Assembly (NCBI RefSeq): GCF_025370775.1
Contig: NZ_JAMXEX010000015.1
Coordinates: forward strand, 1 to 64,000
Source of the DNA: Ancylothrix sp. D3o
GTDB lineage: Bacteria; Cyanobacteriota; Cyanobacteriia; Cyanobacteriales; Oscillatoriaceae
DNA length: 64,000 nt
Direction: 5' to 3'
The translations under genes were made by a program, and so were the position numbers. Position 1 is the first letter of the stretch. Each line of letters starts with the position of its first letter. Below are positions 1 through 64,000 of the stretch, piece by piece. Below the pieces are notes generated by a model. The model searched no databases. It had not been told where the DNA came from and worked only from the letters and a program-made list of their open reading frames with translations.

Positions 1-74
1 GCTCTTTTTATTTCTCTAGCTTCTTTCGTCTGATTAATAAAATCATTTAACTCAGAAATAATGTCCATGTTCAT
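1..74 (-). CDS. N-terminal edge of an IS630-like transposase (partial)
   Basis: Reading leftwards from an ATG at 74 there is an open frame of 24 codons that runs off the window edge. It begins MNMDIISELNDFINQTKEAR and goes on EIKRA. This resembles the helical start of cyanobacterial IS630-family transposases, in which an 'AREIKRA/ARELKRA' stretch precedes the helix-turn-helix. Only the first residues are visible, so the family call rests on recall of that pattern and the state of the rest of the gene is unknown. A truncated group II intron lies immediately upstream of it. Confidence 0.4.
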   Translation of the reverse strand, partial: MNMDIISELNDFINQTKEAREIKR

Positions 75-110
75 TTTAAAATTTAGACAACAATTAATAT
101 TATACCTGTT

Positions 111-638
111 TTGACCTATTTAGGATTGCTATACATCTCACACCGGGTGTGGTTATACCTTTGGCGTTGGGCTAAGCGTAGACATCCCAACAAATCAAAA
201 AGATGGGTTAAACAACGTTACTTCAAGACTATAAAAGGCGCAGATTGGGTCTTTACCTGTATAGGTGAAAATCGAGGAAGAGAGAAGTCATTCACTCTCT
301 ATTCTATTGCATCCACCCCCATTGAACGCCACATAAAGGTCAAGGGAGAAGCGTCACCCGATGATCCGAGCCTAAAAGAATATTGGAAAAAACGCCACCA
401 AAAATACGGTAAAAGCTATTGGGAAAAGAACACCAGCAATTACCAAATAGCTCAGAACCAAAACTGGGTATGCCCCATCTGTGGCGAACCACTTTTCAAC
501 GGTGAGGAAATCGAAACCCATCACATAGTACCTGTAGCGAAAGGTGGAAGGGACGACATCGAAAACCTAACGCATTTACACAGAGCGTGTCACAAGCAGG
601 TACACACATCAAAATCCAAGTTTGAAAGCTTGAAGTAA
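111..638 (+). pseudogene. Group II intron-encoded protein, C-terminal remnant (maturase X end plus HNH)
   Basis: This 175-codon frame matches only the C-terminal part of group II intron reverse transcriptase/maturase proteins. The maturase-like stretch LWRWAKRRHPNKS is followed by an HNH endonuclease with CPICGEP, then the ETHHIVPVAKGGRDD core and HRACHKQVH. The two Cys pairs (CPIC and a later Cys) and the HH dyad are intact. The reverse transcriptase domain, normally several hundred residues upstream, is missing, and the frame opens with a TTG that is not a true start. The homology seems to begin near 130. The intron RNA tail (domains V and VI) follows directly, so the unit is a 5'-truncated intron that cannot encode RT, though the HNH part could still fold. 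Confidence 0.85.
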
Positions 639-643
639 GGCTT

Positions 644-720
644 GAGCCGTGTGAGTGCGAAAGTCTCATGCACGGTTCGAGCTCTTAGGGGCGGGGAGTA
701 ATCCCCAAACCTTACCCGAC
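644..720 (+). ncRNA. Group II intron domain V and 3' end
   Basis: Positions 644-678 form a domain V hairpin: the 5' arm GAGCCGTGTGAG pairs with the 3' arm ending GCACGGTTC, with a GAAA-type terminal loop. The catalytic AGC is present at the base. A domain VI-like segment follows, and the intron ends at CTTACCCGAC, with the conserved AY (AC) at 719-720. The upstream domains I-III are absent. The last 25 bases (696-720) recur exactly at 51728-51752. Confidence 0.85.
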
Positions 721-744
721 ACTCCTTGGGCCTGTGAAACTTTA

Positions 745-1260
745 CTCTTCCGGTTAATGTTATAAAGTCGGTGGATTGGGTGGTACAGGCGGATGTTGAG
801 GGGTTGGTGGGACTCCAAAGGCCGGTGTCAGGTTCGTCCATGTTTTATCTCATGGCCATTTTAGACCGGCTCAAACCAAATGTAGATTACCCGCATTCTA
901 AGTGGGCATCGGCCAGATATCGTATCCCATCGGCACCGAATCTTATCCCACCGGCACCCAACTAAACATGGACTAAATTAGCGCACCGACATCCCCGACG
1001 GACAGAGGTCAGCTTATCCCACCGGCACCCAAATAAACATGAGTAAATCACGCCAAACCACATACCCAACTAAACCGGGGCAATCACGCAATACCACATA
1101 CTCCGAAGCCACTTCGGTAATAAAAGCAGACCACCAGCCTCCTAATTAATTTCCTAAAAAATGCCATCCGCCATCGGCCCCATTTAGTCAACGATCCGCA
1201 AGCAACTCAAGAATCAACTAAACACCCCGGCAAAACGGCAATATTATCGTTCCAATGAGA
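745..1260 (+). repeat. Composite GCCGGTG repeat family, copy 1
   Basis: This gene-free stretch carries recurring modules. A right-arm-like part has GGTGGATTGGGTGG and GGCCGGTGTCAGG. After it come ATTTTAGACCGGCTCAAAC, a run of TCTTATCCCACCGGCACC-type units, AAACATGGACTAAATTA, and an ACGATCCGCAAG module near 1190. The same modules in the same order occur at 3001-3700 and 28595-29015, but sequence identity is only partial. The short ORF at 771-965 lies wholly inside the repeat and is not taken as a gene. From about 1215 to 1426 I see nothing further. Confidence 0.75.
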
Positions 1261-1426
1261 CTAATGTTTGTGTCTGCTACTTGGCTGCTGATGTCAACTT
1301 CGTTATTTCTACCCCATCTAAGCTGATGAAGAGCAGCGAAATGCTTTTCACCAGCATCCTGACAAGAGCAAAGAAAACGCCGCCTACCACCTGCTTTTTA
1401 CAGCGAACTCTCTAAGAGGCGGCCTC

Positions 1427-2473
1427 TTAAACCTCATTAAACAGTTCGGTTCGTAGTTGAGCCACTTTTTCTGTAAATTCCTTCAAGTATTTAGATGATT
1501 TTACATCGTCCATAAAAGCGGCCTTAAAGCTATTTCTTGCAAGCTTCTCAATATCAGCGGCTATTAAATTAAATGTCTCCGCTACTTGCAAATAATTTTC
1601 TACCACATCTGCACCAAACATGGGTGGATCATCTGAGTTTATAGTGACAAAAACTCCTGCATCCATCAACTGCTTTATTGAGTGTTGAGCCATAGTAGGA
1701 AACACTTTTAACTGAATATTACTGACCGGACAAATTGTGAGCGGAATTTGGATGTCTACCAGGTGTTGTACTAATTTATTCTCTTCAATAGCACGCACAC
1801 CGTGATCAATGCGTTCAATCCCCATTGATAGCGCATCCCAGACACTTTCTGGCCCTACATCTTCACCAGCATGAGCAACTAGCCGAAATCCTAATTCTTT
1901 CGCTCTCTCAAATGCAGCTTTATGACGAGATGCAGGATTACCGGCTTCTTTACTATCCATACCAATACCAATGATTCCTACATCATGGCGACTGGCATGG
2001 GCTAATTCCACCATATTCAAGCTCACTTCTTTCTCAGTAGTTCTGTCGATATCAGCAATAAACCACATCTCAACATTATATTTTTCTTGAGCAATTTTGC
2101 GCCCTCTCGCAATGCCTTCATTGACTATATGCCAAGGAATTCCACGTCTCTGATGTGCGTCATAACTCAAGAATACCTCGCGGTAAGTAATTTTTTGTCG
2201 CGCTGCATCTGCTCCTAATTCTACTGTAACCGTCTCAAAATCGTTAGCCGTTTTTAAGGTTGATGCCGTAAATGATAAAATGTCAATAAATTGGTTAAGA
2301 TTTTTAAATTCAAAAAAATTCCTCGCACCTGCTTCATTTTCAAAGGGTAACTCAATAGAATTACTTAGGGCTAACTTCAATAGAGTAGCCGGTTGAATTG
2401 AACCTTCTAAATGACAGTGCAATTCGGCTTTAGGAATATTTTGAATAAATGCTCTTAATTCTGAGGTAAGCAT
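1427..2473 (-). CDS. add: Adenosine deaminase (amidohydrolase family)
   Basis: The protein (348 residues from this start) shows the metal-dependent adenosine/adenine deaminase signature. ELHCHLEGS near the N-terminus supplies zinc-binding histidines, HAGED in the middle supplies a histidine and acidic residues, IDHGVR follows, and SDDPPMFG near the C-terminus supplies the catalytic aspartates. Length fits the family (330-360). It should deaminate adenosine, or possibly adenine, in purine salvage in the cytosol; the sequence alone does not settle the substrate. I chose the ATG at 2473 over a TTG 39 bases upstream because a GGGAG Shine-Dalgarno sits about 9 bases before it and the family begins close to that point. 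The gene stands alone between repeat-rich stretches. Confidence 0.88.
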   Translation of the reverse strand: MLTSELRAFIQNIPKAELHCHLEGSIQPATLLKLALSNSIELPFENEAGARNFFEFKNLNQFIDILSFTASTLKTANDFETVTVELGADAARQKITYREVFLSYDAHQRRGIPWHIVNEGIARGRKIAQEKYNVEMWFIADIDRTTEKEVSLNMVELAHASRHDVGIIGIGMDSKEAGNPASRHKAAFERAKELGFRLVAHAGEDVGPESVWDALSMGIERIDHGVRAIEENKLVQHLVDIQIPLTICPVSNIQLKVFPTMAQHSIKQLMDAGVFVTINSDDPPMFGADVVENYLQVAETFNLIAADIEKLARNSFKAAFMDDVKSSKYLKEFTEKVAQLRTELFNEV

Positions 2474-2513
2474 AACCGCTGCTCCCAAAACTACATGACA
2501 GTTTGTTGACAAG

Positions 2514-3000
2514 GAAATATTAAGGTAGTCGGGTTTGATTTACCAATTACCTAAACTGGGGCTAAGGTATTCAGAAATTCTGAATTTACTATTAGCCTAT
2601 TAACGATAATTTTATCTTAGCATTTTTTTAGCTAAAATCATGTCCCAAAAAAAGTTCCGGCTACTAAAATATATTCGGCTCACGGGGCTAACAAAGTTAA
2701 GCGGTCTTTCTTTATCAAGTTTTTAGGTGCTTTTTTAATTGTATTTACAGTAAAATTAGTATCAATAACCCTGTCAATAAGCAGCTATTGTGTTAGGCTT
2801 GATTTGTCAAGTTTTTAGTTTGATTTTAACTGGAATGACCCCTTGGTTTTGGCCTAAGCTGTGTTTCTTTTCAGCTAATGAACTCCCATAAGGGGGCTGA
2901 AATCATACATTGCCCGTAACTATGCCAGCAATTTCTCATCTTTTCCAACCAATAAATCCCCCAAAGACACAGAAATCGCGGAAGAAGTGGGGAACGTGGA
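2514..3000. other. Intergenic, no gene recognised
   Basis: This is AT-rich DNA upstream of the deaminase gene. Around 2915-3045 the plus strand reads as an open stretch containing NKSPKDTEIAEEVG and then NLPAWGM, which could be the end of a decayed gene, but I do not recognise it and there is no start. The wording near 3010-3035 (GCCAGCGTGGGGGATGTTGA) recurs at about 4770. Confidence 0.4.
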
Positions 3001-3700
3001 GAGGCCGATTAATCTGCCAGCGTGGGGGATGTTGAAAGGCGGGTGAAACTTTAAGGGTTGGTGGAACTCGCTTTTAGCCGGTGCATTCCCGAAAAGCCGG
3101 TGGAACTCGCTCGTGCCTATGAAAATCGCTCGTGCCGGTGTCTCGCTCGTCCACGCTTCATTTCATGGAATTTCACAGGGCGACTAAAACAAAATGTAAA
3201 TTATCGGCAGCCCAGGCGGACACCGGCCAATATCGTATCCCACCGGCACAAACTAAAACATGGGCAAATTAGAGCACCGGCCCCCCAAAAACCTAGACAA
3301 ATCCCATACACCGGCACCCCAAAAAACCGGGACAAATTACGCAATACCCCAATAAACATGGGCAAATCACGCAATACCACCGGCCTCTATTAACTCCAAA
3401 TAATGGGATCAGCCACCGGCCCCCTTTACCCCACGATCCGCAAGGCCCTCCAAAGTCAAGAGAAAATTTATGTGGATTCACCGGCACCCCTAGATATTAC
3501 AGCGCTGGTGGATCTTGCCGAGGCGGTGGATTGGGTGGGACAGTCGGATCTGTCGGGGGCCGGTGGATCTTGCCGAGGCGGTGGATCTGTCGGGGGCCGG
3601 TGGATCTGTCGGGGGCCGATGGATGGGGTGGCACAGGCAAATTTCGCTCGTGCCGGTAGATGCGATGATACGAGTGAATTTTATGAGTCCGATTGATACA
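3001..3700 (+). repeat. Composite GCCGGTG repeat family, copy 2 (longest)
   Basis: This is the most complete copy in the window. The left part has GTGGAACTCGC units and GTGTCTCGCTCGTCCACG. The middle has many CACCGGC(C) units separated by AAACATGGGCAAATTA and ACAAATTACGCAATACC, then CCAAATAATGGGATCAGCC, CACCGGCCCCCTTTACCC and ACGATCCGCAAG. The right part is a tandem of a roughly 20-base unit, GCCGGTGGATCTGTCGGGG, at about 3557-3625. CACCGGC in the left-middle and GCCGGTG in the right are complementary, so the element could fold as a long imperfect inverted repeat. ORFs at 3058-3393 and 3403-3760 are low-complexity by-products. Confidence 0.78.
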
Positions 3701-3877
3701 GAACCTATTGGTGAAATTAGAAAATTAAAAAGGCCGATTAAAAAATATTTCCATCTATGATCTGGAAAGCAACGCTCAGCACCTATCGGCTGTGTAAGTA
3801 GGGGGCATCAAGTTTAGCCGTAACGCACCATTAAATGTGATAGCTTTAAATTAGACCTTTATGTCGAATCGTCTATT

Positions 3878-4294
3878 GTGGCTAAAGATCGTTTTCATCA
3901 AGTTGTTAAAATGGCTCTTACGAAGGATGGGTGGAATATTACTCACGACCCACTTAAGATTAAAGTAGGTGGTGTAGAGATGGAAATTGATTTAGGAGCA
4001 GAACGATTACTTGCAGCAGAGCGAGGAGATGAAAAAATTGCAGTGGAAATCAAAAGTTTTTTAGCCAGTGCTTCGGCAATTTCAGAGTTTCATACAGCAC
4101 TAGGAGAATTTATTAATTATCGGGCTGCATTACGCCGTGAAGAACCAGAGCGTATTCTCTATCTTGCTATACCAGATCTAATTTATAACAGCTTTTTTCA
4201 CCTTGATTTTCCAGCATCAGTGCTGCAAGAAAATTCCGTGAAGTTGATTATTTACGATATTGAAGTGGAGCAAATTTCACAAGGTCAGGACTAA
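3878..4294 (+). CDS. xisH: XisH family protein
   Basis: The 138-residue product matches the XisH family named after the fdxN-element excision controlling factor of Anabaena. It opens AKDRFHQVVKMALTKDGWNI and contains DPLKIKVGG, MEIDLGAERLLAAERG, KIAVEIKSFL and the FHTALGEFINYRAAL segment. The E-x-K (VEIKSF) with an upstream Asp suggests a PD-(D/E)XK nuclease-like fold. XisH/XisI pairs are very common in filamentous cyanobacteria far from any excision element, and their role there is unclear. The start is a GTG with no strong ribosome site. xisI follows directly. GCCGGTG repeats on both sides suggest an accessory module. Confidence 0.88.
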   Translation: MAKDRFHQVVKMALTKDGWNITHDPLKIKVGGVEMEIDLGAERLLAAERGDEKIAVEIKSFLASASAISEFHTALGEFINYRAALRREEPERILYLAIPDLIYNSFFHLDFPASVLQENSVKLIIYDIEVEQISQGQD

Positions 4295-4338
4295 CCGATA
4301 AACTAAGCCTCTATCAGCAGATTGTCCAGCAGATATTG

Positions 4339-4629
4339 ATGGATTATGCTGAAGTTAAACCAGCTTATGGTGATATTGAAGTTGAAACTATCTTTGATAC
4401 ACAACGAAACCACTATCAAATTGTCCATTTGGGGTGGCAGCATAAACGTTGGGTTCATCATTGTATAGTACATCTTGATATTCGTAATGAAAAAATCTGG
4501 ATTTTTTACAATTCAACCGAGCATGATATTGCAGCAGATTTAGTAAATTTAGGTGTACCAAAACAAGATATTGTGTTAGGTTTTTATCCTCCTTTCATGC
4601 GGGAAATGAGTGATTATGCTGTGGGCTAA
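4339..4629 (+). CDS. xisI: XisI family protein, normal start codon apparently lost
   Basis: The family pattern is clear: the open frame reads DKLSLYQQIVQQILMDYAEV, then AYGDIEVETIFDTQRNHYQI, VHHCIVHLDIRNEKIWI, GVPKQDIVLGFYPP and a final YAVG. XisI is normally about 112 residues, and the homologous reading frame here starts at 4294, overlapping the xisH stop. In this family xisI typically begins as TAATGGATAAACT; here the bases are TAACCGATAAACT, so the expected ATG at 4294-4296 reads ACC. The frame is open from 4264, but the first usable ATG is 4339 (TTG at 4336), which would drop about 15 N-terminal residues. The gene may be translated from there or be inactive. Confidence 0.7.
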   Translation: MDYAEVKPAYGDIEVETIFDTQRNHYQIVHLGWQHKRWVHHCIVHLDIRNEKIWIFYNSTEHDIAADLVNLGVPKQDIVLGFYPPFMREMSDYAVG

Positions 4630-4689
4630 AAGTAGGAGCATTACAGAACAGAAGCCATAGCAGAAGTTAGCTCTATTTTTTCATCTTGA

Positions 4690-4855
4690 AACGATGGACT
4701 TTTCGGGGCCGGTGGATATTGAGACACCGGCTTCTGCGGAGGGAGTAGAGGATGCAAGAGGCCGGTGAATTTGCCAGCGTGGGGGGATGTTGAAAAGGCC
4801 GGTGGAACGCTTGGGGGCCGGTGGATTTTTAGGGGCCGGTGGATCTGTTAGGACT
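4690..4855 (+). repeat. GCCGGTG repeat, right-arm fragment
   Basis: Five GGCCGGTG(G/A)A units occur at irregular spacing. One stretch (GCCAGCGTGGGGGGATGTTG) matches the left edge of copy 2 near 3016-3036. No CACCGGC-rich middle section is present, so this looks like a partial copy. Confidence 0.65.
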
Positions 4856-5270
4856 CACCTTAAATATTTGTGTTAAATCATTGATTGTATATCCATCGTA
4901 GCTCAATTTAATACACTGCGCTCTTTGTCTTACTTGGTGATATTTACTACGTTTAGAAAATTTTATAACATCTTAATTTTTTTCGGCGCTTAAGCCTTTA
5001 ATAAAACGCATATTAAAATGTTTTATTGCCCGATTGTTTGGCCATTTATAACATGAAAACATAAAAATTTTAACATAAAAAATTAATTGAGCCTGATTAT
5101 TTATTAATATTCTGTAACCATCTGAGCTAAATGGATTATTATTAATCTATTGATTACTAATTATTTAGTGTAATTTTACAAGAAATTGGTATCAAACGCC
5201 TCTTTCTATTACTGATTTTTATTTTAGAAACTGATAGAAAAGGGATATAACTACTCACCCAGACTTGATA
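4856..5270. other. Intergenic, no gene recognised
   Basis: This is strongly AT-rich DNA downstream of the CHAT gene (which reads towards it) and of the repeat fragment. I see no ORF with family resemblance, no clear terminator hairpin and no RNA gene. Confidence 0.4.
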
Positions 5271-7685
5271 TTATTCGGCTTGACCGATTAAAATAAAACC
5301 GGCCCAATCTTTGGGCTTGGGATAATTTTTCATCGTAATTAACATCGCTTGACGCAAGGCTTGGGCTTTATCAGGGGTTTGTTGGAGTTGCTGATAAAAT
5401 GTTTCCATCAGTTCAAAGGTTGGAGTATCGTCAACTGTCCACAGGGAAACAATTAAACTCGTAACGCCAGCCGCCATTAAGGAACGAGATAACCCTAAAA
5501 CCCCATCGCTGGTAATAGTTCCTGCTCCTGCATTACAAGCACTTAAAACCACTAAATCAGCCGTTAAATTTAACTGGAGAATTTCCTTTGAGGTGAGTAA
5601 ACCATCATCAGAAACAGAGGTGGAAAGGACGACCGCACCTGGAATTCCAGACTCGGTTAAATCACTCATAATTCCGTGAGTAGCAAGATGAATATAACGG
5701 GCATTTTCTATTCGTTGAATGACGTTAGATTCGGTGGCATTTTCACCTAATAAGGGTTCAGTTTTAAGCATTTTAGCAATAGCGATAGCTTCTTTTTCAC
5801 TGGCGGGAAGCGGGTTTAAAAGTTGGGGTTCTTCTCCAGGGACGAAAGCAAATTTGGGCATAATTGGATTGCCCAGAACTAAAGCTATATCACCTTGATT
5901 TCGTTGCTCTTTCTCTGCCGTTAATTGTAACAATTGAATCGACGGGGAAGTTAAAATAGTATGCTTTTGAATTAGATAATTTCCTTTTTCATCTACTAAA
6001 GCCTGAAAAGGAACTAAGAATAAGTCTTGATGAGGAATAAAAATAACCCGGTCTTCGGGATTTTCGGGTAATAAATCTGCAATGGGTTCAATTAAAAGCT
6101 CATACAGTTTATTTAATTGCCTATTTAATTGTTCGTCATTCATCTGCTGTACCGTCAGTGATGAAATCCCTGAGTCTAAACTAGCACGAGTTCCCCGAAC
6201 TAGCTCATTTAGGGAAGGAAGTGCTGGCAGTTCTTCTGGACTTAACATCGGAACAAGGTTATCTGTCTTTAAATTCGTTAAATCAACAGACCGAAACTGC
6301 ACAGCACCATTAGGTTGTACAACCCAAATTAGTAATGTAGAATTTTGCTTAAATTCATCAACAATAACCGAATATTCAACTAAGGTGGCATTTTGCAGTT
6401 TAGCCACTTTTTGAATATCCGAAAAATTAGGGGGTTTTACAGAAATTGAGGTTAATCTTTCCGGTGATATATTATTTTGTGCTACTAACTCAACAAACGC
6501 TCTTGCTCTGCCGCGTTCAGCAATTTCTAACGCTTTTTCAATTTGGTTTTGCTCAATTAATACCTGTTGCAAAACGCCATAACTTTTTGATAACGTTTCA
6601 AAGAAAGAAACTTTATTTCCATCACTTAATCCTGGGCGTAAAGACTCCACAGTTTCAATGGCAGAATAGAGGGTTTGAGTAGCTTCAGCAAGTTTGCCAA
6701 CTTCAAACTCAGCAGATCCAATATTAATTAATGTGACCGCTTCTCCCCGTTTATCTCCGATATTTTGGCGAACTTTTAAAGCTTTTTGATAGAACGGGAA
6801 AGCTTGAGAGTGTTGATTTTGAATTCGATAAATATAACCGATATTATTTAAAGCTTGTCCAACCGCTTCTAAATCTCCGATTTTTTCCATTATAGGCAAG
6901 CCTTCTTGATATAACCTTAAGGCTTTTTCATACTCTTTAAAACGTTCATAAACGGCTCCTAAATTAATCGTTACTTGACCAATACCTTGAGCATCCTGTT
7001 CTTGTTTGGCTAAAGTTAAGGATTGTTCAAAAGCCAGTTTAGCTTGTTGATATTCGCCTAAAGAAACATAAGCTGCACCGATATTATTGAAAAGAATTCC
7101 TTCTGTCCAGCTATCATCTAAAGTTTTAACTACAGTTAAGGCTTGTTGAAAGTAGGATAACGAGTTTCGATGCTGTCCTAAAACCCGATAAATAGTACCT
7201 AAATTCGATAAAATATTGACTTCTCCTGACTTTTCGTCTAGTTTCTGAACCAATTTTAAAGCTTTTTCAAATCCTTGAATTGCCTGGGGATATTGACCTA
7301 AAATAAAATAGGCAGTGGCTTGATTATTTAAGGCTAAACTTATCCCTTCTTCATCGTTTAATTCTTGAGACAGTTTTAAAGCCTTTGTCGCCAACTGAAG
7401 GGCAAGTTGAGCGTTCCCTGTATTGCGGTGAACTAAGGCTAAATCATTAAGATAGGTAGCTTCTAAAATTTTATTTTGTTGTTGTTGTGCGAGCGCCAAT
7501 AACTTCTCTAAAGTGAGACGTGCCTCCTCAAACTTTCCTTGATCAATGAATTCGGATGTACTCTTATACATCCGTTCTAACTCAGCATTTGACTGAGCGA
7601 ATGCCACAGGTATCATCAAGCCAAATTGTAATTGCATCAACACTGTAATGCTCAAAAGACCCCAACGAGAAATATTGAAACCCAT
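5271..7685 (-). CDS. Secreted TPR-CHAT domain protein (caspase-like peptidase)
   Basis: The 804 residues open with a hydrophobic signal-like segment ending PVAFAQS (about 30 residues), so export is likely. About eight tetratricopeptide repeats follow (residues 35-370, with recurring NNIGxxY and ALxLxQ patterns), then a linker and a C-terminal CHAT domain from about residue 540. The CHAT catalytic pair is visible: His in HLATHG at about residue 670 and Cys in LSACNAGAG at about residue 717. CHAT domains belong to the separase/caspase clan. Many cyanobacteria encode TPR-CHAT proteins next to sigma-70-like and DUF1822 genes, as here. It is transcribed away from the sigma-like gene, with only 85 bases between the two starts. 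Its substrate is unknown. Confidence 0.88.
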   Translation of the reverse strand: MGFNISRWGLLSITVLMQLQFGLMIPVAFAQSNAELERMYKSTSEFIDQGKFEEARLTLEKLLALAQQQQNKILEATYLNDLALVHRNTGNAQLALQLATKALKLSQELNDEEGISLALNNQATAYFILGQYPQAIQGFEKALKLVQKLDEKSGEVNILSNLGTIYRVLGQHRNSLSYFQQALTVVKTLDDSWTEGILFNNIGAAYVSLGEYQQAKLAFEQSLTLAKQEQDAQGIGQVTINLGAVYERFKEYEKALRLYQEGLPIMEKIGDLEAVGQALNNIGYIYRIQNQHSQAFPFYQKALKVRQNIGDKRGEAVTLINIGSAEFEVGKLAEATQTLYSAIETVESLRPGLSDGNKVSFFETLSKSYGVLQQVLIEQNQIEKALEIAERGRARAFVELVAQNNISPERLTSISVKPPNFSDIQKVAKLQNATLVEYSVIVDEFKQNSTLLIWVVQPNGAVQFRSVDLTNLKTDNLVPMLSPEELPALPSLNELVRGTRASLDSGISSLTVQQMNDEQLNRQLNKLYELLIEPIADLLPENPEDRVIFIPHQDLFLVPFQALVDEKGNYLIQKHTILTSPSIQLLQLTAEKEQRNQGDIALVLGNPIMPKFAFVPGEEPQLLNPLPASEKEAIAIAKMLKTEPLLGENATESNVIQRIENARYIHLATHGIMSDLTESGIPGAVVLSTSVSDDGLLTSKEILQLNLTADLVVLSACNAGAGTITSDGVLGLSRSLMAAGVTSLIVSLWTVDDTPTFELMETFYQQLQQTPDKAQALRQAMLITMKNYPKPKDWAGFILIGQAE

Positions 7686-7770
7686 AAATTTTTAGAATAA
7701 AAAATATCGACTTAATTTGCTAAAATCTTACCTGATATTGGAATTTACCCTTTATTAATCCAAAATCGAA
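7686..7770. promoter_or_regulatory. Short divergent control region between CHAT and sigma-like genes
   Basis: Only 85 bases separate the two start codons, so promoters for both genes must lie here or inside the neighbouring coding sequence. The stretch is AT-rich. I cannot single out confident -35/-10 boxes. Confidence 0.4.
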
Positions 7771-8412
7771 ATGACTGGACTCGACGAACAACTCCGGAAA
7801 CTCATTGCTGAAACCTGCAAACACTCCCCCAAAAGTGTTGAACGTCGTAAGGGTTTTACTCAAATTATTCGCCTGATTCAGAAATCGGGTAAATTGTGGC
7901 ACGAGTCTACTCCAGACTATGAAGACGCATGGCAACACACCATGACTTTTCTTTACCTAAATCTTTGTGAAGCGAGGACGGCAGCCCAGTATGACCCAGA
8001 CAAAGCAAGTATTATCACCTGGCTTAATTTTTATCTTAAAGGACGTTTAAAAGATTATCACCGAAAACATCAACAGCAGCAACAACGTTACATTTCTACA
8101 GATATTCCCCTCTGTGAAAATCTCAATCTTCTCGATACATTGGAAGCACCTCCTGATATTCCACCGATTTTAGAAGAAGTTCGTCACTGGGCGCAAACTG
8201 ATGCCACTGGAGAGTTACGCAACAGTCACGTTCGCAGACGTCCAGACATAACGTGCCAATTGTTAATTTTAAGTCGCTTGCCTCCAGAAACCAACTGGGA
8301 ACAGCTTGCGAAGGAGTTGGGAGTTCCAGTCAGTACCTTAAGTAGCTTTTATGAAAGAAATTGTCGCAAGTTTTTGCGTAATTTTGCTCGGTCACAGGGA
8401 TATCTTGAGTAG
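7771..8412 (+). CDS. Sigma-70-like factor of the cyanobacterial CHAT/DUF1822 cluster
   Basis: This 213-residue protein has the layout of a small group of cyanobacterial sigma-70-family proteins. The sigma region 2-like part is YEDAWQHTMTFLYLNL, then DPDKASIITWLNFYLKGRLK, where YDP..A...TWLN..L is typical of region 2. After a linker, the region 4-like helix-turn-helix is NWEQLAKELGVPVSTLSSFY. It lacks the extended region 1.2 and 3 of housekeeping sigmas. It probably acts as, or derives from, an alternative sigma that controls its neighbours; this is inference from position. The DUF1822 gene follows after 81 bases on the same strand. Confidence 0.78.
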   Translation: MTGLDEQLRKLIAETCKHSPKSVERRKGFTQIIRLIQKSGKLWHESTPDYEDAWQHTMTFLYLNLCEARTAAQYDPDKASIITWLNFYLKGRLKDYHRKHQQQQQRYISTDIPLCENLNLLDTLEAPPDIPPILEEVRHWAQTDATGELRNSHVRRRPDITCQLLILSRLPPETNWEQLAKELGVPVSTLSSFYERNCRKFLRNFARSQGYLE

Positions 8413-8493
8413 TTGACTGGTGACAGCGAAGCACTGAGCCTGTCGAAGTGTTGACAGTTCTGAAGAGAGGCTAGGGGTTAAAAAAGAGGAAAA

Positions 8494-9423
8494 ATGGCTA
8501 ATAAAGGTTTGAATTTGGAAGATTACGCTTTACCCATTGTCATATCCCAGGAAGCGAGGGATATTGCCACACAATTTGCGTTGCGACATCCGAAAGGGGG
8601 TAAGCGAGAACAGGTTTATCTGAATACATTGGCAGTTTGGGGGGTTCATTGTTATTTAAAATGGATGCAAATTGCAACGGAATTAGAGATGAGTGATAGT
8701 TGGAACCCCATTACTCAACTCTGTGGAAATGTGGCAGATTTAAAGATAACTGATGTAGGACGTTTAGAATGCCGGCCGGTGCGAGAAGAACAACAAATGG
8801 TGATAATTCCTCCAGAGGTTAGAATTGACCGAATTGGATATGTTGTGGTGCGGATTTTGGAGTCTTTAAAAACAGCAGAGATTTTAGGGTTTGTCCCAAC
8901 TATTTCGCAGGAAATTTTACCCTTAGCACAGTTACAACCTATCGAAGAATTGTTAGTTTACTTAAATCCATCTCAACCCGGAGTATTTCAAACTCCTGTC
9001 CGATTAAGTTTATGGTTGATTGATGAATTTGAGGGGCTTTGGCAGTCGGTTTCTCGGCAACCTGCTTTAGGATTAAGAAATTCATCGCGCAGTGATGAAG
9101 AGTTTGTTCAAGGAGCCAAATTAATTGATTTAAAAATGCAGTTGGGGAGTCAATCTGTTGTTTTGTGGGTGGCATTAACTCCAGAAACACAAGGACAAAT
9201 TGCCGTCAGGGTTCGCTTATATCCTGCCCCCCAAGATAGCTATTTACCGCCGAATGTTCAACTAATTTTAGTTTCTGAAACCGGGGAAATTTTATCGGAA
9301 GTTCAATCGCGTTTACAAGATAATTATATCCAACTCCCTCGGTTTCGAGGAATGCCAGAAGAACGATTTAAGATCACCGTTCGTTTAGCGGAGGCATCTG
9401 TGACAGAAATATTTATTTTTTGA
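8494..9423 (+). CDS. DUF1822 family protein
   Basis: The 309-residue product shows the DUF1822 pattern. The N-terminal RHPKGGKREQVYLNTLAVW is followed by VHCYLKWMQI, which places a conserved aromatic-rich helix early. The long beta-rich middle carries CRPV and PPEVRIDRIGYVVV, then FLVYLNP-like and WLIDEF segments. The C-terminal part is FRGMPEERFKITVRLAEAS. The family's biochemical role is not known to me. It is almost confined to cyanobacteria and is regularly found between a sigma-like gene and a CHAT-CHASE2 gene, the order seen here. The start is ATG 8494, preceded by an AGAGGAAAAA ribosome site. Confidence 0.8.
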   Translation: MANKGLNLEDYALPIVISQEARDIATQFALRHPKGGKREQVYLNTLAVWGVHCYLKWMQIATELEMSDSWNPITQLCGNVADLKITDVGRLECRPVREEQQMVIIPPEVRIDRIGYVVVRILESLKTAEILGFVPTISQEILPLAQLQPIEELLVYLNPSQPGVFQTPVRLSLWLIDEFEGLWQSVSRQPALGLRNSSRSDEEFVQGAKLIDLKMQLGSQSVVLWVALTPETQGQIAVRVRLYPAPQDSYLPPNVQLILVSETGEILSEVQSRLQDNYIQLPRFRGMPEERFKITVRLAEASVTEIFIF

Positions 9424-9540
9424 TGATTTTCAAAAGTTGTAGAGAGGGTGACTTCAAAAAATTTTTTAATTTATAGTAAGCTATAAGTTGTTACCCTCAA
9501 CTTTGTGATGCTACCAACCCAAATTATTGACGAAAGTGAT

Positions 9541-9735
9541 GTAGGTTGGGTTGAGGAACGAAACCCAACACTCTCGACGCTTTGATGGGTTAGGCTACGT
9601 CAACTATCACCGTACGCTTACGCTCTACCCATTCTACAAATAATTAAGTGCTTCTTCTTACCCACGCTTTGATGGGTTTCGCTTACGCTCTACCCATCCT
9701 ACAAATAATTAAGTGCTTCTTCTTACCCACCCAAA
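9541..9735. repeat. Short interspersed and tandem repeats ahead of the CHAT-CHASE2 gene
   Basis: GTAGGTTGGGTTGAGGAACG at 9541-9560, continuing AAACCCAACA, is a very widespread cyanobacterial interspersed repeat with inverted ends. It is followed by two copies of a unit that starts CGCTTTGATGGGTT and ends TACAAATAATTAAGTGCTTC plus TTCTTACCCA (about 9578-9663 and 9665-9727). The second copy lacks an internal stretch of about 25 bases. The intergenic stretch 9424-9748 holds no gene. Confidence 0.75.
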
Positions 9736-9748
9736 TTATTGATAAAAA

Positions 9749-12043
9749 ATGGCAGAAAAACTGGTTATTATTGATTTAGGAAAAGGTTCCTTAATAGAAG
9801 GATTTCCTTCAGTTACAGCACGACTTTGGGACTTAGAAAATTCCCGCCCGATTAAAATAACGGGTTGTTTGCCGGCTGCTCCGGAATTGATCACGTTTTA
9901 TCAGCGTTGGCGGTTCATTTATCAAGAGCTATATCATACTTTAGGGATTGGATCTCGAATTGAACTCGATCAAGAAGATGTTACTCATGTTTCCGAAGTT
10001 GAACTTCAGGAACTCTGTACTCAATATATTGATCAGTTTAATGAATGGCTTAACTTTGCAGAATTCCGTAACATTGATCAACAGTTGCGTTCGGCGCTAC
10101 AACCGGCTGATGAAATTTCAATCATCTTAGAAACTGATGATTTCCAAGTGCGACACTTACCTTGGCAATTGTGGAGTTTTTTTTACGATTATCCTCATGC
10201 AGAATTAGCCCTCAGTCAACCCCAATATAGTCGTAAAATGCAAACTTCTGTTTCGCGTACTAAAATTAGAATTTTAGCGATTTTAGGCAATAAAGTTGGA
10301 ATTGATATTGCAGAAGATCGAAAGCTTTTAATGACCTTGACTGATGCGGAAACTGTATTTTTAGTCGAACCCAACCGCCAAGAACTTGATGATGCGTTAT
10401 GGAATAGTCAAGGTTGGGATATCCTTTTTTTTGCGGGTCATAGTGAAAGTCAAGAGCAGGAAGAATCGGGAAGCTTTAAAATTAATTATCAAGATAAAGT
10501 CTCGATTAAAATGTTATTGCCGGCTTTTAGAAAAGCGATTGAAAAAGGCTTGCAAATTGCTATTTTTAATTCCTGTGATGGTTTAGGTTTAGCCACTGAA
10601 CTTGCCCAGTTAAATATTCCTCAAACGATTGTAATGCGGGAACCTGTGCCTGATGTTGTCGCTCATACATTTTTAAAACATTTTTTACAGGAATTTTCCC
10701 AAGGTCAATCTTTATATTTAGCAGTGCGACACGCGAGAGAACGGTTATATATCTTAGAAAATCGTTTTCCTTGTGGCACTTGGTTGCCTGTTATTTGTCA
10801 AAATCCGGCAATTGTGCCGGTGCGTTGGCAAGATTTAAAACAAAGTCAAACTATCCAAAAATCACCCAGTTTTCAGTTTAGTAAACTTGGCAAAATCGGA
10901 TTGATGAGTTTAGCAATTACGCTTTTAGTTTGTTTAATTCGTCAGTGGGGATGGCTCCATTTTGGGGAGTTGAAAGTTTATGATGTAATGATGCGATCAC
11001 GTCCCCTCGAAAAACAGGATAATCGTTTATTGTTAGTTTCCATAACAGAAGAAGAACTTAAAACATTTGGAAACGAGACTGCTTATGATCAAATTTTGGC
11101 TCAATTTTTACAAAAACTTGGCGAATACAAACCCCGAACTGTTGGATTAAATCTTTATCGAGATATGCCGGTTGAGCCGGGATATCAAGACTTAAAAAAT
11201 CAATTTAATAAACAAGATAATCTATTTTTTATTTGCAAAAAACCTGATAAAAATGATCCTGGTGTTCCTGCTCCGCCGGATGCTCCTGGCCTGCGAGTTG
11301 GATTTAATGATGTGATGCGAGATTCTGATAAAATTTTACGCCGTCAACTTTTATATTTCACTACTTATCAAGGATGTAAAGCCAATCGTTCTTTAGCCCT
11401 TCAACTCGCATTTCATTATTTAAAGCAGCAAGGAATTCAACCCCAAAACTACCAGAAATATGAGATTAAATTGGGTGAGGTGATTTTAAAACCGATGGAA
11501 TCTGATATCGGGCTTTATCCAAATTTTGATGGAAAAGGATATCAAATTATGCTCAATTATCGGTTGTCTGAACCCATTGCTCCTGAAGTTACATTTACGC
11601 AAATTCTGAATGGCGACGTTGATCCAAATTTAATTAAAGATAAATTAGTTTTAGTGGGTAATAATGGCACCAGTGTTCAAGATGAAGGTCATCGTACCCC
11701 CTACAGCCCAGATCAAGAGGTGCGAGGATTAATTATTCAGGCGCAAATGGTTAGTCATATTTTGTCTGCGGCTTTAGACAATCGTCCGTTGTTGAAAGTT
11801 GGGTCAAAATGGACGGATGCGCTGTGGATCGGGTTGTGGACGCTGTTGGGTGGGCTGTTGGCAAGGTTGAGAAGTGATCGCACCGGAATGATGATCACCT
11901 TGGGAATTGCAGCAGGAGTGTTATACGGCGTTTGTTGGGGGTTGTTTCTTGTGGCGATTTGGGTTCCTTTCTTTCCCGCGCTTTTGGGGTTGGTGGGAGC
12001 GGGGCTTTGGGTGTGGAGATCGCTTTTTAATAAAAAAATCTAA
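9749..12043 (+). CDS. CHAT-CHASE2 membrane protein
   Basis: The 764-residue protein starts with a CHAT-like caspase-fold region (about residues 1-360). A His sits in FFAGHSES (about residue 231) and a Cys in FNSCDGLG (about residue 276), the expected dyad. A transmembrane helix (about 376-396) is followed by an extracytoplasmic CHASE2 sensor domain (KVYDVMMRSRP, then LLVSITEEEL, and VLVGNNGTSVQDEG near its end) and three hydrophobic C-terminal helices. The layout suggests an envelope sensor coupled to a cytoplasmic CHAT peptidase. A usual CHASE2 output such as a kinase or cyclase is absent. It follows the DUF1822 gene and precedes the DUF928 gene on the same strand. Confidence 0.85.
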   Translation: MAEKLVIIDLGKGSLIEGFPSVTARLWDLENSRPIKITGCLPAAPELITFYQRWRFIYQELYHTLGIGSRIELDQEDVTHVSEVELQELCTQYIDQFNEWLNFAEFRNIDQQLRSALQPADEISIILETDDFQVRHLPWQLWSFFYDYPHAELALSQPQYSRKMQTSVSRTKIRILAILGNKVGIDIAEDRKLLMTLTDAETVFLVEPNRQELDDALWNSQGWDILFFAGHSESQEQEESGSFKINYQDKVSIKMLLPAFRKAIEKGLQIAIFNSCDGLGLATELAQLNIPQTIVMREPVPDVVAHTFLKHFLQEFSQGQSLYLAVRHARERLYILENRFPCGTWLPVICQNPAIVPVRWQDLKQSQTIQKSPSFQFSKLGKIGLMSLAITLLVCLIRQWGWLHFGELKVYDVMMRSRPLEKQDNRLLLVSITEEELKTFGNETAYDQILAQFLQKLGEYKPRTVGLNLYRDMPVEPGYQDLKNQFNKQDNLFFICKKPDKNDPGVPAPPDAPGLRVGFNDVMRDSDKILRRQLLYFTTYQGCKANRSLALQLAFHYLKQQGIQPQNYQKYEIKLGEVILKPMESDIGLYPNFDGKGYQIMLNYRLSEPIAPEVTFTQILNGDVDPNLIKDKLVLVGNNGTSVQDEGHRTPYSPDQEVRGLIIQAQMVSHILSAALDNRPLLKVGSKWTDALWIGLWTLLGGLLARLRSDRTGMMITLGIAAGVLYGVCWGLFLVAIWVPFFPALLGLVGAGLWVWRSLFNKKI

Positions 12044-12137
12044 AAATTGCGTAAAACCTGTGTTGCCGGTCAATAAAGATTTCAGGGCGGATTAAATTCC
12101 CCCAATTGCTCAAAAATACAGGATTTTACTGTCATCT

Positions 12138-12878
12138 ATGATCCACCAGAAGTTATTTTTATTGTTCGTTTTAGCTGGAATTTTAATGACGCTGAATTCC
12201 ACAAAAGCCGGCATTGCTCAATACCCTGCACAGTCTTTAGAAGTCGCTGTTGAATTTCAAGATCCAGATCGGGGTGAACCAAATGAAGATCGTCAGGGTT
12301 CCTCCAGTCGTACAAATTGTCCGGCAGTTTCTAAACCTTTAACGGCATTAATTCCTGAACACAATAGGGGGTTAACGTTGTCGGGATATCCGACTTTTAT
12401 GATTTATGTTCCCTACAGTTCAACCCCAGCTAGAGATGTAGAATTTGTTTTGTTAGATGAAGAAGAGAATGCAATCTTTAAACAGAAAATGCCTTTGATG
12501 GGAGCGCCTGGAATTGTCAAATTTAAGTTGCCCCAATCTGCACCGATGTTAGAAGTTGGTAAACAATATCGTTGGCAATTTTTCTATCGTTGTAATCCGA
12601 GATTGCGGGCTGAGGATGATGGTGTTGAAGGAGTGATCGCACGAATTAATCCCAGTGAAAATTTAACCAGTCAGTTAGCAAAAGCAACAACACCCCTAGA
12701 ACAAATTCAAGTGTACGCTAAAAACGGATTATGGTATGAAACTGTGACTTTATTAGGAGCATTGCGGCAGGAAAAACTTCAAGATCAACAAATTTTGAAA
12801 GAGTGGAAAGAGTTGTTAGGCTCTATTGGGTTGGAAAATTTAGCCGGTGAACCTTTTGCTCCTTGTTGTCAACCTTAA
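12138..12878 (+). CDS. Secreted DUF928 family protein
   Basis: The 246-residue product has an N-terminal hydrophobic signal segment (LFLLFVLAGILMTLNSTKAG) and then the DUF928 core: a Cys-containing TNCPAVSKPLTALIPEH, then LTLSGYPTFMIYVPYSS, VEFVLLDEEE, LEVGKQYRWQFFYRC, and a helical C-terminal part with YETVTLLGALR. The family is cyanobacterial and of unknown function. It recurs at the end of sigma/DUF1822/CHASE2 clusters, where it probably acts in the periplasm or outer envelope. The last 12 codons (GCC GGT GAA to TAA) are repeated in diverged form at 18801-18836, after the island that follows this gene. Confidence 0.8.
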   Translation: MIHQKLFLLFVLAGILMTLNSTKAGIAQYPAQSLEVAVEFQDPDRGEPNEDRQGSSSRTNCPAVSKPLTALIPEHNRGLTLSGYPTFMIYVPYSSTPARDVEFVLLDEEENAIFKQKMPLMGAPGIVKFKLPQSAPMLEVGKQYRWQFFYRCNPRLRAEDDGVEGVIARINPSENLTSQLAKATTPLEQIQVYAKNGLWYETVTLLGALRQEKLQDQQILKEWKELLGSIGLENLAGEPFAPCCQP

Positions 12879-13285
12879 AACTCAAAAGTCAAATCTAATA
12901 TCGTAGGGTGGGTGACACTCCACAGATTAACGTTGGCATAGCAATGCTGCTGATCTCACCCACCTTTCTCAAAATTTTTCAGGAAATTTGCGTAAATCTG
13001 TTTTCCGGCACCAATAGATAGACAGGTCAAGCTCTCCAGCTTGTACAAATTATCACGAGGTTAAAGCGATGAGCGGCTGCAACGGTGATCCGGGTGCGAG
13101 TGGTTACGACAACAACGACCACGAATATGATTATGAGCGGGATGTTCAGGATAGTTATGACGACTGGCGTGAACAAAACGCCTCTCTTCTCGCGTTAGAA
13201 CGAGATGCAGAACGGGAGATGTGGGAGGCAAATGAATGTGACCCCGATTGAGAGCAACTATTAAGACGGTTAAGATTGCCTCAAT
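12843..13285 (+). repeat. Direct repeat flanking the GHKL-ATPase island, copy 1
   Basis: This segment includes the 3' end of the DUF928 gene, a spacer, and the small acidic ORF with its upstream region. 12968-13071 matches 18900-19003 almost base for base (TTTTCAGGAAATTTGCGTAA, then GACAGGTCAAGCTCTCCAGC and ATCACGAGGTTAAAGCGATG), and the distance to the start codon is identical (101 bases) in both. After the ORF the match continues through GATTGAGAGC..CTATTAAGACG. The stretch 12900-12965 also holds a short inverted repeat (GTAGGGTGGGTGA against TCACCCACC). Confidence 0.85.
13069..13251 (+). CDS. Small acidic protein, unknown
   Basis: The 60-residue ORF is rich in Asp, Glu, Asn and Tyr (NDHEYDYERDVQDSYDDW) and ends with a charged helix-like LLALERDAEREMWEAN. 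It has an ATG preceded by a GAGG at 13057-13060. I do not recognise a family. Support for it being real is that a shortened copy with the same upstream region and the same helix occurs at 19001-19066. No membrane segment is seen. Confidence 0.55.
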   Translation: MSGCNGDPGASGYDNNDHEYDYERDVQDSYDDWREQNASLLALERDAEREMWEANECDPD

Positions 13286-13445
13286 TAGAACTGACACGAA
13301 TTTTATCTAAGATTAACCTCCCATTATCTCCAATTAATCGCGCCTAATTTTGTAGGGGCAGGTTTTGTAAAATGGTTCAAACTTCCCGCCAATTTAACTC
13401 AATCTGCGCCATTTCCATTACTCAGCTAATCGGAGTTATCATTGT

Positions 13446-14039
13446 ATGGATTTCTTAATCAGCATTATCATTTGCCTGTTTTTAGGGTGGTTATTTTATG
13501 AATGGTTTAAGACAACCCCGTTAGGTTCAGCTTTCCTTGAAGCGAGAAAGCAAGAAAAAATTTTTAGCTCGATGGTTGAGGCAATGAATGAAGTGCCAAT
13601 ATCGAATTTAGAAGATTTGGAACGTCGGGCTTTATTTAAAGCATTGTCAGGGGATCATCAAGGAGCGATTGAAGATTATTCCCAAATTCTCTATCAAGAT
13701 CCGAATAACACAACAGCCTATTTAAATCGAGGAAATTCTCGTTATTTAATAGGAGATTACCGAGGCGCATTACAAGACTATAATCTGTTGATTGGTCTTG
13801 ATGCCCAGTATGCTAGTGGTTATGTGGGCAGAAGTAATGCAAAACGGCTACTCGGAGACTATCGGGGTGCAGTTGCAGATTGTGATCAAGCGATTAGAAT
13901 TAACCCAAATGATGATAATGCTTATGTTAAACGAGGGTTAGCTCGATTGAAATTGGGCGACCGCACCGGAGCCATCCAAGATTTTGATAGGGCACTGAAA
14001 ATTAATCCTCAAAATGTAGAAGCCGTACATCATCGTTAG
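13446..14039 (+). CDS. Membrane-anchored TPR protein
   Basis: The 197-residue product has one N-terminal transmembrane helix (FLISIIICLFLGWLFYEWF) and then about four tetratricopeptide repeats from residue 60 to the end, with the usual G..GA..D(Y/F)..AL..P pattern (GDHQGAIEDYSQIL, GDYRGALQDY, GDYRGAVADCDQAI, GDRTGAIQDFDRAL). It is probably a protein-interaction scaffold on the cytoplasmic face of the membrane. It is the first gene of the island between the two direct repeats; whether it works with the large ATPase 357 bases downstream is unknown. Confidence 0.8.
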   Translation: MDFLISIIICLFLGWLFYEWFKTTPLGSAFLEARKQEKIFSSMVEAMNEVPISNLEDLERRALFKALSGDHQGAIEDYSQILYQDPNNTTAYLNRGNSRYLIGDYRGALQDYNLLIGLDAQYASGYVGRSNAKRLLGDYRGAVADCDQAIRINPNDDNAYVKRGLARLKLGDRTGAIQDFDRALKINPQNVEAVHHR

Positions 14040-14395
14040 AGTGGCAAGGGTTTTAGCCGATCTAATTTAATTTAAAACCCAAAAATCCTTGGAGTAAACT
14101 CGGAATAGCCTGAAACCTGTCCAGTTTAAGCTTTAGCTCCCAAAAAGGACAAGCCAATCAGTCCAGGTGAAATCTAAACAAATATTAAAATTCAGTAATT
14201 CTACTGATTTGGAGAACTTCATTTAATGTATAAAATGTAAATATATGGGGCAAAAATGGAGATATTTATCAGTTAAATCCTATCACTGCTTTCTCTTTGA
14301 ATACCCATATTGTAAATTCAAGACTGAGGAATCTCTAAATTAGTTTGAGATTTTCAATTGACAGTATCTAACCTAAAAAAAGGATAAAGCACAGT
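14040..14395 (+). promoter_or_regulatory. Upstream region of the GHKL-ATPase gene
   Basis: There is no gene in these 356 AT-rich bases. A TTGACA occurs near 14357 and an AAAGGATAAAG stretch follows about 17 bases later, ahead of the ATG at 14396; this could be a weak promoter or simply the ribosome site. The -10 match is poor, so the call is tentative. Confidence 0.3.
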
Positions 14396-17300
14396 ATGAA
14401 TAATTCATCTCCTGAATTTTTACCACAAGACATTGATATCTTAGATTTTTTAAGAATAGAGCTAGTGAATCTGAGTGGATTTTCCACATTAGCTTATGAG
14501 TTGATTCAAAATGCAGAAGATTCTAAGTCATCTTGGATCAGATTCAATATTTGTAAGGATGCGCTGATTGTTGAAAATGATAGCGAATTTAGTGAACAAG
14601 ATTTTGCCAAAATGCAAAGACTAGCTGGAGGTGACAGACGGGCTGAAGACGAATGGACAATAGGCAGATTTGGAATTGGTTTTACCTCAGTTTATCAAAT
14701 TACCGATCACCCAGAAATTATCTCTTCTGGTAAGCACTGGACTTTTTATCCTGAAAAAGAATCTAATTCCAGAATTAAACAAGTTCTGTTAGAGAAAAAA
14801 TCTCCAGGTACTCGTTTCTGTTTTCCTTGGGCTAGTTCAGATACCAAAATTCGTCAGAAGTTAGAAGTAGGAATTATTTCTCCAGATTCAGTTAATCAAT
14901 TTTTTAAAGATATTTCGGAAGCTGCTCCAAAGTCAATGATTTTTTTACAAAATCTTAAAAAAATAGAAATTCAATATGAGAATAATTTAATTAAAATTTT
15001 ACAAAAAAAAGATAAAGGAAAAACTATCATTGAAAGTATTGATCAACTCAAAAAAATTACTACTTATAAAGGCTGGTATCTTCTTGATGGTAATTTTAAT
15101 GAATATGCTAATGTATTAAAAGCCAAATCTCAATTGACTATCAAAACGAAACGTCGAGCAGATGTTGTTGTCGCTATTCCTGATAGCAATCAAGATAATT
15201 TTTCTGGTTTTTACTATGCTTTCTTACCAACTAAACAAGAAACTCAACTGCCTTTTCATATTAATGCAGATTTCTTCACACTTTCTGATCGCAAAGGAAT
15301 TGTCTTAGAACAAGGCGATCAAACTATATGGAATGGATTAGCAATTATCGCAGCTGCCGAGATCATTCAGCAAAACCTAATACATCTCAGAAATATTCTA
15401 GGTCATAAACATCTCTGGAGTTTCTTAAGCCAGATTGAAGTACAATCTCAGGATCAATTATTAAAATTTTTATGGCAAAAACTATATCCTAAAGTTCAGT
15501 CTTCAGAAATAATTTTTACATCTGCAAACAAATGGCAGTCTCCCCAACAAGTCTGTTTGTTAGAAAAAAAAGAAGAATATAAACTCTCCGCAGTTTTAGA
15601 GAAAGCCTTGGAGAAAATAAAACGTTCTTCAATCGTACATTCTGATCTGCACTCTTATTCTAGTTTGCTCAAAAAAGTTGGAGTAATTTCACTAGATGCC
15701 TCAATGTTAGCAGATGCTCTTTTTGCGTGGGGATTAGTTAAAGCAATAGCTATAAATCAAGTACCGGATTGGATCAAGTCTGAAACTCAGCGAGATCAGT
15801 TAGCAAAAGAAGTTGGAATTTTATTTACTCGTCAGTCAGTTGGGAAAGATACAAGCGCTAAAGATAAGTTAAAAAAATGTGCAATCGCCCTAAGTAATGA
15901 TAAGCAACTATGTCCTCCTATTAACTTGTACCACGCCAAACCAGAAACAGCTACTTTATTTAAAATTTTAGGTGTTCCGCAATCTTTCCTAGCATCTGGT
16001 AATCCCAAAGAAATTGAAGATTTAGTTGCTAAATTCACTGTTGATAAAGCTATTGAATTGTTAGAAAAAATTAGTACATCACAATTAGAAAAACAATGGC
16101 GGGAGAATCGGAACCTTATATCTGAAGTGATCGGATGGTTAGAAAATCATCAACAAAATATTTTACAACCTGAAAGAAGGCTGTTAGATCGTGTTCGCAA
16201 GTTGTCCATTTTTCCTAGTTCTGATCGACTTCGCCCCTTAGAAGGTCTGGCAATTCCTGGCTCTTTTGAAGACACATTAAATCTAGCTTCATTGGTGGAT
16301 ATTCAATATGTGCGTGGACACATACATTTTTTGGTAAAGCTAGGGGCAAAATCTTTAACTTTTTCAGAGTATGCTAGTGAACAAGTTCCCAAAGCTTTCA
16401 AAGAAAAACAAATTTCGCCTGAAGCTCGCCGTCAATTAGTTTGTCAATTAGCAACGCATCTGGAAGAAATTGAAGGAAACAAACAAATCCGACAGCTATT
16501 ATCTCAATGTCCTCTAATTGAATGCAAAGATGGTCAGTTTCGCTCTGCTGATGAAGCTTACTTAGACAGTGAATCTGTTCATAAAATTTTTAGCAATTGG
16601 ACTTTGGAAAACCAAATCGCGGTCTTACCAAAGAATTGTGCAGAAAAAGCTCACAAGTTCTTGAAATGGCTACAAGTAGTTGATCAACCACGCCTGATTC
16701 ATATTTTTCAAATCATTAACGCCCTGAAAGCAAAGGAGCCGAAAGGAACTACCAGAAAACAGATGCAAGAGATTTTTGAACATCTCACTGAACGATGGGA
16801 ATCATTAAAATCAAGAACGTTAGAATTTGAGCCTATAAATTCTTTAAAATCTATGGCTTGGTTGCCTGTAAAAGAAGATGAAACACAATGGTATTGTCCT
16901 AATCAAATATTTACTAGCTTCTACCATTATCTAGTTGATACTCAAGTGAAATTTCTGGATATTGATACTAGAGTGGAACTGCAAGCTGAAGCTAATAAAT
17001 TTAGTGAATTTTTAGGGATTAAAACTACACCTCAAGTACAGCAAGTTATCGAAAATCTATTAACCTGCTCTCAGCAAGGTTACTTCTTGGATAATCGCGT
17101 TTATAAATTTTTACAAGATAACATTGATCTGATCAATGATAATAATCTTGAAAGGCTAAAAAATAGCTCAACTATTTATCTGGGGCAGAACAAATATATC
17201 CAACCTGAAAAAGTTTTTTGGAACGATCATCCTTTTGGAAAATATCGTTATCATTTACCTGACCATTTACATTCTTATTATACGCTTTTTCAAAAATTAG

Positions 17301-18781
17301 GGGTTTCTGACTCTCCAGAACCAATCGATGCTATTTTCCTGATCGAAGAAATTAGCAAAAATTTTGAAAATGATAATGTTTGCTTAGATGACGAAAGTTA
17401 TAAGGTACTCCTTGATTGTTGGAAAATTTTAACCCAGGCTAAAATTGAAAATAGTTTTGGAAATGATAACAACGAGCTACAAAAATTTAAAAATTTGAGT
17501 ACCCAAAAAGTAATTCCTAATGCTAAAAGAGTTTTAACCATTCCTGAGCAGATATTTTTTGTAGATCGTCCTAATTTATTGGAAAAGTTAACTTTTCTCC
17601 AGAGTAACGAAAATGTTATCCCTAGACCGGCAGAAGCTTGGTATGCAATGGAAGCTGTTGGTGTTCGTCCATTAAGTCAGGCAATAAAAACAAAATTAAC
17701 GCAACTAGAGCCTACCAATCCCAATGTAGATCAAGTCATAACCAAAAGATTGAAAAATAGAAAATCTTTGATCAAGCGAGTTCTTCAAGGGCAGCTTTTG
17801 ACTACTTTTCAAGCTGGAAATTTGGATTGCTGGGAAAAATTAATTGTTAAAAAAGCCAGCTTGATTAAAGTCCGTTATCACTTTGAGTTACATTCAACTC
17901 CTGAAGAAATAATACAAGTTTATCTTGATTATAGCCAAGGAAATCATCAATATATTTTGTACTATCAATTACAAAATGGAGTTGAACCTTGGCCCCACAT
18001 AGCGAGGGAAATTGCTTATGCCATTAATCCTAATGCAGAAGCTGGAAAAGTTGCCGCAGGTATCAAAGAAGTGATTATGGCAAAAACACCCAAGGCTGCA
18101 TCTGAAATTCTGGATGCTCTTGGTTATGCACCAAGTTCTGATCCTATTCCTCCTGATGAAGAAAACCATGAAATTGAGAAACTTTCAGTACAAGAAACTT
18201 CCCATGAAACAACTACTATTACATCAGAATATCAAGGTACAGGCGATCCAAAATATGGTGCTTTAGGGGAAAAATGGTCACAACTTTTTTATGAATGGCT
18301 GGGTTATCAACAGATAATTAAACAAGAAGCTTCTGCTGGGTTTGATTTTCTTTGCACCCAACCTACAAAACAACAAGGGTTGAAGCCATTACTCAAAGTA
18401 GAGGCAAAAGCTATTAGCACTCCTGTCATTCGCATAACTATGAATGAATGGACAACCATGATGGATATTCAAAATCGAGAAAAATATGAACTTCTAATTG
18501 TTGTTCATACGAGTGGTTCAGTTGAAACAATAATTCGTGTCATGCACGTTTGGTCTACCTTCACTCGCATTTTTTCACAACTCAACGAACAAGATTTAAC
18601 ATCAGCACCTTACAAAAGTGAAAAAATTGATTTTCTAATTGGTTTGCAACGCAGCGCTCCTCAATACCCTGTTCAAAATGATGTTTTAATCAACTGGAAA
18701 AAATTAATAGACTCTATACCTCATCCAAACGTCAAAATCTATTCTCCAATAGATGAGAATCAATTCAGACCATTGAATTAA
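14396..18781 (+). CDS. Large sacsin-like GHKL/Hsp90-fold ATPase with C-terminal DUF3883
   Basis: This 1461-residue protein begins with a sacsin/Hsp90-type ATP-binding domain. The N box is YELIQNAEDS (Glu35, Asn39, Asp42), a VEND loop is present near residue 58, and a glycine-rich lid IGRFGIGFTSVYQ lies near residues 90-102. The long middle is helical and beta mixed without recognised domains. The C-terminal 150 residues form a DUF3883 domain, with YGALGEKW, then GFDFLC (Asp1317) and LKVEAKA (Glu1336, Lys1338), which fits a PD-(D/E)XK-like nuclease core. Bacterial proteins pairing such ATPases with DUF3883 are often found in defence islands and resemble plant NO VEIN. A defence role is inference; no nuclease activity can be shown from sequence. 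It is AT-rich and lies between direct repeats, consistent with insertion. Confidence 0.82.
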   Translation: MNNSSPEFLPQDIDILDFLRIELVNLSGFSTLAYELIQNAEDSKSSWIRFNICKDALIVENDSEFSEQDFAKMQRLAGGDRRAEDEWTIGRFGIGFTSVYQITDHPEIISSGKHWTFYPEKESNSRIKQVLLEKKSPGTRFCFPWASSDTKIRQKLEVGIISPDSVNQFFKDISEAAPKSMIFLQNLKKIEIQYENNLIKILQKKDKGKTIIESIDQLKKITTYKGWYLLDGNFNEYANVLKAKSQLTIKTKRRADVVVAIPDSNQDNFSGFYYAFLPTKQETQLPFHINADFFTLSDRKGIVLEQGDQTIWNGLAIIAAAEIIQQNLIHLRNILGHKHLWSFLSQIEVQSQDQLLKFLWQKLYPKVQSSEIIFTSANKWQSPQQVCLLEKKEEYKLSAVLEKALEKIKRSSIVHSDLHSYSSLLKKVGVISLDASMLADALFAWGLVKAIAINQVPDWIKSETQRDQLAKEVGILFTRQSVGKDTSAKDKLKKCAIALSNDKQLCPPINLYHAKPETATLFKILGVPQSFLASGNPKEIEDLVAKFTVDKAIELLEKISTSQLEKQWRENRNLISEVIGWLENHQQNILQPERRLLDRVRKLSIFPSSDRLRPLEGLAIPGSFEDTLNLASLVDIQYVRGHIHFLVKLGAKSLTFSEYASEQVPKAFKEKQISPEARRQLVCQLATHLEEIEGNKQIRQLLSQCPLIECKDGQFRSADEAYLDSESVHKIFSNWTLENQIAVLPKNCAEKAHKFLKWLQVVDQPRLIHIFQIINALKAKEPKGTTRKQMQEIFEHLTERWESLKSRTLEFEPINSLKSMAWLPVKEDETQWYCPNQIFTSFYHYLVDTQVKFLDIDTRVELQAEANKFSEFLGIKTTPQVQQVIENLLTCSQQGYFLDNRVYKFLQDNIDLINDNNLERLKNSSTIYLGQNKYIQPEKVFWNDHPFGKYRYHLPDHLHSYYTLFQKLGVSDSPEPIDAIFLIEEISKNFENDNVCLDDESYKVLLDCWKILTQAKIENSFGNDNNELQKFKNLSTQKVIPNAKRVLTIPEQIFFVDRPNLLEKLTFLQSNENVIPRPAEAWYAMEAVGVRPLSQAIKTKLTQLEPTNPNVDQVITKRLKNRKSLIKRVLQGQLLTTFQAGNLDCWEKLIVKKASLIKVRYHFELHSTPEEIIQVYLDYSQGNHQYILYYQLQNGVEPWPHIAREIAYAINPNAEAGKVAAGIKEVIMAKTPKAASEILDALGYAPSSDPIPPDEENHEIEKLSVQETSHETTTITSEYQGTGDPKYGALGEKWSQLFYEWLGYQQIIKQEASAGFDFLCTQPTKQQGLKPLLKVEAKAISTPVIRITMNEWTTMMDIQNREKYELLIVVHTSGSVETIIRVMHVWSTFTRIFSQLNEQDLTSAPYKSEKIDFLIGLQRSAPQYPVQNDVLINWKKLIDSIPHPNVKIYSPIDENQFRPLN

Positions 18782-18865
18782 GATTGAACTCATGTTAACA
18801 GCCGGTGAACCCTTGGACTCTTGCTGTCAACCCTAATCTTAAAATCCAGAAACCCCCTCTCTCCG

Positions 18866-18880
18866 AGAAACCCGGTTTCT
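18866..18880. repeat. AGAAACCCGGTTTCT palindrome
   Basis: A perfect short palindrome of a kind that recurs at 26871-26887 and 26907-26922, and as split arms at 60826-60858. It is probably an interspersed hairpin element that can also act as a transcription end. Confidence 0.7.
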
Positions 18881-19000
18881 TCTCCGCCACCCAGACCTAC
18901 TCAAAAATTTTCAGGAAATTTGCGTAAATCTGTTTTCCGGCATCAATAGATAGACAGGTCAAGCTCTCCAGCTTGTACAAATTATCACGAGGTTAAAGCG

Positions 19001-19066
19001 ATGAATGACAACAACTTCTCTCTTCTCGCGTTGGAACGAGATGCAGAACGGGAGATGTGGCAATAA
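19001..19066 (+). pseudogene. Shortened copy of the small acidic ORF
   Basis: This 21-codon frame (MNDNNFSLLALERDAEREMW plus Gln) keeps the start region and the C-terminal helix of the ORF at 13069 but lacks about 100 bases of the acidic middle and ends early at TAA. It is best seen as a deletion derivative, although it keeps the same GAGG upstream region and could still be translated. Confidence 0.6.
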
Positions 19067-19330
19067 ATCTGACTTTGATTGAGAGCCACTATTAAGACGC
19101 TTAAGATTGCTCAAATTGATGGCGATAAGCTTTGCTTAAGCCGTCCGCTATCCCTGTTTCTTGGCACACTACAGATAGCGTGCTTGCCTAATTCCTGGTA
19201 AATTTTCTAAAGCAATTTAAGTGTAAATACTGATGTGTTAAATCACGCGAACAGGTTTAATCAAAGGACAAGTAAGAAACAACCAACGACAAATAACTAA
19301 CAAATAACCAAACTAGAGGATTACAATTAA

Positions 19331-21550
19331 ATGGGTAATGTAGTTGGCATAGACCTGGGCACAACAAACTCCGTAGCAGCCTTTAAGTGGGCTGAGATCG
19401 CAGTCGTCAAAGATCAAGAAAACAGTGGAAAAAATCAGGAACTGACCCGCTCGGTTATTGCATTAGACGAAGGTAAACTTGTGGTGGGGACGAAAGCCTA
19501 TGATCAGCTAAGAAATAATCCAGAAAACGTGATTATTTCCATCAAACGTTTGATGGGGCGCGGATTTAACGACCCTACAGTGCAACAGCAATTGTCTCGC
19601 TTAAACTATAAAATTACCCAGTCAACTCAGGGCACTGATAACAGCCTCTCTGTTTGGTTGGATGGGCAAGAATACCAACCAGAAGATATCTCTGCGGAAA
19701 TTCTTAAAAAGGTGGTGGAAAATGCCCAGCTTCATCAAGAAAAGAAAGCCGATCACAAAGGTAAAATTACTCACGCAGTTGTGACGATTCCGGCTTATTT
19801 TAATGACAAACAGCGTTACGCTACTCAAACTGCTGTCCTACGAGCGGGTTTAGGATTACTGGAACTGCTACCCGAACCCACTGCTGCCGCTATTTCTTAT
19901 AGATTTAAACAGGATTCTGATGAGTGCAACAATATCTTGGTTTATGATTTTGGTGGCGGCACATTCGACTCCTCTTTAATTACTGCTTCTGGCGATCAGT
20001 TTATCGAGTCTGGTAAAGCTGGCGATTTGTGGTTGGGGGGCGATGATATTGACCACAAGCTTTTTGAATTCGTTAAAGCTAAAGTAGCGCAAGAAGAAAA
20101 AATCGAGAATATCGATGTTTTAATTGCCAAAATGCCCTATTACCATCGGGTTCGCTTTTTAGCCGATGTCAAATTTACTGTAGAGCAAGCGAAAATAGAT
20201 TTAAGCACCAAGGAGACAGCACAAATTATACCCGCGACTCCCCTCTTAGACGAATTGGGAATGGCAATTCCCATTGATGTAAAAATCACTCGCCGGGAGT
20301 TGGAAGAAATGATTTTGCCATTGGTAGAACGCACGATCGCAATTTGCCAGGATACTTTGAAATATTCCGACTATCCCGCCGATCAAGTTGATATTGTTTT
20401 GCTGGTCGGGGGTTCTTCAAAAATTCCTTTAGTTCAACGCAAAGTCCGCGAAGCATTTGGTGCAGATAAGGTAGTAGTTCATCCAGACCCCATGCTTGCG
20501 GTGGCCGAAGGAGCGGCTATTGTAGCAGCAGGATTGGTACCAGATAAAGTTTCTACTGTTTCCCGCGATTACTTTATTGAATTGGTGAATGAACCGCGAT
20601 ATAAACTCATCGAACAAGCGGAGATGCTGCCGATAAATACAGCCCATACATTTCGCACAGAAGCCGACGGACAACGATTGATTCACTTTAAATTTTTCAG
20701 TCCTGATCTGGTTAGTGAAGACATCGATGGCCTCAACCGGGACGAACGCATTGGGGAGATGTGGTTAGCACTCGACAAACCTTATCCACGAGGTACAGAA
20801 GTAGTAGTTACAGTAGAACTAGATGAGAAAAATAGTTCTTTGCAAATTACCGCAGCCCTGAAAAATAACCCAGCCGTTAGAGTCAGTTGTTCGTTTTCGC
20901 GGGGTGGCGTAGATGAAGAAATTGCCAGCGAAGTAGAGCGAACAATTGCTGAATTGAATCAAGCAGGTAACTTGACAGAAACAGGGGTGCAAACTGCTTA
21001 TGAAATTGCCGGTGCAGCCATTTCTGCCTCTAACCAAATTCGAGGTCAAGATAATAAACCGCAAGCTGATCGCGTCGCAGTTGCTCAAAGTAAACTTAAG
21101 CAATTAAAAACATTTGCTTCAGAAGATCGGGATGTGGCTCAGTTCTTTGTGCGGGAATTTGAATTCCTCATGGAACATTGCTCCTTTATGCTTCCTGATG
21201 CTCAAAAACAACGGATTCAAAGTCTCACCAAACAACTCAAAGATGCGATTGCTATTCATAATCTATCGGCAATGCAAAAACTCATCGAAGATGCAGAACG
21301 GGAAATGAAAAATATGCCCGAAGAAATCCAAAAGTTATTACTTGCCAAAGATGCCATCCGAAAAGCCAATTCTGTTGACCCCACTCGCGCTAGTTTCATG
21401 GCAGATAAATTACAGCGTGTGATTCATGCAATGGAGCATGAAAATATGAATGAAGCTAATCGCCTTTGGAACGAACTCGTTCCAGATATCCGCGAGTATG
21501 GATTGCGCGAAGTTTCTACTGCAAATATTGCGACGGGAATTACACGATGA
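19331..21550 (+). CDS. dnaK: Hsp70 (DnaK) paralogue heading an accessory chaperone operon
   Basis: The 739-residue protein has a full Hsp70 nucleotide-binding domain: GIDLGTTNSVAAF at the start, LMGRGFNDP, VVTIPAYFNDKQR, EPTAAAISYRF, VYDFGGGTFDSS and VLLVGGSSKIPLVQ. From about residue 385 the usual substrate-binding domain is replaced by a diverged beta region and a long helical C-terminal part (residues 540-730). It is about 100 residues longer than E. coli DnaK and has no EEVD-type tail. It heads a run of five genes with overlaps, including a GrpE-like protein but no canonical J protein, so it is a dedicated paralogue rather than the housekeeping DnaK. The start ATG has an AGAGGATT site upstream. 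Confidence 0.9.
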   Translation: MGNVVGIDLGTTNSVAAFKWAEIAVVKDQENSGKNQELTRSVIALDEGKLVVGTKAYDQLRNNPENVIISIKRLMGRGFNDPTVQQQLSRLNYKITQSTQGTDNSLSVWLDGQEYQPEDISAEILKKVVENAQLHQEKKADHKGKITHAVVTIPAYFNDKQRYATQTAVLRAGLGLLELLPEPTAAAISYRFKQDSDECNNILVYDFGGGTFDSSLITASGDQFIESGKAGDLWLGGDDIDHKLFEFVKAKVAQEEKIENIDVLIAKMPYYHRVRFLADVKFTVEQAKIDLSTKETAQIIPATPLLDELGMAIPIDVKITRRELEEMILPLVERTIAICQDTLKYSDYPADQVDIVLLVGGSSKIPLVQRKVREAFGADKVVVHPDPMLAVAEGAAIVAAGLVPDKVSTVSRDYFIELVNEPRYKLIEQAEMLPINTAHTFRTEADGQRLIHFKFFSPDLVSEDIDGLNRDERIGEMWLALDKPYPRGTEVVVTVELDEKNSSLQITAALKNNPAVRVSCSFSRGGVDEEIASEVERTIAELNQAGNLTETGVQTAYEIAGAAISASNQIRGQDNKPQADRVAVAQSKLKQLKTFASEDRDVAQFFVREFEFLMEHCSFMLPDAQKQRIQSLTKQLKDAIAIHNLSAMQKLIEDAEREMKNMPEEIQKLLLAKDAIRKANSVDPTRASFMADKLQRVIHAMEHENMNEANRLWNELVPDIREYGLREVSTANIATGITR

Positions 21551-22098
21551 AAACTTATCTCACTTGTCCCGTATGTGATCGCCCCAAAATTGAAGGAAAC
21601 ATCTGCCCTAATTGCGAAACTGATTTATCCCTAATTCGCACCCTCACAGAACTGCCAGAACTGCCTTCCGTACCAACCAAATCAACAGCGATCATGCCTT
21701 TGGTGCCAATTGGAGTCGCAATTCTCATCCTGTTATTGGGGATAAGTTTAGGTGCAGTTGGAAATTCATTTTATGTGCAGCAACGTCAACCGGCAGTTGC
21801 GAGTATTTCTCCGGCTTTAAAAACCACAGTATCCCCACAAGTTAATCCCACAGTTAATCCCACACAATCGCTAGTTGCCACCTCAAAAAAACCCGACGAA
21901 GAATCCCTCCTTTGTGGCGGATTTTATTACAAAGTAAAGCGCGGTGATTCTTTATCGCTCATTGCGAAAAAGTTATATGGAGATGTAAATTTATGGCCGC
22001 GAATTGTAGCCGCAAATTCTAACCTAAAAGGTCGCGTAAATACTTTGGCAATCGGTGAGATATTGCTGGTGCCAAATTTGGAGGTAAATTGTTTATGA
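21547..22098 (+). CDS. Zinc-ribbon / transmembrane / LysM protein
   Basis: The 183-residue product starts with a four-Cys zinc ribbon (CPVCDRPKIEGNICPNC), followed by one transmembrane helix (about residues 52-78, ending GAVGNSF), a Pro/Thr/Val-rich linker, and a C-terminal LysM domain (YYKVKRGDSLSLIAKKLYGD, then WPRIVAANSNL and LAIGEILLVP). The zinc ribbon is on the cytoplasmic side and LysM should bind peptidoglycan outside. The ATG overlaps the dnaK stop as ATGA, so translation is probably coupled; a longer frame opening upstream at 21466 would run inside dnaK and is rejected. It would tether the Hsp70 machine to the wall; this is inference. Confidence 0.82.
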   Translation: MKTYLTCPVCDRPKIEGNICPNCETDLSLIRTLTELPELPSVPTKSTAIMPLVPIGVAILILLLGISLGAVGNSFYVQQRQPAVASISPALKTTVSPQVNPTVNPTQSLVATSKKPDEESLLCGGFYYKVKRGDSLSLIAKKLYGDVNLWPRIVAANSNLKGRVNTLAIGEILLVPNLEVNCL

Positions 22099-24860
22099 TC
22101 GTTGATCAAATCAATCGGGTAAGCAGTCTTTTATTAGGGGTGAACTTTGCTGAAGTTTCGCGGCAAGTTTCCTATTCTAAATTCCTATTCCAAGAGGCTA
22201 AAAATCTCTCTAGCCAAAAGAAGCTACCAGAAGCGATTGCCAACGCTGAAGAAATTCTCAATTTGTGGTATCCCATTGAGTCGGTTTCTGAATTCATTGT
22301 GCAAAAATTTACCGTAGAATTTCTGTTAGCGGAAGTTAAAGATAGTTTGTCTCTTTGGAAACTTAAATGGAAAGAGCAAACAGAAAAAACCGAAAAATTG
22401 CTGAATTCAGCTAATCAAGTTTTGGCGAAAGAAACGGGAGCTTTACCGAGTATAATAGCCTTGTCTGACGCACTGCATCTTTACCAAAATTCCTATTCAA
22501 TCTATCCTGACGAGCAGGTGGCTATCGCTTTGAATCGATGCAGAAATCTCCTGAAATGGCGACAAAAATATCAGTCACTCGTTGAGTCAGCGGAAAAACT
22601 CGCAAAACAGAATTATTTTCAACAAGCAATTTCTCGATATAAAAAAGCGCAAGAACTGTTTGCCACCGATGAGGTGGAGGCAGCGATCACGCATCTTTAT
22701 TCTCAGCTTGAAAAAGAGGAGAGGTTTGCAGCAACTTGGCGTCAAACCTATCAGTTATCCTGTGAGGGAAAATTTCGAGAAGCGCTCGCCCTTTTGGAAA
22801 CCGGACTAGCTCAATTTCCCCGTTCTGATGGCCGCGATTTTTTATTAAAATTACAGAATATTGTCCGGGGAATCGAACAGTTTCATCAGGGATGGAGTCA
22901 CGAAAAAGCTGGGGATTTTTATCGAGCCTTACTCTGCTACGAATCCGCCCAAAAATTATTACCAGATATCCCAGAATGCACGCTCCGAAAAGCATCAGTT
23001 GCCGTTAAATTTGGCCAGTTCGATAAGGCACTTGCCACTTTAGAAGCGGTGACAGGAAATCAAGCGGCTTATCTTCGGGGATTTGCTCATGGGAAAAAAC
23101 AGAATTGGCAGCAAGCTAATCAAGAATGGCAGTCTATTTCAGATCCGAGAGTTGAGCAACAGCGCCAAATTTTGAAGATTTTGGTGGAACGTGATCGCAC
23201 CCTCAGTTTACAGCAAATCGAGCAATCTGTTGATGCGGCAAATTTTGAATCGGCAAAATCAATCAGTCTTCAATTTATCAACAAATTTGGCACCTATGAA
23301 CTCGTCAAAACCAATTTAGAACAGCATATTATCCCTCGGATAGACCACGAAATTTGGCAAGGTAAAAACTGGCAGCAAATCGCCGAAACTGCGGCACAAG
23401 TTTGGCGGGATAAGGGCGATATTGTTTCCCTACATAATTGGGCGATCACTACTTACTACTGCTGGCAAAATAACCCAAATAAATTTGCACAGTTTATGCC
23501 AGATTTTATTGTCACTTGGTCAAGTGCAATCGCCAATATTTACCAAGACTCTTCTCTGAAAAATTTGCCTTGGTTATCAAATACAGCAGTTGACTTAAAC
23601 GCAGCCACATCAGACTTGCAAAAAATCCTAGAAAATGCCGTTGACTCCCTCAGAGATCGAAGTTTAAACGATTATTTGCGTCTGCGCGATCTTTATCGTC
23701 AGGAAATGGTGGCACTGCGTTTGATGGGAACTCCGGCAAATTCAGGAGCGAAAAAAAATAATTTGTACTTGACTCCTGGTTTTTGTTCGCGTTCTCAGAT
23801 TTCCATAAATCAAATTGAAGTTTCCCTAAAAAATTTCCATAATTCTAACGATATATTGCGGGGACTTTATACGAATTGGGGATTAGCGGTAGCTGCTTGT
23901 GTTGAAGGAGATATTGCTCGCGCTATTCAAATTAAACCGGCAATAAAACCCAACAAAACTAGCGAAGTTTTTGCTCAAAAATTTGTCTTGTACCATGAAG
24001 GTTGCTATTATCTTCAACAAAAACAATGGCGGCAGGCTATATCGTCTCTCAAGCCAGCGGGTTTAGCCATCAAAGCGAATGGAGAATGGAGTCAAGAAAT
24101 AGACCGACTTTGCCAACAGCAGCGTCATGCTATTTCTGATTTTAAAGAACATCTAAATTTTGCTCAATCTTGGTATGAATTATTAGGAAGTCAACCAGCT
24201 AGAAGCTATTTAGCAGAATATCAAGCGGAGCAAATTCGTGAGCAATTAGTTGCGGAAACAATTCAGGAAACAACGGCACTTAAAAAACTTGAACAAATTA
24301 AGCGAATCGACCCTAAAAATCCGGTAGTCCTTGACCTAATTGATCGCCTTGAGATTATTCAAGACGCTCGAAAAGTCGATGAGCTTGTCAAGGCACATAA
24401 ACTAGAGCAAGCCGTTCAACAAGCCAAGCGCTCACGCCATCAGAAAGTCCGCGATAATCTGACAGAATTTTTCGTCAAGGTATTTATTGAAGGATTCAAA
24501 AGTGGTGAATTAAAGTTTGAAGATATTGTTAAATTAGGAGGTTGGATCTACGAACTTTCTCCCGAAGATTCTACGGTTCAAGAAATTTACAAGTGGAGTA
24601 AAGAATTTAAAAAAGTTCAGGATTTAATGAAACTTGATCGCTTTGATGAAGCGGTGAACTATGCCAAGTATTCCGGCTGCGATCCGCTTAAATATTATCT
24701 GGCGGATTTATTTATAGTGTCTCTGATTAAAGGGTCAAAATCTCAACAAATGTCTTATGAGTTGATCCAGAAGTTTGGCCTATGGGCTTATAAACTTTGC
24801 CCGGATAAAGTTGAGTATCAACCAATTTATCGTGATTTAGGTATTCGTAGTTTCTTTTAG
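22095..24860 (+). CDS. Large helical TPR-like protein of the Hsp70 operon
   Basis: The 921-residue protein is almost entirely helical, with many degenerate TPR-like helical hairpins (for example AIANAEEILNLWYP, AISRYKKAQELFATDEVEAA, REALALLETGLAQFPRS, KAGDFYRALLCYESAQKLLP). The last 160 residues contain two related blocks, each with a K-x-D-E-L/DLM..A..AK...KVRD-like helix, a FI.G.KSG/S segment and (G)GW/WAYEL.P. No enzyme motif or signal peptide is visible. The ATG overlaps the previous stop as TTATGA. It probably serves as a cytoplasmic scaffold or client-binding partner for the Hsp70; I know no named family for it. Confidence 0.75.
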   Translation: MIVDQINRVSSLLLGVNFAEVSRQVSYSKFLFQEAKNLSSQKKLPEAIANAEEILNLWYPIESVSEFIVQKFTVEFLLAEVKDSLSLWKLKWKEQTEKTEKLLNSANQVLAKETGALPSIIALSDALHLYQNSYSIYPDEQVAIALNRCRNLLKWRQKYQSLVESAEKLAKQNYFQQAISRYKKAQELFATDEVEAAITHLYSQLEKEERFAATWRQTYQLSCEGKFREALALLETGLAQFPRSDGRDFLLKLQNIVRGIEQFHQGWSHEKAGDFYRALLCYESAQKLLPDIPECTLRKASVAVKFGQFDKALATLEAVTGNQAAYLRGFAHGKKQNWQQANQEWQSISDPRVEQQRQILKILVERDRTLSLQQIEQSVDAANFESAKSISLQFINKFGTYELVKTNLEQHIIPRIDHEIWQGKNWQQIAETAAQVWRDKGDIVSLHNWAITTYYCWQNNPNKFAQFMPDFIVTWSSAIANIYQDSSLKNLPWLSNTAVDLNAATSDLQKILENAVDSLRDRSLNDYLRLRDLYRQEMVALRLMGTPANSGAKKNNLYLTPGFCSRSQISINQIEVSLKNFHNSNDILRGLYTNWGLAVAACVEGDIARAIQIKPAIKPNKTSEVFAQKFVLYHEGCYYLQQKQWRQAISSLKPAGLAIKANGEWSQEIDRLCQQQRHAISDFKEHLNFAQSWYELLGSQPARSYLAEYQAEQIREQLVAETIQETTALKKLEQIKRIDPKNPVVLDLIDRLEIIQDARKVDELVKAHKLEQAVQQAKRSRHQKVRDNLTEFFVKVFIEGFKSGELKFEDIVKLGGWIYELSPEDSTVQEIYKWSKEFKKVQDLMKLDRFDEAVNYAKYSGCDPLKYYLADLFIVSLIKGSKSQQMSYELIQKFGLWAYKLCPDKVEYQPIYRDLGIRSFF

Positions 24861-24870
24861 GAGGTTTTAA

Positions 24871-26244
24871 ATGGAAAACAAACAGTGTTCTGCCAATCCT
24901 TACGATATTCTCGGTGTTTCCCCGGCTGCATCAAAAGCAGAAATTACCAAAGCTATGGGGCTCGCCATGAAGCGCAAGGAATATCCCCTTCAGGAGATTG
25001 CCGCCGCGCAAAAAAGTCTCCTAGACTCACAAAAACGCATCATCGCTGATTATCTGCGTCCGATTTTACCACCGATTAAACGGTTCAAGCGAACAGATTT
25101 TTCTAGCATACAAACTACTGCCCCACAATTAAATTTACTGGCAGACTTTGAAGCACCAGATTTGGATATTGAGAGGAAAGTCGTTAACTATATTAGAAAC
25201 GATATTAATCCAAATTTGCCATCGCATTTCGCCGAAATAGATACAAAGTTAGAAGCCGGGGCACAACTTCCCTCTCAAGAGGAATTATCCGTTAAATTTA
25301 TTGGCGCTAGTTTAAGCAAACTCCCTAAAGTCATCCCCCAAGCTGAGATAAACCCGGAATTAAAATTTAATGGTAGTCATCTGGTTTTAGATGGGATTAG
25401 ATTTTTTGCCTGGCTATTTGTTTTTGGCCAGATTTTTTCTACGGTTGTCTTAGCTTTTAACACCGGACATGAATTACAAAAAGAGCAAGAACAAGCACAG
25501 AATATCGAATATTTAACCTCATCGGAATCCCCAGAAGTTCCACAGAGACAACAGATAACACAACTATCGGAAACACCGGCTTTTGTAAGGCAAGAAAAAC
25601 AGCGCTCACCACGAACGGAACCAGTGGTTAAACCTGAATTTTCCGAACTTTATTATGCTAAGGGCTTTCCCCAAAATACCTGTGGCGATCAAGTCCCTAG
25701 TGGCACAAATGAGTGGTATCCGGTTTATGTAAACTATAGCGAGGATAATTTAAATCGAGTTCGCAATTTTTACTGTAGAGATGCGTTCAAAAAACAGAGA
25801 CAAACTGGCGAAATATCGGTTCAAGTTGCCTCGTTCTTGAATCGATCTGATGCTGTAGAGTTTGCAAATATTCTCAAATTTGATTTGGATAGTGGAGAAG
25901 TTGGCAAATCATCTAGCTATAATTTTGATGCTCCCTCAGTTCGGGCTAATGCCGCCGATCTATTAAGAAACAAAAGTAATTCATTTCCTCTAAGTTCTTG
26001 TGGGGATAGTCATCCAGGTAGGATTAATGTGTGGTATCCTGTCAATGTGAATTATAGCGTAAGCAATCTAAGATTTATGCAGAAAAATTACTGTGCAGAT
26101 GCCTTTGTTAAATATGTCAGAGAGACTAACACAGATATGATTCAAGTAGCATCTTTTCTGAATATCAATGATGCCAGAGAATTCGCCAATTTCTTAAAAA
26201 CACAAGTTGGTAGCGGAGAACTTGGCGAAAGTTCAATTTATTAA
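24871..26244 (+). CDS. J-like protein with transmembrane helix and two SPOR-like repeats; HPD motif absent
   Basis: The 457-residue protein starts with a J-domain-like region (NPYDILGVSPAASKAEITKA, then AMKRKEYPL and LLDSQKRIIADYLRP). The His-Pro-Asp tripeptide needed to stimulate Hsp70 ATPase is replaced by Tyr-Pro-Leu. A transmembrane helix lies near residues 175-195 (FFAWLFVFGQIFSTVVLAF). The C-terminal half has two tandem repeats of about 80 residues, each with a CGD start, WYPV.VNYS, YC.DAF and a SPOR-like (I/V)QVASFLN..DA.EFAN.LK. SPOR domains bind septal peptidoglycan. It sits between the TPR protein and the GrpE-like gene, with an AGGAGG ribosome site. Confidence 0.8.
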   Translation: MENKQCSANPYDILGVSPAASKAEITKAMGLAMKRKEYPLQEIAAAQKSLLDSQKRIIADYLRPILPPIKRFKRTDFSSIQTTAPQLNLLADFEAPDLDIERKVVNYIRNDINPNLPSHFAEIDTKLEAGAQLPSQEELSVKFIGASLSKLPKVIPQAEINPELKFNGSHLVLDGIRFFAWLFVFGQIFSTVVLAFNTGHELQKEQEQAQNIEYLTSSESPEVPQRQQITQLSETPAFVRQEKQRSPRTEPVVKPEFSELYYAKGFPQNTCGDQVPSGTNEWYPVYVNYSEDNLNRVRNFYCRDAFKKQRQTGEISVQVASFLNRSDAVEFANILKFDLDSGEVGKSSSYNFDAPSVRANAADLLRNKSNSFPLSSCGDSHPGRINVWYPVNVNYSVSNLRFMQKNYCADAFVKYVRETNTDMIQVASFLNINDAREFANFLKTQVGSGELGESSIY

Positions 26245-26334
26245 TCAATCACCAATATCTTTTGTGATTTGTCATTATGTCAGGAGGGGCAAAAAATACC
26301 CACACCCCTACAAATAACCAATAACCAATAACCC

Positions 26335-26805
26335 ATGACCAATCTAACCTTTAACGCCGAACTGCGAGACGAACTTGTAAACAAATTGGGAAACCTGGAA
26401 AAAGAACGAGTAGGACTCCAACAAGAATTACGCGAACAAAAGTCACAAGCAATAGCCGCTAAAGAGGAACTGTTTTTAGAGCTATTTGATGTTTTTGATG
26501 CTGTGGAATTTTTACTTGATTATATGGAGCAGCATTCTGAACTTCCTCCTCAATTTATTCAGCGTTTACCTAAGTCTCTCTCAATTGTGCAAAAGAAATT
26601 GCTGGGGGTACTTCAGCGGCGTCAAGTTGAACTTTTAGAACTGGAAGGAACTAAACCTGATTTCGATTTTTGCCGGGTAGTGGAACGAGAAGTGCGAGCG
26701 GATGTTGAGGATCAAAGCATTACTAAAATTGTGCGCCGAGGATTTCGTCATGGGGAAAAAATTCTGCGACCCATCGAAGTGATTACTTCTAAAAAAGAAT
26801 CATAA
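26335..26805 (+). CDS. grpE: GrpE-like nucleotide exchange factor
   Basis: The 156-residue protein has the GrpE layout: an N-terminal coiled coil (LGNLEKERVGLQQELREQKS), the helical LELFDVFDAVEFLLDYM bundle segment, and the beta-wing part ending VVERE..ADVEDQSITKIV, RRGFRHGEKILRP and VEVI-like residues. The R-x-G-(F/Y) and Lr-pa-V-V-type ending is typical. It is the last gene of the Hsp70 operon and would exchange nucleotide on the DnaK paralogue. A 90-base gap separates it from the J-like gene. Confidence 0.85.
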   Translation: MTNLTFNAELRDELVNKLGNLEKERVGLQQELREQKSQAIAAKEELFLELFDVFDAVEFLLDYMEQHSELPPQFIQRLPKSLSIVQKKLLGVLQRRQVELLELEGTKPDFDFCRVVEREVRADVEDQSITKIVRRGFRHGEKILRPIEVITSKKES

Positions 26806-26831
26806 TCAGCCGATTACTATCCCAAACCGGC

Positions 26832-26943
26832 TTTCTTTGTGTAACTCCACAGTTAACGATAATATCCACCAGAGAAACCCGGTTTCTTCGTTATCCCTGG
26901 GCTGTGAGAAACCGGGTTTCTTTCTGTAACTCCACAGTTAACT
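26832..26943. repeat. Paired direct and inverted repeats after the Hsp70 operon
   Basis: TGTAACTCCACAGTTAAC occurs twice (about 26839-26856 and 26926-26943), enclosing two GAAACC-type palindromes (26871-26887 and 26907-26922). The paired hairpins lie just downstream of the last operon gene and could end transcription. Confidence 0.7.
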
Positions 26944-27355
26944 GTTACAGCCTATTCGGGGTAAAGCTGAGATACGCGCCAGTGCGATTCGTTCTGGAAA
27001 AATCCAAAATCTGGGGAGATTCCAGGCTTCAATAGAGTAACTTTATCAGGAATTGATTCCGCACTTTAATCCTCTACTGAGGGCAACTTGATACCCCCAT
27101 TTTACCTTGATAACTCAACTACAAAACCCTACAAACCAGCGCTCCGTAAAGTGTCGGTTTTTTAGTTCCTGGGGTAATGTGGAATCTTAGACTACTAGAG
27201 AGAACTACTAGATATTAGTGGCCGGTGCGCTACCCAAGGCAAAAGTTATTATTGTTGACCTATCCCATATCCTATCTAAACTTCGAGATTTGATGAATTT
27301 TCATCGAATGTTTGTGCAGTTTACATATTCCTGAACAGCTTTATCTTCCAAACTT
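26944..27355. other. Intergenic, no gene recognised
   Basis: These 412 bases have no convincing ORF. One GGCCGGTGCGC occurs near 27220. The last 100 bases must hold the promoter of the small secreted protein gene, but I cannot pick out clear boxes. Confidence 0.35.
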
Positions 27356-27754
27356 ATGCTTATACCCTTAATGATTTCTCTATCCCAACCTGTGCAGTTA
27401 GCGCAAGCGGAACCATGCAAAATGACGGTATTTTTCAATAGTCGCATCCGGTATGACGATGAGATTAACAATTGCCCCATCTTAAAAGGTACTTTTTATA
27501 ACGATGATTGGAAAGTTGAGCTTAGCCAGTGGGAGCCAGGACTATATGTTTATCGAGGAACTAACCGGATTACTGGGGATAAAATTGAACTTATGTCTTC
27601 GCAAATTGCCGGGACTGTAGATCGACCGCAGTACAGATTCAAAAATGGTGAAGTAGTATATGCTGTCAGTTTCCAACGGTCTGATCCTAACACAATTCGA
27701 GTAGAAATATTTGAAAACTCAACACGAATTTTCAATCAACTTTTGAATCGTTAA
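27356..27754 (+). CDS. Small probably secreted protein, unknown
   Basis: The 132-residue ORF starts with a short hydrophobic segment (MLIPLMISLSQPVQLAQAEP) whose LAQAEP end looks like a signal-peptidase site. The mature part is beta-rich, with two Cys and repeated aromatic residues (FNSRIRYDDE, WEPGLYVYRGTN, YAVSFQRSDP). I recognise no family. It stands alone ahead of a toxin-antitoxin remnant. Confidence 0.55.
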   Translation: MLIPLMISLSQPVQLAQAEPCKMTVFFNSRIRYDDEINNCPILKGTFYNDDWKVELSQWEPGLYVYRGTNRITGDKIELMSSQIAGTVDRPQYRFKNGEVVYAVSFQRSDPNTIRVEIFENSTRIFNQLLNR

Positions 27755-27790
27755 TTATTTTATTCATCCAATAGTTACGGAGGTTGTGTA

Positions 27791-28006
27791 ATGACTTTTC
27801 AAGAAATAATTGATTCCATTGAGACTTTGCCGGTTGAAGAGCAGGAATATTTGTTTGAGTTAATCCGTAAGCGGCGAATTGAAAATCGTCGCTCTGAAAT
27901 TGCAGCTAATGCTCAAGAAATTTTCAAGGCTGTAGACGCGGGAACAGCGATGAAAGGGAACTTTGAGGATTTGAAGTCGTATTTGTTGGCAGAGGACGAG
28001 GAATGA
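27791..28006 (+). CDS. Antitoxin-like small protein
   Basis: The 71-residue product starts MTFQEIIDSIETLPVEEQEY and goes on LFELIRKRRIE, a pattern seen in cyanobacterial antitoxins that precede RelE/YafQ-type toxins. The C-terminal part is acidic (LLAEDEE). The ribosome site GGAGG is 10 bases upstream. The stop overlaps the ATG of the toxin remnant as ATGA, the usual arrangement of such pairs. It appears intact while its partner is broken. Confidence 0.7.
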   Translation: MTFQEIIDSIETLPVEEQEYLFELIRKRRIENRRSEIAANAQEIFKAVDAGTAMKGNFEDLKSYLLAEDEE

Positions 28007-28279
28007 TTTTAACAACAGATGCGAGTTTTAAAATAGCTTTTAAGCGATTGGTTAAGAAAAATCCTCAGTTGCAAGATAAAATATTAGTGGTTTTAGAGTT
28101 GTTAAGTGATGATTTTTTCACCCCTCTTTAAAGTCTCACAAATTAACGAACTAGAGGGGTTATGGTCTTGTTCGGTTAGTTATGATTGCCGAATTATTTT
28201 TGCTTTTTAAAAAGATGCAGAAACGGGAAACGAGGTAATCGTATTAATTGATATTGGAAGCCCTGATGAGGTTCATTAG
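28003..28279 (+). pseudogene. RelE/YafQ-type toxin, broken
   Basis: The frame starts MILTTDASFKIAFKRLVKKN and DKILVVLELL, a typical start for mRNA-interferase toxins of this type. It then needs a shift near 28130 to read on as SLKSHKL, a second near 28150 to read LEGLWSCSVSYDCRIIFAF, and is interrupted by a TAA at 28208 before KDAETGNEVIVLIDIGS. The conserved LWS.....YR.iF core of the toxin family is recognisable, so the gene is a true remnant with at least three lesions. Confidence 0.8.
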
Positions 28280-28594
28280 ATATGAATTTATTTGAAAAAA
28301 GCGTATAATTTGTACACCTTTGTTAATAAATTAGTTAAATAAAATTCAATTAAATTGATTTTTTGAAATTTTCTTAAAGTCTTTTCTACTATCTGCTTTA
28401 GGCTGATTTCATAAACTAACATCGGCCCAACTTTTACTACCCACTTAGCTTTTCTCAATAAAATTTAAAGGTATAGGTTATTATAAAATTAAAATCAAAT
28501 GGCTGGAAGAAGAGGGGGAGATGGATAAAAAGCAACTCTCGGAACGCGACATTTAGACGAAATACATCACCCCTGCCATAACAGGCTGTTGAAC
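28280..28594. other. Intergenic, no gene recognised
   Basis: AT-rich stretch between the toxin remnant and the repeat. No ORF with family resemblance on either strand. Confidence 0.35.
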
Positions 28595-29015
28595 ATAAAG
28601 GGGCCGGTGTCACGCGAGCAAATGCTTCATCTAATCGCCTCTCAGACCGGCTCAAACAAAATACACATTATTGCCACCCCTGGGGAACACCGGCCCATAT
28701 CTTATCCCATCGGCATCAAAATAGACGTGGACAAATTGCTGCACCGGCATTCATGGACACTTCCCTAGACCAATTTCCACCACCGGCCACCCAACTAACT
28801 CCAAATAATGCGAGCCATCACCGGCCCCCTTTACCCAAAGATCCGCAAGCCACTCAACAGTTAGCTAAAAGCTTATTTGGATTCACGGGGGCCGGTAAAT
28901 GTGATAGATCCGGCTTCTGTAGAAGGGCCAGGGATCTTCGGGTGCCGGTGGATGCAGGGAGGCCGGTGGATGGGGTGCGACAGGCGAATTCTTTGGGGCC
29001 GGTGGATATTAAGAC
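28595..29015 (+). repeat. Composite GCCGGTG repeat family, copy 3
   Basis: It carries the same module order as copies 1 and 2: GGGGCCGGTGTCACGCG, TCAGACCGGCTCAAAC, ACACCGGCCCATATCTTATC, GACAAATTGCTGCACCGGC, CCAAATAATGCGAGCCATCA, CCGGCCCCCTTTACCCAAAG plus ATCCGCAAG, then GATTCACGGGGGCCGG and a right arm of GCCGGTGGAT units. ORFs at 28455-28655 and 28753-29067 are by-products of the repeat. Confidence 0.75.
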
Positions 29016-29068
29016 ATTGATTGAATTGGGTATTTGTTCGCTTAATAAATTTGGTTACTCAAACTAAA

Positions 29069-30037
29069 CTAAACTTTTGGCGATCTCAGAGTAGTTAATA
29101 ATAACAGTGACCAAGGTATATTAATATTCGGAATTAGCCATGAGTATTTTCGCAGTGCCGGTATGGCAGAGGGGATAAGAAATTTTAGTGACCGCAAAGA
29201 TACAGGCCGCTCGCCATTTTCGTCTACTAATCCATAATGTTGAGCTAATTCAGCCACAATCTGCACTTTCCCCGTGCGATCCATAACAGTCGGATCTGCT
29301 GCCAGTGCCGCAATTACCCGCCCTGTCAGCAAAGGAGTTTCCCAATTGTACCCCTCCCTAAACACAGAACTTTGTGGGTCTGTTGCCTCATTTTCCCTCA
29401 TTTGAGCGGCTAAACGAGTGATATGTTCGGTGCCAACAATTCCCGGCCAAATAGAAAGTGACGTAACATGATGTGGCTTTAATTCTATCGCCATATCTGC
29501 GGCTAGGCGATCACAAGCGGCTTTACCCACAGTGTAGGGCACGCCAAAAATGTAAGACAAACCACCCCAAGAAGAAATGGTGCAAATCAATCCCTGCCGG
29601 TGTTGCGTCATCATTCTAGCCGCAAAAACACTGGCTACATAATGACTACGCAATCCCACATTATTACAAGCATCCCAAAAATTTGATTCTTCTTCCCAAA
29701 AACCTTTGCCAGAAGCATCTGTTAATGCTTGTACTCCTGAATAAACATTGTTCACCAATATATCAAGTTTGCCCTGCTCATTTTGAATGCGCTCGAATAA
29801 TAAACGCACTTGTTCATCGTCGCTATGATCTACTTGAATGGGTATGCAAATTCCACCGGCGGCGGTAACAGCTAATTCAGTTTCTCGCAGGCTGCCAAAA
29901 CTATTATCAGACTCTAAAGTGCGACCTGTAATATATACAGTAGCACCAGCTTCACCCAGCCCGACAGCAATTCCTTTGCCTAGACCTCGCGTTGCACCCG
30001 TGACTAATGCTATTTTATCTTCCAGTGGTTTGCTCAT
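29069..30037 (-). CDS. Short-chain dehydrogenase/reductase (DHRS1-like)
   Basis: The 322-residue protein has the SDR Rossmann motif GATRGLGKG near residue 15, the NNVYSG structural motif (NNAG type) near residue 92, Ser in ISSWGG and the catalytic Y-x-x-x-K as YTVGK. IWPGIVGTE follows the active site, as in SDRs. Length and the C-terminal extension fit the DHRS1-like group found in many bacteria. The cofactor is probably NADP(H), from an Arg after the first beta-alpha unit (TGRTLE); the substrate cannot be told. The gene stands alone and points into the repeat copy. Confidence 0.85.
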   Translation of the reverse strand: MSKPLEDKIALVTGATRGLGKGIAVGLGEAGATVYITGRTLESDNSFGSLRETELAVTAAGGICIPIQVDHSDDEQVRLLFERIQNEQGKLDILVNNVYSGVQALTDASGKGFWEEESNFWDACNNVGLRSHYVASVFAARMMTQHRQGLICTISSWGGLSYIFGVPYTVGKAACDRLAADMAIELKPHHVTSLSIWPGIVGTEHITRLAAQMRENEATDPQSSVFREGYNWETPLLTGRVIAALAADPTVMDRTGKVQIVAELAQHYGLVDENGERPVSLRSLKFLIPSAIPALRKYSWLIPNINIPWSLLLLTTLRSPKV

Positions 30038-30185
30038 AATTTATTACCTATCGCACTAAAAACATTTTAAAGCTTAAGCGAGAAAGGGGTCAACCTAGTA
30101 TAAAGTTAGTTGATGGTTTACGCCATAAAAAACTGCACTCAAGCGTTTTTATCTTGTTCGGTTAGTATTAAGGTGATAAATTAAT

Positions 30186-30893
30186 TTAATTTGACGGAAA
30201 TTGCTTGATGTAGGCATTAGCTTGGACGATGATTTTATTTGCTTTAACATTAATTTGTTGAATGTAGAAAGTAGTACCACGATTCGCAACATCATAAAAG
30301 CTTAAAATCTCGCTTACTTGCGCGAGTATAGCATTGACATATTCATCTGGGATTTTATTTGCTTCATTATTTTGGTGAGCTAGAATAACTGCACTGGCAT
30401 TTCTCTCAATTTGAGGAAGACTATTGCAAGTTTGGTAGTTATTCTCTTTACCATTAATCCAGCAAACATGAACGGCGATCACGCCACTTTCTCTAAACTC
30501 ACACTTTACCTGTTGAAGCTGAACTTCCCTCGGCTGGTTTTTGCATATAAATGGTAATTCAGCATTAAGAAAAGCCGTCAATTGTTCTTGAGTAATCGCC
30601 ATTCGGACTGAGCCTTCGGCGGGATGCAATAGTTCAATTTTGCCATGCCTAACGCTTTGAAGATTAACAGCAGAAGCACCGATATCAAACTGAAATTCTG
30701 CGACTCGGAGATGGCGTCGCAGCAGAAAGCCGAATATCTCAATATTGAGAGCATCTAATTTACCAGCTAACAAATCCTTGAGATTGGCTTTTACCCGAAC
30801 TTGCAGGTGTTCTGCATCGATCAACTTCGACAATACCATCTCAATGAACTTGTTTACTGTTTGTTCGAGAAGCTTGTTTTTTCCCTGAGTCAC
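30186..30893 (-). CDS. DUF2993 family protein (LmeA-like lipid-binding)
   Basis: The 235-residue product matches the cyanobacterial DUF2993 pattern: LSKLIDAEHLQVRVKANLKD near the start, then VDSV-type spacing with SVRHGKIELL, ITQEQLTAFLNAEL and a C-terminal beta segment (GTTFYIQQINVKANKIIVQA). DUF2993 proteins resemble mycobacterial LmeA, which binds phospholipid. No clear signal peptide is present. It is monocistronic between the SDR gene and the hydrolase remnant. Confidence 0.78.
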   Translation of the reverse strand: MTQGKNKLLEQTVNKFIEMVLSKLIDAEHLQVRVKANLKDLLAGKLDALNIEIFGFLLRRHLRVAEFQFDIGASAVNLQSVRHGKIELLHPAEGSVRMAITQEQLTAFLNAELPFICKNQPREVQLQQVKCEFRESGVIAVHVCWINGKENNYQTCNSLPQIERNASAVILAHQNNEANKIPDEYVNAILAQVSEILSFYDVANRGTTFYIQQINVKANKIIVQANAYIKQFPSN

Positions 30894-31037
30894 GGCTTAT
30901 GATTGTAGCAACTCATTAATGATATCTTTTAAATCAAAATATTGCATTATTTAAGAGCCCAGAAGGAAAGCTTTATGAAAAAGGACAAAATACTGTCAAA
31001 AAGGCTACATCAAGATTGAATTTGTGTCTACAAAAAA

Positions 31038-31410
31038 TCAGCGTAAATTTTCGCCATGTTGCACAAATTCTAGCAAATGCTTTGCCACTGGCTAAGGTCG
31101 CTCGAAATGTGGTGCGTGACCCGCTTTAGGAATCCATATAAGCTGGCTGTTTAAAATCGCCTGTTCAAACTTTCTCGCATCCTCTATTCCCAATACATCA
31201 TCAGCTTCTCCCCAAAAAATCAGGGTGGGATGTTTTACCCCAGCAATGCGCTCCCTCAAACTAGCATACCCCCCACTTTTAGTAAAAGAAGTGATCGCAG
31301 CTTTCCATCCCGGCATTTCCTGATGTAACAAATCCCCAACAAGAATAAAAGTTTGCTCTACGGATGCCGGCGGGCCAATTGATTCTCCCAAAGGTCGAGA
31401 TATCAACCGG
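31038..31410 (-). pseudogene. Alpha/beta hydrolase, C-terminal half (split and with premature stop)
   Basis: The minus-strand frame reads PGWKAAITSFTKSGGYASL, TLIFWGEADDVLG (acid-residue loop) and GHAPHFERP, where the His of GHAPH is the catalytic histidine. A TAG at 31092-31094 interrupts; the same frame then continues PVAKHLLEFVQHGENLR to a natural stop at 31038. The N-terminal half of the same protein is at 34957-35390, so the gene was split by the mobile DNA between. Confidence 0.85.
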
Positions 31411-31413
31411 CGC

Positions 31414-31575
31414 TTACTCTAGGTCATTGAATAACTCATCAGATTTTGGCCGGTCAGAAGTGATGAGAATTTCGGCATCTACTGCCTTCTTAATCAAATC
31501 GAGACAATACCAATTGTCAAGAGTGCTTATCTGTTTGATGATTTCGTCGGTTAATTCGAGTTTGGTTGGGTGCAT
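31414..31575 (-). CDS. Small ORF in the inserted segment, unknown
   Basis: A 53-codon frame (MHPTKLELTDEIIKQISTLD then NWYCLDLIKKAVDAEIL) begins at an ATG at 31575 and stops 4 bases before the hydrolase remnant. It follows the phage-tail-like genes on the same strand with a 47-base gap. No family is recognised and the ribosome site is weak. Confidence 0.45.
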   Translation of the reverse strand: MHPTKLELTDEIIKQISTLDNWYCLDLIKKAVDAEILITSDRPKSDELFNDLE

Positions 31576-31622
31576 GGTTGTCTATAAATAAATTTCAGTA
31601 AAACATCGAAATTAACAGAAAG

Positions 31623-32093
31623 TTAAAGTGCAAGAAAAATCTCAAACCAAGCACTGATTTCTGGAACAGAAGTTAACGTAGGGAGAAAAGTATAACACTC
31701 TCCAGTCGAGAAAAATTGAGCAAAAGAATTATTAACCGTATTTGGATAATTCATAATAATGGGTGCGTAGCGTATGCCAGATGGTCGCCAACTATTAGGT
31801 AACGTAAATATTGGGAGAAATTGCCCCATTCCCGCCTGAAAAGTTATTTTGGCAGCACCACAAATAAACACCCCAGTGTTACTACGTCTTAAGGATAGAG
31901 GGTTCGAGCCAGCGCTCCATCCAGTGTTATAAACTGGGTTTGTCCATTGGCTCGTGTAGTGATCATGCGTTGCCGATGGGTAAGTTGCGGGTTTATTTGT
32001 AATCCTTTCCCACGTTAACTCACTATCTCTAGCAATAGCCGGATCTATTTGATTCTCAGGGATTGGTGTGCTATGCCCATATTGTTGAATCAT
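31623..32093 (-). CDS. Phage tail-fibre-like protein
   Basis: The 156-residue product contains WERITNKPATYPSATHDHYT, the N-K-P-x-x-(Y/F)-P-(P/S)-x-x-H-x-H signature found in phage tail fibres and related structural proteins. It goes on with aromatic- and Asn-rich beta sequence. Its ATG overlaps the stop of the next upstream gene (TAATG), so the two form a small operon on the minus strand inside the split hydrolase gene. Confidence 0.65.
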   Translation of the reverse strand: MIQQYGHSTPIPENQIDPAIARDSELTWERITNKPATYPSATHDHYTSQWTNPVYNTGWSAGSNPLSLRRSNTGVFICGAAKITFQAGMGQFLPIFTLPNSWRPSGIRYAPIIMNYPNTVNNSFAQFFSTGECYTFLPTLTSVPEISAWFEIFLAL

Positions 32094-32419
32094 TATTGAG
32101 CCTTCGCAAATGTAGCACTCCCCCCACCCACTGCATTAGAAAAAACACAGTTTATGGCAGTCGTTGGAGTCTCTGGTAAATAAAGCTTATGAGTCTGCCT
32201 AGGGGGAACATAATAATCGTAATAAGTGGGGCTGGCAGGTGTTGCAACAGGGGCAAACCTAACAAATAAATCAGCATCACTGCGATTATTAATAATTAAA
32301 GCTTTTCTGTTAGCATTTGCCGCCGCAAACACTGCTGCTGCTGTTGCTTGGGGAATGTTTATAGGAGTTTGCCAGCTTAACGCGGTTGGTAAGGATGGTG
32401 GCGGGTTGTGAAGATACAT
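32093..32419 (-). CDS. Phage structural-type protein, unknown
   Basis: From the internal ATG at 32419 the product is 108 residues: an Ala/Asn-rich helix (ATAAAVFAAANANRKALI) followed by beta segments (INNRSDADLFVRFAP, YYDYYVPPRQTHKLYLP). This recalls small phage head or tail decoration proteins. An upstream start at 32467 would add a stretch that is probably not translated. It overlaps the tail-fibre-like gene by one base. Confidence 0.55.
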   Translation of the reverse strand: MYLHNPPPSLPTALSWQTPINIPQATAAAVFAAANANRKALIINNRSDADLFVRFAPVATPASPTYYDYYVPPRQTHKLYLPETPTTAINCVFSNAVGGGSATFAKAQ

Positions 32420-32429
32420 AGTTTTACCT

Positions 32430-32660
32430 CTATTTGAACTCATCAAGAAAATCAGCACCACTATCACAAAACGATGATTTTCTTACATGAAAGTTAGTAG
32501 TGCTAGAAAGATAACTTTCAACATCATTAAACCTGTCGTCTATAGGTCTATGCTTAGCGGTACTTAAACAAAAAAAAAGAGCAAAACAAGCTATAATGCT
32601 TGAAGAGCAGAGAGATAAGGTTAAACCAGGAACGATGAAAGAAACCACCCCCGCTGCCAT
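32430..32660 (-). CDS. Small membrane protein of the inserted segment, doubtful
   Basis: From ATG 32660 the frame gives 76 residues with one strongly hydrophobic helix (SFIVPGLTLSLCSSSIIACF). An overlapping frame starting MTKDIVKSFAPSIKAGWHG at about 32713 looks like the proper beginning of a protein and then loses coherence, so the gene may be frameshifted. I recognise no family. It precedes the two phage-like genes. Confidence 0.35.
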   Translation of the reverse strand: MAAGVVSFIVPGLTLSLCSSSIIACFALFFCLSTAKHRPIDDRFNDVESYLSSTTNFHVRKSSFCDSGADFLDEFK

Positions 32661-32759
32661 GCCACCCTGCTTTGATAGATGGTGCAAAAGATTTGACGAT
32701 ATCTTTGGTCATAAGGCCCAAAAACGGGACTGAATGAACTATTTAGGCGGATTATTGGG

Positions 32760-33780
32760 CGAAAGTGAGCGAAAAAACCGTTCGGCTGACGCTCACGGCG
32801 AAGCCTTTCCCAAATGGCAGCAAACAGTCTAGGAGTGACTTACCACAAGTTACACCCTTTTTTAACGGAGGCCCCTTGGAGTGCAACGGAACTAAATCAA
32901 CGCCGTCTTTTGGTAATGGATCAGTGTAGGCAAACCAAGATTAATCGAGGCTTTAGCCTAATTATTGATGATTCTGGACACCGCAAAAGTGGTAATTTTA
33001 CAGAGGTCGTGGGAAGGCAATACATAGGAGAAATCGGAAAAACAGACAACGGAGTAGTTATAGTGACTAGCCATCTATATGATGGAGTAAAAAGTCTACC
33101 CTTAGATATAGAATTATATCAAAAAGCCGACTCATTACCCCAAGGCAAGTCCGACCCAGAATTTAAAAAGAAACCCGAACTAGCCCGCTAAGTTAATAGA
33201 CAAAAGTTTAGCGAGAGGATATAAACCTGGAATAGTGCTAGTTGATGGAGGGTATGGAAATAATACAAGCTTTTTACAAGAATTAGAAAAAAGAGAATTA
33301 AAATATATGGGAGGAATTGCCAAAAACCGTAAAGTAATAATTGAAAAAGGCAACGGGGAAAAAGAATCTCTCACAGTAGCTTAGTTAGCTGCATCGTTGC
33401 CCTCAGAAGCTTTCACGAAGATTGAACTATCTCCTGAAAAAGCGAGAAGTGTGTGGGTAGCAACAAGAGAAATAGAGCTATCAAAGTTAGCAGGCAAGAA
33501 AGTAATCGCTATCGTAATGAATGCAGAGACTTTCGAGGAAGCAACTGAAATTGATTACTTAATCACCAATTTTGACTCATTAATTGCCACACAATAATGG
33601 GTAGTAAAAACCTATTCACAAAGAAATTGCATTGAAGTTTTCTATCGGTAAGAGCTCGTGATGGTTAGGGCTAAAGGAATATCAAGTCCGAGATAAACGC
33701 AGCCTAAAAAGGCATTTAATTTTGGTGTTTTGTGCTTATAGTTTCATCCTCTGGCATACCTTAACGCAGAAATGTTGAAT
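32760..33780 (+). pseudogene. IS701-family transposase, decayed
   Basis: The 32814-33191 frame shows the DDE-type pattern of IS701: LTEAPWSATELNQRR, GFSLIIDDSGHRKSG (first catalytic Asp) and VGRQYIGEIGKTDNGVV. It ends at a stop near 33191; shifting frame gives GYKPGIVLVDGGYGNN (second Asp) and ELKYMGGIAKNRKV, then another stop, then AFTKIELSPEKARSVW and the end, NCIEVFYR with VRDKRSLKRHLILVFCAYS-type residues. At least four lesions; N-terminus truncated. Confidence 0.85.
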
Positions 33781-33835
33781 GTCGTTACAAAACTTTACAT
33801 AAATGATGATAAGACTCTTATTAAGGGTTAAAATG

Positions 33836-34885
33836 TCAACATCGCATAATATCTTCCATCCAATGGACATAACTAATTTTTTGGCACATACAAGCCTGTA
33901 AATAGCGGAATTTCTCTAACATTTTATTACCCCATTCTTGGGGAATCGATACAAGTTGTAAAATCAGATAGGCTATGAGACTAGCATAAATTTGTATGCC
34001 AATCCCATTGACATTTTTGCTGATTAGTCTATCCAATTTTAGGTGCATTTTTAAAAACTTCCATCCTGAATTCAACTCCCCAACGTAAGCGATAAATATC
34101 TCTGATTTCATCATCGCTAATTGCCGCCTCACCATCTCTAGGTAAATTAGTGACTAAGCGAAATTCTGTTTTAGTTTCTACATCGCAAAAATTCACAACT
34201 CTATAAGAGTGAGCTTCAGAAGATGAGCCAATTTTTATTAATCCAGTTTCTTCGTCAAATTCGAGTTTCCAATTCTTTTGAATTCGCAGGACAAAATATT
34301 TATCTTTTTGGACTGCGAATTCTATTAAATCTAGTCCGGCAAATCCTCTATCCATTACACCGAGTACAGACGTTCTGCCAGAACGTCTCTACATTTGGAG
34401 GTAATTCAGATATCATTTTTGAGCCAAATTTATAATCATGTGTATCTCCAAAATTTACCAAGCTCTCTTCTAAACTTCCCTTGGACAAATTTAGAGAACT
34501 AAAAAGTTTTACTTGATGATATCCTAGACTCCATAGTAATTTACTCGTTAAGGTAATGACGGTTGAATCAATTGGACATATAGCGTATTTATCCCGGAAT
34601 TTAGTAGGAACTTTTTTCTGGACTAACCGATTCAGTTGAGCATAAATTTTCTTAAATATTTCATGGCTTCTGTGATTGTTGGCCTTGGAAAATGTTGAAA
34701 TTCTTACGTCAATCCCTGTATTATTTAAAAGGTTAAATAAGTCCCTCATACTGGCGCGAGCTATTACCCTGGGCATAAGCCAACCAACACTCAACGTACA
34801 GGCGGCTGTTCAAAACAGGATAATCCTTTTTAGGTAAAGTTTTGAGGATGTCTTTGACAATTTGCGGAAATGAGGTTACAATCAT
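33836..34885 (-). pseudogene. IS4-family transposase, decayed
   Basis: Three minus-strand frames together make one transposase. The N-terminal part (MIVTSFPQIVKDILKTLPKK) starts at 34885 but is shifted at about 34785. ICPIDSTVITLTSKLLWSLG (catalytic Asp region) lies in 34348-34794. MDRGFAGLDL, then LRIQKNWKLEF and YRLRWGVEFRMEVFKN (the Y-(2)-R-W-x-(3)-E/F type C1 signature) lie in 34029-34355, and GIGIQIYASLIAYLILQL with the end in 33836-34135. A palindromic repeat at 34364-34392 breaks the frame in the middle. Confidence 0.85.
34364..34392. repeat. Palindromic repeat inserted in the IS4 transposase
   Basis: GTACAGACGTTCTG and CAGAACGTCTCTAC are near-perfect inverted arms around a single central base, the design of the GTAGAGACGTTNN...AACGTCTCTAC elements common in cyanobacteria. 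It lies exactly where the transposase frame is lost. Confidence 0.8.
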
Positions 34886-34956
34886 TATCAATTATTTGTT
34901 TTAATTGTTTCCCCAAAATTTACCATATTTTAGGCGCTTTTTTTCACCTCGTTCTT

Positions 34957-35390
34957 AACATTCAACACTTCTGGGATGATGCAAAGCAAAATCAAGCGCA
35001 ACTGCACCTCCTAAAGAAGCACAAACTAAAATGATAGGTCGAGTAATCCAGCTTTTTAAAATGCTCAACAGATGCTGACGGATGTTGTAAGGATTGACTG
35101 CAATAGTAGGGAGATATTCCGTAAATCCGAAGCCGAATAAATCCAATGCCCAAATCTCTCGATTAGTTGCTAATAAAGGAAGCAAATGCCGAAATTCTAG
35201 CAGGGAACTATCAAATCCGGGGAGTAACAAAATCGGGGATTCGTTGGATACCAAGCTATCGGGAAAGTAGTGAATATAGGCACTTGCAATTGCCGTTTTC
35301 CCTTGCTCAAAGCGAACTGGAATTACCTGGCGCTGAAGGTTTACAAGAAAGTTGCAAAAAATCAGCGAACATTTGTTTTAACCAACCACA
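34957..35390 (-). pseudogene. Alpha/beta hydrolase, N-terminal half
   Basis: The minus-strand frame reads IPVRFEQGKTAIASAYIHYF, then PILLLPGFDSSLLEFRHLLP (oxyanion-hole region), IWALDLFGFGFTEYL and VCASLGGAVALDFALHHPRS, where the Ser of C-A-S-L-G-G is the nucleophile. The protein then breaks off. A start MFADFLQ at about 35385 lies one frame away, so there is also a frameshift. It continues, after 3.5 kb of mobile DNA, in the fragment at 31038-31410; a middle piece with the lid is missing from both. Confidence 0.85.
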
Positions 35391-35767
35391 GATTTTTTTA
35401 CTAAAGCTATAGCTATTCTATGATAACGCAAGCCACTTGCATGAATGCCTTCCGGTATAAACGTGCTATCCTTCCCACATACCGAACTAAGAGACAAACT
35501 AGCCAGAATTACCGGCATTCATCGGTTCTCGCCTAGGCAAAATGCAACCACCGGCCTTTAATTTAATATGGGCCTCAAACTACCATCTGCCTGCCAAGTT
35601 AACACGCTCCAGAATTTGTTCTAGCGGAATCAACCAAAATTCCCCCTACGGCCATTGAGTCCAGACAACCACAATAAAGTAAAATTTTATTGCAACTAAT
35701 CGCTGTAACCCTTACCCAAGACCGGTGGGGGTTGTTTAAAATTTTCGGCTGGGCATCGCTTCTTTGT
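35391..35767. other. Intergenic with scattered CCGG-rich repeat traces
   Basis: No gene. Several ACCGGC/CCGGT units (ATTACCGGCATTCATCGG, CAACCACCGGCC) recall the composite repeat family, but the conserved modules are absent. Confidence 0.4.
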
Positions 35768-38700
35768 TTATAATTCTTGAGCCAGAGTATTCTTAACACG
35801 CCCATACTCAGCCTCGATTTCAGCAAATAAAAGAGAAGCTTGATCTAATTCACCATCACCACTTATGGCTTCTAACCGGCCACAAAGCTGAGCAAGATGA
35901 GCCGCACTCAAGTTTGCACTACTGCCTCTGAGAGTATGAGCAGCTCGCTTTAAGGCTTGAGCATCAGCTTGAGCTATTGCAGAACTCATAGCTTGTAGCA
36001 ACTTTGGCACCTCCTCAAAGTAGCAGTTTGTCAGCAACAGCAAAATTTTAGTTGAATCTTCATCAATCGCTCTACAGAAAGCTTGCAGTTCTGCAAGATT
36101 AACCGCCGGCATCTCAACTTCTGGCTGATTAGTATCTAATTCAACCTTCTGGGGTTGTAGTTCTTTGCGGCTTGTTCGGCATTGGCTCAGCGCTTCGATC
36201 AGAGCCTCTAGACGGATGGGTTTACTTACATAATCATTCATACCTGCATCAAGACAAACCAGGCGATCACCCTGCATAGCATTCGCCGTCATTGCAATAA
36301 TCCAGGGACGAGCATCAGCAGGCCACTCCTGGCAAATACGACGGCTGGCTTCTAACCCATCCATTTCTGGCATCTGTACATCCATCAGCACTAGATCATA
36401 CGGCTGGCGACGCAGAGCTTCCAAAGCTTCTAATCCATTCGCAACAACATCCGCCCGATACCCCAAACGCTCCAACAGAAGCAGAGCAACCTTTTGATTA
36501 ACTAAATGATCCTCTGCTAACAGAATTCGCAGTGGAAATCTCTCAGCCAATTTAACATCATCCTGAACAGCGGTAGGAGGCTGTTGTTTAACTTTTGTCG
36601 GTTGAGCCTGTAGCACCTGAGTAAGCACTTCATAAAGCTGGGATTGTTTGATGGGTTTAGTTAAACAAGCCGCAAAGTGGGCCAATATTTCTGAAGAACT
36701 CGCTTCTGGTTTGCCTATAGAAGTCAACATCACCAAAGGTAAACGATGAAACTTAGGATTTTGGTGGATTCGTGCGGCAAGCGTAAGACCGTCCATCTTA
36801 GGCATTTGCATATCTAAAATAGCCATATCAAACGTTTCTCCATTCTCAAGCCAGTTGAGCGCTTCGGAGGCCGATTGAGCAGCGCGAGTCTCCATCCCCC
36901 AAGTCTCAGCTTGCAGCGTCAGAATTTGCCGGTTAGTAGGCTGGTCATCCACAATTAATAAACGCTTGCCAGATAGTTCTGGTAGCATTTCAATTTTTTC
37001 GCTCAAGTCAGCAGCAACAGCAGGGGCTACAATCGTGAAGTAGAAAGTGGAACCCCTTGTGACTTGATGAGGCTTAGTGGCAAGCCATTTTGCTGTAGGT
37101 CTTCCTCCGACGTTACCTCCGCTCTCAACCCAAATCATGCCGTTCATCATTTCACTAAGTCGCTTACTAATCGCCAGACCTAAACCAGTCCCTCCATACT
37201 GGCGAGTCGTGGAAGTATCTACTTGACTAAAAGACTTGAAGAGTCGATCAAGGCGGTCTGCTGGAATACCAATGCCTGTATCTTGAATGGCAAACTGAAT
37301 TTCATATAACTTTTCAAGCGAGTTTTCTGTCTCGGAAATCGTTTTGTCAGAGTCAATTAGAGAGGCTTCTACCGAAATAGTAACTTCCCCAGTTTCAGTA
37401 AATTTAATCGCATTGTTGAGCAAATTAACTATAATCTGACGCAGACGAGTTATATCACCCACAATCGAGATCGGAGTCTGAGGGTGAATCAGGTAGCCTA
37501 ACTCAATTTCCTTTTCAGATGCTTTAACGGCAACTAAGTCGATGGCCCCTTCTATACTGTCCCTTAAGTTCAAGGGGTGCATTTCTAACTCCAGCTTCCC
37601 AGACTCAATTTTGGAAAAGTCAAGAATATCGTTAATGATGCTCAGGAGGGTGTCGCCACTACTACGAATCGTCTCAATAAAGTCTCGCTGTTGAGCGCTG
37701 AGTGCTGTATCGAGTAATAGTCCCGTCATTCCAATAACCGCATTCATGGGAGTGCGAATTTCATGGCTCATCATCGCCAGAAAATCACTTTTCGCTCGGT
37801 TCGCCGCTTCTGCTTCCCGTCTAGTTTGCTCCAAAGCTCTGTTTTTGAGAGTTAATTCTTCTCGCTGTCGAGTTTCTTGCTCTAATAATTTGGCTTGAGC
37901 GAGGGCAATACCTACTTGATCGGCGACGGATTCTAGTAATTCGACTTGATCGGCGCTCCAACGACGGTAGCGATCACACTGGTGCAAACTAATAGCGCCA
38001 TTCGGCTCTCCTTGGTAAGAAGTCCTCACTGCTAAGGCGGATCTCAAATTGAGCTTGGTACAAATTCGCTGATCCCCGACGAGCAATGAATCGCAATAGA
38101 CATCCGGGGAGGCTATCGCTTTATCTTGAGTCATCAACTTTTCTGTATAGCCAGGACTGGTTGCCAGAAGGTCAACCTCCGCGCTGGGGGAAGATCCCAG
38201 TGCTACATACTCTGCAACTACAGGAAAATGAGGCTGTGGGTTTTCTTCGTATGTGCTAATTAAGCAGCGACTGACGCCAAAAGCTTGCCCAATCTGAACA
38301 GCCGCCGTTTCAAATATCTGCTGAGCATTGAGGCTTTGACGAATTTCTTGGGTAATTTGCTTAATCAGGAGAGTTTTTTCTAATTCTCGTTGTAGTGCTT
38401 GTTCTGCCTGCTTGCGATCAGTAATATCCTTCATAAAGCAGTGGTGCCCCACAAAGACATTTTGCTCGTCATAAGCAGAAACCATCACAACTTGTTTATA
38501 AAAGCTAGAGCCATTTTTTCGCATCCCTCTAGCTTCGGCTTCGACTCTGCCGTCTCTCAACATCTGTCTATAAGCAGCCACCATCTTCTGAACATCTTCA
38601 GCATGAACAGTTTTTTGCCATGCCATCCCTACCATTTCCTCTGGCTGATATCCGCAGATGGCCGCATAAGTGACATTGGCAGAGATATAGCGTCCATCAG

Positions 38701-41700
38701 TATCCAGTCGAGAAATTCCTGCTACGGCATTTTCTAGCGCCGCGCTCATTTGTTGCAATTCCGCTTCGGCTCGTTTTCGATCACTAATGTCAATGAGGAT
38801 GCACCCTACTGCTATAGGCTGGCCGGCATCCTTAAAAATCGGGAAGTGAGAAGCGAGCCAGTGGCGCTTGACACCGGCCAGGCTTGGTAGTTCTCCACTC
38901 ATTTCTAAATTAATCGAAGCTTGGCCAGTTCCTAAAACCTGTTGTAACAACCCATTCACTTCACCGGCAAACTCACCTAGAACCTCTTGAGTTGCCTTGC
39001 CTAAGTGAGCCTCCACAGGATGACCATTAATTTCAGCTAGTGCCTCATTAATTTGTAAAAATCGAAAGTGTTGATCGTGAATGCAAAGCCCCACTCCTGC
39101 TAAGGAAGCCCCGTTAAAGAAAGCATTTAATAATTGCTCTCTGGCTTTAATTTCCTGCTCTAAGTTTTTGCGCTCGGTAATATCGCTGTGAGAACCCGTC
39201 ATCCGAACAATCGCCCCTGTTTCATCAGAAAGCGCTTGCCCTCGACCCAGAATCCATTTGTAACTGCCATCCTTGCAAAGTAGACGATAATCTACACAGT
39301 AGAAGGGTGTCTTTCCCTCAAAGTGGTCTTGAATCGCTTGCGTCACCCACTCAAAATCATCTGGATGAACTCGCTTGCTCCATTCGCCGAAGTCATTTGA
39401 GATTTCATGCTCCTCGTAACCTAACATTTGTTTCCAGCGGCTAGAGAAAAATACCTCATGGGTTTTGACATTCCAATCCCATACCCCTTCATTGGTGCCG
39501 CGTAGCGCGAGTTGCCACCTCTCTTCACTAGCTTGTAGGGCTGTTTGTGCCTGCTGCTGTTCGATTTCACTACCCACCCACTGAGCCATCAGCTTTAGCA
39601 ATTCCCGATGGGCTGATTTAAAGCTGTCTGCACGGGGAGATGTACTAGAAAAGCTGAGCGTACTGTAGACTTTGCCTCGAACTAAAACTCGGATTCCAAT
39701 ATAAGCTTCCATCCTAAAGCCAAGATAGGCAGGATGGTTTTGCCATTTGGAGGTGCCTATATGGTGGATGCTTAGTGGCTCATCCCTATGTAAAACTTCG
39801 CCACACAATGTTTGATTAATATCCAAGCTCTCCCCTGGTTTCAAGACTTGACCCGGTGATCGCGCAACCATCACTTCATAACGGTTATCTTGGACGAGAG
39901 CTAAAATTCCGAATTCAACCCCAAAAGTCTGACATCCCATGTCAATCAGCGCTTGTAAGCGCTGTTCAAAATCAAGATTAGGGGCAGCAGTGACTTCATA
40001 TAAATCTCGTATCGCCGCCTCTCTTGTTCTTAGTTCAGTTTCAGCTTTTTTACGTCTCTTAATTTCAGCTTTCAGATCGCGGTTAATTCTCGATAATCTT
40101 TGTGTCCGTTGTTGAACCCGCTGCTCTAATGTAGCGTTAGCGTGTCTAATTTCGGTAAACTTTTGGTTGAGTGCAATAGCCATCCATTGAAAATTATAAG
40201 CAAGGTCATTGATTTCGGTAACAGAGCTATGTTTCCATTCAAATGTTTTTTCTGAAAGCTGGTTCGGTAAGTCAGTAGTCGCACGAGCTAAATAGGATAA
40301 TGGCTGCACCAGTCGTTTGCTAACTACCGTAGCAAATACAAATGCCAACATTGTGATGACTAAAAGAATAATTAGGTCGGTTTTGTAGCGCTTTTGTAAA
40401 TTTTCTATATAAGGAGCGGCTGGAATTTGTAAGCGTAATCTCCAGTTCAAATCAGGGCTAACACTAAACTCTTGTATATATATAGAGTTTTTCCAGCGCA
40501 TCATCGGATTATTGCCCTTGCTAGGAACCCACTGCTGCAAGCTTCCCTCTAAGGTGTGGATGCTTCCCTCCTTTGAGTTTTTAACACGGCTCAAAAGCTT
40601 TTGATCGGAGTGATTACTAGCAATAACTTGGTTGTTTTGATCGAGCAATGTAATGCTTAGGGGCTGATTTTTTCTGTCGAAAATGTATAGATTTTGTATC
40701 TGGCTCAACGCTAATGAACCGTGAATCAGCCCAAGAAAATTACCTTTAACTTGCAGGGGCACATTCAACCCTACATGAGGTTCGTCTATTAATAAATCTT
40801 TGTGGATAGGAGTCATCCAAGGTGTTAACCGCTCTTGAGCCTGGGTTATTAAAGATTTATGTTCGGTGTTTTGTTCAATCAACCGCTGACGGGTTTGATT
40901 TAAAGAAGAAGAGGCAGCTAAAATTATCCCAGATGAATTGGCAACATAAATTTTGTCGAAATCTGCAAACAACTGCTCGATCAGGCTAATGTCTTGTTGT
41001 AGCTGCTCTGATGATTGAATCACTGGATTAGTAGCAGTGGCGGCTTCAGAGAGGAGCGCTCTTTCAGCTAATTGCGTCAAAGCTGCGAGGTGTCGCTGAT
41101 GCCATCTGGATATTGCGCCTGAGAGATTGGGTGCGCTTGTTTGTAACTCCGTTTGCACGGTCGTTTGGATTTGGTTAACAAAGGCTCTACCATCCAAAAC
41201 TAATAAAAGTAGCCCTGGAATAAAGACAAAAGCAATCAACAGATGAAAAATAGTTTGTTGTAAAGAAAGGGCATGAAGATGGTTTGCATGGCGAACCCAC
41301 CGATTAATCGGCGCATAAGAAATGATTAAACTGGCAACTAAAGCATTAAAAATGCCGTTGACTGCTTGTTTGCACATAACAAGGATGAGTTGATTCGCCT
41401 CCATCTGCATTATTTGACCGTAGAAAAGCCAAACGAGAGGCATCCCAATTAAGAACCAGTAAAGCCCATCAAATAACAGGATATTTGGCTGTTTCCGCTT
41501 GCAAAAAAAACCTACAAACACAGCCTCAATTACTAAGATGATGGTGGCGTAGGGATGATGCCAAAGAAAATAAGTATAGCTACCTGCTATTAGAGCGCCT
41601 AAACCTCCCCAGAGCCAGCCGAAGTAGTAAGTAATAGTCAATGTGGCAATGCTACCAAAGAGGAAATCAACCCCAAATAAAAGAGACAAACTGAAATAGT

Positions 41701-41779
41701 TACCCAGAAAACCCACACCCGTGAGAAGGGCGAACAAACCAAACCATTTTTTATTAAGCACTGCTCTAGCCTCTTTCAT
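35768..41779 (-). CDS. Hybrid sensor histidine kinase (2003 residues)
   Basis: The domain order is clear. An N-terminal multi-helix membrane region (residues 1-165, [20 protein letters not shown]) is followed by a second helix near 175-195, an extracytoplasmic Cache-like region (to about 470), a helix at about 475-495, HAMP and a coiled coil (to 590), GAF (600-750), three PAS/PAC units (750-1125), a second GAF (1130-1290), HisKA with [14 protein letters not shown] (phosphorylated His), HATPase (GTGLGLAIS), two REC domains ([30 protein letters not shown]) and a C-terminal HPt with [12 protein letters not shown]. It should run an internal multistep phosphorelay and end on a separate response regulator, most likely the REC-GGDEF protein encoded 254 bases upstream on the same strand. 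Signal unknown. Confidence 0.92.
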
Positions 41780-42033
41780 AAACTCCTAGTCTTGCTATTT
41801 GTTGAATATGATTTAATTTTTTTTAAAATGAGCTATAGAATCGATATCGGTGTTGATTTAAAAAATTTTATACATCTGGCCTCGCTTTCTTTTAGTTTGA
41901 AAAGAGCAATCAAGCCTTATTTATGCACCGCTTTGATTTCTCAGCCACTTTTCTAAGCTCCTTCACTAATATTAATAATTGCTCTCAAAAAAAATTTCCA
42001 AATCAGGAGAGGCATAGTTTTTCTTGTTTTGAA

Positions 42034-43047
42034 TCAACCGTTTAATTTATTAATTGAATGAACCTTTGTACAGAAAGTATTTCGACCTAGAGCTTTTGCC
42101 TGATAGAGCGCTTGATCTGCCGCAGCAATTAAAGTTTCTGGCAAAGTTCCTTGGCTAGGAATCACCGTGCTAATACCGAAACTGAGGGTAATGTAATGAT
42201 TCGGACAAGTCTCATGGATTATTTCTAAAGCTTGGATGTTAGCCTGTATTTTTTTGACGATGTGGATGGCTCCCTCTAACTCTGTGTCAGCTAAAATCAC
42301 TACAAATTCTTCACCTCCATAACGCGCTACTAAATCCCCAGATCGATTAATGCTGCGGTTTAGAGCGGCTGCAACTTGCTGTAAGCATACATCCCCTGCT
42401 TGGTGTCCATAAGTATCGTTGTAAAGTTTGAAGAAGTCAATATCACACAAAATCAATGACAAAGGAGTTTGCTGCCTGATCATGCGTCGCCACTCCTGCT
42501 CTAGCTGTTCGTCAAACTGACGGCGGTTCGCAACGTGAGTTAAACCGTCAATTAATGCGAGGTATTTTAATTGTTGATTAGCGGCCTCTAGTTGGTTGTA
42601 AAGTAGGGTTTGTTGCTTTTGCAAGTGGAATTGCTGAATCAACCGCCGCATTCTCTGTCGCAGAACAGCCCAGTGAATTGGTTTAGTAATATAATCTGCT
42701 GCACCGGCTTCAAAAGCTTGATCGACAGATTTTTGGTCTTCTAAGCTTGTAATCATCAAAATAGGTGGGCGCTCACTCTCAGGAATGGCGGAGAGTTTTT
42801 TACAACAAGCAAAACCATCCATCGTGGGCATGACTGCATCTAATAGGATAAGGTCTGGATGTAGTTCTTCGTATGCTTCTAGGGCTGTCACCCCATCACT
42901 CGCTTCTGCCACCTGGTATTTTTCTTTCTGTAAATATAGCCGCAGTTGTAGGCGGATAAAGGGATCATCATCCACAATGAGAATTAGAGAGGCCGTTTCT
43001 GGATATGGGTTAGCCGAACTTCCTGAGTCTTGTAAGGATTGATACAT
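42034..43047 (-). CDS. Response regulator with GGDEF domain (diguanylate cyclase)
   Basis: The 337-residue protein has an N-terminal receiver domain (LIVDDDPFIRLQL, phospho-Asp in LLDAVMPTMDG, Lys in TKPIHW), a helical linker, and a GGDEF domain with DIDFFKLYNDTYGH and the active-site YGGEEFVVI. Both metal and catalytic residues look intact, so it should make cyclic di-GMP. A clear RxxD inhibitory site just before the GGEEF is not evident. It lies upstream of, and on the same strand as, the hybrid kinase, its likely phosphodonor. Confidence 0.9.
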   Translation of the reverse strand: MYQSLQDSGSSANPYPETASLILIVDDDPFIRLQLRLYLQKEKYQVAEASDGVTALEAYEELHPDLILLDAVMPTMDGFACCKKLSAIPESERPPILMITSLEDQKSVDQAFEAGAADYITKPIHWAVLRQRMRRLIQQFHLQKQQTLLYNQLEAANQQLKYLALIDGLTHVANRRQFDEQLEQEWRRMIRQQTPLSLILCDIDFFKLYNDTYGHQAGDVCLQQVAAALNRSINRSGDLVARYGGEEFVVILADTELEGAIHIVKKIQANIQALEIIHETCPNHYITLSFGISTVIPSQGTLPETLIAAADQALYQAKALGRNTFCTKVHSINKLNG

Positions 43048-43204
43048 ATTTCATCGTGCAAGGGGTAGTATCTTAATATTCGTATGGGGAAGTGGAACTC
43101 CACCTTAGCATCGTAGCAATTCGAGGAGGGAGCTTAACCTCATCGGATGCTTTGCTGATGGTGCTTCCGGCTTAATAGTTTTGGATAATTTTGGAATTTA
43201 TCAA

Positions 43205-43473
43205 CCTTACCTTAGTGCTCAGCAATAACAGAGGCATCGCTTGAGTTTCGGGTTTTTTGTGAGTTGTTCCAAAAAAGCCAAATTATCTATCCTCCAAATG
43301 GAGACATGGAGTAGACTCGCATCAGAACGGTCGTTTGCTCTTCGGTGTCATAATCGTTTTAAGCGAGAAGAGACGGCGAACACATCCCTACGGCCTAAAT
43401 CGGAAAGACAAAGTTTGACAATCTCGCTGATGGTCACTTCATCAAAGATGAGTAATATCATCTTAGTCGGCAT
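43205..43473 (-). pseudogene. Response regulator receiver domain, decayed
   Basis: Reading from an ATG at 43473 on the minus strand gives MPTKMILLIFDEVTISEIVK and LCLSDLGRRDVFAVSS, close to a receiver start (ILLIDDE..IREIV..CL..LGGW.V). A TGA follows LKRL; further on, in another frame, FLEQLTKNPK fits the helix after the phosphorylation site. The phosphorylation site itself is not readable. An opposite-strand ORF at 43241-43498 is a shadow. Confidence 0.7.
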
Positions 43474-43900
43474 CATACCTAGTGGTAAAGTCTTTTAGAG
43501 CTTTGTTGTAAAAAATAAAAATTTTAGGATTTGTTAATTTTTTTAGAGATTGAGAACAACTAATACTTGATTGCCTAAAATAAATTTCTTCTTATTGACT
43601 CACCCCGTAGTTGATATTAGTCTTCAGTGAGAGCGTACATTATTTCAAATCCTTATTTTTTAATATCTGAAACATTAAGGAAGGAAAAACAAATAAGTTG
43701 ATGACTTATCCGTTGTAATGGAAAAAGTGCGTTTATTGCAATTTTCCCAAAGTAGAGATAAACTCACAACGGATTTTTCTATTTAACTATTCTAATTTAC
43801 TTTTGAAACCATGTTGTTTTTCTAGTTCAATTGAGTCAGAAATGAAAAATAAATTATAAATTTTTATCAAAAAATCATAAAAGAAGGTATGCCGCTTTCT
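43474..43900. other. Intergenic with a 9-bp inverted repeat
   Basis: AT-rich, no gene. ATCCGTTGT at 43708-43716 and ACAACGGAT at 43766-43774 are perfect inverted copies about 50 bases apart, possibly mobile-element edges or a hairpin. Confidence 0.4.
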
Positions 43901-43904
43901 TAAG

Positions 43905-44285
43905 CTAAAAAATTAGGATGGGGTGAAATTAGCTATATAATCCAACTTTTGGGATGCAGTCGAAATACTATCGTCAAGGGAATAGAAGATGCACGAAAAA
44001 ATTGACGATCAGACACTCAATATTTCCAGAATTAGAAAGACTCGTAGGGGGAATAAAAAGTATTATGTCTACTCAAAGCGGCATTGATGTAGCATTTTTA
44101 TAAGTTTTCAAATAACACACTGCCGGAGAGCCAATAAATGAGTTAATCTGAACTAATTTGAGACATAAAGAAATAGCTTCTGGACTACGAGCAGCAGGTT
44201 TTACCATTAGTCTCCCCTTAGTTGGCAAATTATTAAAAAAGCATGGATATGGAAAAAGGAAAGCCCAAAATAAGCAAACAATAAA
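43905..44285 (+). pseudogene. ISAzo13-family transposase, N-terminal relic
   Basis: Piecing frames together gives LGCSRNTIVKGIEDARK (helix-turn-helix), an RKTRRGNKKYYVY-like basic stretch, and after further shifts LRHKEIASGLRAAGFTISLP and LVGKLLKKHGYGKRKAQNK. The (I/T)...LA..L...G..(V/I)S...VGKLLK.LGY pattern is that of ISAzo13 transposases. Several stops; the DDE part is missing. Confidence 0.65.
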
Positions 44286-44290
44286 AACTA

Positions 44291-44506
44291 CTAATCTCTT
44301 CCTAGAATTGGTCGATTTTGATGCAGTTTTTCGGTAGGTTTGTTACAATGATGACAAACATTTCCTTCTGATAAAATGCTCAGTCCCAAGAAAATTTTTC
44401 CCTCAACTTGAGTACAAGTTTCAACCCTGACTCCAAGCAAGGCTAATAGATAGTCCAGATGGAAGCTGATAACGGTAAATGTATTATTAGGTACATTTGA
44501 CACCAT
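44291..44506 (-). pseudogene. ISL3-family transposase, N-terminal relic
   Basis: The 71-residue frame shows the ISL3 start: FHLDYLLALLGVRVETCTQV, then ILSEGNVCHHCNKPTEKLHQ (zinc-binding CxxC) and RPILGRD, where it ends abruptly against the ISAzo13 relic. Only the zinc-finger region is left. Confidence 0.75.
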
Positions 44507-44527
44507 AAACTCAGGAGAGCCATCTCA

Positions 44528-44842
44528 ATGAGCCAATAAATTCTCAATGCTCATAACCAATATCGGGCAGAAGTTGGTGTTACGCCTCTGACTTGATCCG
44601 ATACTCTAGCCAATCATGCTCAGGAGTGGGCAGACTACCTGGCTTCGTTGGGAGGAATCTTGCAACATAGCCAAAACACGGGTGAAGGTGAAAATTTGGG
44701 GATGGCATCATCTGGCTACTTTAGTTATACCCAAAAGATTGAGAGTTTTGGAAACGAAAAGCAGTATTTTATCGATGGTATATTCCCCGATTTGACCGTA
44801 TTTATCACGCCCAGAAACAATCATGCTTGGTATGCGGTTTGA
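44528..44842 (+). pseudogene. CAP/SCP-domain secreted protein, broken
   Basis: In one frame with two in-frame stops the sequence reads ILNAHNQYRAEVGVTPL, then DTLANHAQEWADYLASLGG, LQHSQNTGEGENLGM and FGNEKQYFIDGIFPD. This is the CAP (Tpx/allergen V5) pattern, with HN.YR and the H..N..GEN signature. The signal peptide and the last third (GHYTQ) are missing, and the 3' end abuts the stop of the helicase gene. Confidence 0.8.
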
Positions 44843-44843
44843 T

Positions 44844-46826
44844 TTAATCCCATTTCAAGCGGAACATTACTTTGGCTGTCTGGTTAAATCCGGTGCTGAA
44901 TATTCGGTTAAAGTCTTCTTGGTGGAGAAGTTTTAAACATTTTATTTCGTCGCTCTTCCAAACTTCAATAGTAATATTTAATGCTTGGGTGATAGTTTTT
45001 TCTACTGCAAACAGTCCGCCATTGTGTTCGAGAAAGTTAGCGGTTTCTTGAGATTCATTGGCTAGGTACTGAAGGGATAATTCCCACTGTTTGGCGTATT
45101 TGTTTTGAATCAAAGGAATGCCAGGTTTCTCAGGGGGAGTAGTTTTTTTGGTTTCGGCTATTTGTGGTATTTTCTTGTTCTGCTGGGGTACTTTTTGTAA
45201 TAGTTCATTCTGGCGTTTTTTTTCTCTAAAGGCGAGAGCGGCAAGTCGATTTTTATGCCGATTTAAGCCTTCTACATATAGTTCGTAGGCTTTTCTTGTT
45301 ATCCATCTTTCTTCGGGTTCTACGAAGGCGACAATTGCTCTCCAATCTCCTAAAGTAAATTCTGAGATTTTTTCGATAAATGTCATGTAAATGGCTTTAT
45401 AAATTTCGGATGCTTTGGCTTTTTTCAAGTTTTTGGTGATAATCATGTTATATATTTCGCGTTTCCTGGCTGTTGATGTGGTTAAATCAATTTCTTGGAT
45501 TTCGGGATGAATGCTGGTTTTGATTTTAACGCGATCTCGGTAGTGAGGGTTGTTGTGTTCGGAGGTTTGAAATTCTACTTCTTGGCCACAACTAGGACAA
45601 ATTGCTAGATGATGGTAAAGGAGTGTCCCGTCATTTGTGAGTTCGGAATATTGGGGTTTTAATTCATCATTGAGGGGTCGGAAGATATGGGTACAATGGG
45701 TGCATTTAATAAGGCCCCATTCTCTGTCTGATTGATTTACTTCTAGGGGTTCTAAGCTCCATTTACGTTTTTCATCGGGTAAACCTAGGCGCTTCCAGTT
45801 ATCGGTTAAGTCGATTAAAATTGCTGGTTGTCTTGTTATTAAGGGTCTTAACGCTCTGCCTAACATTTGCAACCATAATATTTCTGAAATTGTGGGTCTA
45901 ACGCAGATTACGCAGCCTATGCCTTCGACATCAAAGCCTTCGGATATAATTTGATAGTTGGTTAGAATTTGGATTTTTCCATCTCGATATTTTTCTACAA
46001 TTGATGCTCGTTCATCTGGGGGGGTGTCGCTATCTAGGTGTTCGCATTTTATATGATTTCGGCGGAATATTTGGGCTATGCTGCGAGAATGTTCTACGCT
46101 GGCGGCGAAGATGACGGTTTGCTCTCCACCTGCATAGTTTTTCCAGATATTTAATATTTCTTCTAAGCTTATTTGACTGTTTACGGCTAAGGCTAATTCT
46201 GTGGAAAGGAAATCAACTTTTCCTTTTGTTATTCCTGTGGTGTCTATTGATTTATCAGTCGCAAATAATTTGAAGGATGATAAATAACCTCTGGAAATTA
46301 GTTCGGCGGCACTTACTCCGGCAACTAAATCATCAAATAAGTCTTTAAAGCCTTGTCCATCTAAGCGCTTGGGTGTGGCTGTGACTCCTAAGATTTTGGC
46401 GGAGGGATAAGCATCAATAACTCGGCGATAGGATGAGGTTGTGGCATGATGTGCTTCGTCTATGATGACGAGTCCTATATTTTGTGGGAGGTCTTTTTTA
46501 TGAGATATTGTTTGAATGCTTGCTACTTGGACGCGACAGTGTGGTTTAGGTTTTACTTTGTATTTAATGATTCCTATTTCGGTTTGGAGTATATGAGAAA
46601 GTTTATTGACTGCTTGCTCAATGAGTTCTAATCTATGAGCGATGACTAATACTCCTTCGCCTGCTTTTAAGAAGCGCGATGCAATGGATACAAAACAAAT
46701 TGTTTTGCCGGCACCGGTGGGTAATTGAGCCAAAACTGCGCGATTTCCTTGTTTCCAAGAATTAATTACTTGGTTTATCCAGAGTATTTGGTAATCCCGA
46801 AGTTGATAAAGGTTTGTTTTTTCCAT
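44844..46826 (-). CDS. DEAD/DEAH-box helicase (SSL2/RadD-like)
   Basis: The 660-residue protein is a superfamily 2 helicase. Walker A is LPTGAGKTICF, motif II is IIDEAHHAT, motif III is GVTATPKRLDG, then VIFAASVEHS and motif VI QMLGRALRP. After the helicase core come two CxxC pairs (CTHC and CPSCG) forming a zinc finger, and a helical C-terminal part without known domains. It resembles RadD-type and other stand-alone helicases that act in DNA repair or in defence systems; no partner gene is adjacent, so its role is open. Confidence 0.85.
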   Translation of the reverse strand: MEKTNLYQLRDYQILWINQVINSWKQGNRAVLAQLPTGAGKTICFVSIASRFLKAGEGVLVIAHRLELIEQAVNKLSHILQTEIGIIKYKVKPKPHCRVQVASIQTISHKKDLPQNIGLVIIDEAHHATTSSYRRVIDAYPSAKILGVTATPKRLDGQGFKDLFDDLVAGVSAAELISRGYLSSFKLFATDKSIDTTGITKGKVDFLSTELALAVNSQISLEEILNIWKNYAGGEQTVIFAASVEHSRSIAQIFRRNHIKCEHLDSDTPPDERASIVEKYRDGKIQILTNYQIISEGFDVEGIGCVICVRPTISEILWLQMLGRALRPLITRQPAILIDLTDNWKRLGLPDEKRKWSLEPLEVNQSDREWGLIKCTHCTHIFRPLNDELKPQYSELTNDGTLLYHHLAICPSCGQEVEFQTSEHNNPHYRDRVKIKTSIHPEIQEIDLTTSTARKREIYNMIITKNLKKAKASEIYKAIYMTFIEKISEFTLGDWRAIVAFVEPEERWITRKAYELYVEGLNRHKNRLAALAFREKKRQNELLQKVPQQNKKIPQIAETKKTTPPEKPGIPLIQNKYAKQWELSLQYLANESQETANFLEHNGGLFAVEKTITQALNITIEVWKSDEIKCLKLLHQEDFNRIFSTGFNQTAKVMFRLKWD

Positions 46827-47288
46827 AATTTTGTGTCTCTCTTGATTTCAGGGTTTTTTCAGCGGAGGTATGTCTGAAATTATATATTATTTTACGGCAA
46901 ATGTTCAAGGAGTGTAGATATTTGATGGCTTTTTAATACTATAGGCTGTCTATTTTGTGTCATATTATGTTTGAAGTCGGCTGTATTATTGAGCGTTCTA
47001 TTTTTAATTATAGCAGTGTCAATAGGTTTATTTTTGTTGTTTAATTTGGGTTCTATAAGACTTTTTTTTGCTAAAAATATATAATTGCCTGGACGTAATC
47101 CTAGAGTACCTATTTCTAGCCCAATATTCTTTTATTTCTCCACATAATGAGCTTTTTCAATTGGAGACATAAGTCTACTTTCTTCGCTGATAGGTAAGTT
47201 GCGAGTTGGACAAAGCAGAATTTTCTATCTTTTAAAACCTAGATTTTATCGTTTTTAAATATGGGAAAACTTTACTGAAAATAGCTTT
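46827..47288. other. Intergenic, no gene recognised
   Basis: AT-rich stretch upstream of the helicase gene and of the P450 fragment. No ORF with family resemblance. The 5' part of the P450 gene is not found here. Confidence 0.4.
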
Positions 47289-47615
47289 TTGTTGTTACCA
47301 AGACTATCTTGCTCAATGCTTGCAGCAGGAAGAGATTTAGAAGTTTATGCTAATCCAGAGGACTTTCTGCGGAAACGTGGGTTAGAGAATGATAAAGAAA
47401 CAATTTCACTGCCAATGATAAACTTTGGGTCAGTGTCCCATCGTTGCTTAAAAGAGGATTTATCAATGCGTGAAAAAACGATGATCTTAGCATTATTGCT
47501 ACGCCACTTTGATTGGGAATTAGTTAACGGTCGTTCTTCTTTACAAGACTTGCAGCAGAACCTCTTAATTTATCCCTCAGATCGAATGCCGGTGAGTTTT
47601 CAAAAGAGGAACTGA
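47289..47615 (+). pseudogene. Cytochrome P450, C-terminal fragment
   Basis: The 108-codon frame matches only the last quarter of a bacterial P450: YANPEDFLRKRGLENDKETI, the haem loop FGSVSHRCLKEDLS, LLRHFDWELVNG and YPSDRMPVSF. The haem-ligand Cys remains, but the two glycines of the FGxGxHxCxG loop are changed to Val and Lys. The rest of the enzyme is missing, so it is not functional. Confidence 0.82.
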
Positions 47616-47658
47616 GGCAGAATCAGAATATAATGCAGCTTTAACCGATTAAAGCCCC

Positions 47659-48327
47659 ATGCTAATTGTCCATCATCTCAATGTTTCCCAGTCCGAACGA
47701 GTCATCTGGTTACTAGAGGAATTAAAGTTACCCTACCAACTGCGTCTGTACCAGCGAGATCAAACTACGCAGTTTGCACCGGCTGAACTACGCTCTATTC
47801 ATCCGCTTGGCAGTGCGCCGGTGATAGAAGATGGTGATGTGGTGATGGCTGAATCTGGTGCAATCGTTGAGTATGTGCTCGCTCGTTATGGAAATGGCCG
47901 GCTTACAGTACCCGTTGCCTCCCCGCAGTATCCTCATTACCTGTATTGGTTCCATTATGCCAACGCCAGCTTGATGAACCAGATCGCTATAAATTGGATC
48001 GCAACAATGGCCGCCGGGACTTCTAACAACTCTGGGCTGCTTTCGGTTCTACACGAACGTCTGGAACGCCACTTGCAAATGGTAGAAAATCACCTGTTGC
48101 AAGCCACCTACTTTGCCGGAGAGGAATTTACGGCTGCTGATATTATGATGCACTTCCCTTTCGGGACGATGAAGGCGTTCTATAATGTTGGCCTCGACAA
48201 CCGGCCAAATATTAAAAGATGGTTAGCTACCCTTAGCACTCGCCCTGGCTACCAACAGGCAATGAAGGCGGCAGGACATGACCAAGATCCGGCCCTTGAA
48301 TGGGACACGACCCGAAGGGCATTGTGA
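47659..48327 (+). CDS. Glutathione S-transferase family protein
   Basis: The 222-residue protein has the GST thioredoxin-like domain (HHLNVSQSERVIWLLEELKL, then HPLGSAPVIEDGDVVMAESG with cis-Pro and the ES glutathione-binding pair) and the all-helical C-terminal domain (FAGEEFTAADIMMHFPFG, with the conserved N-cap Asp). Active-site residue is probably Ser near position 9-12. Likely a cytosolic detoxification or thiol-transfer enzyme. It follows the P450 fragment by 44 bases. Confidence 0.88.
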   Translation: MLIVHHLNVSQSERVIWLLEELKLPYQLRLYQRDQTTQFAPAELRSIHPLGSAPVIEDGDVVMAESGAIVEYVLARYGNGRLTVPVASPQYPHYLYWFHYANASLMNQIAINWIATMAAGTSNNSGLLSVLHERLERHLQMVENHLLQATYFAGEEFTAADIMMHFPFGTMKAFYNVGLDNRPNIKRWLATLSTRPGYQQAMKAAGHDQDPALEWDTTRRAL

Positions 48328-48597
48328 CATTCAAACACCGGGTGATCACACTTTTCTGTTTAGTAACGCGCTGAACCCTGTTATGCAAGGCTGTTCAGAA
48401 AATTAGGTGTCGTCTCAACAGGTTAGTCTAGTCATGCCGGTGGGGGATAAACCAGCCCTAGAATGACACCGCATCTCAAGAAAAAGTTAGGCTTAAATTG
48501 TCTGTAAAGTTTAGACTAAATTAATTAGATAGCTTTACCTAATTAATTTCTCAGCCTGTAATTCGGCTTGTTTTAGTTATAAAAAGGAGCATACGAA

Positions 48598-49827
48598 ATG
48601 TGGATATTTGAGCCAACGGCAAAATTAACTGATTTTGAACAAGTACCGGGTTTAAAAGATTTATGGAGTTCTTTCATTAATGATTTATATGAAACAAACC
48701 TTTATGGAAAACCAAATGATAGATCGGCTTCAGCATTAGAAGAATTACAAAGGTGGGGACGTTCCGACAGTGACCTGCGTTTATATAATCCAGCATCAAT
48801 GCCTATCCCGTCTCCTTCAGAAATGAAGAATGTTATATGGTCAGCGCTTCCAATCAGCTTTGATGAGCAGTTTAATAATACGAAGGAAAAATTTACCTAT
48901 TTAGATCAACCGCAACGTTTCAATCCTCAAGATTATTCATCTATTATCACCCGAATTCAAGATGAATACTGCGAATGGGTGGTCAAGCGGAACAGCGCTA
49001 ACAAAATTACCGAAGTCTTGTTTACAAGTGAGCCACCAGAATATTACAATTTTATGTTTTATTCTTCCCCAGAATCACGGGAGTTGTTAGTAGATGTTTA
49101 CCGTCAAATTACGGCGAACCAATCAATCACAATTGATGATTTAGTTGATAGCAGTGGTGAATATGATTGGTATAACCGTTACAATAACGAATTTGCTGTA
49201 CATATGCAGCAACCAAACAACACGCTAGGAGCACAGGTAAATATTGTATCGCGTTCTTGTATTTTACGGGTAAATCGTTTAGGCAATCCGATTACAGATG
49301 CACAAGGGCTTATTACCTGTGGTCGATATGGTGATAAAAAACGTCAAAGCGATCCTCGTATTGGAGATGCTATCAATCAGTTTGCCAGAGAAAACCGTTT
49401 TATTACGATTGAAAATCCAGTAGGATTATATATGAGCGGAGTTGATTGGAAAGGGTGGGAAACTCCAGATGGAACCCCAGCCGATACATTTTGGAAAGTA
49501 TTAAGGGGAACACAGGATGCTGATCCTAACAAATCTTATATTGTTCGTGCTGTTTACTCAGTGCCAGAAAGCAAAGGTTACACAGTATCCGATATCAAAA
49601 TAGGTGGTCAGCCTATTGAATTTGGCTCACAGATTGCAGCTTGTATTGATGTGCGTGTGGGAGTTTTGGTAAGTGAACCCCAACAAATTCCTTTACCTAG
49701 AGCAATTGGTTGCACGGATACTACTCCATTTCCCCTACAAACACCAGTGGCAGGAACTTCTACAAGTCCAGCAAATGCGCTTACTAATATGCAGAGTCGT
49801 ATGAACACAAATAAAACACGAGGATAA
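48598..49827 (+). CDS. Unknown 409-residue protein paired with a DyP peroxidase
   Basis: I do not recognise this protein. It has no signal peptide or membrane segment. Visible features are a long aromatic- and Asn-rich middle (YNRYNNEFAVHMQQPNNTLG), a basic CGRYGDKKRQSDPRIGDAIN segment, VDWKGWETPDGTP, and a low-complexity Pro/Thr/Ser C-terminus (PVAGTSTSPANALTNMQSRM). It has four Cys spread through the sequence. A good ribosome site (AAAAGGAG) precedes the ATG. The DyP peroxidase gene starts 6 bases after its stop, so the two are almost certainly co-expressed, and a substrate or partner role is likely but unproven. Confidence 0.7.
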   Translation: MWIFEPTAKLTDFEQVPGLKDLWSSFINDLYETNLYGKPNDRSASALEELQRWGRSDSDLRLYNPASMPIPSPSEMKNVIWSALPISFDEQFNNTKEKFTYLDQPQRFNPQDYSSIITRIQDEYCEWVVKRNSANKITEVLFTSEPPEYYNFMFYSSPESRELLVDVYRQITANQSITIDDLVDSSGEYDWYNRYNNEFAVHMQQPNNTLGAQVNIVSRSCILRVNRLGNPITDAQGLITCGRYGDKKRQSDPRIGDAINQFARENRFITIENPVGLYMSGVDWKGWETPDGTPADTFWKVLRGTQDADPNKSYIVRAVYSVPESKGYTVSDIKIGGQPIEFGSQIAACIDVRVGVLVSEPQQIPLPRAIGCTDTTPFPLQTPVAGTSTSPANALTNMQSRMNTNKTRG

Positions 49828-49832
49828 AAGAA

Positions 49833-51389
49833 ATGCTTGAAGAGCCAGTTTTAGATATCGATGACATTCAAGGCAATATTTTCCCTGGCTTCAAAAAGGA
49901 TAGTCAGCACTTTTTGTTTTTCCAAATAATTGAGCCGGAGTCGGCAAAATTGTGGCTCAAATCTCTCGCTCCTAAACTATCAAAAGCTAGAGAGGTTCTT
50001 GAGGCTCACAGTATTTGGAAGGCGAGGCGTTTGGAATTAGGACACGAACCAAAGAATCTTGATTTCTTGTTTATCAACTGTGCAATTTCCGCACAAGGGT
50101 TTGTAAAACTTGGTGTACCTGGGATTGAGGAGTTTGATGATATTGCTTTTAAATTAGGATTGGAGAAAAGATCCGGTACTCTTGGCGATCCTCCTGCGGG
50201 TAGCGGTTCTGTGGGGTCTCCAGAAACATGGGTTTTTGGGGCCGGTTCACGTTCTCCAGATGTACTTTTGATTCTGGCTAGTGATAATCTTGATTGGGCA
50301 GTCAGGGCTGAAGAGGAATTTATTGCTTCCGCACAAAAGCAAGGGTTAGAGTTAATTCATGTTGATAGAGGTCGCGTACGACCCGGCGCACTGGCTGGAC
50401 ATGAACATTTCGGTTTTAAGGATGGCATCTCGCATCCAGCAATTAGAGGGCGTAAATCTAATGCACCGGCTGATTTTATTGAACCGCGAACATGGCCAGA
50501 AGATTCCGCATTTGATATTTATCGTGATAGATTTGCTGCACCTGGTCGTCCTCTAGTATGGCCTGGTCATTTTTTGTTTGGCTATGTGAGACAGCAATTT
50601 GATGAGCCTGAATTAAGCCGTCCAAACTCAGAGCCACCAGGCCCAGCTTGGGCTGTGAATGGTTCGTTTTTGGTTTATCGGAGATTATCGCAAGATGTGC
50701 AAAAGTTTCTTAGCTTTCTTGCGGAAGCATCGGAAACTCTGCGTCACAATAATGGTTTTGATGAAAACCTTACTCCTGAACGACTGGGTGCGTTGCTTGT
50801 GGGTAGATGGGCGTCTGGATGGCCGGTGATGCGTGATCCAAATATTGATCGTGGAGAACAACATTTAGCTAATGCTACAGAACCAGAATTAGCAGAGAAT
50901 TATTTTAAATTTAGTGAGGCAACGACTATAGCTTTGCCAAACGATCCCTATCCACTTAATCAAGCAGATCCAAATGGGTTAATATGTCCTTTCGCTGCAC
51001 ATATTCGTAAGGTAAACCCCAGGGATGATGCGACAGATATGGGTTCAAAAGAGCGAACTTTTCAAAAGTTACTGTTAAGGCGCGGTATTACTTTTGGCCC
51101 AGAAATTACAGAGCAAGCATCCGCTGAGAGAGGTCTTTTGTTTGTGGCGTTCCAAACATCAATTGTTAATCAATTTGAGTTTTTAATGAATGAATGGGTA
51201 AATGAGGCGAATAAGCCTCATTCAAATGGAGGGGTAGATCCTATTATTGGTGCTGCACGGGATACTAAAATTTCTTTGGGAAATGGGACTAAAAAATTTG
51301 AATTGCCAATTCCGGGGGGATGGGTAACGCCAACGGGCGGTGAGTATATGTTTGCTCCAGGGGTGCGTTTTTTTTCAGATATCCTTTGA
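49833..51389 (+). CDS. DyP-type haem peroxidase
   Basis: The 518-residue protein has the family's D-I-Q-G-N start (DDIQGNIFPGFKKD), the GXXDG motif as GFKDG (residues 194-198, catalytic Asp197), and the proximal haem His in CPFAAHIRKVNPRDD (about residue 390). The later ERGLLFVAFQTSI segment is also typical. It is longer than bacterial A/B-type enzymes (300-400 residues) and closer to the long C/D type. No signal peptide or Tat motif, so it is probably cytosolic or loaded by a partner. It follows the unknown 409-residue gene with a 5-base gap. Confidence 0.9.
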   Translation: MLEEPVLDIDDIQGNIFPGFKKDSQHFLFFQIIEPESAKLWLKSLAPKLSKAREVLEAHSIWKARRLELGHEPKNLDFLFINCAISAQGFVKLGVPGIEEFDDIAFKLGLEKRSGTLGDPPAGSGSVGSPETWVFGAGSRSPDVLLILASDNLDWAVRAEEEFIASAQKQGLELIHVDRGRVRPGALAGHEHFGFKDGISHPAIRGRKSNAPADFIEPRTWPEDSAFDIYRDRFAAPGRPLVWPGHFLFGYVRQQFDEPELSRPNSEPPGPAWAVNGSFLVYRRLSQDVQKFLSFLAEASETLRHNNGFDENLTPERLGALLVGRWASGWPVMRDPNIDRGEQHLANATEPELAENYFKFSEATTIALPNDPYPLNQADPNGLICPFAAHIRKVNPRDDATDMGSKERTFQKLLLRRGITFGPEITEQASAERGLLFVAFQTSIVNQFEFLMNEWVNEANKPHSNGGVDPIIGAARDTKISLGNGTKKFELPIPGGWVTPTGGEYMFAPGVRFFSDIL

Positions 51390-51529
51390 CTTTTGGCCGA
51401 TAGCTGGGCGAAATTCTGAAACTGTCTTGAAAATCGGTGAGATTGAATTGCTTTTGCTTGGGAAAAAATTGTGAAAAATCGGGCTAGGCAGTGGGGATAT
51501 GTGGCGAGTAAATCGGGTAAAAGTGGCAA

Positions 51530-51727
51530 TCACTGGTACTCTCCCACCAAGGCTTTTAATTCAGGTAAAAGTTTTTCTAATTTCTTCCGTTTTTTAGGAT
51601 CTTTCCAATTATTTGATTTTTTGAGTTTCGCGTGGATCAGCATCTACACTGCTTTTTAACGATTTGTCTGGAAAAGCGGACTTGGCTTTATTTTTAGCGG
51701 TGGCAATACGCTCTTTAATCTGACTCA
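51530..51727 (-). pseudogene. Unrecognised gene fragment truncated by the group II intron tail
   Basis: On the minus strand the sequence next to the intron end reads SQIKERIATAKNKAKSAF and PDKSLKSSVDADPRETQKI, then after a shift NWKDPKKRKKLEKLLPELK and VGEYQ with a stop. It is Lys-rich and helical, and looks like the C-terminus of a real protein that lost its N-terminus at the junction at 51727/51728. I cannot name the family. Confidence 0.4.
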
Positions 51728-51752
51728 GAGTAATCCCCAAACCTTACCCGAC
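51728..51752 (+). ncRNA. Second group II intron 3' end, 25-bp remnant
   Basis: GAGTAATCCCCAAACCTTAC plus CCGAC is identical to 696-720, the last bases of the intron at the left of the window. Domain V is not present here. GCCGGTG-type repeat units follow within 30 bases (GGGCCGGTGGATG at 51779-51791), as they do after the first copy. Confidence 0.75.
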
Positions 51753-51848
51753 TATTGCAAGACCGATGAATCTGTTTAGGGCCGGTGGATGTTTAAATGT
51801 CGATGGATTGGGATGTGGTTGTTGATGAAAATATTTTAGGATAATTCG

Positions 51849-53036
51849 TTATTGTTGCGGGTTTTCGTAGCGAGAAAGAAGCGCTTTTGCGGCTTGTTGG
51901 TGTTGTTCTATTAGGATGCGGGGGGATAAAATTTGTGCGTTGGCGCTGTGCCGGTTTACCCATAGCATGAATTCTTGAAAGGAGCGGGGGGGTAATTTTA
52001 CGTTGTAGTCTACATAAATATGATTGCCGGTAGTGTCTTTGGGGCCTTTTATTATTTTTTGTTTGGGATGGCGTAGTTCTCCTTCTAAGATAAAGGTTGT
52101 TACTGGGGGATAAAAGCGGATTTTGATTGATTCAAATTTTAAAGATCCGGCTAGTTCTGCTTGTTGTTCTTCGAGGTTTCCTAGATATAATCCCCAGCCG
52201 TTGCTTAATAGTTGATGGGCTTTTTGTAGGTTTTCTTTTTGCTGTTCTAAATTACGTCCTTGTTGGGATGTTATTTTGCAATAGTTTCTAAAGCGGTTGA
52301 TTCTGCCGATGGCAAAATGGCCGGTTTCGTACTCTTGGGAGAGGAGATACCAGGCGATGTCGTGATATAAAATTTGCAGGGGGTAAATGTGGCTGAATCC
52401 GACTTTGCCGGTGCTGTAGGGGGCGCTGTTTCGGGAAAGTTCGATGGGTAGTCCTTGTAATATGGCTCTCTCGATGATGTCGAGTTTATGGAAAAGGGTG
52501 TTTTGGTTGTTTCCTTTTTCCATCATTTCTTCAGGATCTGTAGAAATTATGGCGCGGTTAAGAAATTGTCGGATCGGATAAAATAATTCTCCTTTTGTTT
52601 CTAATTCTAGTCCTTTGAGGCGTTTATTTAGGTTTTCTATCAGGCGTTTTGATGTGGGATCTCCTTGATATTTAGCTTGGGATTGAAGGGCGTTTAAGGC
52701 AATTTTTAATTCTTGAAAGTTAAGTGCGCCGGTGCCAAGATAATATCCCCAGCGATACATTCTTCTTTCTAAAATTCCATAGTTTCTTAAGGTTTCTATG
52801 TCTTTGCGAATCGTGGGAGTAGCGGGATAATTTTCGGGAAAAGATATGTTTATTTCTGCTGCTGTCTGCTGCATAGCTTTTTGCACTTCTAAGAGTGTGT
52901 CTCGGTATCCGCTGGTGGGGGATGTTTGGCCGGTGCTCCCTACCCCCGGATTTTGGATAATTGTTGTCAGTAATATCATCAAGCGTTCAAATGCTTGTTT
53001 GTCTGAGTAGGGGTGGAGGATGGGGTTTTTTGCCAT
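51849..53036 (-). CDS. WYL-domain regulator linked to the CRISPR locus
   Basis: The 395-residue protein has an N-terminal winged-helix-like part (TPTIRKDIETLRNYGILER) and a WYL domain with the name-giving Trp-Tyr-Leu at about residues 229-231 (DIAWYLLSQEYETGHFAIGR) followed by the R-x-x-R-F loop (INRFRNY). It ends with the usual WYL C-terminal extension. It resembles the cyanobacterial WYL family known to sit beside type III loci (I recall it as TIGR03985; not verified). It is divergent from cas10 and probably represses or activates the cas operon in response to a ligand. Confidence 0.82.
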   Translation of the reverse strand: MAKNPILHPYSDKQAFERLMILLTTIIQNPGVGSTGQTSPTSGYRDTLLEVQKAMQQTAAEINISFPENYPATPTIRKDIETLRNYGILERRMYRWGYYLGTGALNFQELKIALNALQSQAKYQGDPTSKRLIENLNKRLKGLELETKGELFYPIRQFLNRAIISTDPEEMMEKGNNQNTLFHKLDIIERAILQGLPIELSRNSAPYSTGKVGFSHIYPLQILYHDIAWYLLSQEYETGHFAIGRINRFRNYCKITSQQGRNLEQQKENLQKAHQLLSNGWGLYLGNLEEQQAELAGSLKFESIKIRFYPPVTTFILEGELRHPKQKIIKGPKDTTGNHIYVDYNVKLPPRSFQEFMLWVNRHSANAQILSPRILIEQHQQAAKALLSRYENPQQ

Positions 53037-53445
53037 TGCTTTAGCCGGTGGGTTGGTTTATTGTCTATTAAAAGCCAATATTTACATATTTTTTTTCTCT
53101 GGCTAGAGTTTATTATTTTGTGTGGATTTGTTGCTTTCTGTGATGTTGAGATAAATATTGTGAATTTGAGGACAGTTAAAGAGGGGAACTGATAGCTTAT
53201 AGGGAGTCTGTGCTGGGAGCCGGTGTTTGATGGCGGTGTTTGATGCTGACACCTAGACGAATAAAAAAACCCCTTGGTAGTTGAGCCCCTATGAAAACTC
53301 CGGGGTTCGTTATTGGGCGGGGGTTTGCTTTGACGCGGTTATTGATGCCGGCCATGAAATTTTTCGTAGAATTGCGTAATTGCCGTAAATTTTGCGAAAC
53401 AACCCAATATATTAACACAGCCTATATTCAGTGAGGAAAGAAACA
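53037..53445. promoter_or_regulatory. Divergent control region between the WYL regulator and cas10
   Basis: These 409 bases must contain the promoters of both transcripts. TTTGACGCGGTTATTGATGC near 53328 could hold a -35 box for the cas operon, with no convincing -10. A minus-strand ORF of about 52 codons at 53197-53355 (MAGINNRVKANPRPITNPGV) is open and looks protein-like, but I cannot support it as a gene. GCCGGTG-type motifs occur at 53041, 53219 and 53349. Confidence 0.4.
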
Positions 53446-56400
53446 ATGACAGCCTATTGGCAAGCAAAAATTTGGGCATTATTACATGACCCCGTGCTTA
53501 AGGCATTGCATGATAATGCTGGTAGAGGAAAAGAAGGTGCTTGGAACTCTTTAACTTGTATGGAAGGGTGGGTTTCTCCAAAGGGAAAATCGCTCCCAAA
53601 TAGCCCTTACAGCACTCAGTGGTTAAAGCACGTTGGTTTGTGTGATTTAATTTCTTCAGCTAGTGATCGTGCTGCTATTGGCCGACTGCAAAATACGGCT
53701 GTTGACTATGATGCTGAGGGGTTACAAATTCGCCACTTGCTATCAGGAGAGCCGTTAGAATTTAAGCTTGGGCAATGGCATGATTCTTTGATGGGGATGG
53801 GGAAAAATCGCGCTACAGTTTTGGCGGATTTTGAACAAAACTTAATTCCAGAAACCATACGCACTTGTACGGATGCACGCAAGGTTTATTGGTGGTTATG
53901 GCGATGTTATCCAGAGGTTCTCTCACAGGCTTTTGACCGAGATTTTAATATTCCTAATGAGCCTTGTTTGCCTTTGTTGCCGGCAGATACTCGTATTCCT
54001 GATGCTTCTTTGTGGAGTCATACAACGATGACTTCTGCTTTGGCCGGTTCTTTGGCTGGGTTTTATTCTGATAATAACAGTTATCCGAAAAAAGGAGCGA
54101 GAAAAGGCAAAGCTTATCAGGAATCTCGCCCTCATCTGGCAATTTTTAGTTTTACGCCGGTGCAAGAATTAATTAAAGCTAGTCGCAAAATGCGGGATTT
54201 TTGGGCCGGTTCTTGGTTGCTTCATTATCTTTCTGCTAAGGCTTGTTGGGCAATTGCTTGGAAATATGGCCCTGATAGTTTGGTCTATCCTTGTCTTTAT
54301 CAACAGCCTCTCATTGATTTGTGGTTGTTAGAAAAATATCCTCAGTTTTCGGAGTGGATAAAAGCGCCGACGGAACGCCAGTTATTAACGGCTGGGTTTC
54401 CTAATGTGGTGGTTTTAATTTTGCCTGATAATGGCGCTTCTAACACAGAAAAAAGTCCTGTTAAAGCGGCTATGCAGCAAGCTGAAGAAACCATCAAAAA
54501 GGAGTGGTTACGTTTAGGAAATTTGGTGCTGCAAAATTTGCAAAAAAATAGTAGTAATCAATGGCAAAAAATTAACAAACATACTTGGGATGATTGGTTA
54601 AAAACTCAGTGGCAAACTTACTGGACTGCTTTGCCTATTGGTAACAGAGACACTGTACTGCATCATTCTCCTCGTAAAGAAAGGAATTATAAAGAATGGC
54701 AAGACGAACAAAATAATTTTGCTTGTCCAAAAAAGGATTTATTTGTGGAGGCTGAATCTGAGTTTTTGAAGGCGACTTATGAATCTGCTTTGCGGGAAGA
54801 TTGGCCTCATCGTTCTCAACCTAATTTTAAACGCCGGCAGCCTAATTTGAATGTAGGTTCTTGGTGGGCAAGTATTTTTGATCAGATTCGGTTTGCGCTG
54901 AATGCTGTTAAAAATACGCGGACTTGGGAGTTACCTACGGCTTTTGGGCCGCGTTCTACGGTGTCAGGAATTGGGCCGGTTGTTCATGGTTTAAAAAATG
55001 ATAAAGATTGGATTACGGAGGGGGAGACGGCAAAGTTTTGGGAGGAACACGCGGGTTTATTTGATGGTATTGAAGAGTTGAATGCAACGGAGGTTTTAAA
55101 ACGGGGTTTGCATCGGATTTTGCCTGAAGTTTTAGGTCGGGAAAATACTCGGTTAGAGTTGTATTATCCTGATTTGAGTTCGGGGGTGGCCGGTTGGTTA
55201 CGGAAGCATCCAGAGGCGCGAGATTACTATGTTCAAGTGTGTGAAGAAGTGGCTGGTCATTTTAAGTGGATTAAAGCGGAAAATCAATCTTGGGGTATTC
55301 CTTGGATATTGTCTGAAAACGCAAATTTATTGAATCCTCGTTTGTTAAATGCCGGTTGGTTGATTGAGGATTTTGAGCCTAAATCTGATTTGCCGAATCA
55401 AGTTTTAACAAAGGAGAAGAAAAAGGAAAAAACTCAAGCGGAGTTGAAAAAAGTTCGCACGTTTATTGAGGAACGTTTTGCGGCGGGAAATAATCCGACT
55501 GATTGGTATGTTTTGGCGGGGGGTGATGGAGATGATATGAGTAGTTGGTTGAAGGGGGAACCGCTACATAATTATGAGGAATATCTTGCAACAGAGGTAA
55601 AAAACGAACTCGATAAAGAATTGAAAAGTGTACAAGGCGAACCCAATAAAAAAACCCGAAATGTCTGGGAATCGTTTAAGGAGTTTTTGGGTATGAAAAA
55701 ACGCATGGGGCCGGCAACTCATAATGCTTTGAGTCGTGCTTTGTTGGATTTTTCTAATCAATTGCTGCCGTATTTAACGGAAGAACGTTATGCGGGCCGG
55801 TTGATTTATGGGGGTGGGGATGATGTTTTGGCTTACACAAATCTCTGGGAGTGGGATGAGTGGTTATGGGATATTCGTGAGTGTTTCCGAGGTGATAAAG
55901 ATCCCCGTAATGAGTTTAATAATGGAGGTCATTATTGGCGATGGGATGGTGGGGAATTGCCGAAATATTTATCGGAACGTCCGCTTTTTACGATGGGAAA
56001 AAAGGCGACGATTAGTTTTGGAATTGTGATAGCCGGTCATTCTGTACCTTTGGCTATTGCGCTGGAGAATCGTTGGGAAGCTGAGGACGAAGCAAAGGAA
56101 CATGAATCTCCTAATGGTGATAAGAAAGATGCGGTACAAGTGCGGGTGATTTACAACAATGGTAATGTCTTGAAAGCTACGGCCAAATTTGATGCTTTTA
56201 AGCTGTGGAAAAATTTAATTTCTTTGGATAATTTGGATGCAGCAATTTTTGAACAAGTGGCGGAAGTTTGGAGTCAGCATCCTGCGCCTTTGGAGAAAGC
56301 AATTCAACCTTGGACGCAGGCTTTTTGTTCTCGTCGTGAGCAATTACCTGGGGATACAACGGGTGATTTTCAGCGATGTTTGGCTGAGTTTATTGAGGCT

Positions 56401-56505
56401 TTGTGGGATTCAACTCAACCTGAAAAACTCGACCGCCAATTACAAAGCTGGTGCAAACTTGCGGCTTTTGTGATTCGCAAACGTGACATTAAATTAGGAG
56501 CATAA
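53446..56505 (+). CDS. cmr2: Type III-B CRISPR Cas10 (Cmr2)
   Basis: The 1019-residue protein starts with an HD-like motif (KIWALLHDPVLKALHD, His14-Asp15). A first palm domain has VLAGGDGDDMSSWLKG, and the second palm carries the GGDD active site in YGGGDDVLAY (residues 790-793). It should bind target-RNA-loaded Cmr complex and make cyclic oligoadenylates; the HD part may cut single-stranded DNA. Start: ATG 53446, with GAGGAAAG six bases before it; a GTG at 53431 would start inside that ribosome site. First gene of the effector operon. Confidence 0.93.
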   Translation: MTAYWQAKIWALLHDPVLKALHDNAGRGKEGAWNSLTCMEGWVSPKGKSLPNSPYSTQWLKHVGLCDLISSASDRAAIGRLQNTAVDYDAEGLQIRHLLSGEPLEFKLGQWHDSLMGMGKNRATVLADFEQNLIPETIRTCTDARKVYWWLWRCYPEVLSQAFDRDFNIPNEPCLPLLPADTRIPDASLWSHTTMTSALAGSLAGFYSDNNSYPKKGARKGKAYQESRPHLAIFSFTPVQELIKASRKMRDFWAGSWLLHYLSAKACWAIAWKYGPDSLVYPCLYQQPLIDLWLLEKYPQFSEWIKAPTERQLLTAGFPNVVVLILPDNGASNTEKSPVKAAMQQAEETIKKEWLRLGNLVLQNLQKNSSNQWQKINKHTWDDWLKTQWQTYWTALPIGNRDTVLHHSPRKERNYKEWQDEQNNFACPKKDLFVEAESEFLKATYESALREDWPHRSQPNFKRRQPNLNVGSWWASIFDQIRFALNAVKNTRTWELPTAFGPRSTVSGIGPVVHGLKNDKDWITEGETAKFWEEHAGLFDGIEELNATEVLKRGLHRILPEVLGRENTRLELYYPDLSSGVAGWLRKHPEARDYYVQVCEEVAGHFKWIKAENQSWGIPWILSENANLLNPRLLNAGWLIEDFEPKSDLPNQVLTKEKKKEKTQAELKKVRTFIEERFAAGNNPTDWYVLAGGDGDDMSSWLKGEPLHNYEEYLATEVKNELDKELKSVQGEPNKKTRNVWESFKEFLGMKKRMGPATHNALSRALLDFSNQLLPYLTEERYAGRLIYGGGDDVLAYTNLWEWDEWLWDIRECFRGDKDPRNEFNNGGHYWRWDGGELPKYLSERPLFTMGKKATISFGIVIAGHSVPLAIALENRWEAEDEAKEHESPNGDKKDAVQVRVIYNNGNVLKATAKFDAFKLWKNLISLDNLDAAIFEQVAEVWSQHPAPLEKAIQPWTQAFCSRREQLPGDTTGDFQRCLAEFIEALWDSTQPEKLDRQLQSWCKLAAFVIRKRDIKLGA

Positions 56506-57626
<1,121 letters not shown>

Positions 57627-57627
<1 letters not shown>

Positions 57628-58472
57628 TGAATTACGTCTACTTATATCTGCTGGCACCTTTGCACACCGGCGGTACAACTCAAGAAGGAAATTTGTTAGG
57701 AATTGCCCGTGAATCTCACACCAATTTGCCTTACGTTCCTTCTAGTACAATTCGCGGTAAATTGCGTTCGACAGTTGGCAATGATATTGAACAACGCATT
57801 AAGCGTGTGCAACTTTTTGGCCCCGATTTAAAGGATACTCAAGATACAGGTTTTCTGGAGATGTATGAGGCAGAAACTGATAAAAAGATAACTCAACTTG
57901 AACAAGGAAATATCTGGATTGGTGATGGTTCAATTTTGTGGATGCCGGTGCCTTCTTTGAGTCATGGAGTGATTTGGATAAGTTGCCCTTTACTGTTACA
58001 ACGTTGGGCAAAATTTAATGGCAACCCAGAAATACCGGCTGAATATAGTACCAATTTAGCTACCAAAGCGCCGGTTTATCTTAAAGATGCAATTCTACCG
58101 GCCAAAAGCTTACAAAATTGGGATAATTGGCAGAATTTTATTCCCCAATCACCCGAAGCAAATGCTATTACACGAGTCTTAGTTTTACCAGATCGGCATT
58201 GTGCAACCTTGATTCAAATGAGTTTATGGCGCCAGGTGAAAATTAAGCTGGATGAACATAAATCAGTTGATGGTGGTTTCCGTTATGAGGAAGCAATTCC
58301 CCCAGATACGCTGATGTATTTTACTTGGGGAATTACTTCTCAAGCCAATGGCAAAGGTGAAGAATCTTCCGCAGATTTTAAAGCACTCTTAAGCGAAAAC
58401 TCCATTCTGCAAATTGGCGGACAGGAAAGCTTAGGACGTGGGTTTGTGCAACAGTGGTTAGGCAATAATTAA
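57627..58472 (+). CDS. cmr4: Type III-B CRISPR backbone protein Cmr4
   Basis: The 281-residue protein is the Cas7-like backbone. It reads YVYLYLLAPLHTGGTTQEGN, then LLGIARESHTNLPYVPSSTI and RGKLRS, the usual Cmr4 start, and ends with QIGGQESLGRGFVQQW. In P. furiosus Cmr4 the Asp that cuts target RNA lies five residues before the Arg of the R-E pair; here that place is Leu23, so target cleavage may be lost. A strong AAGGAGGAAA ribosome site precedes ATG 57627, which overlaps the cmr3 stop. Confidence 0.92.
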
Positions 58473-58494
58473 GCAAAATCAGGAGAGATAAAAA

Positions 58495-58896
58495 ATGGCT
58501 GTCGAGTATTTTGACCCCCGCACGATTGCAACGCCGGTTTATGATGCTTTGAGTGAGTTAAGAACTCAAAATAACACTGATCAATCTCGGTTAAAAGAGC
58601 AAAAAAGCCAAGCTGTTGAACTTTATACTTACCTTTCTACTTGGGGGATGATGCGTCTTAAAGCTGAGGAAAAAGCTTTAAGCCAAGAGGGAAAAAAACA
58701 AGTGGTTAAGAAGTTTTTTCAATGCTTGGAAACGCTTTCAAAAGTAGGAGATTTGGCAAATAACACCGGCTTGGATGTTATCAAAAAGCTGGATGTAGAT
58801 GAATATTTGGGGTTAACCGGCCTAGGATTAGCATTAGCACAAGAGTTTAGTTTTTGGGCAAATGCTATTTATCACGATATCAAAGGAGAAGAATAA
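58495..58896 (+). CDS. cmr5: Type III-B CRISPR small subunit Cmr5
   Basis: The 133-residue all-helical protein fits Cmr5: SRLKEQKSQAVELYTYLSTW, LSQEGKKQVVKKFFQCLETL and a C-terminal EYLGLTGLGLALAQEFSFWA. It forms the belly of the Cmr complex. The AGGAGAG ribosome site is upstream, and the next gene starts 4 bases after its stop. Confidence 0.9.
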   Translation: MAVEYFDPRTIATPVYDALSELRTQNNTDQSRLKEQKSQAVELYTYLSTWGMMRLKAEEKALSQEGKKQVVKKFFQCLETLSKVGDLANNTGLDVIKKLDVDEYLGLTGLGLALAQEFSFWANAIYHDIKGEE

Positions 58897-58900
58897 AACA

Positions 58901-60820
58901 ATGGCATCTCAACAAAGACCTAATCTTAAGGGTGGAAATGGGGGTGCCAACACCCCGCCTCAGCATCGTAATAGTGGAAATGGGGGTGCCAACACCCCGC
59001 CTCAGCCTTCTCCTTGGCTTTATCCAGGGAGGGAACATAAGCCAGATAACAATGCAAGTTTTGTGAGTTTTGTGGAATTTTTGCGGTGGATGCGTGCACC
59101 CGATAGCGAATATAAAGACCCCACAAAAATTCAAATTTTGCAAATGGCAGAAGAGAAATCTAAAAGCTATAAAGACTGGCTTAAACAACTCAACGAACGC
59201 ACCCGAAAACTTGCTGGGGAAGGTAATTGTTTTCAGGCAAAATGTAGTTGGCGAATTCGTGTCGGTGGCCACCGAGGGCCAGAAAGTATTTTACTGCCTG
59301 CTTTTGATGCTTTGGGGATGCCTTTTATTCCTTCTTCTAGCTTACGCGGTGTTGCCAGAACTCAGGCAATTAAAGAGATAATGCGTAAGCAAAAAATAGA
59401 CTGGAAACAAGCAGAAAAACAGATAGCCCCTTGGTTTGGTTCCTTAGAGGCAAATAATCCCAAAGATCGGGCCGGTAAGGTGGTTTTTTTTGATGCTTAT
59501 CCTATCTCCAGTGCTGCGCCAATGCTGGCGGTGGATATGGCGAATAATATCTGGAAATGGCAGGGAAATAGCCTAGAATACAAGCCAAATCCTAATGCTT
59601 TTTTATCGCTAACAGAACCTACTTTTTTAATTGGTTTACGTCTGGCTAGTGGTTGCACAGATACGGCAATTTTAGACCAGGTTAAACAGTGGTTGCAGGC
59701 TGGTTTGCAGTCGGGTATAGGTTCTCAGGTAAATAGCGGCTATGGGGGATTGTTGATTGCGGGTGCCGGTGTTCCTAGTGATGAATTTTTGCGGCTTAAT
59801 TTTAGTTTAAAAGGACAGCTAATTCATGGCCGGCAAAAGTTTAATAACTCTTCTCAACCTTTCCAAAGAGAACGGAACGGCAGCTTAAGATTTGACGGCA
59901 GAGGTAACTTAAGAACAGATACCGTTCCTGATGCAGAAGTGCGTGCAGTTGCTTTTAAATCGATGCTACGTTATTGGTTTCGTGTTTTGGCTTTCGGGGT
60001 GCTATCTGTTCAGGAAGTACAGGAATGGGAAGCTACACTTTTTGGGGGTATTAATCCCAAAAAACACGGCTGGATTAAGGTGAATTTGACGGATGGCAAA
60101 ATTACTCAAAAAGAACCCAGAGGCACTTTTGAAGGCAAAAATGCTCCCTGTGGTGAACAAAAAGGAACGCTGTTACTGAGTTATTCTTCGGAAGCACCGG
60201 CAGCAAATCAAAAAAACCTCGCTGAGTTGTTAAAAAACCTGACTTGGTTGATGTTTCATTTAGGAGGAATTGGTCAAGGTGCGCGGCGTCCTTGTTATTC
60301 GCGCCAAACTCGCTCAAATGCTCCTTGGTGGCGGGGTTCAACTTTAACGCCAGATAGAGATAATGAGTTTTGGAAACTGCCGGCAACTGTGAAAGAATTC
60401 CAAGTTATTTTTAAGCAACGCTTGGAAGGTTTTTATGCCAAACTTGCCAGCATCAGCGGCAAAAAAATCAACCTAAAACCACCCCTAAGTTTTGGTAGAG
60501 TTACCGGTGATCAATGGTCAGAAGCTGTTGATAGTAATTGTAAAATTGTGGTGTGTTCTGGAAAGGAAGATTTTGGCAAACCTTATGCTTTGGCTGTGCT
60601 GCACAGTGAGGATTTTAAAAGGTATGGAAAGTATGATGGCAATCTTTGTGGCAAAGTTGCCGGTGGTGTTAAACCTTCGCCGGTTTGGATTGCCAATTTA
60701 GGCGATTATCAAATAGTAACGGTGTTTGGTTCTACTCAAGAGCCTCGCAAAAAATATTTAGAGACTCTGCGAACAAATACCACGAGTAATGATTTTGCTC
60801 AAATTTGGCCGTTAACTTGA
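58901..60820 (+). CDS. Cmr6-Cmr1 fusion RAMP protein
   Basis: The 639-residue protein joins two RAMP modules. After a Gly/Pro-rich N-terminal tail, residues 90-300 look like Cmr6: IRVGGHRGPESILLPAFDAL, IPSSSLRGVAR and VNSGYGGLLIAG. Residues 300-639 look like Cmr1: AEVRAVAFKSMLRYWFRVLA, EATLFGG and GGIGQGARRPCYSRQT. In most Cmr operons these are two genes (cmr1 and cmr6), and no separate cmr1 or cmr6 is present, so the fusion supplies both. ATG 58901 follows AAGGAGAA; a longer frame from 58862 would run inside cmr5. Confidence 0.85.
   Translation: MASQQRPNLKGGNGGANTPPQHRNSGNGGANTPPQPSPWLYPGREHKPDNNASFVSFVEFLRWMRAPDSEYKDPTKIQILQMAEEKSKSYKDWLKQLNERTRKLAGEGNCFQAKCSWRIRVGGHRGPESILLPAFDALGMPFIPSSSLRGVARTQAIKEIMRKQKIDWKQAEKQIAPWFGSLEANNPKDRAGKVVFFDAYPISSAAPMLAVDMANNIWKWQGNSLEYKPNPNAFLSLTEPTFLIGLRLASGCTDTAILDQVKQWLQAGLQSGIGSQVNSGYGGLLIAGAGVPSDEFLRLNFSLKGQLIHGRQKFNNSSQPFQRERNGSLRFDGRGNLRTDTVPDAEVRAVAFKSMLRYWFRVLAFGVLSVQEVQEWEATLFGGINPKKHGWIKVNLTDGKITQKEPRGTFEGKNAPCGEQKGTLLLSYSSEAPAANQKNLAELLKNLTWLMFHLGGIGQGARRPCYSRQTRSNAPWWRGSTLTPDRDNEFWKLPATVKEFQVIFKQRLEGFYAKLASISGKKINLKPPLSFGRVTGDQWSEAVDSNCKIVVCSGKEDFGKPYALAVLHSEDFKRYGKYDGNLCGKVAGGVKPSPVWIANLGDYQIVTVFGSTQEPRKKYLETLRTNTTSNDFAQIWPLT
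58933..59006 (+). repeat. Two 32-bp direct repeats inside the Cmr6-Cmr1 gene
   Basis: 58933-58964 and 58975-59006 are identical and each contains the hairpin GGGGTGCCAACACCCC. They are in frame (spacing 42) and encode GNGGANTPPQ twice in the N-terminal tail, ahead of the RAMP domain. Confidence 0.9.
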
Positions 60821-60825
60821 TGAAC

Positions 60826-60858
60826 AGAAACCGGGTTTTTTTAATCAACCTGGTTTCT
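60826..60858 (+). terminator. Hairpin after the Cmr operon
   Basis: AGAAACC at 60826-60832 pairs with GGTTTCT at 60852-60858 around a T-rich loop, 5 bases after the stop of the Cmr6-Cmr1 gene. It could end or attenuate transcription before the CARF gene, or be another GAAACC-type interspersed element. Confidence 0.45.
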
Positions 60859-60920
60859 AAAATCTTCTTTCAAAGAAAGACGATTTTTAATCAAAAATCC
60901 TCAACCAAGAACCTAAACCT

Positions 60921-62498
60921 ATGTCAAATAATCAAACAGCAATAAACCGCGTCGATACCCTCATTATTACCGTTGGAACTCGTCAAGTTGGATGGCTTTG
61001 TAATGATGGAATTATCCGCTCTTTCGGCGCTGATGGAAACATCGGTTATCCCCGTCACGTTGAAGAACTTTACCAGCAATTAGAACTAAAACGCGGGTTT
61101 TATCAAGAAAAGGAAAAAACTTATCCCCACAGTGCCCGCGACTTAGGCGAACGTTTCTATAACCACTGTATTTATGAACTTGGTTACGACTTTAGCCGCG
61201 TTCAACTTTTACTCGATTTTCATATCATCAAAGCTGCGGAAAAAAACGGTCTTAAACACATTATACTCTGGGGAACAGACCAACCTGAAAAAGTTTCTTG
61301 GTCCTATCGCCGGCTCGATACTCTCTGGCTTGCAAAACTCATGGAAGGCAAAATTAAATCTGTTTGGAAAAACCTCCGCGTTGATGTTCACACTCCCCCT
61401 ATCGAAGCTAATGATAACATGGCTATTCGGGAAGAATTAGAAGAATTAATTTTAAAAGAAGCTTTGGAATTTTCTTCACCGGCAGGGATTGACAATGAGT
61501 TTGTTTTGTGGATTCAAAACAAAGGTTGCACCCCCGCTATTGCTTCTGGTGTTGAAATTTGCGCTGCTGCTTTAGGCCGGCAATGTAAAGTTTTTAATGC
61601 TTGTCCTGACGATCCAGAAAGCTTTTTTGAACCTGATTCATCTGGCTTCCAAAAGGCTGTTGCTTCCACCGGCTATAAACTCATTTCAATGGGTGAGTAT
61701 TTCTGGCCTTTGGAACGAGTCCGCGTCATTTCTGCTTGGAAACGTGGCGATTTTTCTGAGGTGCAAATTTGGCTGAAGCCTCACGAAACTCGCTATCCGG
61801 TTCTCTATAAGTTAGCCGGTTATTTATCCCGTTCTGCCAATTGGGAAACTTCCAATTCTTTAACTAAAATTGGGGACTGGATAAATTCAAAAGATGTGTT
61901 AAAATTAGCAGGAGAAGCACAAGTAACAACCTGGAAGCAACGTTTAGAAATTGTAAAACAAGAGCCGATTGCTCAAGCTTGGGAGTCTTCTTTTTTAATT
62001 GATTTACCGCTCAAACGAGAAAACTACACTGCTGCTTTTATCCAATTTGTTCAAACTTTAGAACGTCTCTTGTTTTTGCAATTTCAGGCTGGAAATTGGT
62101 TAAAAGCTGGTTACATTACTATACCCGCAAATTTGCAACATTTAGGCAATGATTATCAGCCTGGTTTTACCGGTTTAATAGAGGGATGGCGAAATTCTAA
62201 AAAGCTAAATGCTTCTGATAACTGGTACAAATTGCTGCATCGAATTCGGGAAAAACGCAATAATGTCATTCATTCTGCGGAGTCGGTGACTTTGCCAAAC
62301 ATCCGCTCAATGTGGACGGATGGGGGTTTGTTTACTGTGGGGTATTCCGAAGATCCACAAGTTGTTAAAAATTTAATGTTGGATGTGCTTAAAAAAATTT
62401 CGCCTTCTTCAAAAGTTCCTGATATTTTGCTTTTGCATTCTCTCTATGAATGGGGATTAAAAACGTTATGTGAGGAGGCCGGTTCTTCTCACAAGTAA
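60921..62498 (+). CDS. CARF/HEPN-type ancillary ribonuclease (Csm6/Csx1-like)
   Basis: The 525-residue protein starts with a CARF-like Rossmann segment (DTLIITVGTRQVGWLCNDG) and a LLLDFHIIKAAEKNGLKHII segment, and has a helical C-terminal half with the HEPN RNase motif R-X4-H (RNNVIH, Arg446-His451). Such proteins bind cyclic oligoadenylates made by Cas10 and then cut RNA. It differs from the textbook Csm6/Csx1 in sequence, so subtype is uncertain. It sits between the Cmr genes and cas1, on the same strand. Confidence 0.8.
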   Translation: MSNNQTAINRVDTLIITVGTRQVGWLCNDGIIRSFGADGNIGYPRHVEELYQQLELKRGFYQEKEKTYPHSARDLGERFYNHCIYELGYDFSRVQLLLDFHIIKAAEKNGLKHIILWGTDQPEKVSWSYRRLDTLWLAKLMEGKIKSVWKNLRVDVHTPPIEANDNMAIREELEELILKEALEFSSPAGIDNEFVLWIQNKGCTPAIASGVEICAAALGRQCKVFNACPDDPESFFEPDSSGFQKAVASTGYKLISMGEYFWPLERVRVISAWKRGDFSEVQIWLKPHETRYPVLYKLAGYLSRSANWETSNSLTKIGDWINSKDVLKLAGEAQVTTWKQRLEIVKQEPIAQAWESSFLIDLPLKRENYTAAFIQFVQTLERLLFLQFQAGNWLKAGYITIPANLQHLGNDYQPGFTGLIEGWRNSKKLNASDNWYKLLHRIREKRNNVIHSAESVTLPNIRSMWTDGGLFTVGYSEDPQVVKNLMLDVLKKISPSSKVPDILLLHSLYEWGLKTLCEEAGSSHK

Positions 62499-62664
62499 TG
62501 GTTGTTAAGGGCCGGTTTTAGAGACGAATTTTAACCTGTCGCTTTTACCGGCCAATTTTATGAGTAACAATAAACTTAATTCTTCCACAACTATTTTTAG
62601 TTTTACATATCAGGGTGTCCCTATTTTTCCGCACCCCTTTCTCAGAATCTCAAGGAGTTTGTTT

Positions 62665-62949
62665 ATGTACGTCACTTATCGCGCTGCTGTGGTTCGTAAT
62701 TTCTCTGTTGCTATGGTTAACGGTTCTATTACTTTGGTAATTTTGCTGATTGCACCAATGGGTTTAGCTGCGGTGATTATGAATACTTTTCTTGTCACGG
62801 TTGCTAGTTTTTTCACTTCCACTATTGCAGATTCTGTGGTACGTTTTTTGCAACCTTCTCGTGTTGATAATATCCATGCTTCTGTGGAAGAACAAACTAA
62901 TTGGCCCACAATTCAGCATCGGAATATTAAAGAAATTGAGCGGCAATAA
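62665..62949 (+). CDS. csx18: Csx18-like small membrane protein
   Basis: From ATG 62665 (ribosome site AAGGAG at 62652-62657) the product is 94 residues with two close transmembrane helices (AMVNGSITLVILLIAPMG, AAVIMNTFLVTVASFFTS) and a short charged tail. It matches the cyanobacterial CRISPR-linked Csx18 type as I recall it. A longer frame from 62560 would add an unlikely leader. Its stop overlaps the cas1 start as TAATG. Membrane location suggests an effector or anchor of the type III response. Confidence 0.65.
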   Translation: MYVTYRAAVVRNFSVAMVNGSITLVILLIAPMGLAAVIMNTFLVTVASFFTSTIADSVVRFLQPSRVDNIHASVEEQTNWPTIQHRNIKEIERQ

Positions 62950-63938
62950 TGCAAACGCTTTATGTTTCTCAGCAAGGTTGTTATGTTTCGCTAAATCAAG
63001 AATTGCTGGTTGTTAAGCAAGGCGAAACTGTCCAAGCAGAAGTGCAGTTACCTTTGCTGGAAATGGTGCTGGTTTTTGGCAATTCGCAAATCACAACGCA
63101 GGCTATTCGTGCTTGCTTGTGGCGCAATATTCCCATTGCTTATGTGTCTCGGATGGGTTTTTGTTATGGGCGAATTTTGCCAATTGAACGTGGTTTTCGT
63201 CAACTTGCGCGTTATCAGCAGCAGTTATTAGCTGTAGAACGTTTGCAGGTGGCTCGCTCTATTGTTCAGGCAAAATTACGCAATTCACGGGTGATTTTGC
63301 AACGCCAAAACCGGCGCCGTTCTTCTGATACTCTGAGCTTGGCGATCCAAAGTTTGGAGTATTTGATTGATAAAGCGGGGGAGGCTGATAATACTCAGCG
63401 TTTAATGGGGTTTGAGGGGGCCGGTGCTGCTCAATATTTCTCGGCTTTTGCTGAGTGTTTGGAGGGAAATGATTTTGTGTTTGCGGGCCGGTCTCGTCGT
63501 CCTCCTGGCAATCCTGTTAATGCAATGTTGAGTTTTGGTTATCAGATTCTTTGGAATCATTTGTTGAGTTTAATTGAGTTGCAGGGTTTAGATCCTTATT
63601 CGGCTTGTTTGCATGAGGGTTCTGAGCGTCATGCGGCTTTGGCTTCGGATTTAATTGAGGAGTTTCGTGCACCTATGATAGATTCGTTGGTAATGTATTT
63701 GGTGAATCGAAAAATGATGGATGTGTTGAATGATTTTGAGTACAAAAATGGGGGATGTTTTTTGAATAATTCGGGCCGCAAGAAGTTTTTGAAGGCTTTT
63801 TTGCGTCGGATGGCGGAGGAGATTGATACGGAGTCTGGTAAGCAGCCGAAGTGGGATTTGTTGAATCAGCAGGTGAAGCTTTTTAAGCAGTTTGTTTATG
63901 AGCCGAGCCGGTTGTATAAGCCTTATTTAATTCGATGA
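62949..63938 (+). CDS. cas1: CRISPR integrase Cas1
   Basis: The 329-residue protein has the Cas1 pattern. An N-terminal beta domain (TLYVSQQGCYVSLNQELL, GNSQITTQAI) is followed by the catalytic helical domain with Glu156 in MGFEGAGAA, His222 in LHEGSERHAAL and the acidic EE (237-238) of DLIEEFRAP. The metal-binding triad is complete. With Cas2 it inserts spacers. No RT fusion is present. Start overlaps the csx18-like stop. Confidence 0.93.
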   Translation: MQTLYVSQQGCYVSLNQELLVVKQGETVQAEVQLPLLEMVLVFGNSQITTQAIRACLWRNIPIAYVSRMGFCYGRILPIERGFRQLARYQQQLLAVERLQVARSIVQAKLRNSRVILQRQNRRRSSDTLSLAIQSLEYLIDKAGEADNTQRLMGFEGAGAAQYFSAFAECLEGNDFVFAGRSRRPPGNPVNAMLSFGYQILWNHLLSLIELQGLDPYSACLHEGSERHAALASDLIEEFRAPMIDSLVMYLVNRKMMDVLNDFEYKNGGCFLNNSGRKKFLKAFLRRMAEEIDTESGKQPKWDLLNQQVKLFKQFVYEPSRLYKPYLIR

Positions 63939-63941
63939 ATC

Positions 63942-64000
63942 ATGCTTTTTTATGTTGTGATTTACGATATTCCTTGCGATAAACGTCGGCGTAAGGTATT
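63942..64000 (+). CDS. cas2: CRISPR integrase subunit Cas2 (partial)
   Basis: After the cas1 stop an ATG at 63942 opens MLFYVVIYDIPCDKRRRKV, the standard Cas2 start with the first beta strand and the Asp of YDI. The gene runs off the window; an array should lie beyond it. Confidence 0.88.
   Translation, partial: MLFYVVIYDIPCDKRRRKV

Follow-up and report, generated by a model that had tools for sequence, protein, structure and literature searches.

A conserved five-gene operon of cyanobacteria encodes an Hsp70 machine that probably runs in a new way, apart from the ordinary chaperones

Five adjacent genes of the window (the whole 64-kb stretch of DNA analysed) form one conserved operon. Its products are an Hsp70-like ATPase, a zinc-ribbon membrane protein (gene 2), a TPR-type protein (gene 3), a J-like protein (gene 4) and a GrpE-type nucleotide exchange factor (gene 5). 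This Hsp70 machine probably runs in a new way, apart from ordinary chaperones. Judged by alignment, the operon's Hsp70/J-like pair lacks the two sides of a contact that PMC7289447 reports to be invariant. Loss of the HPD motif, of its receptor arginine on the Hsp70 and of the interdomain linker appears to be the most unusual trait of the operon, one on which the preliminary description was silent. A tentative reading, of somewhat less than even probability, is that the pair gave up the HPD-arginine-linker switch on both sides for another coupling, and that the products form a naturally orthogonal, membrane- and wall-tethered five-subunit complex, spreading horizontally among cyanobacteria.

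All five open reading frames of the preliminary description are present at its coordinates (19331-26805), with the junctions that it gave: ATGA overlaps at the first two, a 10-base gap at the third and 90 bases before grpE. The HSP70, LysM (9.5e-6), TPR_2 and GrpE domains score above the Pfam cut-offs (other E values in Table 1); DnaJ (0.0019), SPOR (0.0088) and zinc ribbon (0.0021) fall below theirs. Loci for comparison were taken from a scan with the J-like gene, the best 80 of 122 matches being kept (38 cyanobacterial, 42 other). All five genes stand in the same order in 31 of the 38 cyanobacterial loci so found; of the remaining seven, six are interrupted by a contig end and one is split. 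Recurrence in 31 of 38 other loci shows that the five-gene set is not a chance association, and the gene order, which the preliminary description had proposed to follow across genera, is conserved in many of them, beyond close relatives. Among the best 80 of 122 matches, the set occurs in none of the 42 non-cyanobacterial loci, which give 24-34 bits or no match with the J profile. No conserved sixth gene was found, each flanking family being confined to at most 7 of the 38 loci (blastp 1e-8, half coverage clustering). In 6-7 loci of Nostocales the downstream genes are shared (named by eye; one resembles signal peptidase, the others adjoin it), which was set aside as local synteny.

Table 1. 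Coordinates, in the window, of the operon, its parts and its surroundings.
Feature	Position	Strand	Details
Hsp70-like ATPase	19331..21550	+	739 aa; Pfam HSP70 1.6e-95; retains the catalytic residues but has lost the linker and the residues of the J contact
GLLELLPEPTAAA	19853..19891	+	E. coli DnaK R167 position = Glu178 (codon 19862-19864); N170 position = Pro
Shortened interdomain linker STVSRDYFIEL, replacing VLLLDVTPLSLGI	20552..20584	+	alignment
Zinc ribbon / one TM helix / LysM protein (gene 2)	21547..22098	+	183 aa
Parts of gene 2	ribbon 21565-21615, TM about 21688-21744, LysM 21922-22077	+	Pfam, alignment
TPR-type protein (gene 3)	22095..24860	+	921 aa, all-helical superhelix; TPR_2 1.2e-8, AF2 model
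J-like/TM/SPOR-like protein (gene 4)	24871..26244	+	457 aa
HPD-less J domain	24895-25071	+	profile, AF2 model
AMKRKEYP, in place of the DnaJ HPD loop	24964..24987	+	profile alignment
TM helix of J-like protein	about 25402-25458	+	predicted
SPOR-like repeats of J-like protein	about 25696-25920 and 26023-26241	+	AF2 model
GrpE-type nucleotide exchange factor (gene 5)	26335..26805	+	156 aa; Pfam GrpE 8.1e-14
Shared DNA unit	19214..26842	+	86-90% identity, Planktothricoides sp. SR001 (from 19220), MAG S07.Bin090 (from 19214)
Palindromic repeat GAGAAACCCGGTTTCTTC	18865..18882	.	upstream of operon
Two further copies of the GAGAAACCCGGTTTCTTC-type palindromic repeat	26872..26923	.	just 3' of grpE

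The operon Hsp70 belongs to PF00012 at about 320 bits (cut-off 20.6), where housekeeping-type DnaKs score 802-912 bits. It reaches 227-295 bits across the DnaK equivalog models, against cut-offs of 648-1019 (in NCBIfam, 289.3 against 822.55 and 294.9 against 648). Catalytic residues E171, T199, D201 and D8 are retained in 38 of 38 operon Hsp70s and K70 in 37. R167 is kept in none of the 38 compared (E in 35, K, I and V in one each; alignment), and the linker LLLDVT (E. coli DnaK residues 390-395) has no counterpart in any; the other Hsp70s of the comparison have R167 in 33 of 34 and linker residues 390-395 in 31 of 34. Positions of the substrate cleft are hydrophobic (V436 replaced by I in 37/38, I438 by F in 33/38), and the Pfam HSP70 alignment extends to profile position 592 of 599. 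The linker is absent also from L004, L006 and L007, divergent Hsp70s of the same genome, so its loss alone is not specific to the operon Hsp70s; L004 carries Pro at N170 and retains R167. Operon Hsp70s form one clade on a long branch, with a support of only 0.694 (FastTree). The HPD-contact arginine and the linker aspartate are reported to be invariant (PMC7289447), and the J-Hsp70 switch is described as dependent on two contacts, H33-L391 and D35-R167 (PMC13012618).

HPD is found in none of the 38 operon J-like proteins; the D35 position is occupied by Y in 34 and by H in 4 (profile alignment). The J fold is present in the AF2 model at residues 10-62, with pLDDT mostly 94-97, and the modelled domain fits E. 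coli DnaJ (5nro_B) with an rmsd of 1.9 over 51 residues and Z 7.0. The J-like profile matches solved J domains (best E 2.6e-4); Foldseek with the model gives no match at E up to 0.001. With neither half of the standard contact present, canonical DnaJ should not drive the operon Hsp70, nor should the J-like protein drive the housekeeping DnaK. A contact with swapped charges, in which a basic J loop would face Glu on the Hsp70, was considered and rejected, no covariation being found; the three Hsp70s without Glu (one in L117, two in L119) are accompanied by no matching change in J, compared by eye. Hsp70-J fusions occur naturally in G047 (L119) and Geminocystis (L163). ARC6/ZipN and CPP1-type proteins of cyanobacteria and plastids have a J-like domain, as the operon J protein does, and some of them are membrane proteins; we know of none encoded with a dedicated Hsp70. 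The ARC6 and CPP1 families are absent from the Pfam scan of the window J-like protein (E up to 1).

The preliminary description placed two wall-binding membrane partners in the operon and suggested attachment to the cell envelope. Gene 2 agrees with a conserved membrane partner: its TM helix is present in 31/31 and its LysM in 27/31 named loci. LysM (PF01476) scores 25.9 bits in the window protein (cut-off 20.9); three of the 16 rows of the gene 2 alignment (L115, L121 and L123) lack it as well; C7, C10, C20 and C23 are invariant in the 16 aligned homologues. Membrane topology is not fixed by the positive-inside rule. The second partner does not generalise. A TM helix with two SPOR-like repeats occurs on the J-like protein in the window and 4 of the 38 loci, and a TM helix alone in one; in the remaining loci the tail has no predicted TM helix, and the tail-less J-like protein of Planktothrix is only 118 aa long. 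The idea of two wall-binding partners therefore fits the window genome and a few others, and putative wall binding is not essential, since LysM is absent in 4/31 and the J-like TM/SPOR tail in most loci. The repeats are modelled as beta-alpha-beta-beta-alpha-beta (AF2), score 16.8 bits with PF05036 (cut-off 21), and at residues 276-349 resemble CwlC SPOR 1x60 (Z 6.8, rmsd 2.9 over 71). The SPOR-like repeat is a module found elsewhere too: L035, a protein kinase that also carries an ARC6-like IMS domain, has one; three further SPOR-like-repeat proteins have no Pfam match.

The 921-aa protein is modelled as an all-helical TPR-type superhelix (AF2 mean pLDDT 88.3), its profile matches the PDB entry of an engineered TPR protein (1.1e-31), and it is likely a scaffold. 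The 50 Foldseek matches listed for the model are general TPR superhelices, with a query TM-score of at most 0.15; the TPR domain of the J protein P58(IPK) is among them. The operon GrpE scores 52.1 bits with PF01025 (cut-off 25.8), and its profile matches 4ani (8e-9) and 1dkg (1.3e-6).

The J-like gene is patchy, occurring in 21 of 292 cyanobacterial genomes. The window Hsp70 is 89% identical to that of Planktothricoides, against 78% for DnaA of the same pair, and about 61% identical to that of G053, against 79% for DnaA; from these sequence comparisons the operon moved recently and horizontally among cyanobacteria. Homology of the unit shared with SR001 and S07.Bin090 stops near both edges, short repeats excepted. 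The core pattern of the GAGAAACCCGGTTTCTTC repeat has 26 copies in the 6.57-Mb assembly. Plasmid records hold no match to the TPR protein; 37 phage records hold remote Hsp70s, with less than 60% identity to the operon Hsp70.

Published qPCR primers for P. agardhii hsp70(4) match the operon Hsp70 gene of Planktothrix exactly. That gene was transcribed, in the group of lowest mRNA, changed 0.82-fold after 2 h of high light, when dnaK rose 13.3-fold, and rose 1.3-1.7-fold at 24 h (PMC3762838). By primer match and these data, the operon Hsp70 of Planktothrix is transcribed, without strong induction by light stress.

The operon shares with canonical bacterial DnaK/DnaJ/GrpE the Hsp70 ATPase residues, the J fold and the GrpE family; it differs in having no HPD, no R167 and no LLLDVT linker, and in adding two subunits, of which gene 2 encodes a membrane protein. 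The mitochondrial PAM motor, as outlined in part of PMC9695410, consists of mtHsp70, HPD-less Pam16, Pam18, zinc-ribbon Tim15 and Mge1. It thus likewise combines an Hsp70, an HPD-less J-like protein, a zinc ribbon and a GrpE at a membrane (putatively so for the operon); however, Pam16 pairs with the HPD protein Pam18, whereas the operon encodes neither an HPD partner nor a channel, and mitochondrial Hsp70s are stated to retain the arginine (PMC7289447, in part). The Nostoc DnaK1-DnaJ3-GrpE system of type IV pili is likewise a specialised cyanobacterial Hsp70 system, but its locus is grpE-dnaK1-dnaJ11, and N. punctiforme is reported with a single GrpE (PMC9239167, in part). GAP1-N2 GTPase conflict systems likewise have HSP70 and GrpE genes close to one for a partner with J or TPR domains, and their HSP70-bearing sets are mainly actinobacterial and firmicute (PMC7159879, in part); the five-gene unit itself contains no GTPase, GAP1 or FNIII protein. 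No description of the operon was found in the literature (open-licence PubMed Central papers).

An accessory conflict or defence module, in which the Hsp70 set senses envelope disturbance such as phage entry and triggers a response, is unlikely. It would suit the patchy occurrence and horizontal movement of the operon, the TmtA defence-type neighbour at 14396-18781 (3.1e-295), the ZorB-type genes of L128, L129 and L130, which lie no more than about 4 kb from the operon, and the conflict systems, mostly actinobacterial and firmicute, that PMC7159879 describes as containing HSP70, GrpE and either FNIII-DnaJ or TPR proteins. However, PADLOC matches none of the five operon proteins (E up to 0.01), no effector is obvious, neighbours in 11 Nostocales loci look housekeeping (named by eye), the TPR protein lacks a plasmid match, and phages carry only remote Hsp70s. 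PADLOC families on 139 ORFs of the flanks (114 families with at most 4 members each, counts pooled over loci) are not clearly above those on 135 control ORFs (154 families with at most 2 members each). Flank ORFs were the first 140 in locus order, one dropped for size, of 154 in 29 loci that met length and distance criteria; ORFs after L161 were left out, and L135, L139, L145, L146, L148, L151, L152 and L164 were set aside as near-duplicate or short. Controls came from a random draw of 140 among the 163 ORFs of 20 stretches, less five that were removed for their size; by chance they contained Pbe and Dnd genes.

Scores far below the DnaK equivalog cut-offs, the absence of R167, linker and HPD, and a matched Planktothrix gene that does not rise along with the heat-shock genes after 2 h of high light speak against a paralogue set of the usual DnaK/DnaJ/GrpE stress type whose extra domains are mere decoration; this reading is improbable, although Hsp70, J-like protein and GrpE are all there and the ATPase residues are kept. 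It is rather unlikely, too, that the Hsp70 is no longer a chaperone and instead serves, driven by ATP, as a switch or scaffold that helps to regulate the envelope or septum, with the J-like and TPR proteins as regulators. Divergent linker and cleft residues, the SPOR and LysM tails and the repeat on the L035 kinase point that way, but the cleft stays hydrophobic, the HSP70 match reaches nearly the end of the profile, and the presence of its own GrpE speaks for a nucleotide cycle that still runs.

The best explanation, given an even chance, is that the operon makes an Hsp70 machine of its own, which works separately from the housekeeping DnaK/DnaJ system and is fixed at the plasma membrane. In such a machine the J-like domain may dock on its own Hsp70 via a rebuilt interface, as the natural Hsp70-J fusions suggest. 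The TPR protein would bring clients or connect subunits, the zinc-ribbon/TM(/LysM) protein would fasten the complex to the membrane and to peptidoglycan, and GrpE would reset the ATP cycle. A protein close to the membrane, or an exported one, is the probable client.

J switching of Hsp70s has been studied around one contact, that of HPD with the NBD arginine and linker, to which PMC7289447 ascribes invariance across thousands of Hsp70s. Having neither half of it but still the ATPase residues, the J fold and a GrpE of its own, the operon family offers a natural experiment that can show whether J control can work another way. The operon Hsp70 may be an orthogonal chaperone without cross-talk to that of the host. 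If tethered to membrane and wall, it would be a bacterial envelope-attached Hsp70 machine, of a kind known, to our knowledge, mainly from organelle import motors.

The operon is real, conserved and mobile. Its five open reading frames, with their overlaps and gaps, came out on re-check of the sequence as in the preliminary description; of their domains, Hsp70, LysM, TPR and GrpE lie above the Pfam cut-off, and J, SPOR and zinc ribbon below it. GrpE looks ordinary by profile, including the C-terminal part. The AF2 model of the window's J-like protein (mean pLDDT 66.8) has a four-helix J domain (pLDDT mostly 94–97) whose loop behind helix II is shortened. A long helix spans the membrane segment; of the two repeats, the first shows beta-alpha-beta-beta-alpha-beta order. 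At modest Z, the J part resembles E. coli DnaJ in the DnaK complex (5nro_B; rmsd 1.9 over 51 residues, Z 7.0) and the first repeat the CwlC SPOR domain (1x60; Z 6.8). Foldseek alone gave no match to this model at E up to 0.001.

Among 60 related genomes, counting the window's own, the TPR gene is found (E up to 3e-37) in 13 others, and exactly these also have the J-like domain (E up to 3.3e-8), a weak J match in G011 (5.7e-4) being left out of the count. GrpE is present in 13/13 of these and Hsp70 in 11/13; in the other two (G026, G031) a contig end falls inside the operon. Contrary to strict linkage, G009 and G027 have GrpE relatives and G036 a partial Hsp70 although none of the three carries the set. 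None of the 13 genomes belongs to the window's own family, which is represented by seven genomes, G006 being only 66% complete. A named genome collection was scanned with the J-like alignment, and the best 80 of 122 relatives include 38 cyanobacterial loci of the operon family (L128–L165), in genera including Planktothricoides, Spirulina, Nostoc, Anabaena, Calothrix, Planktothrix, Arthrospira, Geminocystis and Acaryochloris. The synteny proposed as a check in the preliminary description is borne out over many genera: the order Hsp70, zinc ribbon, TPR, J-like, GrpE is complete in 31 of these 38 loci, counting L131 (TPR as two ORFs), L154 (Hsp70 as two ORFs), L152 (a contig end truncates Hsp70, and a further Hsp70 piece sits at the opposite end) and L141 (one more ORF ahead of grpE). 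A contig end cuts six of the remaining loci (L151, L155–L158, L163), and L162 (Prochloron) is broken at two places. An evenly drawn sample of the phylum, own genome included, has the J-like gene (E up to 1e-8) in 21/292 genomes and 20/116 genera.

Genome G052 carries three operon copies on one chromosome (L112, L113, L114): one whole, one with a broken Hsp70 and no adjoining GrpE, one decayed. The remnant of a second TPR gene in the window's genome (L127, on the 3452-base contig C86; 72% over 116 residues, 84% over part) means that this genome may once have held another copy. L124 (G053) and L125 (G027) are a smaller arrangement of two of the operon's parts: a zinc-ribbon/TM/LysM gene, then GrpE with a long repetitive tail; beside them is a gene resembling a GAF histidine kinase (by eye), and Hsp70, TPR and J-like genes are missing.

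In gene 2, the zinc-ribbon cysteines and the stretch after them are best conserved; a membrane helix is present in 31/31 and LysM in 27/31 named loci from the best 80 of 122 relatives, and three rows of a separate 16-row alignment are without LysM. In many genomes the J-like protein is a J domain extended by roughly 30 conserved residues (by eye). In Nostocales its tail is TPR-like (by eye); in L130 the tail has just a TM helix, and the window, L128, L129, L157 and L161 have TM together with two SPOR-like repeats. G047 has a second Hsp70, fused to a J-like domain; a Geminocystis contig has an Hsp70/J-like fusion too, and the two may be one event. A SPOR-like repeat also stands between a protein kinase and an ARC6-like IMS domain in L035.

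For contact residues (E. coli DnaK numbering), 42 operon Hsp70s of at least 700 aa from both locus sets and the window, 38 of them distinct, were aligned to E. coli DnaK; shorter, broken or cut ones (e.g. L113, L152, L154, L163) were dropped. D8, E171, T173, T199 and D201 are unchanged in 38/38, K70 in 37/38. R167 is replaced by Glu in 35/38 (K, I, V in the others), N170 by Pro in 35/38 and Ala in 3/38, E217 by Ile in 36/38; linker residues 390–395 have no counterpart in any. Among 34 comparison Hsp70s (window's genome and 12 relatives), R167 is kept in 33 and the linker in 31, the exceptions all coming from the window's own assembly, as divergent Hsp70s (for R167, L006; for the linker, L004, L006 and L007). 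L004 and L006 are two Hsp70-like genes close together on contig C32 (open frames 1077 and 634 aa), both without the standard linker, with Lys at R167 in L006; possibly another unusual Hsp70 system. Asn at D481 of the SBD (31/38) is not distinctive, since the three ordinary DnaKs of the window's genome show it. HPD occurs in 0/38 J-like proteins (window and 37 loci; the L163 fusion, left out of the alignment, has none in its printed sequence either), its place being taken by [K/R]x[Y/H] in the profile alignment. PMC7289447 gives the arginine and the linker aspartate as invariant in its set (Table 1: 1560 DnaKs, 1324 other Hsp70s); according to PMC13012618, the switch needs D35-R167 and H33-L391 contacts. 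Judged from the alignments, both partners of both contacts are absent from the operon proteins.

The hsp70(4) primers of Planktothrix agardhii fit the Hsp70 gene of the operon in Planktothrix sp. PCC 11201 (L149) without mismatch, spaced so as to yield the reported product of 259 bases; in L152 there is one mismatch. None of six other chaperone primer pairs matches L149 or L152 with up to four substitutions. PMC3762838 places hsp70(4) in the lowest mRNA group and among the genes that changed significantly but slightly (under 4-fold): wild type and mutant stood at 0.82-fold and 1.00-fold after 2 h of high light, with dnaK at 13.3-fold and 8.3-fold, and at 1.31-fold and 1.67-fold after 24 h. The operon Hsp70 gene would therefore be transcribed and not of heat-shock type in that test. 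Since the strain studied differs from both PCC 11201 and the window's organism, this reading depends on the primer match.

Coordinates of the operon, of features around it and of the L035 protein
Feature	Position	Orientation	Description
1461-aa protein	14396-18781	as operon	directly upstream; PADLOC TmtA match 3.1e-295, Pfam Sacsin; defence-type gene
Shared unit	19214 to about 26842		86-90% DNA identity with Planktothricoides sp. SR001 (L128) and MAG S07.Bin090 (L129)
Operon	19331-26805	+	five genes
L035 protein	322-2169 of L035		kinase, SPOR-like repeat, IMS domain

Homology with L128 and L129 begins 111–117 bases upstream of Hsp70, with 90% identity over the first 6.4 kb; against 20-kb stretches of both, the rest of the window matches in short repeats alone (E up to 1e-10). 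Operon Hsp70 identity is 89% to G043 (Planktothricoides) and 61% to G053; no operon Hsp70 was found in the window's family. The housekeeping proteins show a different pattern, and the operon is read as horizontally transferred: for DnaA the identities are 77.8% (G043), 78.8% (G053) and 80.8–83.6% (four same-family genomes), for GyrB (431 residues) 84.9%, 86.3% and 87.0–87.7%. GyrB matches in seven genomes (L251–L257) end at E. coli residue 431 (L251: 500) in open frames of 824–1230 aa, as if interrupted by inteins or insertions. The palindrome AGAAACCSGGTTTCT has 26 copies in the window's 6.57-Mb assembly, three flanking the operon on its two sides, and 1335 in G043, a distribution that fits the operon's import from a donor rich in such repeats. 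The copy numbers do not single out one donor: G001, of the window's family, has 1316 and G034 has 274; numbers range from about 1300 per genome in G043 and G001 to none in G002 and G041. L128, L129 and L130, the three closest among the matches listed, have ZorB-type genes no more than about 4 kb from the operon, and in L128 an EH-signature (ZorC-type) gene adjoins it.

On the best reading, the operon would encode a dedicated Hsp70 system whose cycle is served by a J-like docking protein, a TPR scaffold and a GrpE of its own. The zinc-ribbon/TM protein would keep it at the membrane and, in most genomes, LysM would attach it to peptidoglycan; tether and client alike are what we infer. As described in the available text of PMC9695410, the mitochondrial PAM motor has a similar parts list, but the operon is without an HPD partner and any known channel and is therefore not assigned to that type. 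No description of the five-gene operon was found in open-licence PubMed Central literature. Insulation from the housekeeping chaperones would follow from the absence of the contact residues; the operon's unusual point is the loss of a contact considered invariant.
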